64,000 bases of DNA from positions 124,001 through 188,000 of the forward strand of contig JAUSBY010000005.1 in the NCBI GenBank assembly GCA_030651765.1, given 5' to 3'. Below, piece by piece: positions 1 through 64,000 of the stretch. The position numbers and the translations under genes are program-made. Numbering within the stretch: the first letter of the stretch is position 1; each line of letters begins with the position of its first letter. The notes beneath the pieces are model-generated. The model saw nothing but the letters and a program-made list of their open reading frames with translations. It was not told the origin of the DNA and ran no database searches. The DNA comes from Coriobacteriia bacterium. GTDB taxonomy: Bacteria > Actinomycetota > Coriobacteriia > Anaerosomatales > Anaerosomataceae.

Positions 1-22
1 GTTTGTGCTATCCTCGGCCACC

Positions 23-1723
<1,701 letters not shown>

Positions 1724-1794
1724 TTCTGCCACGTGTCATCCGCGCTCGGCCCGTCGTGAGGCGACAAGCCGGATGCCGTATGTGGCGCGCTACC

Positions 1795-1803
1795 TGCTAG
1801 AAT
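1795..1803 (+). promoter_or_regulatory. Extended -10 promoter of rnpB
   Basis: TG at 1795-1796, one base, then TAGAAT at 1798-1803 form an extended -10 element. Initiation 7 bases downstream falls at G1810, exactly the first base of the RNase P terminal stem. No good -35 hexamer is visible, as expected for extended -10 promoters. Confidence 0.6.
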
Positions 1804-1809
1804 GGTCGC

Positions 1810-2158
1810 GGGAGCGGGCCGGGCGGCCGCGCGGGTCTCTTGTTAGACCCGTGAGGAAAGTCCGGACTCCACAGGGCAGGGTGCCTGCTAACGGCAGGGC
1901 GGCGCGAGCCGACGGAAAGTGCCACAGAAAAGAAGACTCCGGATCTACGGGTCCGGAAAAGCTGAAACGGTGCGGTAAGAGCGCACCAGCGTCACGGTGA
2001 CGTGGCGGCTTGGCAAACCCCACCCGGAGCAAGGGCGAATAGGAGCGATCAAGGCCGGCCCGGCCGACGCTCGGGTTAGCCCGCGAGAGGCCGACGGCGA
2101 CGTCGGTCCCAGATAGATGGTCGTCCACGACAGAATCCGGCTTACAGGCCCGCTCCCA
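1810..2158 (+). ncRNA. rnpB: RNase P RNA (bacterial type A)
   Basis: Catalytic RNA that removes tRNA 5' leaders. The universal 5' block GAGGAAAGTCCGGACTCCAC followed by CAGGGCAGG and the 3' block ACAGAATCCGGCTTACAG are both present. The 11-base 5' end GGGAGCGGGCC (1810-1820) is perfectly complementary to GGCCCGCTCCC (2147-2157), the P1 helix, which fixes both ends. About 349 nt long, within the usual range. It ends about 20 bases before the stop of the convergent chelatase-like gene. Confidence 0.95.
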
Positions 2159-2176
2159 CTACCTCGCAGCGAACGA

Positions 2177-4138
2177 TCAGGCGGAGAGCCTCTCGCGCAC
2201 GGCGCCGACGAGCGCGCTGGCCGATGGAGAGCCGATCCGCACGTACTCACCGCCCGCGGCGCGTGCGAGTTCGCGGGCGCTCGCGCCGCTTCCCAGTCCT
2301 GACGTGTCGATCACGAGTGTGTGGATGGCCGCATCCTTGAGTCGGGCGGCAGCGCTGCGCGCGTCCTCGCTGCCAAGCCCGGCGCCGATACCGACGTTCG
2401 CCTTGCCGTCGGTGAGCAGTACGAGCCAGGGAACGATGCTGTCGTCACGCCGGGCCTCGGCGGCGAGGACCTCGAGCGACTTCAGGATGCCGTGCGCCAC
2501 CGGCGTGGCGCCGCCCGTGGGAAGCGTCCGGAGCTTGAGCTGTGCGAGCTCGACGCTCGCGGTCGGCTGGAGCACGACCTCGGCAGTCTCACCGCGAAAC
2601 GCGACAAGGCCGACGCGGTCGCGCCGCTGGTACGCGTCAACGAGCAGCTCGAAGACGGCAGCTTTCGCGGCTTCCATGCGGTTCGCGGCCCCCATCGAGC
2701 CGCTCGCATCGACACAGAAGACGATCGAGGCGCCGACCCGACGCTTGCGGACCTTGGTCCTGATGTCGGCGGGCTCGATGTTGATGACGAGGTCACCCGA
2801 GCGCGAACGCTGCATCGGTGCAGCCGCGCGGATCGTCGCGTCCAGTGCGAGGTCGACCGGCGCCCCGGCTCGTGCAGGCTCGGCGGTGACATACCGGCCG
2901 GTGCGATCGTCGGTGGTGGTCTCCTGCCGACGTCCTGCCCGGGAGCGACGCATGCGGTCCATGCCGGCGACAAGCTCGGCTGCAACGTCGGCGGCCGAGG
3001 CAGGGTCGGTAGACACCGGTTCGGCGCTGACCTCGGCACGCGCGGCGTGGCCGTCACCCGGCTCGGGACGGGGGGCCGACTCCTCGCGACCCTCCGTCAC
3101 GGACGGGCCTCCGGCGGTGATGGCGCGTTCGAGGCGCTCCGCATCGAAGGACTGGTCCGTGAAGGGCGTCTTGCGCATACGATGCGCGAGCACCATCGGG
3201 GCGATGGCGCGGATGTCGGCGGCGGTCACTTCACGCCTGCCCGACAAGACGGCGAATGCGGCGGCGGCCCGGCCCATGACGAGATCGGCGCGGTGACCGT
3301 CCACGCCCATCGAAGAGCAGACCGAAGCGATCAGGAACAGCAAGTCATCGTCCAGTTCCACGTCCGGGAGAACGCGGATGGCGTGGGCCAGGCGTTCGCG
3401 GAGGGAGTCTTGCTCGGAGCGCCAGGCGCGCTCGAAGCCGGCCGGATCGTCCTCGAACGTTCGACGCCGCTTGAGGACCTCGACCCGCGCTGTCGGGTCC
3501 GCGATCCCTTCGACATCGACGCACAGACCGAAGCGATCGAGGAGCTGGGGACGGACGTCGCCTTCCTCGGGATTCATCGTTCCGACGAGTACGAAACGGG
3601 CGGGATGCTCGAACCGCACACCCTCGCGCTCGACGATGTTCGTGCCGCTGGCGGCCGCGTCGAGCAGCGTGTCGACGAGATGGTCGTCGAGCAGATTGAC
3701 CTCGTCGACGTAGAGCAGCCCCCTGTTGGCATCGGCGAGCAGGCCCGCGTCGAAACGGCGCTCACCGTGTTTGAGCGCGGCCTCGAGATCGATGGTGCCG
3801 ACGACCCTGTCCTCGGTGGCCGAGATGGGCAGATCGACGATCCTCGGCCGCCGACGCTCACGCGGGAGGGCGCCATCGCCGCGCCGCTCGGTGCACTCCG
3901 GACACAGCCCTGCCGTGTCCGCCGGGTCGCATGAGAAGCGGCAGCCGTCCACGACGAGGATCTCGGGGAGGACCCAGGCAAGTCCCCGGACCGCCGTTGA
4001 CTTGGCGGTCCCCTTCTCGCCTCTGATGAGTACGCCGCCGACCCGGGGGTCGACCGCATTGATCAGCAGCGCGGTCTTGAGCGCATCCTGACCAACCACG
4101 GCGCTGAACGGATACGTGGAAGCGTCCTTCCGTGCCAT
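2177..4138 (-). CDS. Magnesium/cobalt chelatase-like fused AAA-VWA protein (ChlI-ChlD type)
   Basis: 653 residues combining both small subunits of class I metal chelatases. The N-terminal AAA+ module has Walker A GEKGTAKST (about 40-48) and Walker B LLYVDEVNLL (about 145). A Pro/Glu-rich linker near 350-400 joins it to a von Willebrand A domain whose MIDAS motif DASGSMG lies near 475. Family members power metal insertion into tetrapyrroles together with a large CobN/ChlH subunit, which is not in this window, so the substrate is unknown. The tetrapyrrole-related genes at 36-39 kb are far away. It starts at ATG 4138, just downstream of a strong hairpin. A MoxR-like maturation role is an alternative, but the linked ChlI and ChlD architecture favours a chelatase. 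Confidence 0.8.
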   Translation of the reverse strand: MARKDASTYPFSAVVGQDALKTALLINAVDPRVGGVLIRGEKGTAKSTAVRGLAWVLPEILVVDGCRFSCDPADTAGLCPECTERRGDGALPRERRRPRIVDLPISATEDRVVGTIDLEAALKHGERRFDAGLLADANRGLLYVDEVNLLDDHLVDTLLDAAASGTNIVEREGVRFEHPARFVLVGTMNPEEGDVRPQLLDRFGLCVDVEGIADPTARVEVLKRRRTFEDDPAGFERAWRSEQDSLRERLAHAIRVLPDVELDDDLLFLIASVCSSMGVDGHRADLVMGRAAAAFAVLSGRREVTAADIRAIAPMVLAHRMRKTPFTDQSFDAERLERAITAGGPSVTEGREESAPRPEPGDGHAARAEVSAEPVSTDPASAADVAAELVAGMDRMRRSRAGRRQETTTDDRTGRYVTAEPARAGAPVDLALDATIRAAAPMQRSRSGDLVINIEPADIRTKVRKRRVGASIVFCVDASGSMGAANRMEAAKAAVFELLVDAYQRRDRVGLVAFRGETAEVVLQPTASVELAQLKLRTLPTGGATPVAHGILKSLEVLAAEARRDDSIVPWLVLLTDGKANVGIGAGLGSEDARSAAARLKDAAIHTLVIDTSGLGSGASARELARAAGGEYVRIGSPSASALVGAVRERLSA

Positions 4139-4155
4139 GCGTCCCCTCTACAACG

Positions 4156-4195
4156 GCGACGGCCCATCTACACTATATGGTAGACGGGCCGTCGC
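4156..4195 (-). terminator. Strong intergenic hairpin, terminator-like without U-tract
   Basis: Arms of 16 bases (4156-4171 and 4180-4195) around the loop ACTATATG. On the minus strand every pair forms (one G-U); on the plus strand the same position is an A-C mismatch, which favours minus-strand function. It lies after the acidic-protein gene and just before the chelatase-like gene. No T-run follows, so it may attenuate or stabilise rather than terminate. Confidence 0.45.
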
Positions 4196-4214
4196 TGTCA
4201 TCAAGAAGTTGTGG

Positions 4215-5369
4215 TTAGTCGGACTTCCACTGGAACGAGCCGCACTCCTTCGGACTGGACTCCCCGACCTTCGGGCAGGTGTTGACGTACACGCAGTCGT
4301 CGCAGGTGTACTCGCCGAGGTCGAGATCGCCCGCCGGAACGTATGCGACGACCTCTTCAGGTGACGCGACCGGAACTGAGGCAGGCTCCTCGAGAACGGG
4401 ATCCGTCATCGGCGCGTCTTCCGTGAGCGCCGGTGCGATCACGGGCGCCTCAGGCGCATCGTCGTAGTCGCCGAGGATGACCGGCTTGGGGAGGAACGCG
4501 TCCTCGCCCTCGACCGCCGTTGTGACGATCAGTGACGAGTGCTCGTCCGATGCGTCGCCGAGTGATGCGAACAGTGCATCCTCGTCGTCGGTGGGCGCAT
4601 CTGCGGGTTCCGGTGCAGCAGGAATGGGCTCCGAAGCGACGCCGAGCGGCTCGGCGATACCCGTGACCGGCCCATGGTCGATGTCCTCGACCGGTGCTGG
4701 CTCCTGGTCTGGCTCATCGGCGGACACCACTTCGGTGTCGTCGGCCGCGACGCTCGACCACGGCCACGACTCCTCGACGTCCTCGGCGGGTGCTTCGATC
4801 GGAGTCTCGAGGCCTGCGGGCTCGTCGGGCTCGTCGGGCTCGACGTCGTCGATAGCGTCGGGAGCCACGACGCCTTCCGACTCGAGCGATGCGGTCGCGC
4901 GCCTGAGCGCGTTCTCGAGATCGTCGAAGATGCCGGGAGCGGCATCTTCTTCGACAGCGGGCGGCGGAGGCGTGACCGCGGCGTTCCACGCTTCGACGAC
5001 TTCCTCGGCGTCAGCGATCACGGGAAGCTCTTCCCCGGCCGCTGCCGGCACTGTCGAGAGCAGTTCATCGTCGGTGAGTGTGGTGTACAGCGTCTCGTCG
5101 GCGTCGTCGGGTTCCACCGAGACGGGCTCCGGAACCGGGGTCTCCCACGAACCTGACGTGGGCTTCGGCGTGCTCGGAGCGGGCATGACCAGGACGGGCA
5201 CGGCAAGCGCAAGGTCGGCCACGAACACCTCACCGGCGATCGTGGCGGTACCGTCGGCTACCGAGTCTGTGAGCGCGGCCAGAGCCGCGGATCGATCGGG
5301 GAACGCGTCTGCCAGAAGCATGCGGAGCGTGCCGTCCGTTGGATCGCGCTCCACTACGAAGAATGACAT
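4215..5369 (-). CDS. Acidic low-complexity protein with a C-terminal Cys cluster, function unknown
   Basis: 384 residues. The first 65 or so residues look folded (MSFFVVERDPTDGTLRMLLA and following). Residues about 75-340 are very rich in Asp, Glu, Pro, Ala and Val and are probably disordered. The last 35 residues hold four cysteines in CDDCVYVNTCPKV and ECGSFQW, resembling a small metal or FeS site. No signal peptide or membrane segment is evident. No homologue is recognised with confidence. The start ATG is preceded by GGTGAGG, an adequate ribosome site. It is divergent from the exonuclease-UvrC gene. Confidence 0.75.
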   Translation of the reverse strand: MSFFVVERDPTDGTLRMLLADAFPDRSAALAALTDSVADGTATIAGEVFVADLALAVPVLVMPAPSTPKPTSGSWETPVPEPVSVEPDDADETLYTTLTDDELLSTVPAAAGEELPVIADAEEVVEAWNAAVTPPPPAVEEDAAPGIFDDLENALRRATASLESEGVVAPDAIDDVEPDEPDEPAGLETPIEAPAEDVEESWPWSSVAADDTEVVSADEPDQEPAPVEDIDHGPVTGIAEPLGVASEPIPAAPEPADAPTDDEDALFASLGDASDEHSSLIVTTAVEGEDAFLPKPVILGDYDDAPEAPVIAPALTEDAPMTDPVLEEPASVPVASPEEVVAYVPAGDLDLGEYTCDDCVYVNTCPKVGESSPKECGSFQWKSD

Positions 5370-5514
5370 GTGGACACCTCACCTAGCCGGGGGGCGAACT
5401 CCTACCTTCCAACAACATCATATGCTACGGGCGCGGTCGGTGACGGACAACACAGAAGCGGGTTTCCCGTCGACGCGTGGTAGGATTGGGCGTCGGGCTG
5501 ACCACGGAAGCAGC

Positions 5515-7197
5515 ATGCTGGGACAGACACCCTTGCGCACCGGTACGTTCGTCACGGTCGATATCGAGACGACAGGCGGAAGGCCCGGAGCGAGCGAGAT
5601 CATCGAGATCGGCGCCGTGCGCATCGAGGCGGGTCGGGTGACCGGCCAGTTCTCGACGCTGGTTCGCGCCAACGAGGCCGTCCCCGGCGCGATTCGCGAA
5701 CTCACGGGCATCACGGACGACCTTCTCGCTGACGCGCCCGGCGTGTCCGACGCGGTCAGCGACTTCGCGGACTTTGCCGACGGAGCTGTCCTGATCGCAC
5801 ACAACCATCGTTTCGATCTCGGTTTTCTCGACTACGAAGCCGAGCGATGGCTCGGCTCGCCCTTCCCACGCCCGGTGCTCGACACCCTTTCCCTCGCCCG
5901 CCGCCTGATGCCGGGGCTCTCCCACTACAACCTGCGCGCACTTGCCGCCGCATGCGACGCGTCGGCGGTACCCGATCACCGTGCACTCCCCGACGCTACC
6001 GCAACGGCCGAGGTGTTCCTCTCGATGCTCGACGATCTCAGTGCGCACGGAGTCGTGACGGCGGCCGATGCTGCCGTGCTCTGCGGGCTCGCGCGCAGGG
6101 GCGACCTTTCGCGCAAGCTCACGCTTGCCACGCACTTCCCCGACGGCCCGGGGCTGTACCTCTTCCGCGATCCGACGGGTCAGGTGGTCTACGTCGGCCG
6201 GGCCAAGGACCTGCGGACGCGGGTTCGGAGTCACTTCTACGGACCCGCCGAGTCCGACGGACCCACGCATGCCGGACAGGCTGCAAGTATCGACCACATC
6301 CCGTGCACGTCGCGGCTCGACTCCCTACTGCTTGAGAGCCGGTTTCTTGATCGCTACGATCCGCAGTTCAACCGCAATCGGCACCAACTGAAGTCGCCGA
6401 TCTACCTTCACGTCGACCCCTCGGCCGAGTACCCTGTCTTCCGGGTCACGCGCCGTCGGCTTCGCTCGGGGGTCCTGTTCGGCCCGGTCTCCAACGAATG
6501 GGCCGCGCAGACCCTCTCGGCGGCAGTTTCGGGCCATTTTCGGTTGCGCCGGTGCACCAGGCCCGCAAGCGAGTGCGCTCGCAGGCAGTGTGCGAAGCGC
6601 CGGGAGGGGCTGTGCGTCAGCGCCGACTCTGCCGGGCAACCGGCCGACTATTCCGAGCGGGTGGCCGAGGCGATCGCCATCTTCAACGGCGGCGGCGATA
6701 CGTTCCGGGAAGCGCTGCATCGGCGCCGCGAGTCGGCAGCCGCGGACGAGCGGTACGAAGACGCCATCCGCTTTCGGGATGCGGTGCGTGCGCTCGACCG
6801 CACGCTGGCCGCCCTCGGAACGGCGGCCAGAGCGACACGCGAGCGACTCGTGGTGGTCGTGGAGGGCGATGAGATCGGCGTTGTGGCGCACGTGATCGTA
6901 CAAGGATGGCTCCACACGACGCTCAGGTTCTCCCGGGAGCAGATCGCCAGTGATGGCGCGTCACTACCGCTCCAGCGGGCGCTGGTGCGAGCGGCACAGC
7001 GAGCCTCGCGTTCGTTGGCGATCACGCCGCGGCGGCTGCGGGACATGATCATCATCGAGGCGTATCGTCAGGAGAACGCGCCTGCCGCGGTGGCGGTTGG
7101 CGACGATCCGGCGGCCGCGGTCCGGGCTGTCGAGTCGCTCATGCGCCGGATGATGCGGGTTCCGCGCAAGCGTCACGGAGCCGCTTCAGCCGAGTGA
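5515..7197 (+). CDS. DnaQ-like 3'-5' exonuclease fused to UvrC-type GIY-YIG nuclease
   Basis: 560 residues from ATG 5515, chosen because GGAAG precedes it and the exonuclease fold begins at once; the open frame further upstream is low-complexity antisense of the neighbouring gene. Domain order: DEDDh exonuclease (ExoI VDIETTG about 15-21, ExoII AHNHRFD about 90, ExoIII HRALPDA about 155), a GIY-YIG nuclease (GLYLF then VVYVGRAKDL, about 210-290), a Cys-containing connector, then a UVR-like helix pair near 405-440 and an unassigned tail. The same fusion is known in Actinobacteria, annotated as epsilon/UvrC-like or Cho-like. Likely a repair nuclease for bulky lesions. Its last 59 bases overlap the convergent nfo gene. 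Confidence 0.88.
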   Translation: MLGQTPLRTGTFVTVDIETTGGRPGASEIIEIGAVRIEAGRVTGQFSTLVRANEAVPGAIRELTGITDDLLADAPGVSDAVSDFADFADGAVLIAHNHRFDLGFLDYEAERWLGSPFPRPVLDTLSLARRLMPGLSHYNLRALAAACDASAVPDHRALPDATATAEVFLSMLDDLSAHGVVTAADAAVLCGLARRGDLSRKLTLATHFPDGPGLYLFRDPTGQVVYVGRAKDLRTRVRSHFYGPAESDGPTHAGQAASIDHIPCTSRLDSLLLESRFLDRYDPQFNRNRHQLKSPIYLHVDPSAEYPVFRVTRRRLRSGVLFGPVSNEWAAQTLSAAVSGHFRLRRCTRPASECARRQCAKRREGLCVSADSAGQPADYSERVAEAIAIFNGGGDTFREALHRRRESAAADERYEDAIRFRDAVRALDRTLAALGTAARATRERLVVVVEGDEIGVVAHVIVQGWLHTTLRFSREQIASDGASLPLQRALVRAAQRASRSLAITPRRLRDMIIIEAYRQENAPAAVAVGDDPAAAVRAVESLMRRMMRVPRKRHGAASAE

Positions 7198-8011
7198 TGT
7201 TCTCGGCGTCCTTGACCGGTACGTCTCCCGGCATCTCGATGATGACGGGGACACCGGTAAGCGCGGGCTGGTCGAACATCGCGGCGAATCCTGCGTAGCC
7301 GATCGTCCCGTCGCCGATCCATGCATGCCGGTCACGGTGCTCCCCCGCCGGGAATGCACAGTCGTTGGCGTGGATCGCCTCGATCGGCATGGCGCAGCAC
7401 CGCTCGAACTCCTCGAGGAGCGAGCGCCACACGTCGACGCGCGACATATCGTACCCGGCAGCGTGCGCGTGGCACGTGTCCAGACAGACACCAACACGCC
7501 CCGTAGACGCGTCAAGCATCTCGAGGACCGACCCGAGCTCTTCAGGCCCGTCGCCGAAGGTGCTCCCCGCAGCCGCGGTGTTCTCGAGTAGGAGACGTGG
7601 ACCATCGACCGGTGCGAGCGCCAACGCGAGATCGATGGCCGATGCGATGCGCTCGGGCGTACGTGCCGGATCGCTGCGGTGGACGGTGCCGAGGTGGGTC
7701 ACGACCGCGTCGGCCCCGAGTGCGGCTGCTCGTGCCATCTCGTCGGCGAGCGCGGTCCACGACTTCTCCCACAGGATGTCATCGTCGCTACCGAGGTTGA
7801 TGAGGTACGCGGTGTGGACGAGTACGGGCCCCATCGCATGCAGGTGGCGCGCGTCTCGGAAGGCGCTGACCACCTCGGCTCGCAGTGGGCGCGCGGCCCA
7901 CTGGCGCGGACTCTTGGCGAAGACCTGCAGGCACTCGCAGCCGACCGATGCCGCATATGCGACCGCTGTGTCGTAACCGCCGGCCACGCCGACGTGTGCG
8001 CCGATGAGCAT
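7139..8011 (-). CDS. nfo: Endonuclease IV (AP endonuclease)
   Basis: 290 residues, a metal-dependent TIM-barrel AP endonuclease of base-excision repair. Typical motifs are IGAHVGVAGG at the N-terminus, VCLDTCHAHAAGYD near the middle, HANDCAFPAGEHRDRH, and PVIIEMPG near the C-terminus, supplying the His, Asp and Glu zinc ligands. ATG 8011 is preceded by GGAGGTGG, a strong ribosome site. It converges on the exonuclease-UvrC gene with a 59-bp 3' overlap, within a repair-gene block. Confidence 0.93.
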   Translation of the reverse strand: MLIGAHVGVAGGYDTAVAYAASVGCECLQVFAKSPRQWAARPLRAEVVSAFRDARHLHAMGPVLVHTAYLINLGSDDDILWEKSWTALADEMARAAALGADAVVTHLGTVHRSDPARTPERIASAIDLALALAPVDGPRLLLENTAAAGSTFGDGPEELGSVLEMLDASTGRVGVCLDTCHAHAAGYDMSRVDVWRSLLEEFERCCAMPIEAIHANDCAFPAGEHRDRHAWIGDGTIGYAGFAAMFDQPALTGVPVIIEMPGDVPVKDAENITRLKRLRDACAEPASSGA

Positions 8012-8070
8012 CCGACCACCTCCGGGTGTTCAGTCTACCGTTCGGTCCGCGGGCCTCCTACACTCCGTGT

Positions 8071-9285
8071 ATGGAGACCTCACTGCCCGCGTGGACAGAC
8101 CGCGCGATACTGCACATGGATATGGACGCGTTCTTCGCGTCCGCCGAGCAGCTCGACCACCCCGAGTGGCGTGGGCTGCCGGTCATCGTCGGTGGGTCGG
8201 CTACGGGAAGAGGCGTGGTTTCGACCGCTTCGTACGAGGCGCGCCGCTTTGGGATCCACTCCGCGATGCCGTCAGCGCAGGCGACGCGGTTGTGTCCGGA
8301 CGCCATCTGGGCCAAGCCGCGCTTCGAGCGGTACCACGAGCTGGCCTGCGCGGTCATGGAGATCCTGACGTCGTTCACGCCACGCGTGCAGCAGGTCTCC
8401 ATCGATGAGGCGTACCTCGACGTGACGCCCGCCGGTCACGCCGACACCCATCCGGTGGAGATAGCGCGTTCGATCCGCACGCAAGTCGATGCGCTCGGGC
8501 TCTCCTGCTCTCTCGGTGTCGCCACGTCCAGGACGGTCGCGAAGATCGCGTCGGACCACGACAAGCCGCATGGGATCACCGTCGTCTGGCCGGGCGAGGA
8601 GGCCGGGTTTCTCGCTCCGCTCCCCGTACGTGCGCTTCCGGGCGTCGGAGCGGCCACTGCAACCCGGCTGCGGGGGGCCGGGATCAGGACGCTCGGGGAC
8701 CTCGCAACGCTCGATCCCGTGAGCGCAGCGGCGCTTCTTGGCTCCGCGGGACCGGACCTGGTGCACAGGGCCGGTGGCCTCGATGACCGACCGGTCGGCG
8801 AGGATCGCCGAGTGAAGTCCGTCTCGCACGAGCACACGTTCTCGACCGACATCAGGGAGCTTCCCGAGGTCGAGGCGGTGCTGCGCGACCTCGTGGAGCG
8901 CGTTGCCGCGCGGCTGCGTCGCAAGGGGCTCGCCGGGCGGACGCTCACGGTGAAGGTCCGGCACGCGGACTTCTCCACGCGGACCGCGAGCAAGACGCTC
9001 GAGGCGCCGACCGACCTCGATACCGACATGCTGCCCACCGCGCGTGCGCTCGTGCGGTCGGTCTGGACCCCGGGAGCCGGACTGCGACTTCTCGGCTTCG
9101 GGGTGTCCGGTTTTGGCGCTGCCGAGGAGCAACTCGGCCTGTTCGATGAGGCACCCACGGAGCAACGGCGACGCGCGCGCTCGCTCGTTGAGAGCATCGA
9201 TCGCGTGAAGGAGCGCTTCGGGGATGACGCGATCGGCTTCCGTGGCCCGGAGCCCGAGCGGGATGGACCTGACTCAGGCGACTAG
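8071..9285 (+). CDS. dinB: DNA polymerase IV (Y-family, DinB)
   Basis: 404 residues from ATG 8071; the open frame begins at 8026 but conserved sequence starts just after METSLPAW. The catalytic acidic residues are intact (HMDMDAFFASAE near the N-terminus, SIDEAYLDV about 105), so this is an active translesion polymerase and not an inactive ImuB. HhH-type DNA contacts (LPGVGAATATRL) and the little-finger domain follow. A QLGLF pentapeptide near residue 360 matches the beta-clamp binding motif. It converges with dnaE2: the two stop codons share the bases CTAG at 9282-9285. No SOS box is seen upstream. Confidence 0.93.
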   Translation: METSLPAWTDRAILHMDMDAFFASAEQLDHPEWRGLPVIVGGSATGRGVVSTASYEARRFGIHSAMPSAQATRLCPDAIWAKPRFERYHELACAVMEILTSFTPRVQQVSIDEAYLDVTPAGHADTHPVEIARSIRTQVDALGLSCSLGVATSRTVAKIASDHDKPHGITVVWPGEEAGFLAPLPVRALPGVGAATATRLRGAGIRTLGDLATLDPVSAAALLGSAGPDLVHRAGGLDDRPVGEDRRVKSVSHEHTFSTDIRELPEVEAVLRDLVERVAARLRRKGLAGRTLTVKVRHADFSTRTASKTLEAPTDLDTDMLPTARALVRSVWTPGAGLRLLGFGVSGFGAAEEQLGLFDEAPTEQRRRARSLVESIDRVKERFGDDAIGFRGPEPERDGPDSGD

Positions 9286-12200
9286 GATGCGACGTCTTCT
9301 GTGTCCTCTTCCGGGGCCCCCGCCCCACCGAGCGTCGGTCCGAGCGGTCCGATACCCACACCACGCCGCAGGCGCACCTGCTGCCGCCCTTCGTCACGCA
9401 CGACGTATGGCTCGATGCGGTCCGCGATCAGCGCGATGCCACGCTCGCAGTTGTTCTGCAGCACGCCTTCCACAAGGTATGCGCGGTTCTTCACGATCAC
9501 GTCGCCATAGCGGTTGAGCGCATCCTCGAAGACCACGACGTCGATGAGGCCGGTGGGGTCTTCCATCGTGAGGAAGCACGTCCGCTTTCCCGAGCGCGTC
9601 CGGGGCGTCTGCGCGCGCTCCCTCACACCGCACACGCGGATGCGCGCGCGATCCTCGCACGCGGGCAGGTCGCGCGCCCAGGTGACGCCGCGCCGTTCGA
9701 GGTCGGCGCGTGCAAGTGAGAGCGGATGCGCGGTGATGGCGAGCCCGAGGCACTCGAGCTCGGATGAGAGCCGCATCGCGGGCGTCCAGCCCGAGACGTG
9801 ACCGGTGTCGACAGGCCCCCGCGCACGCGCAGGTGCGATCAGCAGCGTGTCGTCACCGGCCACGCCTTGCCTGGCGATGACCGCCTTGAGCTCCGGCAAC
9901 AACGCGAGCATTTCGTCGCGCGTGGGAGGTCTGTCGGCATCGGTCACCCCCAGGCCGTCGAGAGCCCCGACGCGTATGAGGCTCCGTGCGGCCGGCTCTT
10001 CGGCGCGCGTCCGCTTGAGGAAGTCGGCGAGGTCGGAAAACGGGCGGACCGCCCGCTCGGCCGCCATGACTTCCGACAGGCGCGAGGTCATGTGGTGCAG
10101 GCTCCCGAGGCCGACGCGCACGGCGCCCCCGTCCTGCTCCACGGTGAACTCCGCCGAAGAGGCGTTGATGTGCGGCGGCAACACGGCGATGCCGTGACGA
10201 CGCACATCGTCAAGTACGAGCCGCGGGCTGTAGAAGCCCATCGGCTCGTTGTTGAGGATCGAGGCCGAGAACTCGGCCGGGTAGTAGGTCTTGAGCCACG
10301 CACTCGCGTAACTGACCACCGCGAAGCATGCCGCGTGCGCCTTACAGAAGCCGTACGCGGCGAATCCCTCGAGCTGCCGGAAGACCTCATCGGCCACGCT
10401 GCGCTTCACGCCGAGTGCCACTGCCCGCTCGGTGAAGTGCGCGTGGACCTCCTCCATCGCTTCACGGCTGCGTCCCTTGGTCATCGCGCGCCGCAAGGAG
10501 TCGGCCTCGGCCAGCGTGAAGCCCGCGACGGCCTTGGCAACCTGGAGCACCTGCTCCTGGTAGACGATCACGCCGTAGCTGGAACGCAGGATCTCACCCA
10601 TCGCCGGATGCGGGACGGTGACCGGCTCGAGACCATGCCGGCGGCGGATGAAGGGTGTGATCATCTCGGCCTCGAGCGGACCGGGGCGAAAGAGCGAGAT
10701 CGCGGCGATGATGTCTTCGAAGTCGCGTTCTTTGAGGCGCAGCGCGAGGTTGCGCTGACCGCTGCTCTCGAGTTGGAACATCCCCACCGTGTCGGCCGCG
10801 GCGATCGTCTCGTACACACGCGGATCGTCGTGCGGCAGACAGAACGGCTCGGGGACCGCGTCCTCGCCCACACGGCTGCGTGCGAGTGCCACCGTGTCGG
10901 AGATGGCCGAGTGCATCCGCAAGCCCAGGATGTCCATCTTCACGAGGCCGAGCGCCTCTATGTCGTCCTTGTCGTACTGCGAGACCACCACGCCCTTGGC
11001 GGCCCACTGGAGCGGCATCCATGTCTCGATCGGTTCGCGCGTGATGATGAAGCCGCCAAGGTGCGTGCCAAGGTGCATCGGCGTGTGGTCGAGTTCGCTT
11101 GCAAGTTCCACGAGCAGTGCGTGCTCCGGACGTAGGAGCGGGTGGTCCCGGCACTCGGGGTACGTTGCGAGCACCTCGGGCAGGCGGCGCGAACTCACCC
11201 ACGGCAGGTAGCGCGAGAAGGAATTGACTTCGTCGATCCCATGTCCGAGCGCCCGTGCCGCCGTGCGTACCGCGCTTCTCGCGGTCATCGTGTTCACGGT
11301 GGCGACCATCGCCACGTGCTCGTGCCCGAAGCGGTCGTAGATGTAGGCGATCACCTCGTCGCGACGGCGCGAGTCGAAGTCCACGTCGATGTCGGGCATC
11401 TGGCGTCGCTCGGGGTTCAGGAACCGCTCGAAGAGCAGATCGTGCGCGATGGGGTCCGCATCCGTGATGCCAAGGACGTACGTGACGATCGAGTCCCCCG
11501 CACTCCCCCGCCCACTGCAGCGGATGCTGCGCGACTTCGCGAAATCGACGATGTCTTTCACGGTGAGGAAGTACTCGGGAAAGCCGAGGTCCTGTATCAC
11601 CGATAGCTCGTACTGTAACCGTCGTACCGCCTCGGGCGTGATCGGCCGGTACCGCTGCTCGAGCCCGCGCCACGCGTCCTTGGAGAGGACCGAATACGCG
11701 GTCTCCCCCACAGGCACGTCGGCTGCCGGGAAGTGGAACGAGCCTAAGCCGAGGTCGAGGGTGCACCGCTCGGCGATCTCAAGCGTGGCGTCGCATGCCT
11801 GCGGGGCGTCGGCGAAGAGCCGCCGCATCTCGCTGGCGGACTTGAGCCACAACTCGGCGTTGGGCCGGTCGTAGGGGCCCGGTAGCGTGGTGCGCGCACC
11901 GGCCGACGCGAGCACGTCATGTAAACGGAAGTCGTGCCGCTTGGCATAGTGAACGTTGTTGGTGGCCACCACCGGCAACCCGCATCGCTTTGCGAGCGCG
12001 ACGAGCCCGGCGACATAACGCGGGCTGTCCGGCGTGAGCAGGTGCATAAGCTCCACGTAGAAGGCGCCGGGCGCAAAGCACCGCGCCAGGCGCCGGAGCA
12101 CCCGTTCGCCGCGTGTCCCGAGCCCGGCAAGTACGGCTGCCCCCGTCTCGCCACACGGGCACCCTGACAGGCCGATAAGCCCTTCGCTGCACCGCTCTAG

Positions 12201-12623
12201 ATCGGCGAGCGTGACGATCGACGGCTCGTCACCTGTGCGCACGTGCGTGCGAGCGAGCAGCCGACAGAGGTTGCGGTAGCCACGCAGGTCCCGAGCGAGG
12301 AGCGTGAGGTGGAAGCCGGCACCCGCTGCACGACCAAAGCCGACAGGCGCGGAGCGCGCGAGGCGCATACGCGGTGGCAGATCACCCTCGTCACCCTCGG
12401 TTCCTGCGGCCTCGATCACGATCTCGGCACCGACGATCGGCTTCACGCCGGCGGCGAGCGCCGCCCGGTAGAAGCGGATCGCGCCGTAGAGCCCCTGGTG
12501 GTCCGTGAGTGCGAGCGCGTCCATACCGCAGGCTGCGGCCTGCGCGAGAAGCGTATCGGGTGAGGCGACGCCATCCATGAAGCTGAAGTGCGAATGTACG
12601 TGCAGATGTACGAAGCCGCTCAT
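9282..12623 (-). CDS. dnaE2: Error-prone DNA polymerase III alpha subunit, DnaE2 type
   Basis: 1113 residues from ATG 12623, chosen because the PHP domain begins immediately (MSGFVHLHVHSHFSF) and the codon follows the upstream stop by 7 bases. Domain order: PHP, polymerase palm with SGRGSAGDS and the metal-binding PDIDVDFD, fingers, helix-hairpin-helix, then an OB fold. The protein ends soon after the OB fold and lacks the tau-binding tail of replicative DnaE1. HLGGFIITREP and QYDKDDIEALGLVKMDI match the DnaE2 pattern. Expected role: translesion synthesis after damage with DinB. It is the second gene of a two-gene unit behind a LexA box. Confidence 0.88.
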   Translation of the reverse strand: MSGFVHLHVHSHFSFMDGVASPDTLLAQAAACGMDALALTDHQGLYGAIRFYRAALAAGVKPIVGAEIVIEAAGTEGDEGDLPPRMRLARSAPVGFGRAAGAGFHLTLLARDLRGYRNLCRLLARTHVRTGDEPSIVTLADLERCSEGLIGLSGCPCGETGAAVLAGLGTRGERVLRRLARCFAPGAFYVELMHLLTPDSPRYVAGLVALAKRCGLPVVATNNVHYAKRHDFRLHDVLASAGARTTLPGPYDRPNAELWLKSASEMRRLFADAPQACDATLEIAERCTLDLGLGSFHFPAADVPVGETAYSVLSKDAWRGLEQRYRPITPEAVRRLQYELSVIQDLGFPEYFLTVKDIVDFAKSRSIRCSGRGSAGDSIVTYVLGITDADPIAHDLLFERFLNPERRQMPDIDVDFDSRRRDEVIAYIYDRFGHEHVAMVATVNTMTARSAVRTAARALGHGIDEVNSFSRYLPWVSSRRLPEVLATYPECRDHPLLRPEHALLVELASELDHTPMHLGTHLGGFIITREPIETWMPLQWAAKGVVVSQYDKDDIEALGLVKMDILGLRMHSAISDTVALARSRVGEDAVPEPFCLPHDDPRVYETIAAADTVGMFQLESSGQRNLALRLKERDFEDIIAAISLFRPGPLEAEMITPFIRRRHGLEPVTVPHPAMGEILRSSYGVIVYQEQVLQVAKAVAGFTLAEADSLRRAMTKGRSREAMEEVHAHFTERAVALGVKRSVADEVFRQLEGFAAYGFCKAHAACFAVVSYASAWLKTYYPAEFSASILNNEPMGFYSPRLVLDDVRRHGIAVLPPHINASSAEFTVEQDGGAVRVGLGSLHHMTSRLSEVMAAERAVRPFSDLADFLKRTRAEEPAARSLIRVGALDGLGVTDADRPPTRDEMLALLPELKAVIARQGVAGDDTLLIAPARARGPVDTGHVSGWTPAMRLSSELECLGLAITAHPLSLARADLERRGVTWARDLPACEDRARIRVCGVRERAQTPRTRSGKRTCFLTMEDPTGLIDVVVFEDALNRYGDVIVKNRAYLVEGVLQNNCERGIALIADRIEPYVVRDEGRQQVRLRRGVGIGPLGPTLGGAGAPEEDTEDVAS

Positions 12624-12630
12624 GGCGCGC

Positions 12631-13047
12631 CTAATCGACGATGCCGATGAGCAGCCACCGGTCCGCGGCGCGGTCGTATGCGAGGTCGTAGAGACCGCCA
12701 CGTGCGAGCACGCGGAAGCAGCGGCGACTCAGGCGTCGACGCGGATCCCACCACGAACGCTCAACTGCCCACGACTGCACGATCGCGTCGACCGGATGTC
12801 GTCGGCCGTCAAGCGTGAACGATCGCGGAGCAGCCGGCCGGCCGTCCCACACGACCTCGATGTCACGTTCACGTTGCTTACCAGCGAGCCCTGAAGTGGC
12901 CGCCGCCATCTCCGAAGCACGCACGATCCACGGGCTCTGGAGCAGTTCTACGATCACTGGCAGCCGTGTGTCGGCGGCGGTGAACAGGTCGAGCGGTTTG
13001 CCCGTGATGCGAGGATCGAATACCTTGATCGCGCGATTCCGGCCCAT
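12631..13047 (-). CDS. DUF6504-like small protein of the dnaE2 mutagenesis unit
   Basis: 138 residues, basic, Trp/Arg-rich in the C-terminal half (SWWDPRRRLSRRCFRV; DLAYDRAADRWLLIGIVD). It resembles short proteins labelled DUF6504 that accompany dnaE2 or imuB genes in Actinobacteria; this family assignment is from memory of the pattern. It is the first gene after the SOS box and sits 7 bases upstream of dnaE2, so the two are co-transcribed. AAAGGA precedes ATG 13047. A partner or accessory role in translesion synthesis is inferred; no catalytic motif is visible. Confidence 0.7.
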   Translation of the reverse strand: MGRNRAIKVFDPRITGKPLDLFTAADTRLPVIVELLQSPWIVRASEMAAATSGLAGKQRERDIEVVWDGRPAAPRSFTLDGRRHPVDAIVQSWAVERSWWDPRRRLSRRCFRVLARGGLYDLAYDRAADRWLLIGIVD

Positions 13048-13114
13048 GGGAGACGTCCTTTGAGGGAGGGAGACCGGGTGCGGAAAGGAGCTTCAGGGGT
13101 CCACACCCGGCCAC

Positions 13115-13150
13115 GTCCAGTATATCGAACGTATGTTCGGTATACTGGAC
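13115..13150 (-). promoter_or_regulatory. LexA (SOS) operator embedded in a 36-bp inverted repeat
   Basis: CGAACGTATGTTCG at 13126-13139 matches the Gram-positive/actinobacterial LexA box CGAACRNRYGTTYG. It is flanked by perfectly complementary arms GTCCAGTATA (13115-13124) and TATACTGGAC (13141-13150). TATACT on the minus strand (13119-13124) can serve as the -10 of the DUF6504-like/dnaE2 unit, whose first ATG is about 70 bases downstream. LexA bound here would cover the promoter. Confidence 0.88.
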
Positions 13151-13218
13151 GCCTCTGACACGAAGACGTCCCGGAACGATGAGCGTCCGGTGGCAGACGA
13201 CGTGTCGCCGCCGCTCCC

Positions 13219-15225
13219 CTACTGCATGCCGAGCAGAGGAAGCACTCGAGCGACGATACCGCCGGCCATGAGCGCCAGCACGACGCTTGCGCCCACGACC
13301 GCAAGCGCCCGGGATGGTCCGTGCCGCTTCCAGAACACCGCCACCGACGAGATGCATGGCAGCGCGATCGCGTTCACGAGCGCGTATACCACGATCGACG
13401 AGGGGCTCATGAGGTCCGTCAACCCGGCGCCTGCGAAGCTTGCTGTAGCCACGGCAAGCGCGACGAGCAGTTGAAGTGAAAGCTCCTTGCGCAACATCCC
13501 GACGATGAGCGTCAGCCCTGCGACTGCGGGCAGACCCAGCCACTCCTCGACCACGGGAGCAAGCGGGGCGCTCAGGTAGACGAGCCAGCCGCTCTCGTAC
13601 AGGCCGCCCAACACGAGGCTGCCCACGATCACGATGGGCGTGGCGATGAACAGGAACTCCCGGAACTGGTCCCACGCCTTGCCCGCGACCCGGGCCAGAG
13701 ACGGCCGCCTGAACGGGAACATCTCCATGACGAGGCCGCGGGAGCGCCCTGGGAGCACTCTTTGGAGCGTGAGTCCTATCGCAAGCCACTGCGCGAACAC
13801 GATCCCCATGACGAGCGCCGCGGGCTGCCATCCGACGTAGTGTCCGACCGCGCCGAGGATGACCGCCGTCCGGGCGCTACACGGGATGAACAGGACGAGG
13901 GTCGATGCGATGAGACGCTCGCGCTTCGTCGGCAGGTCCTGGGCCGCCACGAGCGCGGGGACGTTGCAGCCGGCGGCCGCCACCAGTGGCACGACGGCTC
14001 TGCCATGGAGCCCGAGCCGGTGCATCGCGCGATCGGTGAGGAACGCGAGCGAGTTGAGATACCCCGTGTCTTCCAGCAAGCCGAGCAGGAAGTAGAACGT
14101 GAGGATGTACGGCAGTCCGATGGCAAGGGAGGCCTCGATCCCCGCGTCGAAGCCCCAGAGGAGGACCCTGCTGGTGATCCCATCACCCACGAGCGACGTG
14201 ATCACACTCGTGATGCCCGGCGATGCGAACGTCTCCCACAGACTGGAGAACGCTCCTGCCAGGAACTCACCGACGAAGAAGAGGAACCCGAAGATCCCCA
14301 CTGCCACCAAGACGACCAGCGGCACTCCCGTCCAGGGCCACGTCGTGAGCGACCACAGATCTTTCGGGAGGCGGCCGGAAGGCTCCTGGCGTGTGACGGC
14401 CGCCTGCCCGGCGGTACCGGCGAGGCCGTGCCGCTCGCGCGCGAGACGCGTCGCAGCACTCTCACCGTAGTGCTCGGCTATGGCCGACCGGACATCGGCT
14501 GCCGTCTGCCTGACGTGTTCGGACAGCGAGTCGGCCACCTCGCGCCCTGGATCGAGGAGCTCGAGTGCGGTCGCCCTGGCGCTGAGTCCGCCGGGCAGGC
14601 ACGGCTCTGCGGCGCACGCCGTGATGAGGGGTGCGATGAAGCCCTCGAAGTCCGGGCCGTAGTGGATCGATGCGGGCGAGTCTGCCGCGGCCTCTCGTCG
14701 CGCAGCGACGACGACATCGGCCACCCCGATCCCGCGCGTGGCCACGGTCTCGACCGCCGGGACGCCGAACTGCCTGGTCAGCGCTGCCGTGTCGACTGCG
14801 ATGCCCGTGCGCCTGGCTTCGTCGGCCAGGTTGACGGCGAGGACCACGCGGAATCCCAGGTCGATGATCTCCAGTGCGAGGTAGAGTGTCCGGCCGAGGT
14901 TCATAGGATCGACCACTACGACGACGACATCGGGCGCTAGATCGGTCAGTGCGCGCCGGGCGATGCGCTCCTCTTCGGACTGACCGCCGAGGCCGTACGA
15001 ACCGGGCAGATCGATCACGCCGACGATCCCGTCCGGGGTGCGGGCCGACGCCACCGAGACCTCGCGCGTCGTTCCGGGATAGTGCGCCGTGGATACGCCG
15101 AGACCGGTCAGTGTGTTGAACAGCGTCGACTTGCCGACGTTGGGATTTCCCGCGAGCGCGATGACAAGATCGCCCTCAGGGCGCGCGATCGGTGCGGCGG
15201 TAGGTCCGTCACACGAACGGCTCAC
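13219..15225 (-). CDS. feoB: Ferrous iron transporter FeoB
   Basis: 668-residue inner-membrane Fe(II) permease. The N-terminal G domain has GNPNVGKST (about 26-34), the switch region HYPGTT, DLPGSYGL and the NLAD nucleotide-specificity motif. A linker follows, then roughly 8-10 hydrophobic segments from about 270 with the two Gate repeats (conserved CNVPAL and CISSV cysteines). It starts at GTG 15225, overlapping the stop of the regulator gene as GTGA, so the pair is translationally coupled. No separate feoA exists; a FeoA-like domain is fused to the upstream regulator. Confidence 0.93.
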   Translation of the reverse strand: MSRSCDGPTAAPIARPEGDLVIALAGNPNVGKSTLFNTLTGLGVSTAHYPGTTREVSVASARTPDGIVGVIDLPGSYGLGGQSEEERIARRALTDLAPDVVVVVVDPMNLGRTLYLALEIIDLGFRVVLAVNLADEARRTGIAVDTAALTRQFGVPAVETVATRGIGVADVVVAARREAAADSPASIHYGPDFEGFIAPLITACAAEPCLPGGLSARATALELLDPGREVADSLSEHVRQTAADVRSAIAEHYGESAATRLARERHGLAGTAGQAAVTRQEPSGRLPKDLWSLTTWPWTGVPLVVLVAVGIFGFLFFVGEFLAGAFSSLWETFASPGITSVITSLVGDGITSRVLLWGFDAGIEASLAIGLPYILTFYFLLGLLEDTGYLNSLAFLTDRAMHRLGLHGRAVVPLVAAAGCNVPALVAAQDLPTKRERLIASTLVLFIPCSARTAVILGAVGHYVGWQPAALVMGIVFAQWLAIGLTLQRVLPGRSRGLVMEMFPFRRPSLARVAGKAWDQFREFLFIATPIVIVGSLVLGGLYESGWLVYLSAPLAPVVEEWLGLPAVAGLTLIVGMLRKELSLQLLVALAVATASFAGAGLTDLMSPSSIVVYALVNAIALPCISSVAVFWKRHGPSRALAVVGASVVLALMAGGIVARVLPLLGMQ

Positions 15226-15908
15226 GTGCGGCTCCCGCGCTTGCGGCGCCGGGTGGGCTGTGTGGATTGGCTGACCACGATCTTCTCGGCCACATCACGC
15301 CCGAGCGCATAGCGCGCGTCACCGACCTCGACGAGAAGCGGACCCTTGAACGGCGCGACATCGCAGACGCGGACCGCCGTGCCGGGGAACATGCCGAGTG
15401 ACGCGAGATACGACAGGAGCTCGCCGTCCTCGTCCTCAACGCGCACGATCTCGACCGTGGCGCCGGAGCCGCTCTCACACAGCGGGGCGCCCTCCTGTGC
15501 GGCGACGGTACCGTCGGCTCGCGGTATCGGGTGACCGTGCGGACACACGGCGGGGTTCTCGAGGAACGTCTCCAGTGCCTCCTGGACCCTCGGGGAGAGC
15601 GCATGCTCGAGCTGGCACGCCTCGTCATGCACCTCATCCCACGGCAGCCCGAGGGCATCGACCAAGAAGCGCTCGGCCAGGCGGTGCCTGCGGACGATGT
15701 CGAGCGCGCCCTGGCGGCCGTCGGGTGTGAGGGTCACACCGCCATCGGGGCGCTCAATGAGTCCGGCAGCCTTGAGCCTCCCGAGTGTTGCGGTGACGGT
15801 CGGTGCGGACACGCCAAGTGCTTCGGCGAGATGACCCGGGCGTACTTCTCCCCGCTCGGCGGCCTTGTAGATCGCCTCAAGATACTCCTCGAGTGTGGCG
15901 CTCGGCAT
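15222..15908 (-). CDS. DtxR/IdeR-family metal-dependent repressor with FeoA-like domain
   Basis: 228 residues. The N-terminal winged helix (EEYLEAIYKAAERGEV to LTPDGRQ, about 7-70) is the DtxR DNA-binding fold. The dimerisation and metal-binding region holds EVHDEACQLEHALS and CPHGHPIPR, with the usual Glu, Cys and His ligands. The last 75 residues form an SH3/FeoA-like domain (LASLGMFPGTAVRVCDVAPF). It probably senses Fe(II) or Mn(II) and represses itself and feoB. GGAGGG precedes ATG 15908. A TGGACG/TATACT promoter with 17-base spacing can be read upstream on the minus strand, but no clear DtxR box is recognised. Confidence 0.9.
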   Translation of the reverse strand: MPSATLEEYLEAIYKAAERGEVRPGHLAEALGVSAPTVTATLGRLKAAGLIERPDGGVTLTPDGRQGALDIVRRHRLAERFLVDALGLPWDEVHDEACQLEHALSPRVQEALETFLENPAVCPHGHPIPRADGTVAAQEGAPLCESGSGATVEIVRVEDEDGELLSYLASLGMFPGTAVRVCDVAPFKGPLLVEVGDARYALGRDVAEKIVVSQSTQPTRRRKRGSRT

Positions 15909-16118
15909 AGTCCCTCCAGGCGGTTGTCACGAGCACGAACATACACCGTGAGTATAGGTCCGGGCACGGAGTTCGTCCACGCTAAACGTGCCGAGGACGC
16001 TCTCTCCCCCGCCACCGCGACGTACGGGACCGGAGGAGCCGTCTGTCGGTAGATGCGCGCCGTTCGGCGCTGTGAAGCTACCGTCCAGCTAGAAGCTCGT
16101 TAATCGCGCAAATGCCCC

Positions 16119-16147
16119 TTGACCCTTTCAGGGGCCTCGCGTACAGT
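16119..16147 (+). promoter_or_regulatory. Sigma-70 type promoter of a structured RNA
   Basis: TTGACC (16119-16124), 17-base spacer, TACAGT (16142-16147) on the plus strand, where no plus-strand protein gene follows. The expected start at about 16153-16155 coincides with the first base of the RNA closing stem. Confidence 0.7.
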
Positions 16148-16152
16148 GGGGT

Positions 16153-16326
16153 TGTCCCGAGAAGTCGGACCGGGCGGAACCTGAAAGCCAGCGTACCAGT
16201 AGCTGCTCGATGGGGCTCCCCGCAGATCGGTTCAGCGCAAGCCGTCCGTGACGCGAGGTTCTTCAAAGAGTAAGAAACGGGAAGTTGGGGACTACGGAAT
16301 CCCGCAGGTGAGGTTTCTCGGGACAC
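16153..16326 (+). ncRNA. Candidate 6S RNA (structured 174-nt trans-acting RNA)
   Basis: TGTCCCGAGAA (16153-16163) pairs perfectly with TTCTCGGGACA (16315-16325), closing a long rod-like RNA. An inner TTCTT/AAGAA pairing and a GGGG/CCCC hairpin near the middle are also visible. The length of about 175 nt, paired ends, own promoter and lack of any coding capacity fit 6S RNA, which binds the sigma-70 holoenzyme. The assignment rests on architecture only; no family consensus was matched. The rest of the 470-base gap between the DtxR gene and queD shows nothing else. Confidence 0.5.
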
Positions 16327-16380
16327 TTCTATTCCCGGCCGGATGTGCGTGCCGCCGAGACTCCCCCAGAGGCTTCGCGA

Positions 16381-16752
16381 CTACTCGGCGCCCCGGTACG
16401 TGATCCGCGCCACCGGAGACTCCCACACCGACACCTCGACCACCGACACGGCATCTCCCACGCGCGCGGCGATCGCCTCGTAGATGTAGCGAGAGAGGTT
16501 CTCGGCGGTGGGGTTCTCGGAGTCGAACGGCGGGACGTCGTTCAGGTATCCGTGATCGAGCGGCTCGAGTACCCGGTCCAGGTCGTCTTTGAGCGTCTTG
16601 AAGTCGTAGACGATACCGATCGTGTCGAGAACCGCCCCGCGAACGATGACTTCGACGTCCCACGTGTGTCCGTGAAGGTTCCGACACTCGCCGGGATAGC
16701 CGTGCAGTGCGTGGGCTGCATCGAAGTGGCCCCGGATCATGAGATCGTACAT
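16381..16752 (-). CDS. queD: 6-carboxy-tetrahydropterin synthase / 6-pyruvoyl-tetrahydropterin synthase family
   Basis: 123 residues, the right size for QueD. Zinc ligands appear in HFDAAHAL and in CRNLHGHTWDVEV, where the Cys is the catalytic residue typical of QueD. DFKTLKDDL, DHGYLND and PTAENLSRYI are standard family motifs. It converts dihydroneopterin triphosphate to 6-carboxy-tetrahydropterin in queuosine and deazapurine synthesis. No queC, queE or queF is nearby. Start ATG 16752 is 17 bases after the RNase H stop, so it is likely the last gene of that operon. Confidence 0.92.
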   Translation of the reverse strand: MYDLMIRGHFDAAHALHGYPGECRNLHGHTWDVEVIVRGAVLDTIGIVYDFKTLKDDLDRVLEPLDHGYLNDVPPFDSENPTAENLSRYIYEAIAARVGDAVSVVEVSVWESPVARITYRGAE

Positions 16753-16769
16753 GCGAGGATCACCAGCCT

Positions 16770-17228
16770 TCAGAACAGCGTCGTCGGCGCGCCACACGGC
16801 GGTTCCGGTGCGTCTCCTACCGTCACGGTCCGGTCCATCGCCTCGTTGGCCAGCGCGTCCGCCGCTGCGTTGGCGGCGCGGGGCACGTGGACGAATGTGA
16901 CACTCCCAAGAGCACGCTGCGCCGCCTGGGCCTCGATGAACAGCGGCTTGAGGCCCTCGTTCTTCACGCGGTACTCGCCGCGCAGCTGCTTCACGACCAG
17001 TTCGCTGTCGGCTCTGACCTCGAGCGTACGGGCCCCAAGTGCTCGCGCCGCGCGCATGCCCCAGATCAGCGCCAGGTACTCGGCGACGTTGTTGGTGACC
17101 ACGCCGAGGTACGCGCCGCCGCTGCATGCGATCTGACCGTCGGGAGACCGCACGACGATTCCGGCGCCGCCCGGACCGGGGTTGCCTCTCGCACCGCCAT
17201 CGCTGTTGACGACCCAGGTGTCGCTCAC
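16770..17228 (-). CDS. Ribonuclease HI family protein
   Basis: 152 residues from GTG 17228, which overlaps the upstream stop as GTGA. The four catalytic acids are present: Asp in VNSDGGARGNPG, Glu in NNVAEYLAL, Asp in EVRADSELVV and Asp in AAADALANEAM. It lacks the basic protrusion of E. coli RNase HI, as do the shorter actinobacterial and archaeal type I enzymes. It removes RNA from RNA-DNA hybrids. The neighbouring zinc-ribbon gene is a frequent partner of such rnhA genes. Confidence 0.9.
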   Translation of the reverse strand: MSDTWVVNSDGGARGNPGPGGAGIVVRSPDGQIACSGGAYLGVVTNNVAEYLALIWGMRAARALGARTLEVRADSELVVKQLRGEYRVKNEGLKPLFIEAQAAQRALGSVTFVHVPRAANAAADALANEAMDRTVTVGDAPEPPCGAPTTLF

Positions 17229-17950
17229 GATCGGCTCGCGGCGCTCACGACCAGGATTCGACGGCAGTTGGGGCACTCGCCGACTTCCGGGCCTGCCGCC
17301 ACGCGCTGCGCCTCCCCCGCGGGCAGCTGCGTCCGGCACGCCGAGCACATCCCGTCGGTGAACTCGCCTACCGCGATCCCGTGCTTCGCAGTGCGGACCG
17401 ACTCGTAGCGCGCGGCTGTTGGAGCCTCGAGCCTGCCGACGAGCAGTGCCCGCTCGGCACGCATTCGCTCCAGGTCTCGCTGGAGTTCGCCGCCCCTGGT
17501 CTTGAACCGCTCGATCAGCCCGGCCTCCTTGGCCCTGCCGTCGGCCAGCGCGGCCTCGACCCTGGCGCGCTGGGTCTGGCCGGCCTCGGCCTTCTCCATG
17601 TAGCCGAGGGCCTCGCACTCGAGGGTCTCCTTGCGCCGCCCGAGCGCCGCGATCTCCTTCGCCAGGTTCTGGAGCTCTTTGGGATTGGTCACAGCCCCCG
17701 AGAGGATCTTCGCCTGCTCGGCATCCATCTTCTCCTGCACGGAGGTGGCGTCGTCTTGCGCACGCGAAACGAGGGCCTCGGCCTTGCGGCAGTATGCGTC
17801 GGCCTTGTCGAGCGCGGTCTCGATCTCCTGGAGACGATGGCGCAGTTGGAGGATAGCGTGCTTCTCGGGCAGTTCGTCCAGAGCCTTCTCGGCTCGGGCG
17901 ATCGCCAGATCGTGCTGGCCGAGCGCGATCAGGATCTCACCTTCGGTCAT
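17225..17950 (-). CDS. Coiled-coil zinc-ribbon protein (DUF164/C4-type family)
   Basis: 241 residues. About residues 1-180 are a long alpha-helical coiled coil rich in Glu, Ala, Arg and Leu. A C-terminal zinc ribbon has CSACRTQLPA and CPNCRRI, a CxxC pair repeated. Start ATG 17950 overlaps the upstream stop as ATGA. The family is widespread next to rnh and Nif3-like genes; its molecular role is not established. No membrane segment is visible. Confidence 0.82.
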   Translation of the reverse strand: MTEGEILIALGQHDLAIARAEKALDELPEKHAILQLRHRLQEIETALDKADAYCRKAEALVSRAQDDATSVQEKMDAEQAKILSGAVTNPKELQNLAKEIAALGRRKETLECEALGYMEKAEAGQTQRARVEAALADGRAKEAGLIERFKTRGGELQRDLERMRAERALLVGRLEAPTAARYESVRTAKHGIAVGEFTDGMCSACRTQLPAGEAQRVAAGPEVGECPNCRRILVVSAASRS

Positions 17951-19053
17951 CGGCCATCCTCCATCGTCCACCACCCGGGCCGGGTGGATTCGCGTGACAC
18001 GTTCACTCCCGGCGCTGCCTCGGAGACGGCACGGGCAAGTACGTCGACCAGGGGCCACTCGGTCATGTCGTGCCCGGCCTCTATGACGGCCAGCCCGGCG
18101 GCCGTAGCGCCCAGTGCGTCATGATAGCGCACCTCCCCCGCGACCAGGACATCGGCCACAGACGCTGCGCGATCGATAAGCGATCCGGCCGAGCCGTTGG
18201 CCACCGCGATGCGCGATGCCGGACGGTTGCGATCTCCCCAGACGCGCACACTCACGCCGAGCGTGCGGGCGACGTGGGCTGCGAGGTCGCTGACCGTCGC
18301 GTCGTCGCGCCACGTGCACACGCGTCCGAGCCGGGCGGTACCTCGGGCGCGAACGCCGTCGACTGCCACGATGACCGGTTCCTCGTACGGATGCGCCACT
18401 CGGGCGGCCTCCAGAACAGCCGCAGCGGATGCCCGGGGAGCGACCATCTCGATGCGCACCTCGGGTACGCCATCGGATGAGGCCGGAACAGTCGGACTGG
18501 CAGCAGCATCCGGCGTGAAGTACCCGGCACCGTCGCACAGATACGCGCATCCGGCGTACGGACCGAGGCGGCCGGCACCGGCCGAGGCCATCGCCTCGCG
18601 AAGGGTGTCCACGGCGGCGGCCGGCGCATAGGTCACGACGAACGAGACGTCCTCAGTGCCCGCCTCGAGCGGCTCGACCACGTCGAGACCGAGCAGGATC
18701 GAGAGGGCTTGCGCGCCCTCGGGTGAGCGATCGAGGTTCGTATGAAGCGCGATGACGGCTACGCCGAGCCGGAGCGCGGCTTCGAGGGTGCCGGCGGGGC
18801 CGGAACCGGCCCGGACGCTTCCCGGCATGTCGAGGAAGGGCGGGTGGTGCGTAGCGAGTACGTTGGCTCCCGCGTCCCGCGCGCGCGCGACCGCCTCGGC
18901 GGTGGCGTCGAGCGTCACGAGCACGCCGCGGACGGGCGAATCAGCGTCACCGACTATCAGCCCTACCCGATCCCACGGCTCGGCCGTTGCGGCCGGGAAC
19001 CGCCGCTCGAGAGCGGCGACGAGCGCGCCGACGGTGATCGCGTCAGAGGGCAT
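17947..19053 (-). CDS. Nif3-like dinuclear metal-center protein
   Basis: 368 residues from ATG 19053; 50 residues of low-quality frame upstream were excluded. NIF3 signatures are WDRVGLIVGD, ATHHPPFLD and HTNLDRSPEG at the N-terminus, and GEVRYHDALGATAAGLAVIEAGHDMTE split by an inserted PII-like middle domain (about 130-240, ending AHPYEEPVI). This YqfO/YbgI type binds two metal ions. It is often annotated as GTP cyclohydrolase I type 2, which is not secure. Its start overlaps the end of the PHP phosphatase gene by 11 bases. Confidence 0.88.
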   Translation of the reverse strand: MPSDAITVGALVAALERRFPAATAEPWDRVGLIVGDADSPVRGVLVTLDATAEAVARARDAGANVLATHHPPFLDMPGSVRAGSGPAGTLEAALRLGVAVIALHTNLDRSPEGAQALSILLGLDVVEPLEAGTEDVSFVVTYAPAAAVDTLREAMASAGAGRLGPYAGCAYLCDGAGYFTPDAAASPTVPASSDGVPEVRIEMVAPRASAAAVLEAARVAHPYEEPVIVAVDGVRARGTARLGRVCTWRDDATVSDLAAHVARTLGVSVRVWGDRNRPASRIAVANGSAGSLIDRAASVADVLVAGEVRYHDALGATAAGLAVIEAGHDMTEWPLVDVLARAVSEAAPGVNVSRESTRPGWWTMEDGR

Positions 19054-19864
19054 CGAGCGCCACCTCCTCGGCCCGACGTTGTCTGAACACGACGAGGGAA
19101 CGATACCCCGCGGCGTCGAGTGCCTCACGCGCCTCGCGCCAGCCCGCGCCGACCTCGCCGGGAGCGTGCGCGTCCGAGCCGACGGTGACCGGAACGCCGG
19201 CACGGTAGAGCTCTTTCAGGAACTCGAGTGCGGGGTACAGCTCGGCGCAGGGCTTGCGCAGACCCGCCGTGTTGACCTCGACGGCAAGCCCGGTCTCGGC
19301 GATGGCGGCAGCGGTGGACCGGTACAGACCGCCGAGAGGAGCATCCGGCACGTGCCGGAACTTCTTGATGAGATCGACGTGTGCGACGACATCCGCACAA
19401 CCGGTCCTGGCAGCGGTCGCCAGATCGGCGAAGTAGCGCTCCCAGAGCTCCGCGATCGACCAGTCGGCGTACGTGGCCGTGCGCTCGGGGTCGTCGAACG
19501 CCCAGTCGTCTATGAGATGGATCGAGCCCAAGACCACATCGAACGGATACCGCGCGAGGATCTCACGGGCGTGGTCTACAGCGACCGGTACGAGGTCGGC
19601 TTCGATGCCGAGGAGGACCTCGACGCCCATATCAGCCGCGGCGGCCCGGACCTCGAGCACCTCGGCGACGTAGAGGTCGAGCTCGTCGGCGGGCATCGCG
19701 TAACCGGCCGCGCCCGGGACGGCCGCGATCAGCGCCGGGGCGAGCGGCAGGTGTTCGGTGAAGGCCAGTACCCGGATACCGGCCGATGCCGCGGCCGCAA
19801 CATACTCGGCGACGTCACCCTCAGCGTGTCGGCAGCGCCAGGTATGGACGTGCAGGTCGATCAC
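19043..19864 (-). CDS. PHP-family histidinol-phosphatase-like hydrolase
   Basis: 273 residues. PHP metal-ligand motifs are DLHVHTWRCRHAEG at the start, FTEHLPLAP, GIEADL, LGSIHLIDDW, AHVDLIKKF and GSDAHAPGEVG. This matches HisK/HisJ-type histidinol phosphatases of histidine biosynthesis, but hisC is 15 kb away and other his genes are absent, so the substrate is uncertain. GTG 19864 overlaps the upstream stop as GTGA. Confidence 0.85.
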   Translation of the reverse strand: MIDLHVHTWRCRHAEGDVAEYVAAAASAGIRVLAFTEHLPLAPALIAAVPGAAGYAMPADELDLYVAEVLEVRAAAADMGVEVLLGIEADLVPVAVDHAREILARYPFDVVLGSIHLIDDWAFDDPERTATYADWSIAELWERYFADLATAARTGCADVVAHVDLIKKFRHVPDAPLGGLYRSTAAAIAETGLAVEVNTAGLRKPCAELYPALEFLKELYRAGVPVTVGSDAHAPGEVGAGWREAREALDAAGYRSLVVFRQRRAEEVALDAL

Positions 19865-20526
19865 TCGGCCTCCGCAGCTCCGGCATGGAGTATCGACAGC
19901 ATCTCCCCAACGTCGATGTTGGCGACCGGCGCGAGGAGCAGAACGACGTTGCGGTGCTCCATGCGGCCGGACTCGTGTAGGTCGGCGAGCTCCTGGAGGC
20001 TCGAGAGAGCGGCGGTGCGCATGAAATCGTGGAGCCTACGCTGCCTGATGGCCACTTTGAATACGTCGGCGGTCTGCTGGCTCTCCACCACGAACAGGAC
20101 AGCGTGTTCATCGACGGACTGGGCGGTTGCCGACACCTCGGCCACGAAATGGACAGCCGCGGCCAGCGTCAGCGGGCGCTCGACGGTTCGCGTCAGGATA
20201 TCCACGCCGGTCGGTGAGCTCCAGCTGCCGTCGGCGTCGACGTCGAATCCCAGTCGATCACCGAGCAGATCGACGGCGGCCCTGAACTCGCGCCGGACCC
20301 TGTCGTTGTGCTCGCTGCGCGGCGTGGGCGTGCTCAGGACCGTGTCGGGAACCGCCTGTGCGAAAAGCTGTGGATCGGCTACGTCGAGAAGCTCTCGCAC
20401 ATCTGTGGCCAACGCCTCGCCAGCATCCATGGTCAGTAGTTCGGCGAGGCCCGGATTGCTGACCTCGAGCTTGACGCCGAAGACGTCGAGGATCGTGTGG
20501 CGCGAGCCGCTGTCACTGTCGGTCAT
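19861..20526 (-). CDS. Unknown 221-residue soluble protein
   Basis: First gene of the operon running to queD. The middle region has ordinary codon use for this genome. Visible features are a hydrophobic-acidic pattern, RREFRAAVDLLGDRLGFDVD near 80-100, a conserved-looking FVVESQQTADVFKVAI stretch, and a helical segment before VVLLLAPVANIDVGEMLS near the C-terminus. No signal peptide, transmembrane segment, nucleotide-binding or metal motif is evident. A possible TTCACG/TACGCT promoter with 17-base spacing lies upstream. Context gives no firm function. Confidence 0.75.
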   Translation of the reverse strand: MTDSDSGSRHTILDVFGVKLEVSNPGLAELLTMDAGEALATDVRELLDVADPQLFAQAVPDTVLSTPTPRSEHNDRVRREFRAAVDLLGDRLGFDVDADGSWSSPTGVDILTRTVERPLTLAAAVHFVAEVSATAQSVDEHAVLFVVESQQTADVFKVAIRQRRLHDFMRTAALSSLQELADLHESGRMEHRNVVLLLAPVANIDVGEMLSILHAGAAEAE

Positions 20527-20645
20527 CGAGGGTTCCTCTCACCGTCGAACCTGCCCGGAAAGCGTACCCCGTTCGCCGCTGCGCGTGAAGCGCGCGCCGC
20601 CGACCGCCGACAAGCTACCGCTCGTCGAATCGAACAGAGGGTCGC

Positions 20646-20674
20646 TTGTTTGGCCCGAATCAGCGTGCTACGGT
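20646..20674 (+). promoter_or_regulatory. Promoter of a plus-strand small RNA
   Basis: TTGTTT (20646-20651), 17-base spacer, TACGGT (20669-20674). It faces away from the minus-strand genes into a stretch with no plus-strand reading frame but with an intrinsic terminator about 130 bases later. Confidence 0.5.
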
Positions 20675-20680
20675 ATCGTT

Positions 20681-20818
20681 CCCTCTTCGGGACTCCCCGT
20701 CTCGAAGATCCTCGGACAGGACGTCCACGGTTGATAGCCACAGGGTGGCGAGAACCCACTGGATTGCCCCGCGGAACGCCCGGCTGCCGGAGACGGCGGG
20801 CCGGGCGTTCTCTTGTCT
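20681..20818 (+). ncRNA. Putative small RNA with intrinsic terminator
   Basis: About 138 nt from the predicted start to the end of the T-rich tail. The 5' part folds into a 10-bp hairpin, TCTTCGGGAC with GTCTCGAAGA, around the C-rich loop TCCCC. A middle region with a GGGT/ACCC pairing follows, then the terminator. No ORF with a ribosome site is visible. It lies between the unknown 221-residue gene and ribH, both on the other strand, and its end reaches antisense to the ribH 3' end. The family is not recognised. Confidence 0.5.
20774..20818 (+). terminator. Rho-independent terminator of the small RNA
   Basis: GAACGCCCGGC (20774-20784) pairs with GCCGGGCGTTC (20800-20810). Inside it GCCG and CGGC continue the stem around a GAGA tetraloop. 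The tail TCTTGTCT follows on the plus strand only; the minus-strand side is GC-rich, so direction is plus. Confidence 0.75.
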
Positions 20819-21288
20819 CAGCTCCCCGCAAGAGCCGCAAGGACCTTAGCCGTCTCGATACCTGCGAGCGCCGCGTCCCACCCCTTGTTGCCGTGCTTGG
20901 TGCCGGCCCGCTCGACAGCCTGCTCGATGGTATCCGCCGTGATCACGCCGAACATCACGGGCACTCCCGAGTCGAGCGAGACTTTCGCGACACCCTTGGA
21001 TACCTCTGCGGCGACGTACTCGAAGTGCGGGGTCCCGCCCCTGATCACGACGCCGAGCGCGAGAACGACATCGTAGGTGCCCGCTGCCGCCATGCGCCCC
21101 GCGACGAGCGGGATCTCGAACGCGCCGGGCACCCAGGCCACATCCACGTCCGACTCGGACACACCGTGTCGCGTGAGCGCATCCATCGCGCCGCCAAGCA
21201 GTCGCGACGACAGCAGCTCGTTGAAACGGCTGATGCAGATTCCCACCTTGAGTCCGGTACCGATCAGATCACCCTCGTATGTGGCCAT
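20818..21288 (-). CDS. ribH: 6,7-dimethyl-8-ribityllumazine synthase
   Basis: 156 residues. Condenses 5-amino-6-ribitylaminouracil with dihydroxybutanone phosphate. Family motifs are [49 protein letters not shown] and [26 protein letters not shown], including the active-site His. It is the last gene of the rib operon. GAGGAGG precedes ATG 21288, which follows the ribBA stop by 14 bases. Confidence 0.96.
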
Positions 21289-21302
21289 GTCGGCCTCCTC
21301 TC

Positions 21303-22532
21303 CTAGTGCTCGTCGGGCAGATCGAGCCGATGAGCGAGCTTGTCCTTCTTCGTGCGCAGGTACGTCAGGTTGTCCGGCCCGCAGGTACCCTGGAGGGGAA
21401 CCTGCTCGGTCACGGTGAGCCCGTATCCCTCGAGACCGACGAGCTTCTTGGGGTTGTTCGTCAGCAGTCGTATTGACGTGAGGCCGAGGTCGACGAGGAT
21501 CTGAGCGCCGATGCCGTAGTCGCGCAGATCGGCGGGAAAGCCGAGCGCCTCGTTGGCCTCAACCGTATCGGCACCCGCTTCCTGCAGCCGGTACGCGCGC
21601 AGCTTGTTCGCGAGACCGATGCCGCGTCCCTCGTGGCCGACTAGATAGAGCACGACGCCACGCCCCTCGGCCTGCACGCGCCGCATCGCCTCCTCCAGTT
21701 GTTCCCCGCAGTCGCAGCGTGCCGAGTGGAACACGTCGCCGGTGAGACACTCGGAGTGCACCCGCACGAGCACGTCGGCGTGTCCTGCGACCTCGCCGGC
21801 GATAAGTGCGAGGTGCGTGGAGTCGTCCACGAGCGAGCGGTAGCCGATGGCGGTGAACACGCCTGTTCGCGTGGGAAGGCGCACAGGTTCGAGTGCCTCA
21901 ACCAGACGTTCGGTCCTACGGCGGTACCTGATGAGGTCCTCGACCGTGACCATGAGCAGCCCGTGCTCGGCGGCGACCCGTTCGAGCTGCGGCCGTCGGG
22001 CCATCGTACCGTCGGGATTCATGATCTCGCAGATGACCCCTGCGGGGTACAGGCCCGCCAGCCTCGCGAGATCCACGGCCGCTTCGGTGTGGCCGGCGCG
22101 CTCGAGCACGCCACCGTCGCGAGCGCGCAGCGGGAACACGTGCCCGGGTCGTGACAGGTCGTCAGGGCCGGCGGTCGGATCGATGGCCGTCGAGACCGTG
22201 ACCGCCCGGTCCGCGGCGCTGATCCCCGTGGTGATCTTGCCCTTGGCTCCGATCGAGACGTGAAACGCCGTGCCCTGCGCGGAGGTGTTCTGCCCGGTCA
22301 TCGGCGGTATGCGCAGTTCATCGAGGCGCGAGCCGGTCATCGGCAGACAGATCAACCCCCTGCCGTGGGTGGCCATGAAGTTCACCGCCTCCGGCGTGAC
22401 CTTCTCGGCCGCCATGACGAAGTCGCCCTCGTTCTCGCGGTCCTCGTCATCGACGACGATGAGGATCCGGCCGGACGCGATCTCGGCAAGTCCCTGCTCG
22501 ATCGTGGAGAACGGTGTCGTCACGGCGCTCAT
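21303..22532 (-). CDS. ribBA: Bifunctional 3,4-dihydroxy-2-butanone-4-phosphate synthase / GTP cyclohydrolase II
   Basis: 409 residues. The N-terminal RibB half has [16 protein letters not shown] and [14 protein letters not shown]. The C-terminal RibA half has the zinc-binding [18 protein letters not shown] and [14 protein letters not shown]. It supplies both precursors of lumazine from ribulose 5-phosphate and GTP. ATG 22532 overlaps the ribE stop as ATGA. Confidence 0.96.
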
Positions 22533-23200
22533 CGTCCGCCGTCCGTGAAGTCCTTGAGGAGGTCGCCGAGTCCTCGACGCGGCTGCTCGGCCGGCGCGTC
22601 GTCGCGGCCCATGTACGAGCCGACGAACCGTTTGACGTACTTGGCGAGCATGTCCGCCTCGAGGTTGACCGGATCCCCGATGGCCTTGTCCTTGAGCGTG
22701 GTGAGAGCCTCGGTCTGCGGGATGACGGCGGTCGTGAAGCCCTGCGCACCGACCTTGGCGACGGTGAGCGAGATGCCGTCGAGCGCGATCGAGCCCTTCT
22801 CGACGACGTACTCCATCACGTTGGCGGGGGCCTGGAACTGATAGACGGTGAACTTGCCGGCGGCCTGCCGGAGTTCGAGCCGTCCCACCCCGTCCACGTG
22901 CCCCGAGACCAGGTGTCCGCCGAGACGGTCGGAGAGCCGAAGAGCGCGCTCCAGGTTCACCTTGGCGCCCTGCGTGAGCCGTCCCAGAGTCGTACGCTCG
23001 ATCGTCTCGGCGCTCACGTCGGTGAGGAAGGCGCCACGGATGAACTTGACGACGGTCAGGCAGGTCCCGTCAACGGCGATCGAATCGCCGATGGCCATGT
23101 CGCGACCGAACTCCGGCGCGTAGACCTCTATGCGCATGCCTCCCGCGATGCGCTCGGCACGGGTGACCACGCCTTCGCACTCGATCAGTCCGGTGAACAT
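22529..23200 (-). CDS. ribE: Riboflavin synthase, alpha subunit
   Basis: 223 residues from ATG 23200 (MFTGLIECEG, the typical start). Two homologous beta-barrel repeats are present, each with a VDGTCLTV or LDGISLTV motif and a GHVDG-type loop (LVSGHVDGVG). It dismutates two lumazines to riboflavin. Its start shares one base with the ribD stop (TGATG). The C-terminal 15-20 residues are charged and variable. Confidence 0.95.
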   Translation of the reverse strand: MFTGLIECEGVVTRAERIAGGMRIEVYAPEFGRDMAIGDSIAVDGTCLTVVKFIRGAFLTDVSAETIERTTLGRLTQGAKVNLERALRLSDRLGGHLVSGHVDGVGRLELRQAAGKFTVYQFQAPANVMEYVVEKGSIALDGISLTVAKVGAQGFTTAVIPQTEALTTLKDKAIGDPVNLEADMLAKYVKRFVGSYMGRDDAPAEQPRRGLGDLLKDFTDGGR

Positions 23201-24354
23201 CAGGTGCCACTCCCCTCTCCATGCCCCAACGACGCAGTGTCGCCCGGGCGCCATACCACCGCGGCGTCGCCCTCGGCGATGCCGGTCTCATACGGGACCA
23301 TCACCGGCGTGAGCCGGTCGTGCGCGGAGTCTGCTGCTCCTGCGAAGAGCGCTGGAGCCTCCGTGCCGGCCATGCCGCCGGCCGTCACGACGATGAGTTC
23401 GTCGATGAGACGCCCGGACCATAGCGCCGTCAGAAGGGACGGACCGGGCTCGACGAGCACATCGTTCACGCCTATGTCCGCCAGCGCCGAGAGCGCTCCG
23501 GCCAGCCCCTCGCGCAGATCGTACCTGACGGTCACGACGCCGAGTGCGGTCAGGGCCTCTACCCGCTCGGCCGAGACCGTGTCCGAGACGACGAGCGTGA
23601 CGGGCCCGGCGCCGTCGGAGAGCATCCGTGCCGCCGCGTCCGGCACTGCTGTGCGTGCGAACACCACGCGGCGGGGCTGGTGCGAGGCGAGGACCCCGCT
23701 GGCTTCCCGCACCGTCAGAAGCGGATTGTCGATAGCGAGCGTTCTGGCGCCGACCGCCACGGCTGTGGCAGTGGAGCGCAGGCGCATGGTGATCGTGGCG
23801 CCACCCGCCCCCGTGATCTGCGAGCGCACGTCGGGGCGTAGCGCAGGCCTCCCGTCGAGGGTGAGCGCGATCTTCACCCTGACGAAGGGTCGACCGGTCC
23901 GCAGCCGATGGAGCCACTCGTCGTTCTGTCGCTCGAACGGCGCCGGGTCACCCGCCCACGACACGCGGAGGCCTGCGGCGGTAAGCGCGTCGGCGCCTCC
24001 TCCGGTCACGTGCGGATTGGGATCGGCCATGCCGATCGTCACCGAAGCGACCCGGGCGGCGATCAGCCGGTCCGTACACGGCGGGGTGAGGCCGTGATGG
24101 TTGCACGGCTCGAGGGTGACGTAGACGTCGGCGCCGGATGCGACATCGCCGGCCGCATCGAGAGCGACGATCTCGGCATGCGGACCGCCGGCGCGTTCGT
24201 GATGGCCCTCGGCGATGACCGCCCCGTCACGCGCGACGACGCAGCCCACGAGCGGATTAGGGCTTACGGTGCCACGACCGCGCTCGGCTGCGTGAAACGC
24301 GCGCGCCAGCATCGAATCTGCTATCCCGACCGACGGGTCGGAGAACAGCGGCAT
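23200..24354 (-). CDS. ribD: Bifunctional riboflavin deaminase/reductase
   Basis: 384 residues. The N-terminal cytidine-deaminase-like domain has zinc motifs HAEIVALDAAG and PCNHHGLTPPC. The C-terminal reductase domain has VRVKIALTLDGR and NDVLVEPGPSLLTALW. First gene behind the FMN riboswitch, which extends over its ribosome site (GGAAGG about 8 bases before ATG 24354). It catalyses the two middle steps of riboflavin synthesis. Confidence 0.95.
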   Translation of the reverse strand: MPLFSDPSVGIADSMLARAFHAAERGRGTVSPNPLVGCVVARDGAVIAEGHHERAGGPHAEIVALDAAGDVASGADVYVTLEPCNHHGLTPPCTDRLIAARVASVTIGMADPNPHVTGGGADALTAAGLRVSWAGDPAPFERQNDEWLHRLRTGRPFVRVKIALTLDGRPALRPDVRSQITGAGGATITMRLRSTATAVAVGARTLAIDNPLLTVREASGVLASHQPRRVVFARTAVPDAAARMLSDGAGPVTLVVSDTVSAERVEALTALGVVTVRYDLREGLAGALSALADIGVNDVLVEPGPSLLTALWSGRLIDELIVVTAGGMAGTEAPALFAGAADSAHDRLTPVMVPYETGIAEGDAAVVWRPGDTASLGHGEGSGT

Positions 24355-24365
24355 GAACAGAACCT

Positions 24366-24477
24366 TCCTTCTCCCATCCAGACTGTCACTGTCGGCTCCG
24401 GGATCTCACCGGATCGGCCCCTCTCGGGGTTCGCGGGCTGTCACCGCCGGTGGGGAATCGCACCCCGCCCTGAAGAA
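24366..24477 (-). promoter_or_regulatory. FMN riboswitch (RFN element)
   Basis: The conserved RFN blocks occur in order on the minus strand: GGGCGGGGTGCGATTCCCC, ACCGGCGGT, AGCCCGCGA, CCGGTGAGATCCCGG and GGATGGGAGAAGG. The last block abuts the ribD ribosome site, suggesting translational control. The upstream end lies only 16 bases from the rpe stop. Confidence 0.96.
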
Positions 24478-24493
24478 AGTCGCAGACGTAAGT

Positions 24494-25168
24494 CTACACC
24501 ACGCGCGCAAGCGCACTCGCGCGCAGCTCGGCAAGTGCCGCCGCCGGGTCGTCCCGACAGAAGATCGCGCTGCCCGCCACGAGCGTGTCGGCACCCGCGG
24601 CGACCACCCTCGGCGCGGTCGCCGGATCGATGCCACCGTCGACCTCGATGCGCGGGCGCACGCCCGCACGGTCGCACAGGGCGCGGATCTCGGCGATCTT
24701 GGCGACCGAGGACTCGATGAACGACTGCCCGCCGAAACCGGGGTTCACGCTCATGACGAGCACGAGGTCCACGAACGGCAGGATCTCCGCGAGGGCGGAG
24801 ACAGGTGTGCCCGGATTGAGGGTGATGCCGGGGATCGCGCCGCCGGCCCTGATCGCCTCGACCGTGCGGTGGACGTGCGTGGCGGCCTCGATATGGATCG
24901 TCACGATGTCTGCGCCCGCCTCGACGTACCACTGGGCCGTGCGATCGGGATCGGCGACCATCAGATGCACGTCTAAGGGCCGCGTCGCCACACGCTTGAG
25001 CGCTTTGATGACCGGAGGCCCGACGGTCAGGTTGGGGACGAAGTGTCCGTCCATGACGTCGACGTGGATGAGGTCGGCTCCGGCGGCCTCGATCATCGCG
25101 ATCTCCTCGGCAAGCCGCGTGAAATCGGCCGAAAGGATCGACGGCGAGATGAACAGCTGGTTGGGCAC
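24494..25168 (-). CDS. rpe: Ribulose-phosphate 3-epimerase
   Basis: 224 residues, TIM barrel. SPSILSADF, HVDVMDGHFVPNLT, DVHLMV, VMSVNPGFGGQ and EVDGGI are diagnostic. Interconverts ribulose and xylulose 5-phosphates. Two GTG starts are possible: 25168 (AAAGG at good spacing) was chosen; 25177 would overlap the gpsA stop as GTGA. It sits directly ahead of the FMN riboswitch; its substrate ribulose 5-phosphate also feeds RibBA. Confidence 0.95.
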   Translation of the reverse strand: MPNQLFISPSILSADFTRLAEEIAMIEAAGADLIHVDVMDGHFVPNLTVGPPVIKALKRVATRPLDVHLMVADPDRTAQWYVEAGADIVTIHIEAATHVHRTVEAIRAGGAIPGITLNPGTPVSALAEILPFVDLVLVMSVNPGFGGQSFIESSVAKIAEIRALCDRAGVRPRIEVDGGIDPATAPRVVAAGADTLVAGSAIFCRDDPAAALAELRASALARVV

Positions 25169-25173
25169 GGGCG

Positions 25174-26211
25174 TCACCTTTCGTCGTCCTCGATCAGGCC
25201 GAGTCCATGCAGTTCGTCGGTGGCCGAGCGGCCCATGAGGACGGCGCCCGCCTCCGAGGGCGAGTGGCCCTCGTACAGGATCGCGCGAACCTGATGTGTG
25301 ATCGGCAACTCGATCCCGATGCTGTGCGCGAGGTCGTCGAGCGCGATCGCGCTCTTGGCGCCCTCGGCTACCATGTGGGTCTCCGCGCCGTAACTGTCGA
25401 CCGTACCCCCGCCAGCGACCCACTCCCCGAGCGCGCGGTTGCGGCTATGACGCGAGGTGCAGGTCACGATGAGATCGCCCATGCCGGCGAGGCCCATGTA
25501 GGTGAGCGGATTGGCGCCGAGGTGCGCGCCGAGGCGGCTCATCTCGGCCAGACCGCGGGTCATGAGGGTCGCCTTGGTGTTGTCGCCGTAGCCGAGACCG
25601 TCGCTCATGCCGGCTGCCACCGCGACCACGTTCTTGGAGGCGCCACCGAGCTCGACGCCGATGACGTCGGGGTTCGTGTAGACCCGAAACGCCGGTGCCA
25701 TGAAGACGTCTTGGACCAGTCGCCCGACGCCCTCGCTGTACGCGGCGATGACGGTGGCCGAGGGGACGCCCTTGGAGACCTCCTCGGCGTGGTTGGGACC
25801 GGAGAGCGCGGCCAGGCGATCCCGGTTGCCGAGCACGTCTTCGAGTACTTCGGTCATGCGCATGAGCGAACCCTGTTCGACGCCCTTGGCGAGGTTGACG
25901 ACCGGGGTGTCGGCCGGGAGCGTGGGCTTGATCGCCTCTGCTACGCCGCGCACGCCGTGGCTGGGGGTCACGATGACGACGACCTCGGCACCGGACACCG
26001 CCTGCTCGATGTCGGGGGTGGCTTTCACCCGCGGATCGAGCGCGACGTCGGTCAGATACGACGGATTGCGATGCTCCGCGTTGATCCCGTCGGCGATCTC
26101 GGGCTCGCGCGCCCACAGCGCGACATCAACGCCCTTGCTGCCTAGAAGCCACGCTACGGCCGTGCCCCATGAGCCGGCGCCTATGACCGAGACCCGCATG
26201 CCGTCACTCAC
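25174..26211 (-). CDS. gpsA: Glycerol-3-phosphate dehydrogenase, NAD(P)-dependent
   Basis: 345 residues. The N-terminal Rossmann motif is GAGSWGTAVAW. TLPADTPVVNLAKGVE, SGPNHAEEV, GVELGGASKNVVAVAAGMSDGLG and the catalytic Lys region follow the GpsA pattern. It makes glycerol 3-phosphate for phospholipids, the substrate of PlsY encoded just upstream. GTG 26211 overlaps plsY by 8 bases; the internal ATG at 26199 (MRVSVIG) is an alternative. Confidence 0.95.
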   Translation of the reverse strand: MSDGMRVSVIGAGSWGTAVAWLLGSKGVDVALWAREPEIADGINAEHRNPSYLTDVALDPRVKATPDIEQAVSGAEVVVIVTPSHGVRGVAEAIKPTLPADTPVVNLAKGVEQGSLMRMTEVLEDVLGNRDRLAALSGPNHAEEVSKGVPSATVIAAYSEGVGRLVQDVFMAPAFRVYTNPDVIGVELGGASKNVVAVAAGMSDGLGYGDNTKATLMTRGLAEMSRLGAHLGANPLTYMGLAGMGDLIVTCTSRHSRNRALGEWVAGGGTVDSYGAETHMVAEGAKSAIALDDLAHSIGIELPITHQVRAILYEGHSPSEAGAVLMGRSATDELHGLGLIEDDER

Positions 26212-26872
26212 TCCCCTTCGTCATGCGCCGCTTCACGTCGTCCCACATGCGGCGCTTGAACGTGATCTTCGACTCCTCCCCGGCCGCGATACGTCGGAGG
26301 TTGGTCCGGTGCCGCCATACCACGAGCGCCGCTGCGAGGAGTGCGAACACCCTGAGCGGAAGGTTATCCGGGTACAGCAACCAGGATACACCGGGAAACA
26401 GGACCGCGATGACCACGGAGCCGAGAGAAACCATCTTCCACACGGCGACGACCACGATGAAGGTGACGAACAAGACAGCCGAGACGGTCGGCGCGAGCAT
26501 GGTGATGGCGCCCGCCGCGGTCGCGACTCCCTTGCCGCCCGAGAAGCCGATGAACGGGGAGAACGAGTGCCCCGCGATGGCGGCCATGGCGCCGAGCACG
26601 CCGAACCAGTCGCTGCCGGCCGCCCACGCAGGCGGCGCTAGCGACATGGCGATCCATACCCCGAGCGCGCCTTTGGCGGCATCGAGGAGGAGCACGCCGA
26701 TGCCGGGAGCGGTACCGAATACGCGGAGCACGTTGGTGGCGCCGGTGTTACCCGAGCCGAGCGTGCGGATGTCTTGCTTCCAGAACACGCGAACGACGAT
26801 GACGGCCCACGGGATCGAGCCGACCAGGTACGCGCCCGCGGCGGCGGCGAGGATGCGGAGCGCGAGCTCCAC
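26204..26872 (-). CDS. plsY: Acyl-phosphate:glycerol-3-phosphate acyltransferase
   Basis: 222-residue membrane protein with 5-6 hydrophobic helices. Family motifs are GSIPWA, GSGNTGATNVLRVFG, GHSFSPFIGFSGGKGVATAAG and HRTNLRRIAAGEE. It catalyses the first acylation in phospholipid synthesis. GTG 26872 is separated from the der stop by one base. Confidence 0.95.
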   Translation of the reverse strand: MELALRILAAAAGAYLVGSIPWAVIVVRVFWKQDIRTLGSGNTGATNVLRVFGTAPGIGVLLLDAAKGALGVWIAMSLAPPAWAAGSDWFGVLGAMAAIAGHSFSPFIGFSGGKGVATAAGAITMLAPTVSAVLFVTFIVVVAVWKMVSLGSVVIAVLFPGVSWLLYPDNLPLRVFALLAAALVVWRHRTNLRRIAAGEESKITFKRRMWDDVKRRMTKGSE

Positions 26873-26873
26873 G

Positions 26874-28181
26874 TCAGCCCTTCTGCCGGAACTTCAGGCG
26901 GACGGGAGTCCCCACCAGATCGAAGGACTCGCGCAGACGGTTCTCCATGTAGCGCTCGTAGTTCGCGTCCACCATGCGAGGATGGTTTGCAAAGAACGTG
27001 AAGACCGGCGGCTTGTGACCTGTCTGTGTTGCGTATTGCAGGCGCAGCATCTTGCCGCCCTTGGAGATGGTGTGCCCACTCGCTCGCAGGTCCGTGAGCA
27101 TCCGGTTGAGCGCGCTGGTGGAAATCGTCTTGCAGTAGGCCTCGTAGACTGCGGCGACCATCGGCAGGAGCTTGTGCACGCCGGTGCCCTTGAGGGCGCT
27201 CACGCGCACCACGGGCGCGAAGCCGACGAAGCCGAGTTTCTCGGGCAGGCGCGCCACGAGGTCGATCTTCTCCTCGGGAGTCTCCACCAGGTCCCACTTG
27301 TTGAGCGCGATGACGATACCGCACCCGCGCTCCTCGGCGAAACGCGCGACGCGCTGGTCCTGGTCGGTCACGCCCGAGGCGGCATCGATGACGAGCACCG
27401 CGACGTCCGCACGGTCTATGGCGCGCATGGCGCGCACGAAGCCGTAGTACTCAACGGACTCTTCGATCTGCGACTTGCGCCTGAGTCCGGCGGTGTCCAC
27501 AAGGCGAAACGCGGTCTCGCCGCTCATCAGCATCGTGTCGATCGCGTCGCGGGTGGTGCCGGCGACCTCGGAGACGATCGCCCGCTCGTTCCCCAGCAGC
27601 TTGTTGTACAGCGATGACTTGCCGGCGTTGGGCTTACCGATGATGGCAACGCCGATCGCGTCCTCCTCCTCGGCGGGCTCAGCGCCGGGCAACGCTTCGA
27701 CGAGCGCATCCAGAAGGTCGCCCGACCCGTGGCCGTGGAGGGCCGAGACCGCCCACGGCTGCCCGAGGCCGAGGTTCCAGAACTCGTGGATGGCATCCTC
27801 GCGCCCGGGGGTGTCGAGCTTGTTGACCGCGAGGAAGACCGGCGTCTTCTGTCGCCTGAGCAGCGCGGCGACCTCCTCGTCACCTGCGGCAACTCCGACC
27901 GACCCGTCAACGAGGAAGACGACCACGTCGGCCTCGCGAGCGGCCACGACCGCCTGATCGCGGATCGAGTCGCCGAAGGCGTCGTCGGCGGTGAACTCGA
28001 TGCCGCCCGTGTCCACGAGCATGAACTCGCGGCCGTTCCAGTCGGTGCGGTGGTAGCTGCGGTCGCGCGTCACGCCGCTCGCGGCGTGCACGATGGCGTC
28101 CTGTGCCTGGATCATGCGGTTGACGAACGTCGACTTGCCCACGTTCGGTCTGCCGACTACGGCGATGATCGGGAGCGTCAT
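26874..28181 (-). CDS. der: Ribosome-assembly GTPase Der (EngA)
   Basis: 435 residues from ATG 28181; AAGGACG lies upstream at suitable spacing, while the longer frame would need a TTG. Two tandem GTPase domains have GRPNVGKST and GKPNAGKSS P-loops, DTGG and DTAG switches, and NKLD and NKWD specificity motifs. A C-terminal KH-like domain ends with PVRLKFR. Acts in 50S subunit assembly. Confidence 0.96.
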   Translation of the reverse strand: MTLPIIAVVGRPNVGKSTFVNRMIQAQDAIVHAASGVTRDRSYHRTDWNGREFMLVDTGGIEFTADDAFGDSIRDQAVVAAREADVVVFLVDGSVGVAAGDEEVAALLRRQKTPVFLAVNKLDTPGREDAIHEFWNLGLGQPWAVSALHGHGSGDLLDALVEALPGAEPAEEEDAIGVAIIGKPNAGKSSLYNKLLGNERAIVSEVAGTTRDAIDTMLMSGETAFRLVDTAGLRRKSQIEESVEYYGFVRAMRAIDRADVAVLVIDAASGVTDQDQRVARFAEERGCGIVIALNKWDLVETPEEKIDLVARLPEKLGFVGFAPVVRVSALKGTGVHKLLPMVAAVYEAYCKTISTSALNRMLTDLRASGHTISKGGKMLRLQYATQTGHKPPVFTFFANHPRMVDANYERYMENRLRESFDLVGTPVRLKFRQKG

Positions 28182-28195
28182 ACGCAAACCCGTCC

Positions 28196-29473
28196 TTATC
28201 GTTGTGAGAGGGCCTCTGCGAGGCTGGTCGCATCGCTGCCGACGAATCGCACGTCGGCACCTGCCCGGGCGCCGAGAGCGGCCGCCGGGACATCGTCGAT
28301 GAGTAGCCCGTCGGAGTTTACTACAACGTCCGGCACGAGGTACGTACCCCGGCCGCCGTCGGCGACGATCGCGCGTGCGATATCGGCCCCGCCGAGCAGT
28401 CCCGTGACGCTCACATTGCCGCCGAACAGGTCGTTGGCGACGGTGAGGATGCCGATGCCCCGCCAGCCGCGCTCGGCCAGAAGCGTTCGTAGCACCGGTG
28501 CGAAGAGTTCTCCGGTGACGATGGTGTACGGCACGGCGGCCACGTCCGGGGAGTCGGGGAGCTCATCGGCGAACGCGGCCACCATCCCGATGCCGTTCTC
28601 GAACTGGCAGAAGTCGTCGTACTCCCCCGCTGATGGGAACGCCGCGCCAGCGAGGATGTAGAACTCGTCGGCTGCATAGACCCAGCCTGCGTCCACGAGC
28701 GGCCGCATACGGCCCTGCCAGGCGGCGACGGCAGACAGTACACCGGATGCTTGGCTGGGGTCGTACGAGCCGTCCCAGCGGACCTGGTGCGCTGTGAAGC
28801 CCATCGGTACGCATCCCACCGACGAGATGCCGTCGCGCTCGGCCAGATACGCGAGCGTCTCCTCGAGCACGGCCCCGTCGTTCACGCCAGGTACGAGCAC
28901 GATCTGGACATGGAACTCGATGCCGGAGGCGAGCAGCCCGTCGAGGATCTCGAGCGCGTGGTCCCCGGCGGTCGGACATATCAGGCGCTCACGCACGTCG
29001 GGATCGATCGCGTGCACCGAGACGTGAAGCGGCGACAGGCGCTGCTCGGCTATGCGCGCGACGTCGGGCTCGGTGAGGTTGGTGAGTGTGATGAAGTTGC
29101 CCGAGAGGAACGAGAGCCGGAAGTCATCGTCGCGGACGTAGAGCGCCGGCCTGAGACCGGCGGGAAGGCCCGAGATGAAGCAGAACGCGCAGGCGTTGTC
29201 GCACTGGCGGACCGGTTCGAACAGCACGTCGGTGAACGTGACGCCGAGGGGGGCCGAAACGTCGGTCTCGATCCGGAGCGTCAGCTCCTGCGAGCCGCGG
29301 AGAACGGTGACCGTGAAGGCGCCCTCGGCGGTCAGCCACCACCAGTCGATGACGTCGCGCACCGGCTGTCCGTCGACATCGAGGACCACATCGCCTGTGG
29401 CGAGCCCGGCCGCCCGCGCGGGACCGGGGGCGACCGACGCGATCACTCCCCCGTGCGATCGAGGCTCAGCCAT
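28196..29473 (-). CDS. PDZ/radical-SAM/DUF512 iron-sulfur protein
   Basis: 425 residues from ATG 29473. A PDZ-like N-terminal module (GVIASVAPGPARAAGLATGD) is followed by a radical-SAM-like Cys motif CDNACAFC (CxxxCxxC, about 92-99), HVSVHA and a DUF512 C-terminal half (DEFYILAG, VTGELFAPVL). The family is conserved next to der, plsY and gpsA in Firmicutes and Actinobacteria; its reaction is unknown. It overlaps the ispH stop by 8 bases. Confidence 0.88.
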   Translation of the reverse strand: MAEPRSHGGVIASVAPGPARAAGLATGDVVLDVDGQPVRDVIDWWWLTAEGAFTVTVLRGSQELTLRIETDVSAPLGVTFTDVLFEPVRQCDNACAFCFISGLPAGLRPALYVRDDDFRLSFLSGNFITLTNLTEPDVARIAEQRLSPLHVSVHAIDPDVRERLICPTAGDHALEILDGLLASGIEFHVQIVLVPGVNDGAVLEETLAYLAERDGISSVGCVPMGFTAHQVRWDGSYDPSQASGVLSAVAAWQGRMRPLVDAGWVYAADEFYILAGAAFPSAGEYDDFCQFENGIGMVAAFADELPDSPDVAAVPYTIVTGELFAPVLRTLLAERGWRGIGILTVANDLFGGNVSVTGLLGGADIARAIVADGGRGTYLVPDVVVNSDGLLIDDVPAAALGARAGADVRFVGSDATSLAEALSQR

Positions 29474-30305
29474 CGCTCGGGAGTGCTTCAACGGCATCGA
29501 TCACGCCGCGGATCTGCACATCGGGCGTGGACGCGCCCGCGGTGACTCCGACGACCGAGGCGCCGGAGAACCACTCGCCGTGCAGTTCATCGGCGGTCTC
29601 GACGTGATGGGTGCGCGGGTTGCGCGCGGCGCAGATCTCGGCCAGGCGCGTGGTGTTGCCCGAGTTGTGTCCGCCCACGACCACGATCACATCGACTCCG
29701 TCGGCGAGTTCGGCCGCGGCTGTCTGCCGCTGCGCCGTGGCGCTGCAGATGGTGTTGCAGACCCGAAGCTCCGCGGTGCGCGGCAGGAGCGCCGTCACGA
29801 CCTCGGCGAGCAGCGCCGGAGGCTGCGTGGTCTGCACCACGACGCCGACGCGCCGTCCGAGCCGGGGCGGTAAGTCGGCCACGCGCTGCACGATGTGCGC
29901 TCCCCCTCCGGCGTGGGCGAGGATCCCCTCGACCTCGGGGTGGTCTGCCTCGCCGACGATGACGATCTCGTAGCCGTCCGTGTGGAGGCTGGCCGCACAC
30001 GTGTGCGCCGCGCTCACGAACGGGCACGTGGCATCCACGACGTGCAGCTCGCGGGACTCGGCAGCGGCTATCACGGCAGGATCGACACCGTGCGTGCGGA
30101 TGATGAGCGTGCCGCCCTCAACCTCGTCGAGCGCCGAGGCGACACCGATGCCCTTCTGCTCGAGCGCAGCGACGGCCTGCGGGTTGTGGATGAGCGGCCC
30201 GAGGCTTGCCACCGGCCCGCCTGAGGCGGCGGCCTCATCGGCGAGCTTCAACGCGCGCTCGACGCCGTAACACACGCCCGCGTGTCGCGCTACGACAACC
30301 CTCAT
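29466..30305 (-). CDS. ispH: 4-hydroxy-3-methylbut-2-enyl diphosphate reductase
   Basis: 279 residues. Last enzyme of the MEP isoprenoid pathway. The three [4Fe-4S] cysteines lie in HAGVCYGVERAL, DATCPFVS and CNTICSAT. The active-site motifs IRTHGV and VGGHNSGNT are also present. Not fused to an S1 domain as in some Firmicutes. ATG 30305; plsC ends 4 bases upstream. Confidence 0.95.
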   Translation of the reverse strand: MRVVVARHAGVCYGVERALKLADEAAASGGPVASLGPLIHNPQAVAALEQKGIGVASALDEVEGGTLIIRTHGVDPAVIAAAESRELHVVDATCPFVSAAHTCAASLHTDGYEIVIVGEADHPEVEGILAHAGGGAHIVQRVADLPPRLGRRVGVVVQTTQPPALLAEVVTALLPRTAELRVCNTICSATAQRQTAAAELADGVDVIVVVGGHNSGNTTRLAEICAARNPRTHHVETADELHGEWFSGASVVGVTAGASTPDVQIRGVIDAVEALPSDG

Positions 30306-30309
30306 CGGC

Positions 30310-30942
30310 TCACCTCCCGGCCTGGACGAGTTCGGCGGCTATGCCTTCCATGATGACACGGGTGATGGCCTCGACGCGCTGTTTGCGACCCGCACCGGGC
30401 TCGATGGACAGCGGATAGACCGGCTCGCCGAAGCGGATGGCGGTGCGCGCGAGTCGTGGGAAGCGCGCTCCACGCGGCCACACATCGTCCGTCCCGATGA
30501 AGGCCACCGGCACGATGGGCGCCTCGGCACGCAAGCCGATGAACGCCGTGCCCCCCTGGGCCTCGCCGAGCGAATCACCGGCTTCAGTCTGGCGCGTGCC
30601 CTCGGGGAAGACGCCGACGAGCTCACCGGCTCGCAACAGCTCGGTCGCTGTGGTGATCGCGTGGCGGTCCGGCTCACCGCGCGTGATCGGAAACGCCCAC
30701 AACCGCGGAAGCATCCACCCGATGATGCGACTGTCCCACAGTTCGCGCTTGGCCATGAAGTGTACCGGGCGCGGCGACGCGCACCACAAGAGGATGGGGT
30801 CCATATACGAGATGTGATTGCCCGCGAGCAGTGCGCCTCCCGAAGGGATGCGATCGGCGCCGTAGATGCGCGTGCGGAAGATGACCAGGAGCAGCCGGGC
30901 GACGGAGACCCGCAGGAACCGGGCGGCGGCGAACCCTTTCAC
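30310..30942 (-). CDS. plsC: 1-acyl-sn-glycerol-3-phosphate acyltransferase
   Basis: 210 residues. The acyltransferase motif is NHISYMD (HX4D) and the phosphate-binding motif is FPEGTRQ. An N-terminal hydrophobic segment (VARLLLVIF) anchors it to the membrane. It performs the second acylation of phospholipid synthesis. GTG 30942 overlaps the cmk stop as GTGA. Confidence 0.93.
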   Translation of the reverse strand: MKGFAAARFLRVSVARLLLVIFRTRIYGADRIPSGGALLAGNHISYMDPILLWCASPRPVHFMAKRELWDSRIIGWMLPRLWAFPITRGEPDRHAITTATELLRAGELVGVFPEGTRQTEAGDSLGEAQGGTAFIGLRAEAPIVPVAFIGTDDVWPRGARFPRLARTAIRFGEPVYPLSIEPGAGRKQRVEAITRVIMEGIAAELVQAGR

Positions 30943-31607
30943 GTCGCGGCCTCGTAGCGCGCGACGATCGCGTCCACCACCTCGTCGACGGTGAGACCGG
31001 TGGTGTCGAGGAGCTCGGCGTCGTCGGCCTGGCCGAGCGGACTGGCCTCGCGCGTCGAATCCAGGTGATCGCGCCGCTCGAGCCGATCGCGGACCTCGGC
31101 CTGGTCGACGGCGTGACCGGCGCCCGAAAGGTCGATCTGCCGCCGACGCGCCCGCTCGCCGGCCGATGCGGTGAGGAACACCTTGACCTCGGCTTGCGGG
31201 AAGACGACCGTACCGATGTCGCGGCCCTCTACTACGGTGTCGCGCTCACCGGCGAGCTGCCGCTGCTGCGTGACAAGAGCGTGCCGTACCGCAGCGATGC
31301 TCGCGACCGCGCTCACGTTGGCGTCGACCTCGGGTGAACGGACGCCGCGGGTGACATCGTGACCGGCGATGTAGACCGCGGTCGGCAGCGGCGCGCCGTC
31401 AGTGTAGGCGAAGGTGACGGGGTGCGCGATGGCGAGCGCAGGCACGAGCGTGGCGTCATCGGGTGCGATCCCGCGCTCGAGCGCGAGCCAGGCAACCGCC
31501 CGGTACATGGCGCCGGTGTCGAGATAGTGGATGCCGAGGCGGGTTGCGACGGCCTTGGCGACGGTGGACTTGCCGCTGGCGGCGGGTCCGTCGATGGCGA
31601 TGATCAC
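30939..31607 (-). CDS. cmk: Cytidylate kinase
   Basis: 222 residues. P-loop AIDGPAASGKSTVAKA, then LDTGAMYRA, GRDIGTVVFP and ERARRRQIDL, all typical of CMP kinase. It phosphorylates CMP and dCMP. GTG 31607. Leads the cmk-plsC-ispH-DUF512-der-plsY-gpsA cluster common in Gram-positive lineages. Confidence 0.95.
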   Translation of the reverse strand: MIIAIDGPAASGKSTVAKAVATRLGIHYLDTGAMYRAVAWLALERGIAPDDATLVPALAIAHPVTFAYTDGAPLPTAVYIAGHDVTRGVRSPEVDANVSAVASIAAVRHALVTQQRQLAGERDTVVEGRDIGTVVFPQAEVKVFLTASAGERARRRQIDLSGAGHAVDQAEVRDRLERRDHLDSTREASPLGQADDAELLDTTGLTVDEVVDAIVARYEAAT

Positions 31608-31654
31608 GTGGCGTCTCCCGTGTCGTGATGAGGCACAGGCATTCTAGCATGCGG

Positions 31655-32977
31655 TCATGACCCGGCTATGTCCGCGCCGAGGGCGTTGAGATCGCCGAGG
31701 AAGCCCGGATACGACACGTCCGTTGCCTCGAATCCGGTGACGGTGGTAGCACCGGACGCCGCGAGTCCGGCGATGGCCCACGCCATCGCGAGGCGGTGGT
31801 CGCCGAGCGACGGGACGGTGGCGCCGGCAAGTGCCGTCGGACCGGAGACGTCGAGCCAGTCGGGGCCGGTGCGGACGTCAGCGCCGAAGGCCGCCAGGGC
31901 GTGCGCGATCGCCTCGAGCCGGTCGGACTCCTTCACGCGGAGCTCGGCCACACCGGTGAAGCACGTGACGCCACGCGCGCGGGTGGCGAGAAGCGCGAGC
32001 ACGGGGATCTCGTCCACAAGCGACGGCACCTCGTCTGCGGTGATCGTGGTGGGCCTGAGCTCGGGCGTATACCGCGCAACGATCGTCCCGACGGGTTCGG
32101 TGCCGATGGCCGTGCCATCGGCCACGGTGAGGTCCGCGCCCATGCGCTCGAGGACTCGCAGGAACCCGACGCGCGTCGGGTTGAGGCACACGTCGGGCAG
32201 TGTGACCTCGCTGCCGGGTATCAGGAGCGCCGCCGTGACGAAGAAGGCCGCCGAGGAGGGATCCCCGGGAACGGCGACGTCATGCGCGTGGAGCGGTGCA
32301 GGGCCGGTCACCGAGGCGCGGGACGCGGCGGGGTCGGCTGCCACCGGCACGCCGAAGGCCGGGAGAAGCCGCTCGGTGTGATCGCGGCTCGGCGCAGGTT
32401 CGGTGACCGAGGTGGTTCCCTCGGCACGCACGCCCGCGAGCAGCACGGCCGACTTCACCTGCGCGCTTGCCACCGGCGAGGTGTAGTCGATGCCGCGCAG
32501 CCCGCCGCCGGAGATCCGGAGCGGAAGCCGTCCGCCCTCGGCAGATGCGAAACGCGCGCCCATCTCGGAGAGCGGAGCTGTGACGCGACCCATCGGACGC
32601 GCCGAGAGCGACTCGTCACCGGAAAGCGTCACGTCGATCGGCCAACCCGCGAGGATGCCGGTGAGCAGACGGGCGGTGGTGCCCGAGTTGCCGCAGTCGA
32701 TGGGACCCTTCGGTGGCTGCGGGCCGCGCTCGCCCCAGCCCGTGATCTCCAGGTCGAGGATGCCGTCGCGCTCGGCGATGATCTCGACGCGGGCACCGAG
32801 TGCCCGCACCGCCGCGACCGACGCACGCACGTCGGCGCTGTCGAGTACGCCGGTGGGCCGCGACACGCCGTGCGCCATGGCGGCGAAGAGGACCGAGCGG
32901 TGCGAGACCGACTTGTCGCCGGGAACGCGCACGGTGCCCGAGAGAGGACTCGTGGCGGTCAGAACCGTGAGGTCCAT
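31655..32977 (-). CDS. aroA: 3-phosphoshikimate 1-carboxyvinyltransferase (EPSP synthase)
   Basis: 440 residues. PGDKSVSHRSVLFAAMA, GNSGTTARLLTG, GDESLSARPM, KSAVLLAG and ELRVKESDR are EPSP synthase motifs in two domains. It makes EPSP in the shikimate pathway. ATG 32977 shares bases with the tyrA stop (TGATG); a GTG one codon earlier (32980) is also possible. Confidence 0.95.
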   Translation of the reverse strand: MDLTVLTATSPLSGTVRVPGDKSVSHRSVLFAAMAHGVSRPTGVLDSADVRASVAAVRALGARVEIIAERDGILDLEITGWGERGPQPPKGPIDCGNSGTTARLLTGILAGWPIDVTLSGDESLSARPMGRVTAPLSEMGARFASAEGGRLPLRISGGGLRGIDYTSPVASAQVKSAVLLAGVRAEGTTSVTEPAPSRDHTERLLPAFGVPVAADPAASRASVTGPAPLHAHDVAVPGDPSSAAFFVTAALLIPGSEVTLPDVCLNPTRVGFLRVLERMGADLTVADGTAIGTEPVGTIVARYTPELRPTTITADEVPSLVDEIPVLALLATRARGVTCFTGVAELRVKESDRLEAIAHALAAFGADVRTGPDWLDVSGPTALAGATVPSLGDHRLAMAWAIAGLAASGATTVTGFEATDVSYPGFLGDLNALGADIAGS

Positions 32978-34104
32978 CACGCCTCCTCTTCAAGCGGGCG
33001 AAGGATCGGTTCGAAGCCGGAGGCGACGAGATCGGCTGCCAGCTTTTCCACGTCGCCCTCATCGGTGAGCACGAGGCGCAGGACAGCACTGTCCTCGGAC
33101 TGGTGATCGATCTCGATGTCCTCGATGTTGCAGCCCGCACGGCTCGCCGCGGTGGTCACGATGCCGACCACGCCCGGACGGTCGGTCACCGGGACGAGCA
33201 GCTCGGTGAGCCGCGTGGTGGCCGGGACCCACTGGGCGGGCAGCGATCGGCGGACGTCGGCCGGCCGCGCGAGCCACGCGCGCACGGCATCCGCGTCACC
33301 AGCGGCCACGTGCCCGCGGAACTCGGCAAGCACACGCTCGAGTCCTGCGAGGCCACTCTCCACCGCTCCCGCGTTCTCGAGGCAGATGCCGGTCCACAGC
33401 TCCGGAGAGCCGGCCGCGATGCGCGTCATGTCCTTGAAGCCGCCGGCTGCGAGCCGCAGCAGATCGGCGCCTGCCGAGCCGGCCCGCTCGCTTGCGAGTT
33501 CCACCAGTGCGGCGGCTGCAACGTGCGGGACGTGACTCACGATCGCGACCGCCTCATCGTGTGCTGGAGCCTCAACGGACACGACGCGTGCGCCAAGCGA
33601 GGTGACGAACGCGTGAACCTTGCGGTACGCGTCCATATCGGTGGATGCCGCGGGTGTGAGGATGTAGTAGACGCCGTCGAACAGCGTCGCCGTAGCGGCC
33701 GCGACGCCGCTACGTTCCGAGCCGGCCATGGGATGTCCGCCGACGAATCGGAAGGCCCCGCGGTGCGCTTCGGCGAGCTCGACAATGGCGGCCTTGGTGG
33801 ATGCCACGTCCGTGACGATGCCGGTGTACCCGAGCTCCGCGAGGTGGTCTAGCCATCCGAGCGTGGCGGTGACCGGCGCGGCAAGAACAACGAGGTCGCT
33901 GATGTGCTCGCTGAACCAGCCGCGTGCAGCCGCGTCCTCAGGGCTTGCCGCCTCGGCTACCATCCCGTGCTCGAGCGCATAGCCGAGCGTCTCGGCGTCC
34001 GGGTCCACGCCCCGGACGAGCACGCCGGGCGTCCTGGCGGCGGCAAGCGCCACCGAGCCGCCGATGAGCCCAAGGCCGACGACGGTCACGCGCCTGATGC
34101 TCAC
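32977..34104 (-). CDS. tyrA: Prephenate dehydrogenase with ACT domain
   Basis: 375 residues from GTG 34104, which overlaps the aroF stop as GTGA. NAD-binding GLGLIGGSVALAA, DVASTKAAIV and GGHPMAGSERSG fit TyrA. The last 75 residues form an ACT domain (VPVTDRPGVVGIVTT, NIEDIEID) expected to bind tyrosine for feedback control. Converts prephenate to 4-hydroxyphenylpyruvate. Confidence 0.93.
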   Translation of the reverse strand: MSIRRVTVVGLGLIGGSVALAAARTPGVLVRGVDPDAETLGYALEHGMVAEAASPEDAAARGWFSEHISDLVVLAAPVTATLGWLDHLAELGYTGIVTDVASTKAAIVELAEAHRGAFRFVGGHPMAGSERSGVAAATATLFDGVYYILTPAASTDMDAYRKVHAFVTSLGARVVSVEAPAHDEAVAIVSHVPHVAAAALVELASERAGSAGADLLRLAAGGFKDMTRIAAGSPELWTGICLENAGAVESGLAGLERVLAEFRGHVAAGDADAVRAWLARPADVRRSLPAQWVPATTRLTELLVPVTDRPGVVGIVTTAASRAGCNIEDIEIDHQSEDSAVLRLVLTDEGDVEKLAADLVASGFEPILRPLEEEA

Positions 34105-35126
34105 GCGTCCACCCCGCTCCACTTGCCCTCGAGTGCGATCCGCGGTTCGAGATCGGTCATCAGCGCGCCGAAGTCTGCCGGCGTGAGGGACTGCGGCCCG
34201 TCGCAGCGCGCGTGCTCCGGATCGGGATGCACCTCGATCATGAGGCCGTCGGCACCTGCGGCGATGCCCGCCCGAGCCATCGGTGCGATGAGGTCACGGC
34301 GACCGGTGGCGTGCGACGGGTCAGCGATGACCGGCAGGTGGGTGAGCGTCTTGAGCGCCGCCACTGCGGCTAAGTCGAGCGTGTTGCGCGTGTAGGTCTC
34401 GAAGGTGCGGATGCCGCGCTCGCACAAGATCACGTCGCGGTTGCCGCCCTTGAGCACGTACTCGGCAGCGGAAAGCAGCTCTTCGATCGTTGCCGCCAAC
34501 CCACGCTTGAGCAGGATGGGCTTCCGCATCGTGCCGAGTTCGTCGAGCATCATGAAGTTCTGCATGTTGCGCGCGCCGACCTGGAGGACGTCTGCGTACT
34601 CGGCCACCGTAGCGGCATCGCGAACGTCGAGGACCTCGGTCACCACAGGCAGACCGGTCTCGTCGCCGGCCTCGCGGAGCAGCTTGAGTCCCTCGACGCC
34701 CATCCCCTGGAACGCGTAGGGACTCGTACGCGGCTTGTATGCACCTCCGCGCAGCATCGTGGCTCCGGCATCACGCACCGCGCGCGCGGCGGCGAGCATC
34801 TGCTCGGCGGACTCGATGGAGCACGGACCGGCGATCACCCCGAACGCTCCCCCGCCGAGCGTAGCCGCGCCGACGCGGACCACCGTATCTTCTGGCTGGA
34901 AGTCGCGGCTGACGAGTTTGAACGGCTTGAGGACCCGGACGACCTGCTCGACGCCGGCGAGCCCCTCGAGCTCGAGCGTGTAGATGACCTCACGGTCGCC
35001 GATGACGCCGATGATGGTCTTGATCTCGCCGCGCGACAGGTGCGCTTCGGCACCGGCTTCGGTGAGCAGATCGACGACGTGCTGCACGTCGCCTTGCGAC
35101 GCGTGGTCCTTCATGATGACGAGCAT
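34101..35126 (-). CDS. aroF: 3-deoxy-7-phosphoheptulonate synthase, type I-beta
   Basis: 341 residues. An N-terminal ferredoxin-like regulatory domain of about 70 residues (MLVIMKDHASQGDVQHV) precedes the KDO8P-type barrel with GPCSIES, LRGGAYKPRTSPYAFQG, GARNMQNF and DPSHATGRRDL. First committed step of aromatic synthesis. AGGGGTGAGG precedes ATG 35126. The N-terminal domain typically mediates feedback inhibition. Confidence 0.95.
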   Translation of the reverse strand: MLVIMKDHASQGDVQHVVDLLTEAGAEAHLSRGEIKTIIGVIGDREVIYTLELEGLAGVEQVVRVLKPFKLVSRDFQPEDTVVRVGAATLGGGAFGVIAGPCSIESAEQMLAAARAVRDAGATMLRGGAYKPRTSPYAFQGMGVEGLKLLREAGDETGLPVVTEVLDVRDAATVAEYADVLQVGARNMQNFMMLDELGTMRKPILLKRGLAATIEELLSAAEYVLKGGNRDVILCERGIRTFETYTRNTLDLAAVAALKTLTHLPVIADPSHATGRRDLIAPMARAGIAAGADGLMIEVHPDPEHARCDGPQSLTPADFGALMTDLEPRIALEGKWSGVDA

Positions 35127-35205
35127 GGCGCCTCACCCCTATCGTGCACGCATATCCGCGTGCTCTGTGACGGTCTTTGGAGGCCGCCACGTGCCCACAG
35201 CGTGA

Positions 35206-36306
35206 CTATACGCTGCCGAGCCGGGTGACGACCGCCTCGAATGCCTCGACGACCCGCCGTGACTCCTCCGGTGTTCCCACCGTCACCCGCAGTGCGGGTG
35301 CGCCTCCGAAGTCACGGACGATGACCCCCTCGGCAAGCAGGGCCTCGAACACTTCGACCGGCCGCTCCGTCTTGATGTAGACGAAGTTCGCTTCCGACGG
35401 CACCCAGGAGATGCCGAGCCGGTCGAAGCCCGAATAGAGGTACGTCTTCTGTTCTTGGTTCTCTTCCCGACGACGTAGCACCTCGGCCTCGTCGTCGAGG
35501 GAGGCCAGGGCGGCCACCTGGGAGACGGTACTCACGTTGAACGGCTCACGCACGCAGTCGATCGCGCGCACGAGGCGGGCTGGCGCGAAGCCGTACCCGA
35601 CGCGCAGGCCCGCGAGCGAGTAGATCTTGGAGAACGTGCGCAGCACCACGAGCGGGCGCTCGCCATCAGAGTAGTCGAGCCCGTCAGGATACGCGGGGTC
35701 GGTCGCGAACTCGAAGTACGCCTCGTCGAGTACCAGCAGCACGTGATCGGGCACCCGCGCAAGGAAGCTTTCCAACGCTTCACGGGTGACGATGGTGCCG
35801 GTGGGGTTGTTGGGATTGCAGAGGAAGACGATCCGCGTCCGCTCGGTGATGGCGGCGAGCATCGCTTCGAGGTCGTGGACCTCGCCTTCGGCCAGCGGCA
35901 CCTTCACATGCGTGGCGCCGAAGATGTTCGCGACCATCGGGTAGACCACGAACGACGGCCACGCGTAGACGATCTCGTCTCCCGGACGCAGGACCACCTG
36001 GCCGACGAGCCGGAGCAGCTCGTTGCTGCCCGCGCCTACGACCACCTGGTCGACCGGGACGTCGTGGCGCCGGGACAGCTTCGCGCGGAGTGCCTCGGAA
36101 GCGCCCTCGGGGTAGCGATTGAGACAGCCGAGTTCGGCGGTGATTGCGGCGACCGCCGAGGGGAACGGCCCCGCGGGGTGCTCGTTGCTGGACAGCTTCA
36201 CGATCGTCGCGCTGCCGCAGCGCTCCTGGACCTGGTCCTCACGCAGCCCGGGCGGGTACGGCACCAGGGGGTGCAGTTCCTCGCGGATCATCACGTCCCA
36301 GTCCAC
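35206..36306 (-). CDS. hisC: Histidinol-phosphate / aromatic aminotransferase
   Basis: 366 residues from GTG 36306, chosen because GGAGG lies 8 bases before it. PLP fold type I with SSNEHPAGP, GAGSNELL, NPNNPTG, DEAYFEF and the Schiff-base Lys in TFSKIYSLAGLRVGYG. Sequence class is HisC. Its position beside aroF, tyrA and aroA suggests that it also, or instead, transaminates aromatic keto acids. Confidence 0.9.
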   Translation of the reverse strand: MDWDVMIREELHPLVPYPPGLREDQVQERCGSATIVKLSSNEHPAGPFPSAVAAITAELGCLNRYPEGASEALRAKLSRRHDVPVDQVVVGAGSNELLRLVGQVVLRPGDEIVYAWPSFVVYPMVANIFGATHVKVPLAEGEVHDLEAMLAAITERTRIVFLCNPNNPTGTIVTREALESFLARVPDHVLLVLDEAYFEFATDPAYPDGLDYSDGERPLVVLRTFSKIYSLAGLRVGYGFAPARLVRAIDCVREPFNVSTVSQVAALASLDDEAEVLRRREENQEQKTYLYSGFDRLGISWVPSEANFVYIKTERPVEVFEALLAEGVIVRDFGGAPALRVTVGTPEESRRVVEAFEAVVTRLGSV

Positions 36307-36382
36307 AGCGTCGCCTCCAGGCGCAGGGTTGGAGAGCATTGTCCCGCAGGGCGACGGGGCGTGCAAGCGGCGGGCGGGCACG

Positions 36383-36967
36383 CTATGCGTCGACTGGCCC
36401 CAGCCGCTCGAGCACTCCCCGGGTCGAGTGCAGGCTCACTACGGCCATCCCGGCGTTCGGTACCTCGAAGCGCCACGCGGCGTCAGCCGGGAGCCCCAGC
36501 CACTCCACGAGCAGGTGTCTGAACACGCCACCATGCGTCACGACAGCCGCGCGAGATGGGCCATCGGCCACCCGCGCTGCCGCGCGCCCCACGCGTGCCA
36601 TGAAGTCCACGCCCGCTTCACCGCCGGGAGCTACGGGACCGCCGCTGTAGTCGAGTACGATCCCGTGCTCGGCCACTTCGTCCCAGGTCAGCCCCTCGGC
36701 GTATCCGAAGTCGACTTCTTTCAGGTCGTCGAGCACCTCCACCGGAGTGCCGGCAGGCGCAATCGTCCGCGCGGTATCAAGCGCCCTGCCGAGTGGCGAC
36801 GAGTAGACGATGTCCGGACGCCACTCGGCCACCAACTCCGCGAGCGCTGCTGTCTGAACCGTGCCGAGTGGGGAGATCGGCGAGTCACTCCTGCCGATCA
36901 GGTGACCGGAAGCGTTGGCAAGCGTCTCCGGATGACGGAGGATGAGGATCTCGTGTGGGTTACTCAT
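36383..36967 (-). CDS. cobC: Histidine phosphatase family protein, probable alpha-ribazole phosphatase
   Basis: 194 residues from ATG 36967, overlapping the cobS stop as ATGA. Catalytic RHPETLAN motif (RH near the start), second arginine in SSPLGRALDTA, and TGGVF-type THGGVFRH with the second histidine. Coupling to cobS and the cob cluster points to CobC, which removes phosphate from alpha-ribazole phosphate or adenosylcobalamin phosphate; a general phosphoglycerate-mutase-like enzyme cannot be excluded. Confidence 0.82.
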   Translation of the reverse strand: MSNPHEILILRHPETLANASGHLIGRSDSPISPLGTVQTAALAELVAEWRPDIVYSSPLGRALDTARTIAPAGTPVEVLDDLKEVDFGYAEGLTWDEVAEHGIVLDYSGGPVAPGGEAGVDFMARVGRAAARVADGPSRAAVVTHGGVFRHLLVEWLGLPADAAWRFEVPNAGMAVVSLHSTRGVLERLGPVDA

Positions 36968-37713
36968 GTCAGGCCTCCCGTAATCGCGCACGCTACGAGC
37001 ACCGCTGTCTCAGTCAGGACGATCGTGGCCCCGAGAACATCGCCGGTGATGCCGCCCAGCCGTCGCACGAACGGTCCCGGGGCGACCAGTGCGAACACGA
37101 CGCCAGCTGCCACCACAGCCGTCCGTCCGATATCGGGTGGCACCACGAGGAGCGCGGCCAACGGCACCAACATCACCAGCACCGTGACTGCGACCGGCCT
37201 CTCGGCATAGCGCGCGGCGAGGCCCACGGAAGAAGCCGGCTGCCGCCATACGAGCGCGGCCGCAGCGCTAAACCGTCCGAGTACCGGTGCCGCTGCCAGC
37301 GCCCACCACGACCGGCTCTCCACGATCATCGCGATCGCCGCGACCTGCAGCACGAGCGCCAGCACGACCGCGACCACGCCGAACGCTCCGATTGACGAAT
37401 CCCGCATGACCTCGAGACGTCGCCCGGCATCCCCGCGCACGCCGATGCCATCGGCCGAATCCGCCAGACCGTCGAGGTGCAGAAAGCCCGAGAGCAGCGC
37501 CCAGGCGGTCACGATGACAGCCGCGGTCAGCAGCGCGCCAAGGCCGTCGGCCGAGTCGAGCGCGACGGCGCCGGATGCGATCCCCGCCGCGAGCGCCCCG
37601 AACAGCCAGCCCACCAGCGGGAAGTAGCGTGCCGGGTGCTCCCCTTCCCGCCTGCCGATCGGCACGACGGTCAGCAGCCGCACAGCGGTGAGCATGTCCG
37701 CGACCGGCCTCAT
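36964..37713 (-). CDS. cobS: Adenosylcobinamide-GDP ribazoletransferase (cobalamin synthase)
   Basis: 249-residue integral membrane protein with 6-7 hydrophobic helices. The metal-binding FLHLDGLADSADGI and RDSSIGAFGV motifs are diagnostic. It joins the activated corrinoid to alpha-ribazole at the membrane. ATG 37713 overlaps the cobT stop as ATGA. Confidence 0.94.
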   Translation of the reverse strand: MRPVADMLTAVRLLTVVPIGRREGEHPARYFPLVGWLFGALAAGIASGAVALDSADGLGALLTAAVIVTAWALLSGFLHLDGLADSADGIGVRGDAGRRLEVMRDSSIGAFGVVAVVLALVLQVAAIAMIVESRSWWALAAAPVLGRFSAAAALVWRQPASSVGLAARYAERPVAVTVLVMLVPLAALLVVPPDIGRTAVVAAGVVFALVAPGPFVRRLGGITGDVLGATIVLTETAVLVACAITGGLT

Positions 37714-38804
37714 GCGTCCGCGCGCTCGCTGACGCCGGCCTCGGCAAACGTCGCCATACCGCTCAGCATCGCGCAGGCGGCGCTCATGATGCCGATGGCG
37801 AGCGCGCTGCCGGTACCTTCACCGAGGCGCATGTCGAGTTCGAGCACGGGCTTCAGGCCGAGCGCTTCGAGCGCGATGCGATGACCGGGCTCGGCGGAGA
37901 GATGTGACGGGAACAGGTAGGCGGCACACGCCGGGCAGATGCGCACCGCGGCGAGTGCAGCCGCGCCGGAGATGTACCCGTCGGCCACCGCGCAGATGCC
38001 GGATGCGGCCGCCCCGACGATCACGCCGGTCATGCCGGCGATCTCCAGGCCGCCGAGCGCAGCAAGGGTACCGAAGGGGTCGTCGGGGCTCGGCGGGTTG
38101 GCTGCCAGCCCGCGCGCGACGACGACGGCCTTGTGCGCAACCCCGGCATCGTCGAGTCCGGTACCACGACCGACCACGGTCGCAGGCTCGGCGCCGGTGT
38201 ACGCCGCCACGAGCGCAGCGGCAGGCGTCGTGTTGCCGATGCCCATCTCGCCGGTGCCCACGATCACGACGCCGTCACCGGCGAGGTCGCGCGCGAGTCG
38301 CACCCCTGTCATGAACGCGGCCGCGGCCTCTTCGCGACTCATCGCAGGGCCCTCGGCGAGGTTCGCGGTGCCCGGGCGTACCTTCGCCTGCACGACGTCG
38401 GGCAGCATGCTCGTGTCGGCGAGCACGCCGACATCGGCCACCACCAGCCGCGCGCCGACGTGCCCGGCGAGTTGGTTGATGGCCGCGCCGCCCGCGCTGA
38501 AGTTGGCGACCATCTGCCATGTCACTTCGGACGGCCACGGCGAGACGCCCTCGGCGGTCACCCCGTGGTCTCCCGCCATGAGCACGATCGCCGACGGCGA
38601 GCCTGCGGGCCGCACATCGTCTTGAACGGTCGCCACGCGCGACGCGATCTCCTCGAGCCTGCCGAGGCTCCGGGGCGGCTTGGTAAGCGAGTCGAGGCGC
38701 TCCCACGCGCGCTCGGTGGCGGCGGGGTCGACCGATCGCACCGATGCCATGATCGTGAGCATCTCGCGCTCGGTGGGTCCGGGCGTGATCACGTGCTGGG
38801 CCAT
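37710..38804 (-). CDS. cobT: Nicotinate-nucleotide:dimethylbenzimidazole phosphoribosyltransferase
   Basis: 364 residues. LTKPPRSLGRLEEIA at the N-terminus, VLMAGDHGVTAEGVS, GTGEMGIGNTTPAAAL and the C-terminal SHLSAEPGHRIALEALGL motif with the catalytic Glu region. It activates the lower-ligand base of cobamides. ATG 38804 lies within the last 16 bases of cobU. Confidence 0.95.
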   Translation of the reverse strand: MAQHVITPGPTEREMLTIMASVRSVDPAATERAWERLDSLTKPPRSLGRLEEIASRVATVQDDVRPAGSPSAIVLMAGDHGVTAEGVSPWPSEVTWQMVANFSAGGAAINQLAGHVGARLVVADVGVLADTSMLPDVVQAKVRPGTANLAEGPAMSREEAAAAFMTGVRLARDLAGDGVVIVGTGEMGIGNTTPAAALVAAYTGAEPATVVGRGTGLDDAGVAHKAVVVARGLAANPPSPDDPFGTLAALGGLEIAGMTGVIVGAAASGICAVADGYISGAAALAAVRICPACAAYLFPSHLSAEPGHRIALEALGLKPVLELDMRLGEGTGSALAIGIMSAACAMLSGMATFAEAGVSERADA

Positions 38805-39358
38805 GCTACCTCCTGCGGGAGTCGTTTGAGGTCGACTGCACGGCCACCCACCACGAGCCAGGCGGCGTCGGCCACGTCGATCAGCGTCCGGTTGGCGCGT
38901 CCGAGCGTGTCACGGAACAGCCTGCCGAGAGGCGTTGGGGGCACGACGCCCCATCCCACCTCGTTGGTGACGACCACGGTGGGACCGTGCCGCGCCACGA
39001 GGGCGCCCACAAGCGCGTCGGCTGCCTGCGTGGCACGCTCCTCGGCCTCAGATGTCGCGGTCACATCCCCATCGGGCACGAGGCTCGCGAGCGAACGGCC
39101 GAGGATGGTGCCGAGGCAGTCCACGAGCAGGCACGCCTCAGGATCGACCGCCGAGACCCACGCCGGATCCTCCCCTACCTCGAGCACCGCCACGGACGCC
39201 GGACGCTCGGCCTTGTGCGCCGCGATCCTGCGCGCCATCTCGGGGTCGTCGGCACGACCGCCCACGGCTACGGTGACCGCGCTGCCGCTTGCCAGCGCGA
39301 GCGAGAGCGCCATCGTGGACTTGCCGCTTCGGACAGGCCCGGTGAGCACCGCTATCAT
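38789..39358 (-). CDS. cobU: Adenosylcobinamide kinase / guanylyltransferase
   Basis: 189 residues. P-loop TGPVRSGKSTMALSLA, HKAERPASVAVLE and VVTNEVGWGVVPP are standard CobU/CobP motifs. Phosphorylates adenosylcobinamide and attaches GMP. With cobT, cobS and cobC it completes nucleotide-loop assembly; no corrin-ring genes occur here. ATG 39358 overlaps the rluB stop as ATGA. Confidence 0.94.
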   Translation of the reverse strand: MIAVLTGPVRSGKSTMALSLALASGSAVTVAVGGRADDPEMARRIAAHKAERPASVAVLEVGEDPAWVSAVDPEACLLVDCLGTILGRSLASLVPDGDVTATSEAEERATQAADALVGALVARHGPTVVVTNEVGWGVVPPTPLGRLFRDTLGRANRTLIDVADAAWLVVGGRAVDLKRLPQEVAWPST

Positions 39359-40134
39359 CGCGCACCCCCCGAGACGGCTCCGCGCAACGCGCGAACCTCC
39401 TCGTCACGTAACGCACGCACCGATCCCTGTTCGAGCTTGCCGAGGGTGAGCGGCCCATAGCCGACGCGCGTAAGCGAGCGGACCGGGTGGCCGATAGCCG
39501 AGAGCATCCTGCGCACCTGGCGCTTGCGGCCCTCCCGAAGCGTGATCTCAACGCTCGACGCCCGGGAACCCTCGCGCGAGAGCACGCGGGCGCCGGCCGG
39601 TGCAGTGCGGCCGTCGTCCAGATCGATCCCCTCGCGCAGTGAGCGCAGATCGGCCGCATCGGGCACGCCATCGACACCGGCGTGGTAGACCTTGGTCACG
39701 TGGTAGCGCGGGTGCATCAGGCTGTGGGCGAGGTCCCCGTCGTTGGTGAGCAGCAGCAGACCCGTGGTGGCGAAGTCGAGTCGGCCGACCGGGAACAGCC
39801 GCGGCGCGCCGTCGGGGATGTACCGTGCCACGGTGGGCCGCGACTGCGGATCGTCAAGCGTGGTCACCACGCCCGCAGGCTTGTTGAGCATCAGGTACCA
39901 CAGCGTCGTCGGAGGCTCCACGAGCGATCCGTCCACCCGGACCTCATCGGCTCCGGCCGTCACCTTCACGCCGAGTCCGGAGGCGACCGTACCGTTCACG
40001 CTCACGCGACCGGCGACGATCATCTCCTCGGCCACGCGGCGGGAGGCCACGCCCGCACGCGAGAGGTACTTCTGCAGACGCTCGGGCTCGGCCTCAGGGC
40101 CCGTGTCACTCTTCTTCGTCGTCGGGCTCGTCAC
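39355..40134 (-). CDS. rluB: 23S rRNA pseudouridine synthase, RsuA/RluB family
   Basis: 259 residues from GTG 40134, preceded by GACGAGG; it overlaps scpB by 29 bases. An S4 RNA-binding domain (RLQKYLSRAGVASRRVAEEMI) is followed by the synthase core with the catalytic Asp in FPVGRLDFATTGLLLLTNDG and GRKRQVRRML. It modifies 23S rRNA helix regions near the peptidyl-transferase centre. Usual neighbour of scpAB in Gram-positive genomes. Confidence 0.92.
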   Translation of the reverse strand: MTSPTTKKSDTGPEAEPERLQKYLSRAGVASRRVAEEMIVAGRVSVNGTVASGLGVKVTAGADEVRVDGSLVEPPTTLWYLMLNKPAGVVTTLDDPQSRPTVARYIPDGAPRLFPVGRLDFATTGLLLLTNDGDLAHSLMHPRYHVTKVYHAGVDGVPDAADLRSLREGIDLDDGRTAPAGARVLSREGSRASSVEITLREGRKRQVRRMLSAIGHPVRSLTRVGYGPLTLGKLEQGSVRALRDEEVRALRGAVSGGAR

Positions 40135-40753
40135 GCTCGACCTCGTCTTCGGTGTCGTCGTCATCGATGTCGAACGCACTGCCCTCGAGCGCGTTGAGCC
40201 GTTCGCGGATAGCGCGCTCGGTCTCGGGATCGGGTGCGAACTCCTCAAGCGGCGGCAGCTCGGCCAGGTCTTTCAGGCCGAAGCGCTCCAGGAACGTGCG
40301 TGTCGTACCGTACAGGATCGCGTTTCCCGCGTTGCGATCACGTCCCATCTCACGGACGAGACCCTTCTCGATGAGTGAGGAGATGACCGCCTCACTGTTG
40401 ACGCCGCGGACGGCGTTGACGCCCTGGCGACTCACCGGCTGGTGGTACGCGACGACCGCCAGAGCCTCGAGCGCAGCCTGGGAGAGCTTGCGGGTGTCCC
40501 ACGACAGAACGTACTCCTCCACCTGGCTGTGGAACGCAGGGTGCGTGTAAAGACGCCACCCTCCGGCCACCTCGCGCAGCTGGAAGCCGCGGTCGTCGTC
40601 CACGTACTCGGCGGCGAGCGCTCTGAGCGCCGACTCGACCTCGGCGGTGCCGGTCTCCAGGATCTTCGCAAGGCGCGACGGGGCGACAGGCTCGTCGGAG
40701 ACGAACAGCAGCGCCTCGATGGCGCCCCGGAGCGCAGGGTTCTCGCGGGTCAT
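40106..40753 (-). CDS. scpB: Segregation and condensation protein B
   Basis: 215 residues. Tandem winged helices (AIEALLFVSDEPVAPSRLAK; LEALAVVAYHQPVSRQGVNAVRG), then GTTRTFLERFGLKDLAELPPL. The C-terminal 40 residues are highly acidic. It partners ScpA and SMC in chromosome condensation. ATG 40753 overlaps the scpA stop as ATGA. Confidence 0.94.
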   Translation of the reverse strand: MTRENPALRGAIEALLFVSDEPVAPSRLAKILETGTAEVESALRALAAEYVDDDRGFQLREVAGGWRLYTHPAFHSQVEEYVLSWDTRKLSQAALEALAVVAYHQPVSRQGVNAVRGVNSEAVISSLIEKGLVREMGRDRNAGNAILYGTTRTFLERFGLKDLAELPPLEEFAPDPETERAIRERLNALEGSAFDIDDDDTEDEVERDEPDDEEE

Positions 40754-41493
40754 ACCTCACCACCTGTCTCGACTATCTCGATGTCGCCGAACTCAAGGGC
40801 CTGCTCGAGCCGCACGAGTCCACGCTTGTAGAGTTCGAGTATCGCAAGGAACGTCACGACGAGCTCCTCCACCGATGCGCCCTCGGCCACCAGCTCGCGG
40901 AAAGTCGCGCGCTTGCGTCCGCTCATCATGCGGGCAACGCCCTCGATGTGGAGTTCCAGGCTGATGGGTGCCGAGGCCACATGGTCGGCCTCGAGCAGGA
41001 AGACATCGCGCCTGTGGACGAGATCCGCACAGATGACGGCGAGCCCGTGGAGCGTGATGCCCTCGAGGTAGTCCGGCATGAGCTGCAGGAACGACTCCTC
41101 GAGACCGGCCGCGCGCGGATGCATCAACGCCTCGGACTCGTAGCGCGCCGCGAGTTCGAGGGCCGCATTCTTGAACTGCTTGTACGCGAGCAGTCGCGCG
41201 ATCAGGAGGTTGCGCGCCTCCTCCGGGGTCATGTCCTCGAACTCGAGCATCTCGATGGGCTCGTCGCGCGGTAGAAGCGCGGCGGCTTTGATCTCGAGAA
41301 GCGTTGCCGCGACGAGCAGGAAGTCGCTCGCCACATCCAGATCGAGATCGTCCAGGCGCTCGATGTACTCGAGGTACTGATCGGTGATCTCCGCGATGGA
41401 CAGACCGCCGATATCCACCTTCTGCTTGGCCACGAGCTGCAGCAGCAGATCGAACGGTCCCTCGAACGCGTCTGTGCGGACCCGGTAGGCCAT
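40750..41493 (-). CDS. scpA: Segregation and condensation protein A (kleisin)
   Basis: 247 residues. FEGPFDLLLQLVAKQKVDIGGLSIAEITDQYL at the N-terminus and the winged-helix C-terminus VVTFLAILELYKRGLVRLEQ are characteristic kleisin ends. Bridges the SMC heads. It starts at ATG 41493, three bases after the trpS stop. Confidence 0.95.
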   Translation of the reverse strand: MAYRVRTDAFEGPFDLLLQLVAKQKVDIGGLSIAEITDQYLEYIERLDDLDLDVASDFLLVAATLLEIKAAALLPRDEPIEMLEFEDMTPEEARNLLIARLLAYKQFKNAALELAARYESEALMHPRAAGLEESFLQLMPDYLEGITLHGLAVICADLVHRRDVFLLEADHVASAPISLELHIEGVARMMSGRKRATFRELVAEGASVEELVVTFLAILELYKRGLVRLEQALEFGDIEIVETGGEV

Positions 41494-41496
41494 CGC

Positions 41497-42498
41497 CTAG
41501 GCGCGTCCGGCGTCTACGTGCATCGCGCGGCGGACCTCGCCCATGAGCGCTTCGACGGCCGGCCGGACCCTGGCTGCGCCCTCGGCGAGCACTTCCCACG
41601 CGTAGCCCGGCTCGGCGGCAAGCGCCGCACGCTTCTCGCGAAACGGCCGCAGGTACTCGTTCAGGTCCTCCACGAGCGCGCGCTTGTGCGCCACACACCC
41701 GCAGTCGGCCACGCGGCAGCAGCGGTCCCACTCGGCGATGGCGGCAGGGTCGCCCACGAGCTTGTGGATCTGCTGGAGCGGACAGATGTCGGGGTCGCCC
41801 GGATCGGTCTTCAGCTTGCGGGCCGGGTCGGTCACCATCCCCATGACCTTCTTGGCGGTCTCCTCTTCAGTCTCCGAGAGGTAGATCGCGTTTCCGTAGC
41901 TCTTGGACATCTTGCGGCCGTCGGTACCCGGCACACGGGCGCCGGCCTTGGCGATGAGCGCCTGCGGCTCGGGCAGCAGGTCCCCGTACTGGTTGTTGAA
42001 CCGGCGGACGACCTCGCGCGTGAGCTCCAGATGCGGCAACTGGTCCTCGCCCACCGGCACCACGTCACCGCGGACGATCGCGATATCGGCGGCCTGCATG
42101 AGCGGGTAGAGGAAGAACCCGACGTTGCCGAGGTCTTTGTCGGTTATCTGCTCGCGCTGCTCTTTGTAGCTGGGCACGCGCTCGAGCCAGGTCATCGGCG
42201 CGACCATCGACAGGTACATCGTGAGCTCGGCCACCTCGGGCACGTCGGACTGGCGGTAGATGACCGAGCGGGCAGGGTCGATGCCGGCCGCCACCCAGTC
42301 GAGCACCATCTCTTCGGTGAACTGCCGGATCGCGTGGGTGTCCTGCCAGTCGCTCGTGAGCGCGTGCCAGTCGGCGACGAAGTAGTACGCCTCGTAGTCG
42401 TCTTGCATCTCGCGCATGTTCAGCAGATTGCCGAACCAGTGCCCGAGTGTCAGGCGTCCGGTGGGCCGATAGCCGGTGAGCACGCGCTTCTTCGTCAT
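41497..42498 (-). CDS. trpS: Tryptophanyl-tRNA synthetase
   Basis: 333 residues, class Ic synthetase. HIGH-like GYRPTGRLTLGHWFGNL at residues 9-25 and KMSKS in GTDGRKMSKSYGNAI. Charges tRNA-Trp. ATG 42498. No T-box or tryptophan leader was found in the 60 bases upstream. Confidence 0.96.
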   Translation of the reverse strand: MTKKRVLTGYRPTGRLTLGHWFGNLLNMREMQDDYEAYYFVADWHALTSDWQDTHAIRQFTEEMVLDWVAAGIDPARSVIYRQSDVPEVAELTMYLSMVAPMTWLERVPSYKEQREQITDKDLGNVGFFLYPLMQAADIAIVRGDVVPVGEDQLPHLELTREVVRRFNNQYGDLLPEPQALIAKAGARVPGTDGRKMSKSYGNAIYLSETEEETAKKVMGMVTDPARKLKTDPGDPDICPLQQIHKLVGDPAAIAEWDRCCRVADCGCVAHKRALVEDLNEYLRPFREKRAALAAEPGYAWEVLAEGAARVRPAVEALMGEVRRAMHVDAGRA

Positions 42499-42558
42499 CA
42501 GGTGCGACGCTCCTCGCCTTGTGAGAACGGATGCAGACAGTCTACCGCAGCGGTCCCG

Positions 42559-43242
42559 TCACGAGACCCCCGTGATAAGGCGGAGAAGCGGACGGACGGT
42601 GATGTCGAAGTACCCGCTGATCGGGCTAAAGCCCAGAATCCTCGGCAGGATGAGGAGCAGGCCGAAGAAGATCAGGATGCCGTACTGCTCGATGCGGTGA
42701 TAGGCCTCAAGCGCCTTGTCCGACAAGAACAGCGGCAGCACGCGCGAGCCATCAAGCGGCGGGATCGGGATCAGGTTGAAGAACATGAGCACCAGGTTGA
42801 TCTGCGCGAAGAAGTAGAACGCGTAGAACACCCAGGCAAGGACCTCCATCGCGCCGTCCGAGGCCGTGAGCGCGAGCAGGGAGCCGCCGCCGATCACGAG
42901 CCGGCACACGAGGCCCGCGAGCAGTGCAAGCGTGAGGTTGGTCGCGGGTCCGGCGAGCCCGGTGAGCATCATGCCCTTGCGGTAGTCCTTGTAGTAGGCC
43001 GGGTTGATCGGCACCGGCTTGGCGTAGCCGAACACCGGCCCGCCGCCGAACCACAGCAGGAGCGGCAGCAGCACCGTGCCGAACGGGTCCATGTGCTTGA
43101 TCGGGTTGAGGCTGAGGCGTCCCCTTATCTTGGCCGTGGGGTCGCCGAGCAGGTACGACACGTAGCCGTGCGAGACCTCGTGCAGCACGATGGCAGGGAC
43201 GAACATGGCAAGTTGGAGCACGCCAAGCACGGTTTCGTTCAT
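42559..43242 (-). CDS. Site-2 protease family (M50) membrane metalloprotease
   Basis: 227 residues with about five hydrophobic helices. Zinc motif HEVSHGY (HExxH, about residues 21-27) in the first helix and the third ligand motif NLIPIPPLDGSRVL near 155-170. Rip/YwhC-like short form without PDZ domain. The substrate is unknown. Lies between the CCA fusion gene and trpS, a common location in this type of cluster. Confidence 0.92.
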   Translation of the reverse strand: MNETVLGVLQLAMFVPAIVLHEVSHGYVSYLLGDPTAKIRGRLSLNPIKHMDPFGTVLLPLLLWFGGGPVFGYAKPVPINPAYYKDYRKGMMLTGLAGPATNLTLALLAGLVCRLVIGGGSLLALTASDGAMEVLAWVFYAFYFFAQINLVLMFFNLIPIPPLDGSRVLPLFLSDKALEAYHRIEQYGILIFFGLLLILPRILGFSPISGYFDITVRPLLRLITGVS

Positions 43243-43255
43243 GAGACTCCAAGCA

Positions 43256-45901
43256 TCAGCGGTTCGAGCGTTTCACCAGCCGCTTGAGGTTAGCGAGTTC
43301 CGCCTCGCGCCCGACCGCCTTGGCATCCAGACGGTCTGCGCGGGCCTGCGCAAGGATACCAGAGAACGTGGGGCCGGGCTCCAGACCGAGCGCGATGAGA
43401 TCGGCTCCCGAGACAGCAGCCTTCGTAGGCGCTAGCACCCGGACGAACTCCTCGACGCGGGCGCGCACGCCGGGTCCGCCGGTGGCCCACAGGTAAGTGA
43501 GCGACTCGGCGGGAAGCGCCTCGAGCAGGAAGTACAGGCGGCTCGCTCGCATCCGGCGACGGTCCTTGAGCCGTGCGACCAACGTCTCCCGGCGCTCGGC
43601 TGTGGTGACGGCAGGCTCGGCATACTCGCGACCGAAGCGGAGCCATCGGCACCAGCGATCGGCGGCCGCGCGCGTGGTGCTTCCGGCCATCGCCGTGATG
43701 AGCGTCGTCCGGCGTCGCGGCGGGCGGACGAAGGCGCTTGCGAGCTCGGCATGTGCGCGCTCACACGCGCGTACGTCGTCGAGCACGCGGGACTCGTCGG
43801 CGCCTTCGGGCACGAGGCCGGAGAGCGCGCCCGAGGCCCGCAGGCGCTCGAGAACGAGGGCGACGCCCGCCTCGTCGATGATGTCGAGCAGCTCTTCGCG
43901 GATCCGCGCGCCGCTCACCTCGTCGAGCATCCCCATCTCGACCGCCTGCTGCAGGAGCGCCTCGGTGGACGGATCGATCGTGAAGCCGAAGCGCTGCGCG
44001 AACCGGGCTGCCCGCAGGACACGTGTCGGGTCCTCGACGAAGGAGAGTGAGTGCAGCGTCCGGATGACACCGCGCTCAAGGTCGTACAGTCCGCCGAACG
44101 GGTCGGCGATCGCGCCAAAGGACTCCGGATTCACGCACACGGCCATCGCGTTCACCGAGAAGTCGCGCCGGAAGAGATCCTGCCGAAGCGACGAGCGCTC
44201 CACGGTGGGCAGCGCACCGGGTCGCTGGTAGTACTCGGTTCGGGCGCTCGTGATGTCCACGTGCATCGACTTCGACCAGACGATGACCGCAGTACCGAAA
44301 CGCCGATGCACCTTGACCCGCTTGTCGAGCCGCTCGGCGATGGCCAGGGCAAAGGCAAGACCGTCGCCCTCGATGACCACGTCCAGATCGAGATTGGGCA
44401 TGCCGAGGAGCATGTCGCGAACGAACCCGCCCACGACGTGCGCCCGCAGTCCGTGCTCATCGGCCAGCCTGCCGATGTCGGCGACCGCGGCTCGCGCCTC
44501 ATCCGGCAGGAGCGCCAGCGAGGAGAGGAACCTATGCGACGCCTCGGTGCGCTGGAGGATGATCTTGCGGTCCAGGTACGACTCGCCGTGCTCGGCGCGC
44601 AGAAGGTCCTTACGCGTGACGATCCCGACCACGCGGCCATCCTCGAGCACAGGGACGCGACCGATGCCGGTGCGTACCAGCAGGCGTTCCAGCTCGGCCA
44701 GATCACTCCCCGGCCCCACGGTGATCGGATCGCGCGCCATGAATCCGGTGACTGGCGCGTGATCGAGGCCGTGGCGCACGGCCTTGTCGACGTCCTTGCG
44801 GGTCACCAGGCCGACGAGCCGGCCGTCCTCGACCACCGGTAGCCCGCCGTGTCCCCAGGTCGCCATGATCGACCCGGCCTCGGCCATCGTGACGTCCGGT
44901 GTGACCGACCGCACCGGCGCCGAGGCGATGTCGGCTGCGCGCGGCGGAGGCACGACCTCGCTGTCGAGCGCGACACGCAGGCGCCCTAGCACGTCGGGGA
45001 TGGACGCGTCGCGCAGAGCCGCCGAGGCGGCCTGCGGATGCCCGCCGCCGCCGATGTGCTTGAGCACCGCGCCGATGTCCACGTCGGCCAAGCGGCTCCG
45101 GCCGACCACGTGGAGTCGCTCGGGCATGTCCACCAGCGCGATGGCGACCCGGTAGCCCAGGTCCTCGCAGATGTAGTGGGTGAGCACCGATGCGGAGTCC
45201 ACATACTCGGTGGCAACGGCCGAGCCGATCGCCACCTCCTGTCCGTGCACGTCCCAGACCTCGAGCGAGTCCAGCAGCATGTCGAGTATCGCGCGCTGCT
45301 GGGGCGTGAGTGCTCGCGCGAGGAACTGGTTCAGGACCTCCATCTCGGCACCCGCCGACATCAGGAAGGCCGCAGCCTCGGCATCGTAGGCCGTCGTTCC
45401 CGGATACGTGAGCGAGCCCGTGTCCTCGTGGATGCCGAGGAGCATCACGGTCGCCTCGAGCGGGGTGATTGGCACACCGCGGTCGCGGATCTCGTGGACG
45501 AGGATGGACGTGGTGGCGCCGACGCTCATCGAGTGGTCGTGGAGCGTCTCCACGTCGCCATCCTGCCGGGGGTGGTGGTCGTAGACGATGACCTCGACGC
45601 CGGGACGCCCGATCACGGCGCCGATCTCGCCGATCCGCCCGGGATCGCGCGTATCGACCATCACCACGCGCTCGATGGCGTCGAGGTCGAGCGACTTCAG
45701 ATCGGCGAACGCCACGAAGTCCTCGTGAAGGTTGTGGAACTCGCGCACGTTGGCGTTCTGCGAGCCGAGGAAGACCGCGCGGACGTCCTCGTAGAGCTTG
45801 GTGGCGGCGACCATCGACGCGTAGGCGTCGAAATCGGGATTGGCGTGACCGATGGCCACGCCGGTGGTCGGCGTGAAGCGACGGGCGCTGCGGCGCGTCA
45901 C
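43256..45901 (-). CDS. DHH phosphoesterase - CBS pair - CCA/poly(A) nucleotidyltransferase fusion
   Basis: 881 residues. About 1-310: DHH/DHHA1 phosphoesterase (GHANPDFDAYASM, YDHHPRQDGD, GGGGHPQAAS). About 315-440: two CBS domains (VTPDVTMAEAGSIMATWG, GIGRVPVLEDGRVVGIVTRKD). From about 480: nucleotidyltransferase head with GGFVRDMLLG and the catalytic DLDVV carboxylates, then the RNA-binding helices (FAQRFGFTIDPST). The family adds A or CCA to tRNA 3' ends; the DHH part may be a nanoRNase or cyclic-dinucleotide phosphodiesterase, and CBS may sense adenylates. GTG 45901 follows the deoA stop by one base. Confidence 0.9.
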   Translation of the reverse strand: MTRRSARRFTPTTGVAIGHANPDFDAYASMVAATKLYEDVRAVFLGSQNANVREFHNLHEDFVAFADLKSLDLDAIERVVMVDTRDPGRIGEIGAVIGRPGVEVIVYDHHPRQDGDVETLHDHSMSVGATTSILVHEIRDRGVPITPLEATVMLLGIHEDTGSLTYPGTTAYDAEAAAFLMSAGAEMEVLNQFLARALTPQQRAILDMLLDSLEVWDVHGQEVAIGSAVATEYVDSASVLTHYICEDLGYRVAIALVDMPERLHVVGRSRLADVDIGAVLKHIGGGGHPQAASAALRDASIPDVLGRLRVALDSEVVPPPRAADIASAPVRSVTPDVTMAEAGSIMATWGHGGLPVVEDGRLVGLVTRKDVDKAVRHGLDHAPVTGFMARDPITVGPGSDLAELERLLVRTGIGRVPVLEDGRVVGIVTRKDLLRAEHGESYLDRKIILQRTEASHRFLSSLALLPDEARAAVADIGRLADEHGLRAHVVGGFVRDMLLGMPNLDLDVVIEGDGLAFALAIAERLDKRVKVHRRFGTAVIVWSKSMHVDITSARTEYYQRPGALPTVERSSLRQDLFRRDFSVNAMAVCVNPESFGAIADPFGGLYDLERGVIRTLHSLSFVEDPTRVLRAARFAQRFGFTIDPSTEALLQQAVEMGMLDEVSGARIREELLDIIDEAGVALVLERLRASGALSGLVPEGADESRVLDDVRACERAHAELASAFVRPPRRRTTLITAMAGSTTRAAADRWCRWLRFGREYAEPAVTTAERRETLVARLKDRRRMRASRLYFLLEALPAESLTYLWATGGPGVRARVEEFVRVLAPTKAAVSGADLIALGLEPGPTFSGILAQARADRLDAKAVGREAELANLKRLVKRSNR

Positions 45902-45902
45902 G

Positions 45903-47204
45903 TCACACCTCGTGGAACAGCGGCGGGACGACCGGCTCCGTATCGGCGATGGTGATCGCGGCCAGCAGACGCTGTTCGGCTTCGTCGAGTAGCGCCGGGT
46001 CGCTCGTGTACAGCGTCGCCAGCGATGCGCCGGGCTCGACGCGGTCGGCGATCTTCACGTCGATCTCGAGCCCCGCGCCTGCGTCGATGGGGTCATCCTG
46101 GCGGGCGCGGCCCGCGCCAAGCGCCATGGCGGCCCGGCCGACCCCTTCGGCGTCGAACCCTGCTATCCATCCGGCGGCAGGCGCCGTGACCACACGCGTG
46201 TGTGCGCCGAGTGGCAGGAGCGCCGGGTCGTCGGCAACCGCAGGATTCCCGCCCTGCGCGGTCACCCAGGCGCGGAAGGTGTTAAGCGCGCGGCCCGATT
46301 CGATCGCCTCGAGCAGCGTGTCGCGACCGGCGAGCTCGGTCTCAGCCACACCGCCGAGGACGAGCATCCTCGCGCCGAGGACGAGGCAGAGTTCGGTGAG
46401 GTCCGCCGGCCCGTGACCGCGAAGCGTCAGGATCGCTTCGCGAACCTCGAGTGCGTTGCCCACCGCACGACCGAGAGGCTGGTTCATATCGGTCAGCACG
46501 GCCACGACCTTGCGGCCAAGCAACTCCCCCACGCGCGTCAGTTCGGCGGCAAGCGCCCGGGCGTCGGCCTCGGACTTCATGAACGCGCCGGAGCCGACCT
46601 TCACGTCGAGCATGATCGCATCGGCACCGCCCGCGACCTTCTTGGAGATGATCGAGCCGACGATGAGCGGAATCGACGGGACCGTCGCCGTGACGTCCCT
46701 GAGCGCGTACATCTTCTTGTCGGCCGGATCGACATCCGGGCTCTGCCCGATAACCGCCACGCCAACGTCGCGAACCTGCGCCAGGAACGCGTCGGGTTCC
46801 AGCGTCACGCTGAAGCCGGGGATGGACTCGAGCTTGTCGAGCGTCCCGCCCGTGAAGCCGAGACCGCGTCCGCTCATCTTGGCCACCGGGACGCCGCAGC
46901 TCGCGACCAGCGGCGCGAGGACGAGCGTCGTGGTGTCCCCGACGCCCCCCGTCGAGTGTTTGTCGACCTTGATACCGGGGATGCTCGACAGATCCACCAT
47001 CCGGCCCGAGCGCGCCATCGCCTCGGTGAGCGCGGCGGTCTCCGCGCTGTCGAGACCCCTGATGAACGCGGCCATCAGCCACGCTGCCATCTGATAGTCG
47101 GGCATCTCGCCGGAGACGAACGCCGAGACCAGACGATCGAGTTCGGCCTTGGTGTGCTTCCCGCCGTCGCGCTTGACCTCGATGATCTCCTCGATCGATC
47201 TCAC
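45903..47204 (-). CDS. deoA: Thymidine/pyrimidine-nucleoside phosphorylase
   Basis: 433 residues from GTG 47204, overlapping the deoB stop as GTGA. MSGRGLGFTGGTLDKLE, KHSTGGVGDTTTL, VGSIISKKVAGG and DVKVGSGAFMK are strong family motifs. Phosphorolysis of thymidine, deoxyuridine or uridine gives a sugar 1-phosphate, which DeoB from the preceding gene isomerises. Confidence 0.95.
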   Translation of the reverse strand: MRSIEEIIEVKRDGGKHTKAELDRLVSAFVSGEMPDYQMAAWLMAAFIRGLDSAETAALTEAMARSGRMVDLSSIPGIKVDKHSTGGVGDTTTLVLAPLVASCGVPVAKMSGRGLGFTGGTLDKLESIPGFSVTLEPDAFLAQVRDVGVAVIGQSPDVDPADKKMYALRDVTATVPSIPLIVGSIISKKVAGGADAIMLDVKVGSGAFMKSEADARALAAELTRVGELLGRKVVAVLTDMNQPLGRAVGNALEVREAILTLRGHGPADLTELCLVLGARMLVLGGVAETELAGRDTLLEAIESGRALNTFRAWVTAQGGNPAVADDPALLPLGAHTRVVTAPAAGWIAGFDAEGVGRAAMALGAGRARQDDPIDAGAGLEIDVKIADRVEPGASLATLYTSDPALLDEAEQRLLAAITIADTEPVVPPLFHEV

Positions 47205-48403
47205 GCGCCGCGCACCTCCCCCAAGAACGACGTGCCGCGCCCGCACCGATCGGCCAGGCCGTAGAAGTCCAGTACCGACTCACCGACGTCGCCGAAGGTC
47301 GCGCGCGTGCCGAGTGCGACGCCGGCCTCCACGCCCTTGACCTTAGCGATCAGCGGCGCATGCTCCCGGCTGTGGTCGGTCGACGAGGTGGTCGGATCGC
47401 AGCCGTGATCGGCGGTGATGATGAGCAGGTCGCCCTCGGACATCGCGTCGAGAAGCTCGGGCATGCGACGGTCCACCGCCTCGAGTCCGTCGGCGTAGGC
47501 ACGCACGTCGTTGCGGTGACCCCAGAGCATGTCGAAGTCGACGAGGTTGCAGAAGACGAACCCCTGCTCGGGCCGGCTCACCTCTTCGAGGAGCTTGTCG
47601 AAGCCGTCCATGTTGTCGGTGACGTGCGGCGAGGAGGTGATGCCCTGCCACGCGAAGATGTCGCCGATCTTGCCGACACCGAAGACCGGTACGCCCGCCT
47701 CCTGAAGCAGATCGAGGACCGTGGGCTCAAACGGCTTGACGGCGTAGTCACGTCGACGATGCGTGCGCGTGTAGGCGCTCGTCTCGTCCGGCCCGACGAA
47801 CGGCCGGGCGATCACCCGGCCGACGCAGTGCTCGCCTGTGAGCATCTTGCGCGCGATCTCGGAGACCTCGTAGAGCCTCTCGAGGCCGTAGGTCTCCTCG
47901 TGCGCCGCAATCTGGAACACGGAGTCCGCCGATGTGTACACGATCGGCAGGCCGGTTCTCACGTGCTCGTCACCGAGCTCGCCGATGATGACGGTGCCGC
48001 TGGCCACCAAGTTGCCCAGAACGGACGCATGCCCCGTGAGGCGGCAGAACTCGGCGATCACCTCTTCGGGGAACCCGTGCGGGTATGTCGGGAACGGGCG
48101 CTCGAGCACGACCCCCATCATCTCCCAGTGACCGGTGGTGGTGTCCTTGCCCGCCGAGCGGGCAGCGTTCCTGCCCCACGATGCGGTGGGTCTCCCGGTG
48201 GGTCGGACGCCGGCGATCTCGGTGATGTTGCCGAGTCCCATCGCGCCGAGGACCGGCATGTTCAGACCGCCAACAGCGCGCGCGGTGTTGCCGAGTGTAT
48301 TCGAACCCACGTCACCGTACGCGGCCGCGTCCGGCAGCTCGCCTGCCCCCACGCTGTCGAGCACGAGGACGATCGCCCGCGGCCCACGCGGCGTTCCGGC
48401 CAT
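47201..48403 (-). CDS. deoB: Phosphopentomutase
   Basis: 400 residues, alkaline-phosphatase superfamily. LVLDSVGAGELPDAAAYGD, GKDTTTGHWEM with the phosphorylated Thr, NLVDFDMLWGHRND and ADHGCDPTT supply the metal ligands. It interconverts (deoxy)ribose 1- and 5-phosphates. ATG 48403, 16 bases after pilB. Confidence 0.96.
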   Translation of the reverse strand: MAGTPRGPRAIVLVLDSVGAGELPDAAAYGDVGSNTLGNTARAVGGLNMPVLGAMGLGNITEIAGVRPTGRPTASWGRNAARSAGKDTTTGHWEMMGVVLERPFPTYPHGFPEEVIAEFCRLTGHASVLGNLVASGTVIIGELGDEHVRTGLPIVYTSADSVFQIAAHEETYGLERLYEVSEIARKMLTGEHCVGRVIARPFVGPDETSAYTRTHRRRDYAVKPFEPTVLDLLQEAGVPVFGVGKIGDIFAWQGITSSPHVTDNMDGFDKLLEEVSRPEQGFVFCNLVDFDMLWGHRNDVRAYADGLEAVDRRMPELLDAMSEGDLLIITADHGCDPTTSSTDHSREHAPLIAKVKGVEAGVALGTRATFGDVGESVLDFYGLADRCGRGTSFLGEVRGA

Positions 48404-48419
48404 CTCGCACCCCCTCGGA

Positions 48420-50087
48420 TCAGGCGATCACTCGCAGGACCTCGTCGAGGCTCGTCACGCCAGCGGCGACCTTGTCCATGGCGTCATCGCGTAGCGCACG
48501 CATCCCGCCAGCCAGCGCAGCGGCACGGATCTCCTCGGACGGAGACTCGGCAAGGAACAGCCGCTCGAGTTCCTCGTCCATGGCCATGATCTCAAAGACA
48601 CCCACACGCCCCTTGTACCCGGTGCCATGGCAGTCGTCGCATCCGCTGGCGGATGCCGCGTACCCGGTGGAGCACGCGACATCATCAGGTCCGCACCCAC
48701 GTTCGGCGAGGAACGACTTCGTGAACCGTGCCTTGACCCGACATGACGGGCACAGCCGACGCACGAGTCGTTGCGCGACCACGCCGATGAGGGCGCTCGA
48801 CGCGATGAACGGAGCGACCTCCATGTCCGACAGTCGCGTGAGGGCCGAGGGCGCGTCGTTGGTGTGGATCGACGACAAGACCAGGTGACCCGTGAGGGCC
48901 GCGCGTGTAGCGATCTGCGCGGTCTCCGCGTCGCGGATCTCGCCCACCATCACGATATCCGGGTCCGAGCGGAGTACCGTCCGAAGCAGATGAGCGAAGC
49001 TCAGACCGATGTGCGGGTTGACCGCCATCTGCGTGACGCCGGGAACCTGGACCTCTATAGGATCCTCGATCGTGATGATCTTTCGGGCCGGATCGTTGAG
49101 GTGCAGGAGTGCGGCGTACAGCGTGGTGGTCTTGCCGGACCCGGTTGGGCCCGAGACAAGGATCTCGCCGTAGGGCCGCGAGAGGAATCGCTTGATCAGG
49201 GCCTGGTGATCTTCGCTGAGACCGATGTCGGCAAGCGTCTGCTGCTCGGCCTCGTGGTTGAGGATGCGGATGACGATGTTCTCACCGAACGGTGTCGGCA
49301 GCGTCGCCACGCGCATATCGATAGGACGATCGTTCACCACGAGACCGATGCGTCCGTCTTGCGGGCGACGGCGCTCAGCGATGTCCATGTCCGCCATGAC
49401 CTTCAGGCGGCTGATCAGGCCCGCGCGGGCGCTCGAAGGAACGTGCATGATCTCGTGGAGAACGCCGTCCACCCGGAAGCGCACGCGCACGCTGTGCTGG
49501 CCCGGTTCGACGTGGATGTCGCTCGCTCCGTCGAGGACCGCCTCACGAATCAGCTGATTGACGAGCCGCACGATCGGGACGTCCTCATCACCCACGACGA
49601 TCTGCGCGTCAGCCTCTTCGTCGGCGGAATCAACGAGTCCCTCGAAGGCATCGGCCGACGTGATGAACTTCTCGATCGCCGCCCTGATGTGTGACGGCGT
49701 GGAGACCACCGGCAGCACGGGGCGACCGGAGCGCAGCCGAACGTCGTCTATCGACTCCACGTCAAGAGGGTCGGCCATCGCGAGCACGATGTACTCGTCA
49801 CGAAAGTCGATCGGAATGACAAGACGTCTGCGTGCGATACGCTCGGGCACGAGGGCCGCCGCGCTGCGGCTGACGGGATAACTCACGAGACTGACGAACT
49901 CAAGAGCCTTCTGCTCGGCGAGTGTGCGGGCGATGGTGTCCTCGTCTGTGATGCCAAGACCCACGAGTACTTGACCGATTTTGCCGCCTTCTAGGCCTTG
50001 TCGCTCGAGAGCTTCCAGCAACTGCTCCTCGGTGATGACGCCGGCACGCAGAAGTAACTCACCGAGCCGGTCCCTCGTGTACGGCAT
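48420..50087 (-). CDS. pilB: Type IV pilus / type II secretion assembly ATPase (PilB/GspE)
   Basis: 555 residues. The N-terminal MshEN domain has two repeats of the c-di-GMP-binding type (RLGELLLRAGVITEEQLLEA and KIGQVLVGLGITDED). The ATPase core has Walker A GPTGSGKTTT (about 312), an Asp box, Walker B and a His box (HTNDAPSALTRL). A C-terminal tetracysteine zinc site includes CPSC and CDDC. It drives pilus extension or secretion. No pilin, pilC or pilM genes are adjacent. ATG 50087. Confidence 0.93.
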   Translation of the reverse strand: MPYTRDRLGELLLRAGVITEEQLLEALERQGLEGGKIGQVLVGLGITDEDTIARTLAEQKALEFVSLVSYPVSRSAAALVPERIARRRLVIPIDFRDEYIVLAMADPLDVESIDDVRLRSGRPVLPVVSTPSHIRAAIEKFITSADAFEGLVDSADEEADAQIVVGDEDVPIVRLVNQLIREAVLDGASDIHVEPGQHSVRVRFRVDGVLHEIMHVPSSARAGLISRLKVMADMDIAERRRPQDGRIGLVVNDRPIDMRVATLPTPFGENIVIRILNHEAEQQTLADIGLSEDHQALIKRFLSRPYGEILVSGPTGSGKTTTLYAALLHLNDPARKIITIEDPIEVQVPGVTQMAVNPHIGLSFAHLLRTVLRSDPDIVMVGEIRDAETAQIATRAALTGHLVLSSIHTNDAPSALTRLSDMEVAPFIASSALIGVVAQRLVRRLCPSCRVKARFTKSFLAERGCGPDDVACSTGYAASASGCDDCHGTGYKGRVGVFEIMAMDEELERLFLAESPSEEIRAAALAGGMRALRDDAMDKVAAGVTSLDEVLRVIA

Positions 50088-50226
50088 TCTTCAGCCTCCC
50101 GCTTCTCGTTCGCTTCTCCCGCGGCGAGCAGCGAGAAAACGTGACGCCGCTCACATCGATGGTAGCAAATAGCGGCGCCCACACGGGAAGTCGGCCGAAA
50201 CGGTCGTGGAGCCCCTGTGACCGGCT

Positions 50227-50487
50227 CTAGCGGATGGCGTCGGAGACGAGCCGCCCGATGAGCTTCGAGGCGATGTCCTCGGAGGCCGGCAGCGTCACGC
50301 CACAGCGCACGCGCGCCTCCTCGATCCGCTCGTCGCGGATGTCCGGGAGCGCGATCACAGCCTCGGCGACGCGCGATACCAGTTCGGGGGACGTCCCGGA
50401 CGGCTTCGATGCACCGTCGGCGTCGTATTCATCTGACGTCCGCAGGTACTCGACAGCTCGTCGGACCTGCTCTTCGGAGATAATCAT
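50227..50487 (-). CDS. Small FlgM-like (anti-sigma-28 type) protein
   Basis: 86 residues from ATG 50487. The N-terminus MIISEEQVRRAVEYL and the C-terminal half (DERIEEARVRCGVTLPASED then IASKLIGRLV) resemble FlgM-like anti-sigma factors, in which the C-terminal helices bind sigma-28. No flagellar gene is in the window. The frame continues upstream to 50664, but that part overlaps structured leader RNA and is unlikely to be coding. Located ahead of pilB, so a role in motility or pilus regulation is possible. Family call is tentative. Confidence 0.6.
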   Translation of the reverse strand: MIISEEQVRRAVEYLRTSDEYDADGASKPSGTSPELVSRVAEAVIALPDIRDERIEEARVRCGVTLPASEDIASKLIGRLVSDAIR

Positions 50488-50550
50488 GTCCCGATTTCTA
50501 TCGGCCCGCGATCCTCGCGGCTTGAGCGTTTTCGGCCGTGTCATGACGAG

Positions 50551-50633
50551 CGGCAGGCGACAACTCCCGGGAAAAGGGAGAGCCTCAAGGCCGGCACCTT
50601 GAGGCTCAGGGGTAAGGGGTTGCCGAAGCAACT
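50551..50633 (-). promoter_or_regulatory. Structured 5' leader of the FlgM-like gene
   Basis: From the predicted start the minus-strand RNA opens with a UUCG hairpin, GTTGC and GCAAC (50619-50632). A perfect 11-bp hairpin GAGCCTCAAGG/CCTTGAGGCTC (50580-50607) and a CTCCC/GGGAG hairpin (50564-50580) follow. CGGCA at 50621-50625 can also pair with TGCCG at 50551-50555, closing a three-way junction and excluding the first hairpin. The sequence between here and ATG 50487 shows nothing further. Confidence 0.5.
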
Positions 50634-50639
50634 GTGAGA

Positions 50640-50668
50640 AGTCTAGCGCGTCAGAATCGTTCACGCAA
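50640..50668 (-). promoter_or_regulatory. Promoter of the FlgM-like gene
   Basis: Minus-strand TTGCGT (50663-50668), 17-base spacer, TAGACT (50640-50645). The predicted start near 50633 coincides with the first base of the UUCG hairpin. Confidence 0.6.
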
Positions 50669-50684
50669 GAGTGAACGTGTTCAC
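50659..50684. promoter_or_regulatory. Palindromic operator-like site with a third half-site
   Basis: GTGAACGTGTTCAC (50671-50684) is a palindrome with arms GTGAAC/GTTCAC. A third GTTCAC lies at 50659-50664, overlapping the -35 region of the promoter. Spacing differs from a LexA box (2 rather than 4 bases between GAAC and GTTC), so the regulator is not identified. Confidence 0.55.
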
Positions 50685-50724
50685 AACTACGGACTACGCA
50701 TACAACGCGGGAAACACCCCAGTG

Positions 50725-52161
50725 CTACAGGCCGAAGAGTGCATACACCCGTGAGATGCCGGTCAGCAGTGGCACGATTCCGAGAGCCAAGATCGCGAGT
50801 GCGAGAACGATGGACACGGCGAGCGGTGCTCCACCACGCTCCCCCACAGCCTCTTCGTCGTTGACGCTCGGGTCCTCGAAGTACGCCGCCCTGATGACGC
50901 TACCGTATCCGCCGAACGACACCACCGCGGCAACACCGGCGACTATCGCCAGCACGACGCTGTCGTTACTCAGAAGTGCAGCAAACACATGCAGTTTGCC
51001 CCAGAATCCCGCGAACAAGGGAATCCCGGTCAGAGAGAGCATGGCCACGGAGAGAGCGGCGCCGAGAGCGGGAGAACGACGGGCGATTCCCGCCATCCCC
51101 GCACGCGTGCCGTCCCAGCCGGGGCGCACACGACCGACCGCCTCGAGCGCGATGAACGCGGCGGATGCTCCCACCGCATACGTGACGATGAAGACGATCG
51201 TCGCCTGGATGCCCGCATCGCCGCTCGATATCGCGAGCAGGCCGTATCCGACCTGGGCGATGCCGGAGTATCCGAGTAGCCGTGCGACCGACTGCTGCCG
51301 CACCATCCCGAAGGAGCCGAACAGCAACGAGCCGACGCCGATGGCGACAAGCAGACTCGTCGCCGGGGCGAACACAGCCGCCTGGAAGAGGGTCCCGCGA
51401 ACGATGACGAGTAGGGCCACGAGCGCCGCCATCTTCGGCACAGAGGACAGGAACGCCGCCGACGTGCTGTCGGCGTTCTCGTAGGCGTCAGGCACCCATG
51501 CGTGGAACGGGAACGCTCCGAGCTTGAACGCGAACGCGGAGAGCACCAGCGCGAGCGCGAGCAGTGCAGGACGAGACTCGGCAGTCCCCAGTGCGCTGCT
51601 GCCCGTAAGGAAGCTCGCGTCTCCCCCGGTCAGGCCGAAGACGAGCGCAAGCCCGTACAGCGTGAGGCCCGACGCGATCGTCCCCTGGACGAAGTACCTG
51701 ACCGCAGACTCCTCGGCCCGACGCGTACCCGCCCCGGCTACGAGCGCGTAGGCAACGATCGCCAGTCCGGACAGGGACACGAACAGAACGATGAGATTGA
51801 GGCTTGCAAGCAGTGCGTGGGCGAACACCGCACCGAGAGCGATGAGTGCCGCCATGCCCGGACCGCGGTCGGCCGTCGCGTACCGCCGATAGCCCGCTGT
51901 CACCGCGAGAGCCGCAAGCCCGTAGCCGAGCGCCGGCAACGCGGTGAACCCGGACCCGTACGCAAGGACCCCCATGGCGATGCCGGGCTGCGTACTGCCC
52001 GACAGGACGAAGCCGGCAACAGAAGCGCCGCCGAGGCCGAGCGCGATCAGCACGATGGCCGTCGGTCGTCGGTCAAGAGCATCGGCCACCAGGCCGAGCA
52101 CCACGCCGCCCAGGACGAGGACCGGAACCAGCCATGCGGCCAGAGGAAGTGCGAGATCCAT
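50725..52161 (-). CDS. nuoN: NADH-quinone oxidoreductase-like subunit N
   Basis: 478 residues, about 14 hydrophobic helices, antiporter-like proton channel of complex I. FHAWVPDAYENADSTSAAFLSSVPKMA holds the conserved Lys/His region of NuoN. Last gene of the operon; no T-run terminator follows. ATG 52161 shares a base with the nuoM stop. Confidence 0.94.
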   Translation of the reverse strand: MDLALPLAAWLVPVLVLGGVVLGLVADALDRRPTAIVLIALGLGGASVAGFVLSGSTQPGIAMGVLAYGSGFTALPALGYGLAALAVTAGYRRYATADRGPGMAALIALGAVFAHALLASLNLIVLFVSLSGLAIVAYALVAGAGTRRAEESAVRYFVQGTIASGLTLYGLALVFGLTGGDASFLTGSSALGTAESRPALLALALVLSAFAFKLGAFPFHAWVPDAYENADSTSAAFLSSVPKMAALVALLVIVRGTLFQAAVFAPATSLLVAIGVGSLLFGSFGMVRQQSVARLLGYSGIAQVGYGLLAISSGDAGIQATIVFIVTYAVGASAAFIALEAVGRVRPGWDGTRAGMAGIARRSPALGAALSVAMLSLTGIPLFAGFWGKLHVFAALLSNDSVVLAIVAGVAAVVSFGGYGSVIRAAYFEDPSVNDEEAVGERGGAPLAVSIVLALAILALGIVPLLTGISRVYALFGL

Positions 52162-53627
52162 CAGCTCACCGTCCCTGCAAGCGAAGCGAGCGCGCCAAGC
52201 GTCGCTGCCGCGATGTCCGTCACGAGCCGTGGCCAGATACCGAGCGCCACAATGAGCGCCACTAGCGGGACTGCGATGAGCAGCTCGCGCGCGTCGAGGT
52301 CGCGAAGTGCGGCGGCCTCAACGCCATCGACCAGCGTCGCGGCGGGCTCGCCGTGTACGACGAGCCTGACAGCCCGCAGGGTGTATGCGCCGGCCAACAC
52401 GATGCCGATGCCGGCGATCGCGATGACAAAACCGAATCGGCCGAAGCCGGCCACGATCGAGGCGAACTCACCGGGGAAGCCCGAAAGGCCCGGCAGCCCG
52501 AGACTCGCAAACGAGGCTACTACGAAGATCGTCGCCCATCGCGGTACGGTCACGCCCAGACCGCCGAATGCCCTGATGTCCCGGGTGTGCGCCCTCTCGT
52601 ACAGTGCGCCGACCAGGAAGAAGAGCAGCCCGGCCACGAGCCCGTGGCTCACCATACCGAGCATCGCGCCCTGGAGTCCGAGTTGGGTACCACTTGCCAG
52701 CCCGAGCACGACGAAACCCATATGGGCCACGGAGGAGTACGCGACAAGGCGTTTCAGGTCGCTTTGTCCAAGAGCCATCGCCGCGCCGTACACGATGCCG
52801 ATCACCCCGAGGGCGGCAAGGATCGGTGCCGCTGCGGCGAACGCGTCGGGCGTGTACGGGATCGAGATGCGGGCGATACCGTACGCTCCCATCTTGAGCA
52901 TGACACCAGCCAGCATGATAGAACCAGCGGTCGGAGCCTCGACGTGCGCGTCAGGCAGCCACGTGTGCAGCGGCACCACGGGGATCTTCACCAGGAAACC
53001 GGCCGCCAGAAGCCAGAACACGAGCGTCTGGGACGCAGGCTCGATCGGAAGCGGCGTGGCCGGCATGCCGGTGCCTGTGCCGCCCAGCACGACGAGCAGC
53101 ACGAGGCCGACGAGCATGAGCGCGCTGCCGGCGAACGTGTAGATGAAGAACTTCATCGCAGCGTAACGACGGTTCTCGTGGCCCCAGCCTCCGATGAGGA
53201 AGAACATCGGGATGAGCACGGCCTCCCAGGCCACGTAGAACAGGATCAGGTCCGCTGCCAGGAAGACGCCGATGACCGCCGCCTCAAGTGCGAGCAGGAG
53301 CGACATATGGGCGCCGATGCGCTCGACGTTCCACGACGCGAGAACCGCGATGATGCCGAGCAGGGCGGTCAGCGCCACGAGCGGCACCGAGAGTCCGTCG
53401 GCGGCCAGGCGCAGGAACGAACCGGCCCCCTCGATGGTGAACTCGTACGTGAGCGCCTCGGCGGAGCTTGCATAGGCCCGCCACACGACCGCAGCGACCC
53501 CGGCGGTGCCGAGCGATGCCGCAAGCGCGATGACCCGGGCCACAACCGTCGAGCGTCCCCCGACAGCCGATACGAGTGCCCCCGTGAGCGGGATGGCGAT
53601 GAGCAATGCGAGTGTCATCTGGCTCAC
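52161..53627 (-). CDS. nuoM: NADH-quinone oxidoreductase-like subunit M
   Basis: 488 residues, about 14 helices. WEAVLIPMFFLIGGWG with the key Glu, and PLHTWLPDAHVEAPTAGS with channel residues, are diagnostic. GTG 53627 overlaps the nuoL stop as GTGA; an ATG three codons on is an alternative. Confidence 0.95.
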   Translation of the reverse strand: MSQMTLALLIAIPLTGALVSAVGGRSTVVARVIALAASLGTAGVAAVVWRAYASSAEALTYEFTIEGAGSFLRLAADGLSVPLVALTALLGIIAVLASWNVERIGAHMSLLLALEAAVIGVFLAADLILFYVAWEAVLIPMFFLIGGWGHENRRYAAMKFFIYTFAGSALMLVGLVLLVVLGGTGTGMPATPLPIEPASQTLVFWLLAAGFLVKIPVVPLHTWLPDAHVEAPTAGSIMLAGVMLKMGAYGIARISIPYTPDAFAAAAPILAALGVIGIVYGAAMALGQSDLKRLVAYSSVAHMGFVVLGLASGTQLGLQGAMLGMVSHGLVAGLLFFLVGALYERAHTRDIRAFGGLGVTVPRWATIFVVASFASLGLPGLSGFPGEFASIVAGFGRFGFVIAIAGIGIVLAGAYTLRAVRLVVHGEPAATLVDGVEAAALRDLDARELLIAVPLVALIVALGIWPRLVTDIAAATLGALASLAGTVS

Positions 53628-55432
53628 CTCCCCAACCAGAGTGCGAGACTCGCGAGGAGCACGGCTCCAGCGCCAACGAGCGCCGCATACAGCTGACCCT
53701 CACCGGACTGCAGCTCGTTGAACTCGCGACCGACCCGCCGCGCGAGCCACGCGATACCGCGCACGAGCCCGTCCACGAGCCTGGTGTCGAACCGCTCCGA
53801 CGCTGCAGCGGCTCCCCGCTCGGTGGCTGCAGCTCCTCGCATCACGAGCGCGTCGATGCCATAGGCACCCGCAGCGGCACGCCACAGCCCGCCGAGAGCC
53901 CCGGCGAGCCGGTCGTCGGCAGCCGGTCCGGCTTTGTACAGCGACCAACCCGCGACAGCCGACAGGCCAGCTATCACGGTAGAGGCCACCGCGATCGGGA
54001 TCGCCAGACCAGCGTGCCCGCCGAGCAGGTCGGCGAACCACCACGAGGCTGCACCCAGAGTCGCGGCGAGCACCGCGAGTACGACGAGCGGCACCTTCAT
54101 GACCAGCGGTGACTCGTGAGGATGCCCGGCGCCGCGGAAGGTGCCGGAAAACGCGAGCCGCGTGGCTCGGAACGAGTAGAACGCCGTGAGGGCGCTCGCG
54201 ATGAACAGTGCCGCACCGGCGACGGGCGCGTGCACCCATACCGCGTCGAGAACGGCGTCTTTGGAGAAGAAGCCCGCCAGCGGCGGCAGTCCGGCCAGCG
54301 CCGCGACACCGACCGCCCAGGTGGCGGCGGTGACGGGCATGGCGCGACCAAGTCCGCCCATCTCGCGGAGGTCCTGCGTTCCCGATCCGTGGATGACGCT
54401 GCCGGACGCGAGGAACAGTAGCGACTTGAACGCGGCGTGGGTGACGAGGTGGAAGAAGGCAGCGACCCACGCACCGGCTCCGAGCGCGGCGAACATGAAT
54501 CCGAGCTGGGAGATCGTCGAGTATGCCAGAACGCGCTTGATGTCGGTCTGCGGGACCGCGATGGTGGCGGCGCCGAGCGCGGTGACCGTTCCGATGACGA
54601 GCACCACGAGACGGGCGGTCTCGGACGCCTCGAATAGCGGCCACGTGCGCGCCAGAAGGAAGACGCCGGCGGCGACCATGGTCGCCGCATGGATGAGCGC
54701 CGAGACCGGTGTGGGCCCTTCCATTGCGTCGGGAAGCCAGATATGGAGCGGGAACTGCGCCGACTTGCCGGCGGCGCCCACGAACAGCAGCAGTGCTGCG
54801 GTGGTGATCGTGGCGGGCGCGAGCGTCGGCACGGCAGCGAGCACATCGGCGGTCACGAGTGTGCCCGTCTCGCGCCACAGGAGCGCGAGCGCAAACAGCA
54901 GCCCGACGTCACCCACACGGGTCACGAGAAACGCCTTGACGGCTGCGCGGGCGGCTGACGGCCGGGTGAACCAGAAGCCTATGAGCAGATAGCTGCATGC
55001 GCCCACGAGCTCCCAGGCGATGAACAGCCCCACGAGGCTCGTCGAGAGCACGAGCCCGGTCATGGCGGCAGTGAACGCAGAGAGCAGCGCGAAGTAGCGC
55101 GGCTGCGACGTGTCCTCGGCCATGTACCCGACAGAGAAGATGACGACCATGGACGCGACCACGCCGACGACGACGAGCATGATCGACGCGATCGGATCGG
55201 CCGACGCACCGATGTCGATCGAACCGGCCTGCGTCACGAGCCAGGAGGCCGCCTCGGCGGCGACTCCCGTCCCACGACCGGCGTCCGCGAGACGCTCGGC
55301 CCCGGCCCACGCCGCGGCGACGGGTCCGACAAGCGCGAGCCATCGCGTGTAGCGGACCGGACCTCGGCCGGCACCGGCGATGACGAGAGCCACGGCGATC
55401 GGAGCCACTAGGACGAACCAGAGCGGTATCAC
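53624..55432 (-). CDS. nuoL: NADH-quinone oxidoreductase-like subunit L
   Basis: 602 residues, about 15-16 helices. FIAWELVGACSYLLIGFW, QFPLHIWLPDAMEGPTPVSALIHAATMVAAG and the C-terminal part needed for the lateral helix are present. GTG 55432 follows the nuoK stop directly. Distal proton-pumping subunit. Confidence 0.95.
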   Translation of the reverse strand: MIPLWFVLVAPIAVALVIAGAGRGPVRYTRWLALVGPVAAAWAGAERLADAGRGTGVAAEAASWLVTQAGSIDIGASADPIASIMLVVVGVVASMVVIFSVGYMAEDTSQPRYFALLSAFTAAMTGLVLSTSLVGLFIAWELVGACSYLLIGFWFTRPSAARAAVKAFLVTRVGDVGLLFALALLWRETGTLVTADVLAAVPTLAPATITTAALLLFVGAAGKSAQFPLHIWLPDAMEGPTPVSALIHAATMVAAGVFLLARTWPLFEASETARLVVLVIGTVTALGAATIAVPQTDIKRVLAYSTISQLGFMFAALGAGAWVAAFFHLVTHAAFKSLLFLASGSVIHGSGTQDLREMGGLGRAMPVTAATWAVGVAALAGLPPLAGFFSKDAVLDAVWVHAPVAGAALFIASALTAFYSFRATRLAFSGTFRGAGHPHESPLVMKVPLVVLAVLAATLGAASWWFADLLGGHAGLAIPIAVASTVIAGLSAVAGWSLYKAGPAADDRLAGALGGLWRAAAGAYGIDALVMRGAAATERGAAAASERFDTRLVDGLVRGIAWLARRVGREFNELQSGEGQLYAALVGAGAVLLASLALWLGR

Positions 55433-55729
55433 CTAACCGGACACCTCCCCGAACTCGTCGATAAGGGTTCGGCGCGTGCGACGGTAAGCCGTCACGACGA
55501 GGGCCATGCCGACGGCCGCCTCGGCTGCGGCGATGACAAGAACGATGAGTGCGAAGGACGACACCGCGGCGCCGTCACCTCCGCGCGAAAGCGCGAACGC
55601 CACGAGCTGCACGTTGGCGGACCCGAGCATCAGCTCGGCCCCGGCGAGAATCGCGATGACATCGCGCCGGGTCAGCACCGCGTAAACGCCCAGCGAGAAG
55701 GCGGCGGCGCATCCGATGGCGACGATCAT
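55433..55729 (-). CDS. nuoK: NADH-quinone oxidoreductase-like subunit K
   Basis: 98 residues, three hydrophobic helices, with the conserved Glu in LAGAELMLGSANVQLVAF and a second in AAAEAAVGMALV. MrpC/NuoK family; operon position identifies NuoK. ATG 55729 overlaps the nuoJ stop as ATGA. Confidence 0.94.
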   Translation of the reverse strand: MIVAIGCAAAFSLGVYAVLTRRDVIAILAGAELMLGSANVQLVAFALSRGGDGAAVSSFALIVLVIAAAEAAVGMALVVTAYRRTRRTLIDEFGEVSG

Positions 55730-56217
55730 GAGTCCTCACCGCCCTTCACGATCACAAGGACCGCGAGGAGCGCAGCAAGGAGGAGCACGCCGACGAGCTC
55801 GAAGGCCACGAGCGAGGGACCGAGCAGGGCCGCGCCGATATCGTTCGGTGCGGTGACGACCGGGGTGGGGTCTGCGGCCACCGGCGCCATCACCGAGGCG
55901 ATCAGCACGAACACGCCGAGTGCGATCACCGCGCCGCCGATGTCATGACGTGTAGCCACCTTCGGCTTCTCGTTCCCGCTGCGGCGCACCATCATGAGCG
56001 CGAAGAGCACTAGCACGAGAACACCGCCGACGTATACGAACACCTGGGAGACCGCGAGGAGCGGGCTGCCCATCACCAGGAACGCGGCGGCGACGCCCAG
56101 TAAGAACGTGCCGAGCGAGATCACGAGCCGCGGCACGTCGGACGTGAGTACCGTGCCGGCGGCGCCGGCAACCATCACAGTGACGGCGGCCGCGAGAGCC
56201 AGATCGTTGGCGCTCAT
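55726..56217 (-). CDS. nuoJ: NADH-quinone oxidoreductase-like subunit J
   Basis: 163 residues from ATG 56217 (ATGA overlap with the NuoI fusion). Five hydrophobic helices; the third carries the typical VFVYVGGVLVLVLFALMM pi-bulge region. Links the ferredoxin arm to the membrane pump modules. Confidence 0.93.
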   Translation of the reverse strand: MSANDLALAAAVTVMVAGAAGTVLTSDVPRLVISLGTFLLGVAAAFLVMGSPLLAVSQVFVYVGGVLVLVLFALMMVRRSGNEKPKVATRHDIGGAVIALGVFVLIASVMAPVAADPTPVVTAPNDIGAALLGPSLVAFELVGVLLLAALLAVLVIVKGGEDS

Positions 56218-58265
56218 CGCTCCCCCTTCCGGCCGGCCGATGTCGGGCATGCGGGAGACTCGATGCCGTCGCGACCGGTGGCCCGATCGCCCCCGCCATC
56301 GCGGAGCATCTCGCCCTTGTCGAAGATCATGAGATCGCGATGCACGAAGCTGAGCTCGTACTGTCCCGTATGCACGAGCGCGCTCGTCGGGCACTGCTCG
56401 GCGCACAGGCCGCAGAAGCAGCACTTCGTCAGATCGAGATCGTAGCGCGTCAGGCAACGGGCGCCCGCTTCGTCGACGCGCTCAACAGACAGCGCGTAGT
56501 CGGGACACGTCCGTGCGCAGAACGTGCAACCGACGCACACCTCGGACTCACATCTCAGGCACCGTGTGGCCTCGCTCATGGCCTCTTGGTGCGTGAGACC
56601 GAGCTCGACTTGCCGGAAGTCGGTGGCCCGCTCCTCGGGCTTGGACAGCGGCATGTTCGCGCGCCGGCGAGACGGCTCGACGCCGGCGACGTCGGCAACC
56701 GCGTACCTGGCGTAGCGGGGAACCGGGCGCCGCACGCGCTCGGCGTCGACGGGGATACCCTCCAAGAACCTGTGGATGGATGTGGCGGCCTCGTGGCCGG
56801 TGGCGATCGAGGCGATGGCGCTGCCCGGACCGGTCACCACCTCACCCGAGGCGAACACGTTGGCGACACTCGTGGTGTTGGCCGCGCCGTCCACCACGAG
56901 CTGCCCTCGGCCCGTGAGCAGCAGCTCGGTGCCCGCGATGATCCCGTCGAGCTTGGAGCCCTGACCGATGGCGAAGACCACGACGTCGGTCTCTACCTCG
57001 GTGAAGTCGTCGCCGAACTGAGGGGCGAACCGGCCCGTCTCGTCGAACACCGAGAGGCAGGCTCGCATCTTCATGCCCCTCACGTGACCGTCTGTGGTGA
57101 GGACCTCCTCGGGGCCGAGCCCGCACATCGCGATGACTCCCTCGTCGAGCGCTTCTTCGATCTCCCACGGGTGGCACGGCATCTCGTCCTCGCTCTCGAG
57201 ACATGCCAGGCGCACCTCCGTGGCGCCGACGCGCACCGCACAGCGTGCGACGTCGACGGCGACGTTACCACCGCCGATGACGAACACGCGCTTGCCGCGC
57301 ACACCCGCCTCCTGCGAGCGGTTGACGGCCCAGAGGAACTCGAGAGCCCCGACGACGCCGGCGGCATCGTTTCCGGGGATCGGCAGCAGACGGCTCTCCT
57401 GCAGTCCGACCGCAAGCAGCACCGCGTCGTACTCGCGGATGAGCGACGCCATCGGGATGTCCTTTCCGATCTCGGTGTCGCAGTGAAGCTCCAGCCCCAT
57501 GTCCACGAGGTCGTAGATCTCGCGGTGGAGCACCTCACGCGGGAGCCGGTAGGTGGGGACGCCGGTGTACAGCGCCCCGCCGGGCTTGTCCTCACGCTCG
57601 AACATCACGACACCGTAGCCGAGTCGCATGAGGTCGAGGGCGGCCGAGAGCCCCGAGGGGCCAGACCCGATGATCGCCACCCGCTTACCCTGTGTGTTCT
57701 CGAACCTGGGAAGCGTCTCGGGACGCAGCTTCTGATACTCCTCGTAGGCGAACCGATGGAGCGGTCGTATGGCTATCGGTTCGTCGTAGTAGTTGCGCTT
57801 GCATGCCGTCTCGCACGGGTGGTGGCAGATGCGGCCGAGCACGCCCGGCATCACGTTGCGCGTCCGCACGAGCTCGTACGCCTCATCGACACGGTCGTCC
57901 GCAATCAAGAACGACTGACCGCGCGCATCCACGTTGGCCGGGCAGTTTCCCACACATCCGGGGAGACGCTCGGACGTGTACAGGCCATCGATGACCCCGT
58001 TGTAGTCGTGCGGCGGCGAGGTGAGCAGCGGGATCTCATCCCGGCCGAGTACGCCCCGCAGCCTGAGCGCGCCGCGCCAGCGATCGCTCACGGTGACCTT
58101 CTCGGCGGGATACCTGATCGTGACCGGACCGCGCTTGACCGCGCCTGCCGTCACCGCGAACCCGGTCAGGAGCGACCGGACTCCCTGCATGAAGCCGCGT
58201 ACTCCCTCGGCATGCTCGTCGGAGACCGTGGGCGGGGTCTCGGGAATCGTGCGATCTACAGCCAC
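56214..58265 (-). CDS. NuoI with an inserted GltD/NfnB-like FAD-NAD(P) oxidoreductase
   Basis: 683 residues from GTG 58265. About 21-75 match the NuoI N-terminal arm (KRGPVTIRYPAEK, WRGALRLRG). About 95-550 are a glutamate-synthase-small-subunit/NfnB-like flavoprotein: FeS cysteines at 104 and 108 (GCVGNCPA) and 147, 151, 155 (CHHPCETAC), FAD motif GSGPSG (200-205), NAD(P) motif GGGNVAVD (331-338) and FASGEVVTGPGSA near the end. About 560-650 return to NuoI: CVGCTFCARTCP and CCFCGLCAEQCP, two [4Fe-4S] sites. The NADPH-type YRR after the second Rossmann strand is absent; CLESEDE stands there, suggesting NADH. It replaces NuoI between nuoH and nuoJ. Confidence 0.9.
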   Translation of the reverse strand: MAVDRTIPETPPTVSDEHAEGVRGFMQGVRSLLTGFAVTAGAVKRGPVTIRYPAEKVTVSDRWRGALRLRGVLGRDEIPLLTSPPHDYNGVIDGLYTSERLPGCVGNCPANVDARGQSFLIADDRVDEAYELVRTRNVMPGVLGRICHHPCETACKRNYYDEPIAIRPLHRFAYEEYQKLRPETLPRFENTQGKRVAIIGSGPSGLSAALDLMRLGYGVVMFEREDKPGGALYTGVPTYRLPREVLHREIYDLVDMGLELHCDTEIGKDIPMASLIREYDAVLLAVGLQESRLLPIPGNDAAGVVGALEFLWAVNRSQEAGVRGKRVFVIGGGNVAVDVARCAVRVGATEVRLACLESEDEMPCHPWEIEEALDEGVIAMCGLGPEEVLTTDGHVRGMKMRACLSVFDETGRFAPQFGDDFTEVETDVVVFAIGQGSKLDGIIAGTELLLTGRGQLVVDGAANTTSVANVFASGEVVTGPGSAIASIATGHEAATSIHRFLEGIPVDAERVRRPVPRYARYAVADVAGVEPSRRRANMPLSKPEERATDFRQVELGLTHQEAMSEATRCLRCESEVCVGCTFCARTCPDYALSVERVDEAGARCLTRYDLDLTKCCFCGLCAEQCPTSALVHTGQYELSFVHRDLMIFDKGEMLRDGGGDRATGRDGIESPACPTSAGRKGER

Positions 58266-59203
58266 AGCGCCACCACCCCTGCGACGACGACCTGCACGAT
58301 GGCAAGCGGCGTGAGCACCGTCCAGCAAAACGTCATGAGTTGGTCCTGCCTGAGTCGCGGGAACGTCCACTTGATCCACATCACCGCAGTGATGAGTACC
58401 ATCGCGAGCACGAGGAACACGGCGAGCCCGGCCACGCCGGGCAGCCAGCGGTAGCCGCCGAGGAAGACGGCTGCGCCAAACAGCGATGCCGAGATCAGCG
58501 CACCGTACTCACCCATCATGAAGATCGCCCAGCGGAATCCCGAGTAGTCCGAGAAGTAACCGGCGACGAGTTCCGACTCGGCTTCCGGCAAGTCGAACGG
58601 ACCGCGGTTCATCTCGGCGATCGAGGCGATGAAGTAGACGAGGAAGCCGACGAACGTGAGCGGGACCCACCACCACTGCCACGCCTCCATGACCTCGGTC
58701 GGCTGCAGTGAGCCCGCAAGGATGATCACCGAGAGCACCGCGAGCGAACGGGGCACCTCGTAGCTCACCATCTGGGCCGCGGCACGCATGCCGCCGATGG
58801 TCGCAAGCGTGTTGTGCGACGCCCACGCGGAGAGCAGGATGCCAAGCACGCCGATCGACGGGAACGCGAGGTAGAACACCATGCCCACCGTGGAGTCCAG
58901 CGGCGCCCAGCCCGCCCAGAACGGGATCACGGCCACCGACATCGCGATGGGTGCGAAGACGGCCATCGGCGCATAGCGGAAGATCGGCTTGTCGGCGTTG
59001 TCAGGGACGATGTCCTCTTTGAACAGCAGTTTGGGCACGTCGGCGACCATCTGCAGCACGCCTGCCGGGCCGATCTGCTGCGGGCCGAGACGCATCTGGA
59101 TGCGCGCCGAGACCTTGCGCTCCCACCACACGCCGATGACGGCACCGCCGGCTATGAACATGACGGCCGCCAGGCCCCAGAGAAGTCCCCACAGGAACGT
59201 CAT
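58256..59203 (-). CDS. nuoH: NADH-quinone oxidoreductase-like subunit H
   Basis: 315 residues, about 8 helices. WWERKVSARIQMRLGPQQIGPAGVLQ and EMNRGPFDLPEAESELVAGYFSDYSG line the quinone cavity in NuoH. ATG 59203 overlaps the nuoD stop as ATGA. The carboxy-terminal 10 bases overlap the NuoI fusion start. Confidence 0.95.
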   Translation of the reverse strand: MTFLWGLLWGLAAVMFIAGGAVIGVWWERKVSARIQMRLGPQQIGPAGVLQMVADVPKLLFKEDIVPDNADKPIFRYAPMAVFAPIAMSVAVIPFWAGWAPLDSTVGMVFYLAFPSIGVLGILLSAWASHNTLATIGGMRAAAQMVSYEVPRSLAVLSVIILAGSLQPTEVMEAWQWWWVPLTFVGFLVYFIASIAEMNRGPFDLPEAESELVAGYFSDYSGFRWAIFMMGEYGALISASLFGAAVFLGGYRWLPGVAGLAVFLVLAMVLITAVMWIKWTFPRLRQDQLMTFCWTVLTPLAIVQVVVAGVVALWL

Positions 59204-60399
59204 CGGTCCACCTCCCCGAAGACGGGGTCCAGTGAGCCGAGGATCACGACAAGATCGGAGAGCGTGTAGCCCTCGGACACGAGCGGAAGGAGTGCGAGGT
59301 TGCTAAACGCGGGCGACCGGACCTTCATGCGGTACGGACGCACGGAGCCGTCGCTCACGAGGTACACGCCGAGCGAACCGCGTGCGCTCTCGATGTGGTC
59401 GTAGGCGTCGCCGGGACGCGGCGCGAGCAGGCGCGGCATCCCGTCGGCCTTGATCGTCCCCGGCTCGAACTCGGCCAGTCCGTCGAGCGCCTGGCTGATG
59501 ATCCGGCAGCTCTCGATGGCCTCCCACAACCGCACGCGGGTGCGGTCGTAGACATCGCCGTTGCTGCCAACGGGAATCGAGAAGTCAAAGCGCGGGTACA
59601 CCGAGTACGGATCGTCGCGTCTGAGGTCCCAGTCGACGCCCGAGCCACGCGCCACAGGCCCCGATGCGCCCCACGACACCGCGTCATCGGCATCGAGGAC
59701 GCCGATGCCTTTCGTGCGTGCACGGAAGATCACGTTGCCGAACAAGAACCGGTCGATCTCGAGCATCGCGGCAGGATGCTGGGCCACGAACTCACGGCAC
59801 TTCTCGATCCAGCCGTCGGGCAGATCGAACGACACACCGCCCGGACGTACGTAGTTGTACGTGAGCCGCGCACCGCACAGCGACTCGAACAGGTCGACGA
59901 CGAGCTCGCGCTGCCAGAACGTGTACATGAACGCGCTCGTCGCGCCGGTGTCGGCGCCGGCCGGACCGATGGCCATCATGTGGCTCGCGATACGCTGCAA
60001 CTCGCACACGATCACGCGGATGTACTCGGCACGCTCGGGCACGCGGATCCCGGCGAGACGCTCGACGGCGCGGCAGTACGCCCAGTTGGCATACATGGAG
60101 CCGACGTAGTCGAGCCGGTCGGTGAGCGGCACGACCTGGAGGTAGGTGCGGTTCTCGGCCATCTTCTCGATGCCGCGGTGCAGGTGCCCGATGACCGGCT
60201 CGGCGTGCTTGACGATCTCGCCGTCCAACTCGACAATCACGCGGCACACGCCGTGTGTCGACGGGTGCGACGGGCCGATGTTGACGATCGTGGTGTCGCC
60301 CTCGTGGATGACTTCAGGCATCACGACGTCGGGAGCGCAGTCGAGGTCCGGCGCCACGGGCGCCGCCTGGTCGGTGGGTGTGTCCTGAGGCTCGATCAC
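59200..60399 (-). CDS. nuoD: NADH-quinone oxidoreductase-like subunit D
   Basis: 399 residues, 49-kDa subunit. NIGPSHPSTHGVCRV, GHLHRGIEKMAENRTY and RVRLWEAIESCRII match the family; quinone-binding His and Tyr are in place. Separate from NuoC, unlike E. coli. GTG 60399; overlaps nuoC stop as GTGA. Confidence 0.95.
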   Translation of the reverse strand: MIEPQDTPTDQAAPVAPDLDCAPDVVMPEVIHEGDTTIVNIGPSHPSTHGVCRVIVELDGEIVKHAEPVIGHLHRGIEKMAENRTYLQVVPLTDRLDYVGSMYANWAYCRAVERLAGIRVPERAEYIRVIVCELQRIASHMMAIGPAGADTGATSAFMYTFWQRELVVDLFESLCGARLTYNYVRPGGVSFDLPDGWIEKCREFVAQHPAAMLEIDRFLFGNVIFRARTKGIGVLDADDAVSWGASGPVARGSGVDWDLRRDDPYSVYPRFDFSIPVGSNGDVYDRTRVRLWEAIESCRIISQALDGLAEFEPGTIKADGMPRLLAPRPGDAYDHIESARGSLGVYLVSDGSVRPYRMKVRSPAFSNLALLPLVSEGYTLSDLVVILGSLDPVFGEVDR

Positions 60400-60857
60400 A
60401 GGTAATCAGGCCTCCTGATGATCGTCGGGTTCTCGTAGTCCTTGCGCAGCGGGTAGCCGACCCAGTCGTCCGTCAGCAAGATCCGCCGAAGGTCGGGGTG
60501 GCCGTCGAACACGATGCCGAACATGTCGTAGACCTCGCGCTCCTGCCAGTTGGCGGCGGCCCAGAGGTCGTTGACGCTGTCGATCGTGGGTTCATCCCGC
60601 GGCACCCGGGTCTTCACGAAGATCCCGGCGCGCATCTCACGCGACTGAAGGCGGTAGACGAGTTCGAACTCCTCGCCATAGTCGACGGCAGTCACCATGC
60701 CGAGCCGATCGAAGCCGAGGTCCTTGAGATCGCGTGCCGCCGCGTGCAGCCGATCGCTTGTTACAAGCAGCACGCCATCGCCGAACTCGATCGAGAAGAG
60801 CGGGCACAGATCCGGGTACTGGCCGCAGAGATGCTCGCGAAGTTCCGTGATGTCCAC
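60396..60857 (-). CDS. nuoC: NADH-quinone oxidoreductase-like subunit C
   Basis: 153 residues. EREVYDMFGIVFDGHPDLRRILLTDDW is the 30-kDa subunit signature. GTG 60857 shares one base with the nuoB stop. The C-terminal YPLRKDYE is followed directly by the nuoD start. Confidence 0.94.
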   Translation of the reverse strand: MDITELREHLCGQYPDLCPLFSIEFGDGVLLVTSDRLHAAARDLKDLGFDRLGMVTAVDYGEEFELVYRLQSREMRAGIFVKTRVPRDEPTIDSVNDLWAAANWQEREVYDMFGIVFDGHPDLRRILLTDDWVGYPLRKDYENPTIIRRPDYL

Positions 60858-61450
60858 TACGCGTCACTCCCTTCGGGAGCTGCGTCGTCGGTCTCTCCAC
60901 GTAGCGGGTCACCGGGCAGCGGCAGCACGCCTTCTACCGCACGCACCCGGGAGGGCGAGATCGACTCGGCACGGACCTTCTCCCGCAGCCTCAGGATCGC
61001 GTCCTGAAGCGACTCCGGCCGAGGGGGACAACCGGCGATGTAGATGTCGACCGGCAGGAACTCGTCCACGCCCCGCACAACCGAGTAGGTGTCGTAGTAG
61101 AAGATGCCGCCCGAGACAGCGCAGTTGCCCATCGCGATGCACCACTTGGGATCGGGCATCTGGGCCCAGAGACGCTTCACGGCAGGGGCCATCTTGTGGG
61201 TGATGGTTCCGGCGACGACCATGACGTCCGTGTGCCGCGGGTCCGGCCGCGGGATCGAGCCGTGACGGTCGAAGTCGAACTTGGAGAACGACGCCGCGAT
61301 GAGCTCCATCGCGCAACACGCCGTGCCCATCGGCATCATCCACAGCGAGTAGCCACGCGCCCAGTCCGCGATGGCATCGATGCTCGTCAGAATGACGCCG
61401 CCACCAGGAGTGCTCTCCAGTGCCTTGGCGAGGTCGTCTACACCGGCCAC
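60857..61450 (-). CDS. nuoB: NADH-quinone oxidoreductase-like subunit B
   Basis: 197 residues from GTG 61450 (AAGGGCGG upstream; 13-base overlap with nuoA). N2 cluster ligands are the tandem cysteines of GTACCAMEL, then GNCAVSGGIF and GCPPRPESL. Binds the last FeS cluster before quinone. Longer frames upstream are antisense-like and excluded. Confidence 0.95.
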   Translation of the reverse strand: MAGVDDLAKALESTPGGGVILTSIDAIADWARGYSLWMMPMGTACCAMELIAASFSKFDFDRHGSIPRPDPRHTDVMVVAGTITHKMAPAVKRLWAQMPDPKWCIAMGNCAVSGGIFYYDTYSVVRGVDEFLPVDIYIAGCPPRPESLQDAILRLREKVRAESISPSRVRAVEGVLPLPGDPLRGETDDAAPEGSDA

Positions 61451-61800
61451 TTCAGACCGCCCTTCTTCCACTCGTAGAAGAGTCCGAGCGTGAGGAACGC
61501 GCCGAAGATCGCGACTGCGATGCCGTCTGTAACCGATCCGCGGATCTGCGAGCCCACTGCGAAGAGCAGAACGGTCTCCGCGTCGAAGATGACGAACAGG
61601 ATGGCCACGGTCGAGAACCTGATGTTCACCGGCCGCCACGGCGATGAGGCCTGCTCGATGCCGCACTCATACGCGGATGACTTAAGGGCGTTGGGACGCT
61701 TTGGCGCGAGAATGGCGTTGGCGCCCAGCATCACGAGAAGGAACACGATAGGCCCGGCGGCAAGGCCGATGACGAAGAGCAGACTCTCTGTCGATGCCAT
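61438..61800 (-). CDS. nuoA: NADH-quinone oxidoreductase-like subunit A
   Basis: 120 residues from ATG 61800, preceded by GGGGGT; a second ATG at 61812 is less likely. Three hydrophobic helices with the YECGIEQASSPW loop (conserved Cys) and FDAETVLLF. First gene of the complex I operon, about 120 bases after the predicted transcription start. Confidence 0.94.
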   Translation of the reverse strand: MASTESLLFVIGLAAGPIVFLLVMLGANAILAPKRPNALKSSAYECGIEQASSPWRPVNIRFSTVAILFVIFDAETVLLFAVGSQIRGSVTDGIAVAIFGAFLTLGLFYEWKKGGLKWPV

Positions 61801-61820
61801 CCATACCCCCATGTATGCAG

Positions 61821-61856
61821 CCGAAGGACTTAGTAACTATCAGTTACGCACTTCGG
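61821..61856 (-). promoter_or_regulatory. Leader hairpin before nuoA
   Basis: Minus strand: CCGAAG pairs with CTTCGG (outer arms) and GTAACT with AGTTAC (inner, loop GAT). It lies about 20 bases before the nuoA ribosome site and could protect the transcript or bind a regulator. Confidence 0.4.
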
Positions 61857-61929
61857 ATTACCGACAATCGCGCACCTTGCAGATGCGAACGGGCTCACAC
61901 CACCCCGAGGCCCGCAGCACTTCCGGCTG

Positions 61930-61958
61930 TTTATAGCAGACCCGTCCGACCTTGTAAA
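61930..61958 (-). promoter_or_regulatory. Promoter of the complex I operon
   Basis: Minus-strand TTTACA (61953-61958), 17-base spacer, TATAAA (61930-61935), close to consensus. The predicted start is near 61923. Confidence 0.75.
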
Positions 61959-61969
61959 CATTGTTACAA
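61952..61969. promoter_or_regulatory. Rex-like operator at the nuo promoter
   Basis: TTGTAAACATTGTTACAA is an 18-bp inverted repeat with TTGTAA/TTACAA arms, the same length and end sequence as Rex sites (TTGTGAAnnnnTTCACAA and clostridial TTGTTAA variants). It covers the whole -35 box. A second, overlapping palindrome CATTGTTACAATG (61959-61971) is also present. Confidence 0.55.
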
Positions 61970-62009
61970 TGCCTGCCCGGCCCTGTCATGGATCGGCTCC
62001 CGGTCCTGC

Positions 62010-63986
62010 CTACAGCGCCTTGCGTTCGGCTTCCGTCCGCTCGATCTGTTCGGACAGCCCGATCCACTCCGCCTCAAGGTCCGCCAGTCGCCGCTTGATG
62101 ACAGTGTACTCCCCCATCGCGGACGTGAAACGGTCCTTGTCCTCGTAGAGTTCGGCATCCCCGAGCAGCGTGACGAGTTCGTCATGGCGCGCCTGTGCTG
62201 TGCCGAGTTCGCGCTCCACGGTGGCAAGTCGCCTGCGAGCATCCCGCGTCCCCCGGTAGAGACGGTTGCGCGTCTCGGCCTCAACGCGCCGCTCCTCCTT
62301 GGACTTCCTCGATCGAGCCTCCTCGGGATCTGCGGGCTTCGCGTCGTCTGCCGATCCCCGGGCAACCTGGCCGGTGACAGCCTCGAGCGCGTCTGTCTTG
62401 TCCCGGAAGTAATCGTAGCCGCCGGGATAGACCGTCACTCCGCCACCACGGACATCGGCGACCTTGTCGGCCACCGCCCGTATGAGGTGCCGGTCGTGCG
62501 TGATGAGCGCGATTGTGCCCGTGTACTGCGTGAGCGCCGCCTCCAACACGTCGCGGCCCTGGATGTCGAGGTGGTTGGTGGGCTCGTCGAGGCAGAGCAG
62601 CGACGCCGGCTTCACGAGCATCTTGGCAAGCGCAAGGCGCGCCCGCTCCCCGCCGGAAAGGACGCGGACGAGCTTGTGCACGTCGTCGCCTTTGAACAGG
62701 AACGTGCCGAGCAACGTCCGTGCCTGCTCCTGCGTCCAGCCGGGAGCCGCCGCCATCAACTCTTCCAACACGGTGTTCTTGAGTCCGAGTGCCTCGAGCT
62801 GGTGCTGCGCGAAGTATGCGACGGAGACCTTATGTCCGAGGCGACGCTCCCCCGCATCGGGCGCCAGATCGCCGGCGAGGATCCGAAGCAACGTGGACTT
62901 GCCTGCACCATTCGGGCCGACGAGCGCAACCTTGTCTCCGCGATACAGCGCGAGCGACAGGTCCTCGTAGACCACGTTGTCACCGTAGGCCTTGCGTATC
63001 CCGTCAAGGGCGATGACCTCGTCGCCCGTACGCTCCGGCTGCGGGAACTGGAACCGCACCTTCGTACGCTCGGGCGGGATCTCGATACGTTCGACGCGCT
63101 CGAGCGCCTTGATCCTGCTCTGGACCGCTTTGGCCTTCGTGTTCTTGTACCGGAAGCGCTCGATGAACCGTTCCTGCTGCGCGACGTAGCGCTCCTGCTG
63201 CTTGTGCGCGGCGACCAGACGCTCCCGGTCCTCGGCCTTGTGCTGCTCGTACGCGGTGTAGGTTCCGTGAGAGACAGTCAAGCGCCGACGCTCGAGCTCG
63301 GCCACACGTGAGACCAGCGCGTCCATGAAGGTGCGGTCGTGGCTGACGAGCACGACGGCGCCCTCGTACGATCGAAGGAAGCTCTCGAGCCAGGTCACGC
63401 TCTCAAGATCGAGGTGGTTGGTCGGCTCGTCCAGGAGCAGCACATCCGGTTCGGTGAGCAGCAGCTTGGCAAGCGCCACGCGCATGAGCCAGCCACCGGA
63501 CAGTTCGCCCACGTCGCGTATCAGGTCGCGCTCCTTGAAGCCCAGGCCAGTGAGGACCGCCCGCGCCTCGGCCTCCACGGTGTATCCGCCGAGATGCTCG
63601 AACCGGTCTCTGAGGCGACCGTACTCGACCAGCAACGTCTCGAGGTCCTCGGCTGCGGCAGTCTCCAGCTCGGTCTCGAGCAGGTGCATCCGGTGCTCGA
63701 TACCCTGAACGCCGGACGCCTCCGAGAGCACCTCGGCGAGTACCGTCCGGCCGCACATCTCGATCGCCTCTTGCCGGAGGTAGCCGACGGTGGCATCGCG
63801 TGTGCGTATGACGCTGCCCGAGTCGGCCTCCTGCTCGTCTGCCATGATCTCCAGCAGCGTGGTCTTGCCGGTACCGTTGGCGCCGACGAGTGCGATACGG
63901 TCCCGCGCGCCAACACGAAGGAACGCATCCGAGAACAGGACGCGCTCGCCGATGGTCTTGGTAACATGGTCGACGGTGATGATCAC
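62010..63986 (-). CDS. ABC-F family ATPase
   Basis: 658 residues with two ABC cassettes and no membrane segments. Walker A GANGTGKTT (about 36) and GPNGAGKST (second half); signatures LSGGWLMRVALAK and LSGGERARLALAK; Walker B LLLDEPTNHLDLES and LCLDEPTNHLDIQG. The inter-domain linker (about 240-310) is basic and helical, and the C-terminal 100 residues form a coiled coil (Uup-like). ABC-F proteins act on ribosomes, in translation quality control or antibiotic protection; subtype not assigned. GTG 63986 has no clear ribosome site in the 14 bases seen. Confidence 0.93.
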   Translation of the reverse strand: MIITVDHVTKTIGERVLFSDAFLRVGARDRIALVGANGTGKTTLLEIMADEQEADSGSVIRTRDATVGYLRQEAIEMCGRTVLAEVLSEASGVQGIEHRMHLLETELETAAAEDLETLLVEYGRLRDRFEHLGGYTVEAEARAVLTGLGFKERDLIRDVGELSGGWLMRVALAKLLLTEPDVLLLDEPTNHLDLESVTWLESFLRSYEGAVVLVSHDRTFMDALVSRVAELERRRLTVSHGTYTAYEQHKAEDRERLVAAHKQQERYVAQQERFIERFRYKNTKAKAVQSRIKALERVERIEIPPERTKVRFQFPQPERTGDEVIALDGIRKAYGDNVVYEDLSLALYRGDKVALVGPNGAGKSTLLRILAGDLAPDAGERRLGHKVSVAYFAQHQLEALGLKNTVLEELMAAAPGWTQEQARTLLGTFLFKGDDVHKLVRVLSGGERARLALAKMLVKPASLLCLDEPTNHLDIQGRDVLEAALTQYTGTIALITHDRHLIRAVADKVADVRGGGVTVYPGGYDYFRDKTDALEAVTGQVARGSADDAKPADPEEARSRKSKEERRVEAETRNRLYRGTRDARRRLATVERELGTAQARHDELVTLLGDAELYEDKDRFTSAMGEYTVIKRRLADLEAEWIGLSEQIERTEAERKAL

Positions 63987-64000
63987 GCCGAACAGTCTAC

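Follow-up and report, generated by a model that had tools for sequence, protein, structure and literature searches.

A predicted family of rod-shaped structured RNAs, very probably distinct from 6S RNA, in Anaerosomatales and other Actinomycetota

In the window, by which we mean the whole 64,000-nucleotide stretch of DNA analysed, the plus strand carries at 16153–16326 a 174-nt sequence (hereafter the rod RNA) that lies between two minus-strand genes. On one side is a divergent gene for a DtxR-type iron-dependent regulator with a FeoA domain (15222–15908), and on the other the convergent queD, encoding 6-pyruvoyl tetrahydropterin synthase (16381–16752), beyond which Pfam matches place rnhA, a CT398-like Zn-ribbon protein, NIF3, and PHP (16770–19864); the Zn-ribbon protein (17225–18058, minus strand) is of the coiled-coil CT398/HP0958 type, with PF24481 and PF02591. 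The promoter read from the sequence (16119–16147, plus strand) comprises a −35 hexamer TTGACC (16119–16124), a 17-base spacer, and a −10 hexamer TACAGT (16142–16147), just as in the initial annotation, which had also described the locus as free of any open reading frame (ORF) and of an adjacent plus-strand gene; both statements hold, as no plus-strand ORF of 60 or more amino acids occurs inside 16153–16326 and both neighbours are read from the minus strand. Ahead of the −35 hexamer is a UP-element-like, A/T-containing stretch, CGTTAATCGCGCAAAT (16098–16113, plus strand), for which the family consensus from an upstream comparison of 101 copies is CATTTC..GAAAA. Farther upstream, three elements of the form (G/A)CCGT(C/T)(C/T)... 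(16038–16090, plus strand) start at 16038, 16059, and 16080, a spacing of exactly 21 bp, and this phasing makes them putative activator-like sites. An Rfam scan of the window gave nothing at the rod RNA locus and matched, elsewhere, a class A bacterial RNase P RNA (1811–2160, plus strand, 301.7 bits) and an FMN riboswitch (24362–24481, minus strand, 111.4 bits).

The gene body (16153–16326, plus strand, model positions 1–172) was delimited by folding, by the covariance models R1–R3, and by comparison with the paralogue on contig C7 of the same genome. It folds into a single long rod (−69.1 kcal/mol, z −1.8) with an end stem of 11 perfect base pairs running inwards from 16153 and 16325 (14 bp when G–U pairs are counted), so that the end-to-end stem at the gene start and the 174-nt rod first proposed by inspection are both reproduced. 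The layout consists of a closing arm (positions 1–40), whose 14-bp closing helix P1 pairs 16153–16166 with 16312–16325, an invariant centre (positions 41–52 and approximately 117–131), and a variable terminal arm (~63 nt) capped by a GNRA tetraloop, GCAA (16237–16240), which is closed by GC/GC according to the alignments and the consensus structure. The 5′ strand of the conserved core, GUACCAGUAGCU (16193–16204), contains a nearly invariant UACCAG that is kept across classes, and the 3′ strand, GUAAGAAACGGGAA (16270–16283), contains GAAA.GG.AA among its invariant alignment columns; over the family the core reads UACCAG...GC / GAAA.GGGAA, its 3′ side being also written G...GAAA.GG.AA. In the consensus, small loops of 11 and about 14 nt follow one another through the centre, with CC/GG pairs that never vary, and because of this invariance the core pairs speak neither for nor against an open centre as opposed to a stacked motif. 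A conserved pyrimidine/U-rich 3′ tail, CTTCTATTCC (16326–16335, plus strand), follows, its family form being CUCUAUUC or CUCUUUGUC; many other copies have a GC hairpin 3′ of the RNA, and the window copy has no clear terminator. The copies compared range in length from 156 to 208 nt. Four divergent members (L212, L213, L219, and L247), 197–208 nt long, are enlarged on the 3′ side of the centre by one or two additional hairpins, and at six loci (L273, L276, L277, L278, L287, and L270), representing several other-class families, a hairpin of the CCCCCAUGGUUAAUAGAGGCACGGGUCUCGAGAACCCACUGGGGG type with a conserved interior and without an Rfam match lies just 3′ of the RNA. The reading of the locus as a small-protein gene was rejected on the grounds that the longest ORF per copy has a median of 18 amino acids and that lengths fall evenly into the three residue classes modulo 3.

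Seen alone, the closing stem is no rarer than chance, the window containing 6 perfect 11-bp inverted repeats of such span versus 3.8 ± 2.6 in Markov shuffles; the significance of the rod RNA comes instead from comparison across genomes. In the first alignment, of 48 copies and not fitted to any model, double changes occur in 13 of the 38 pairs of the consensus rod. This alignment with its 38-pair consensus gave the model R1, a set of 101 copies gave R2, and R3 followed. In the 101-copy alignment, which leans towards the structure because it was fitted to the model, 95.0% of pair cells are standard versus 85.3% after shuffling, and the covariation is 0.376 versus 0.193 ± 0.005, a value reached in 0 of 500 shuffles, with slid controls at 0.04–0.11. 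An alignment of 89 diverse copies and 47 pairs, leaning the same way for the same reason, gives 0.459 versus 0.205 ± 0.005 (0 of 500 shuffles; slid controls at most 0.11), and in these 89 copies P1 has 98.1% of its cells paired and both-side changes in 7 of its 14 pairs.

A DNA search located a second copy, 70% identical, in the same genome on contig C7. Within the family of this organism, Anaerosomataceae, 26 of 27 genomes carry the rod RNA, including all 22 of good quality, and R1 matched 63 of the 298 genomes of the class, every one belonging to the order Anaerosomatales/OPB41 (63 of 69), with none among 229 other Coriobacteriia genomes. R2 adds at least one more genome of the order, in which the RNA is split at contig ends; for the order the count is at least 63 of 69. 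One copy was found in 29 genomes, two in 30, and three in 4. Homologues were further detected by R2 in 23 sampled genomes of other Actinomycetota classes (E 1e-21 to 1e-9), to which R3 adds two (23–25 genomes), covering at least ten other families and GC contents down to 41%; these copies retain the closing stem by compensatory change, together with the core GUACCAGUAGC / GAAANGG.AA, and the core remains nearly invariant among copies with 41–69% GC. In nearly all genomes of the order the rod RNA occupies the same ancestral locus, between divergent dtxR and convergent queD–rnhA–ZnR–NIF3, and in the family of this organism and some others a second copy lies downstream of gatB. In other classes it is again convergent with (queD–)rnhA–ZnR–NIF3, the Zn-ribbon gene staying beside it across classes. 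Since this synteny recurs across the order and the classes, the rod RNA has, as judged from gene order, been inherited vertically. An origin in mobile or viral elements was discarded, the one match in a viral collection not being confirmed by the covariance model, and pattern matches in other phyla, scoring at most 11.8 bits with R2, were set aside as chance. In some other-class genomes there are extra, more diverged copies, at L270 3429–3584 (genome G473) and on contigs C14 and C2 of genome G521, one of them with a degenerate core (AAACCACGAGC).

The locus had been annotated initially as a candidate 6S RNA; on such a reading it would be an orthologue of ssrS/bsrA, with a large central bubble, and would act as a decoy for the polymerase holoenzyme. 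The general resemblance is real: the rod RNA shares with 6S RNA (RF00013) the length (160–200 nt class; here about 174 nt), the paired ends, the rod shape, and a stand-alone promoter, and its overall geometry is that of 6S from the same lineages, with a closing arm reaching position ~40 versus 41 in same-lineage 6S, a conserved centre, and a terminal arm of ~63 nt. The additional hairpins of the divergent members could also be cited in favour of a 6S identity, as they recall the hairpin on the 3′ side of the 6S central bubble. Unlike 6S RNA, however, the rod RNA has a fixed core whose sequence is unrelated. The initial annotation had made a large asymmetric central bubble its test; the consensus fold shows small loops and no such bubble, and in minimum-free-energy folds the largest internal loop is small in the rod RNA and in true 6S alike and does not separate the two. 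The 6S covariance-model search that had been suggested as a check gave no match at E<10 at the locus even under permissive filters, and the same RF00013 result was obtained for three members in all (the window region, L213, and L046). Moreover, a canonical 6S RNA exists elsewhere in the same genome (contig C6:140647–140819, minus strand; L003 1501–1673; 57.7 bits, E 6e-11), and separate canonical 6S genes are present in 26 of 27 genomes of the family, 60 of 69 of the order, and 22 of the 23 other-class genomes; searches of the 6S loci with R1 and R3 gave nothing above noise. The absent RF00013 match and the coexisting canonical 6S refute orthology, and while the outline of a stand-alone structured gene with its own promoter and 6S-like geometry stands, the assignment as 6S RNA does not and is in our estimate highly improbable. 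The comparative data indicate that the rod RNA almost certainly represents a real family distinct from 6S.

Comparison with other known RNAs gave no assignment either. Four rod RNA members searched against Rfam 15 yielded no relevant match at E<10, but just unrelated sub-threshold matches. In UACCAG / GGAAGC the rod RNA resembles bacterial SRP RNA, with which it also shares the rod shape and a GNRA-type loop; SRP RNA (RF00169), considered because of this sequence resemblance, was nevertheless rejected, as a separate RF00169 match above the cut-off is present in 12 of 12 tested genomes, including this one. The loop-to-core distance differs as well. The closest precedents in outline are two actinobacterial RNAs. 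Ms1, which binds core polymerase in Mycobacterium and Streptomyces (PMC9130861, PMC4191392), is likewise actinobacterial, stand-alone, structured, and 6S-like in outline, but is ~230–300 nt long, has a HAD hydrolase gene as its neighbour, and is found in lineages that lack 6S, none of which applies to the rod RNA; the neighbours of the rod RNA are dtxR and queD–rnhA–ZnR–NIF3, not the HAD hydrolase/oxidoreductase gene of Ms1. CoRP of Corynebacterium, found experimentally as a polymerase-bound RNA (PMC11077062), is similarly lineage-specific and actinobacterial, but is 516 nt long, lies between tRNA genes, and is confined to Corynebacterium. Both are set apart by their descriptions. In the open-access literature, which our search covered, we found no publication dealing with 6S or with structured noncoding RNAs that mentions Coriobacteriia. 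The rod RNA family itself is considered new, while its function may prove to be of a known kind.

Regarding function, the rod RNA is most likely a trans-acting, protein-binding RNA. The explanation that we consider best, and to which we give about even credence, is a stand-alone structured RNA gene of ~175–190 nt (16153 to ~16335, plus strand) of an undescribed family that acts in trans through protein binding, although the window copy has no clear terminator. According to the predicted mechanism, the RNA would be transcribed from its own strong promoter with the UP-like and phased sites, would end at the U-rich tail, and would be abundant in the cell; a protein would then be bound through the invariant centre, with no part for base pairing or for an effect in cis. 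The intergenic position beside dtxR might suggest a cis element, such as a riboswitch, an attenuator, or the UTR of an adjacent gene, but dtxR is divergent and queD convergent, leaving no same-strand gene downstream at the ancestral locus, so that the rod RNA is not a cis element there; the orientation of the genes rejects such a role for either dtxR or queD, and with a copy near gatB among different neighbours and with its own promoter and tail, this reading is scarcely credible. It is improbable, if less so, that the rod RNA is a regulatory sRNA acting on target mRNAs by base pairing through its U-rich tail or its loops. The tail (CUCUAUUC/CUCUUUGUC) shows conservation and probably stays single-stranded, but most of the conserved bases belong to helices and internal loops and the terminal arm varies; in keeping its structure from class to class, the rod RNA also differs from typical antisense sRNAs.

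As to the protein bound by such a trans-acting RNA, RNA polymerase would be the likeliest single partner, in a 6S- or Ms1-like fashion, because the geometry of the rod RNA overlays that of 6S; we infer both the protein binding and this partnership from shape and conservation only, and advance the latter tentatively. The rod RNA would accordingly be a separate polymerase-binding RNA, convergent or a much diverged 6S/Ms1-like molecule, acting beside 6S on core or an alternative holoenzyme, a possibility that we rate as short of probable. In its favour are, besides the geometry, the strong and apparently regulated promoter and the two rod RNA paralogues in many genomes; Bacillus subtilis likewise has two 6S paralogues, 6S-1 and 6S-2. 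Ms1 and CoRP provide precedents in Actinobacteria (PMC9130861, PMC11077062), and the family of the adjoining Zn-ribbon protein includes CT398, a binder of RpoN and core polymerase (PMC5947703). On the other hand, the consensus centre consists of small, sequence-fixed internal loops in place of an open bubble, and the genome already contains a canonical 6S; one type of abundant polymerase-binding RNA per species has been proposed by the authors of a RIP-seq study (PMC11077062). The next candidate would be a dedicated RNA–protein complex of which the rod RNA forms the core, with a non-polymerase protein such as the neighbouring CT398/HP0958-like Zn-ribbon protein. The invariant internal-loop core is typical of protein sites, and rnhA–ZnR is retained next to the rod RNA across classes; this linkage may, however, reflect mere vertical inheritance, the rnhA–ZnR–NIF3 cluster being far more widespread than the rod RNA; M. 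smegmatis, for one, has the Zn-ribbon protein (PMC5947703). The zinc ribbon of HP0958, which belongs to the same protein family, binds an RNA (PMC5947703). On balance we regard this complex as rather unlikely.

In a broader view, 6S has been reported missing from Actinobacteria apart from one Streptomyces candidate, and Ms1 and CoRP indicate that Actinobacteria evolve polymerase-binding RNAs (PMC9130861, PMC11077062). The canonical 6S matches coexisting here with a second 6S-shaped RNA differ from both the view of a missing 6S and that of one such RNA per species (PMC9130861, PMC11077062). We speculate, with considerable doubt, that the rod RNA is a hitherto unknown, ancient class of abundant, stand-alone RNA in early-branching Actinomycetota, with an invariant UACCAG/GAAA–GGGAA core that would bind the transcription apparatus or some other central complex, alongside 6S; if binding to the transcription apparatus is true, polymerase in these bacteria would be controlled by two abundant RNAs of different kinds. 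It is unusual for a new class of structured RNA to be so well conserved and also to be inherited vertically over a wide range and encoded by several gene copies with strong promoters, and a profile of this sort usually marks a central cellular function. As Anaerosomatales has cultured members (PMC9686372), the rod RNA is open to experimental test.

In the upstream regions of the family, TTGAC or TTGCG, followed after ~17 bases by TA...T, precedes nearly every copy, including those of other classes. The UP-like element upstream of the promoter, an A/T tract in the low-GC classes, and the U-rich tail at the other end are likewise present in nearly every copy. Before many copies, two or three (A/G)CCGTTC-RKC-R elements are spaced 21–22 bp apart; the motif at about −75, −96, and −117 is present at each position in roughly half of 100 copies. 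Arrays of these elements are concentrated at rod RNA genes, 88 of 113 array matches lying within 400 bp of a copy and several of the remaining 25 being likewise at rod RNA copies, in unmasked loci, and they may represent a dedicated activator site for these genes. Because of the promoter, the UP-like element, and the phased sites, the rod RNA is probably strongly expressed under an activator. A pair of the same phased elements was also seen at L248, near position 624 on the minus strand, ahead of an unrelated promoter-like site, possibly a second member of the same regulon.
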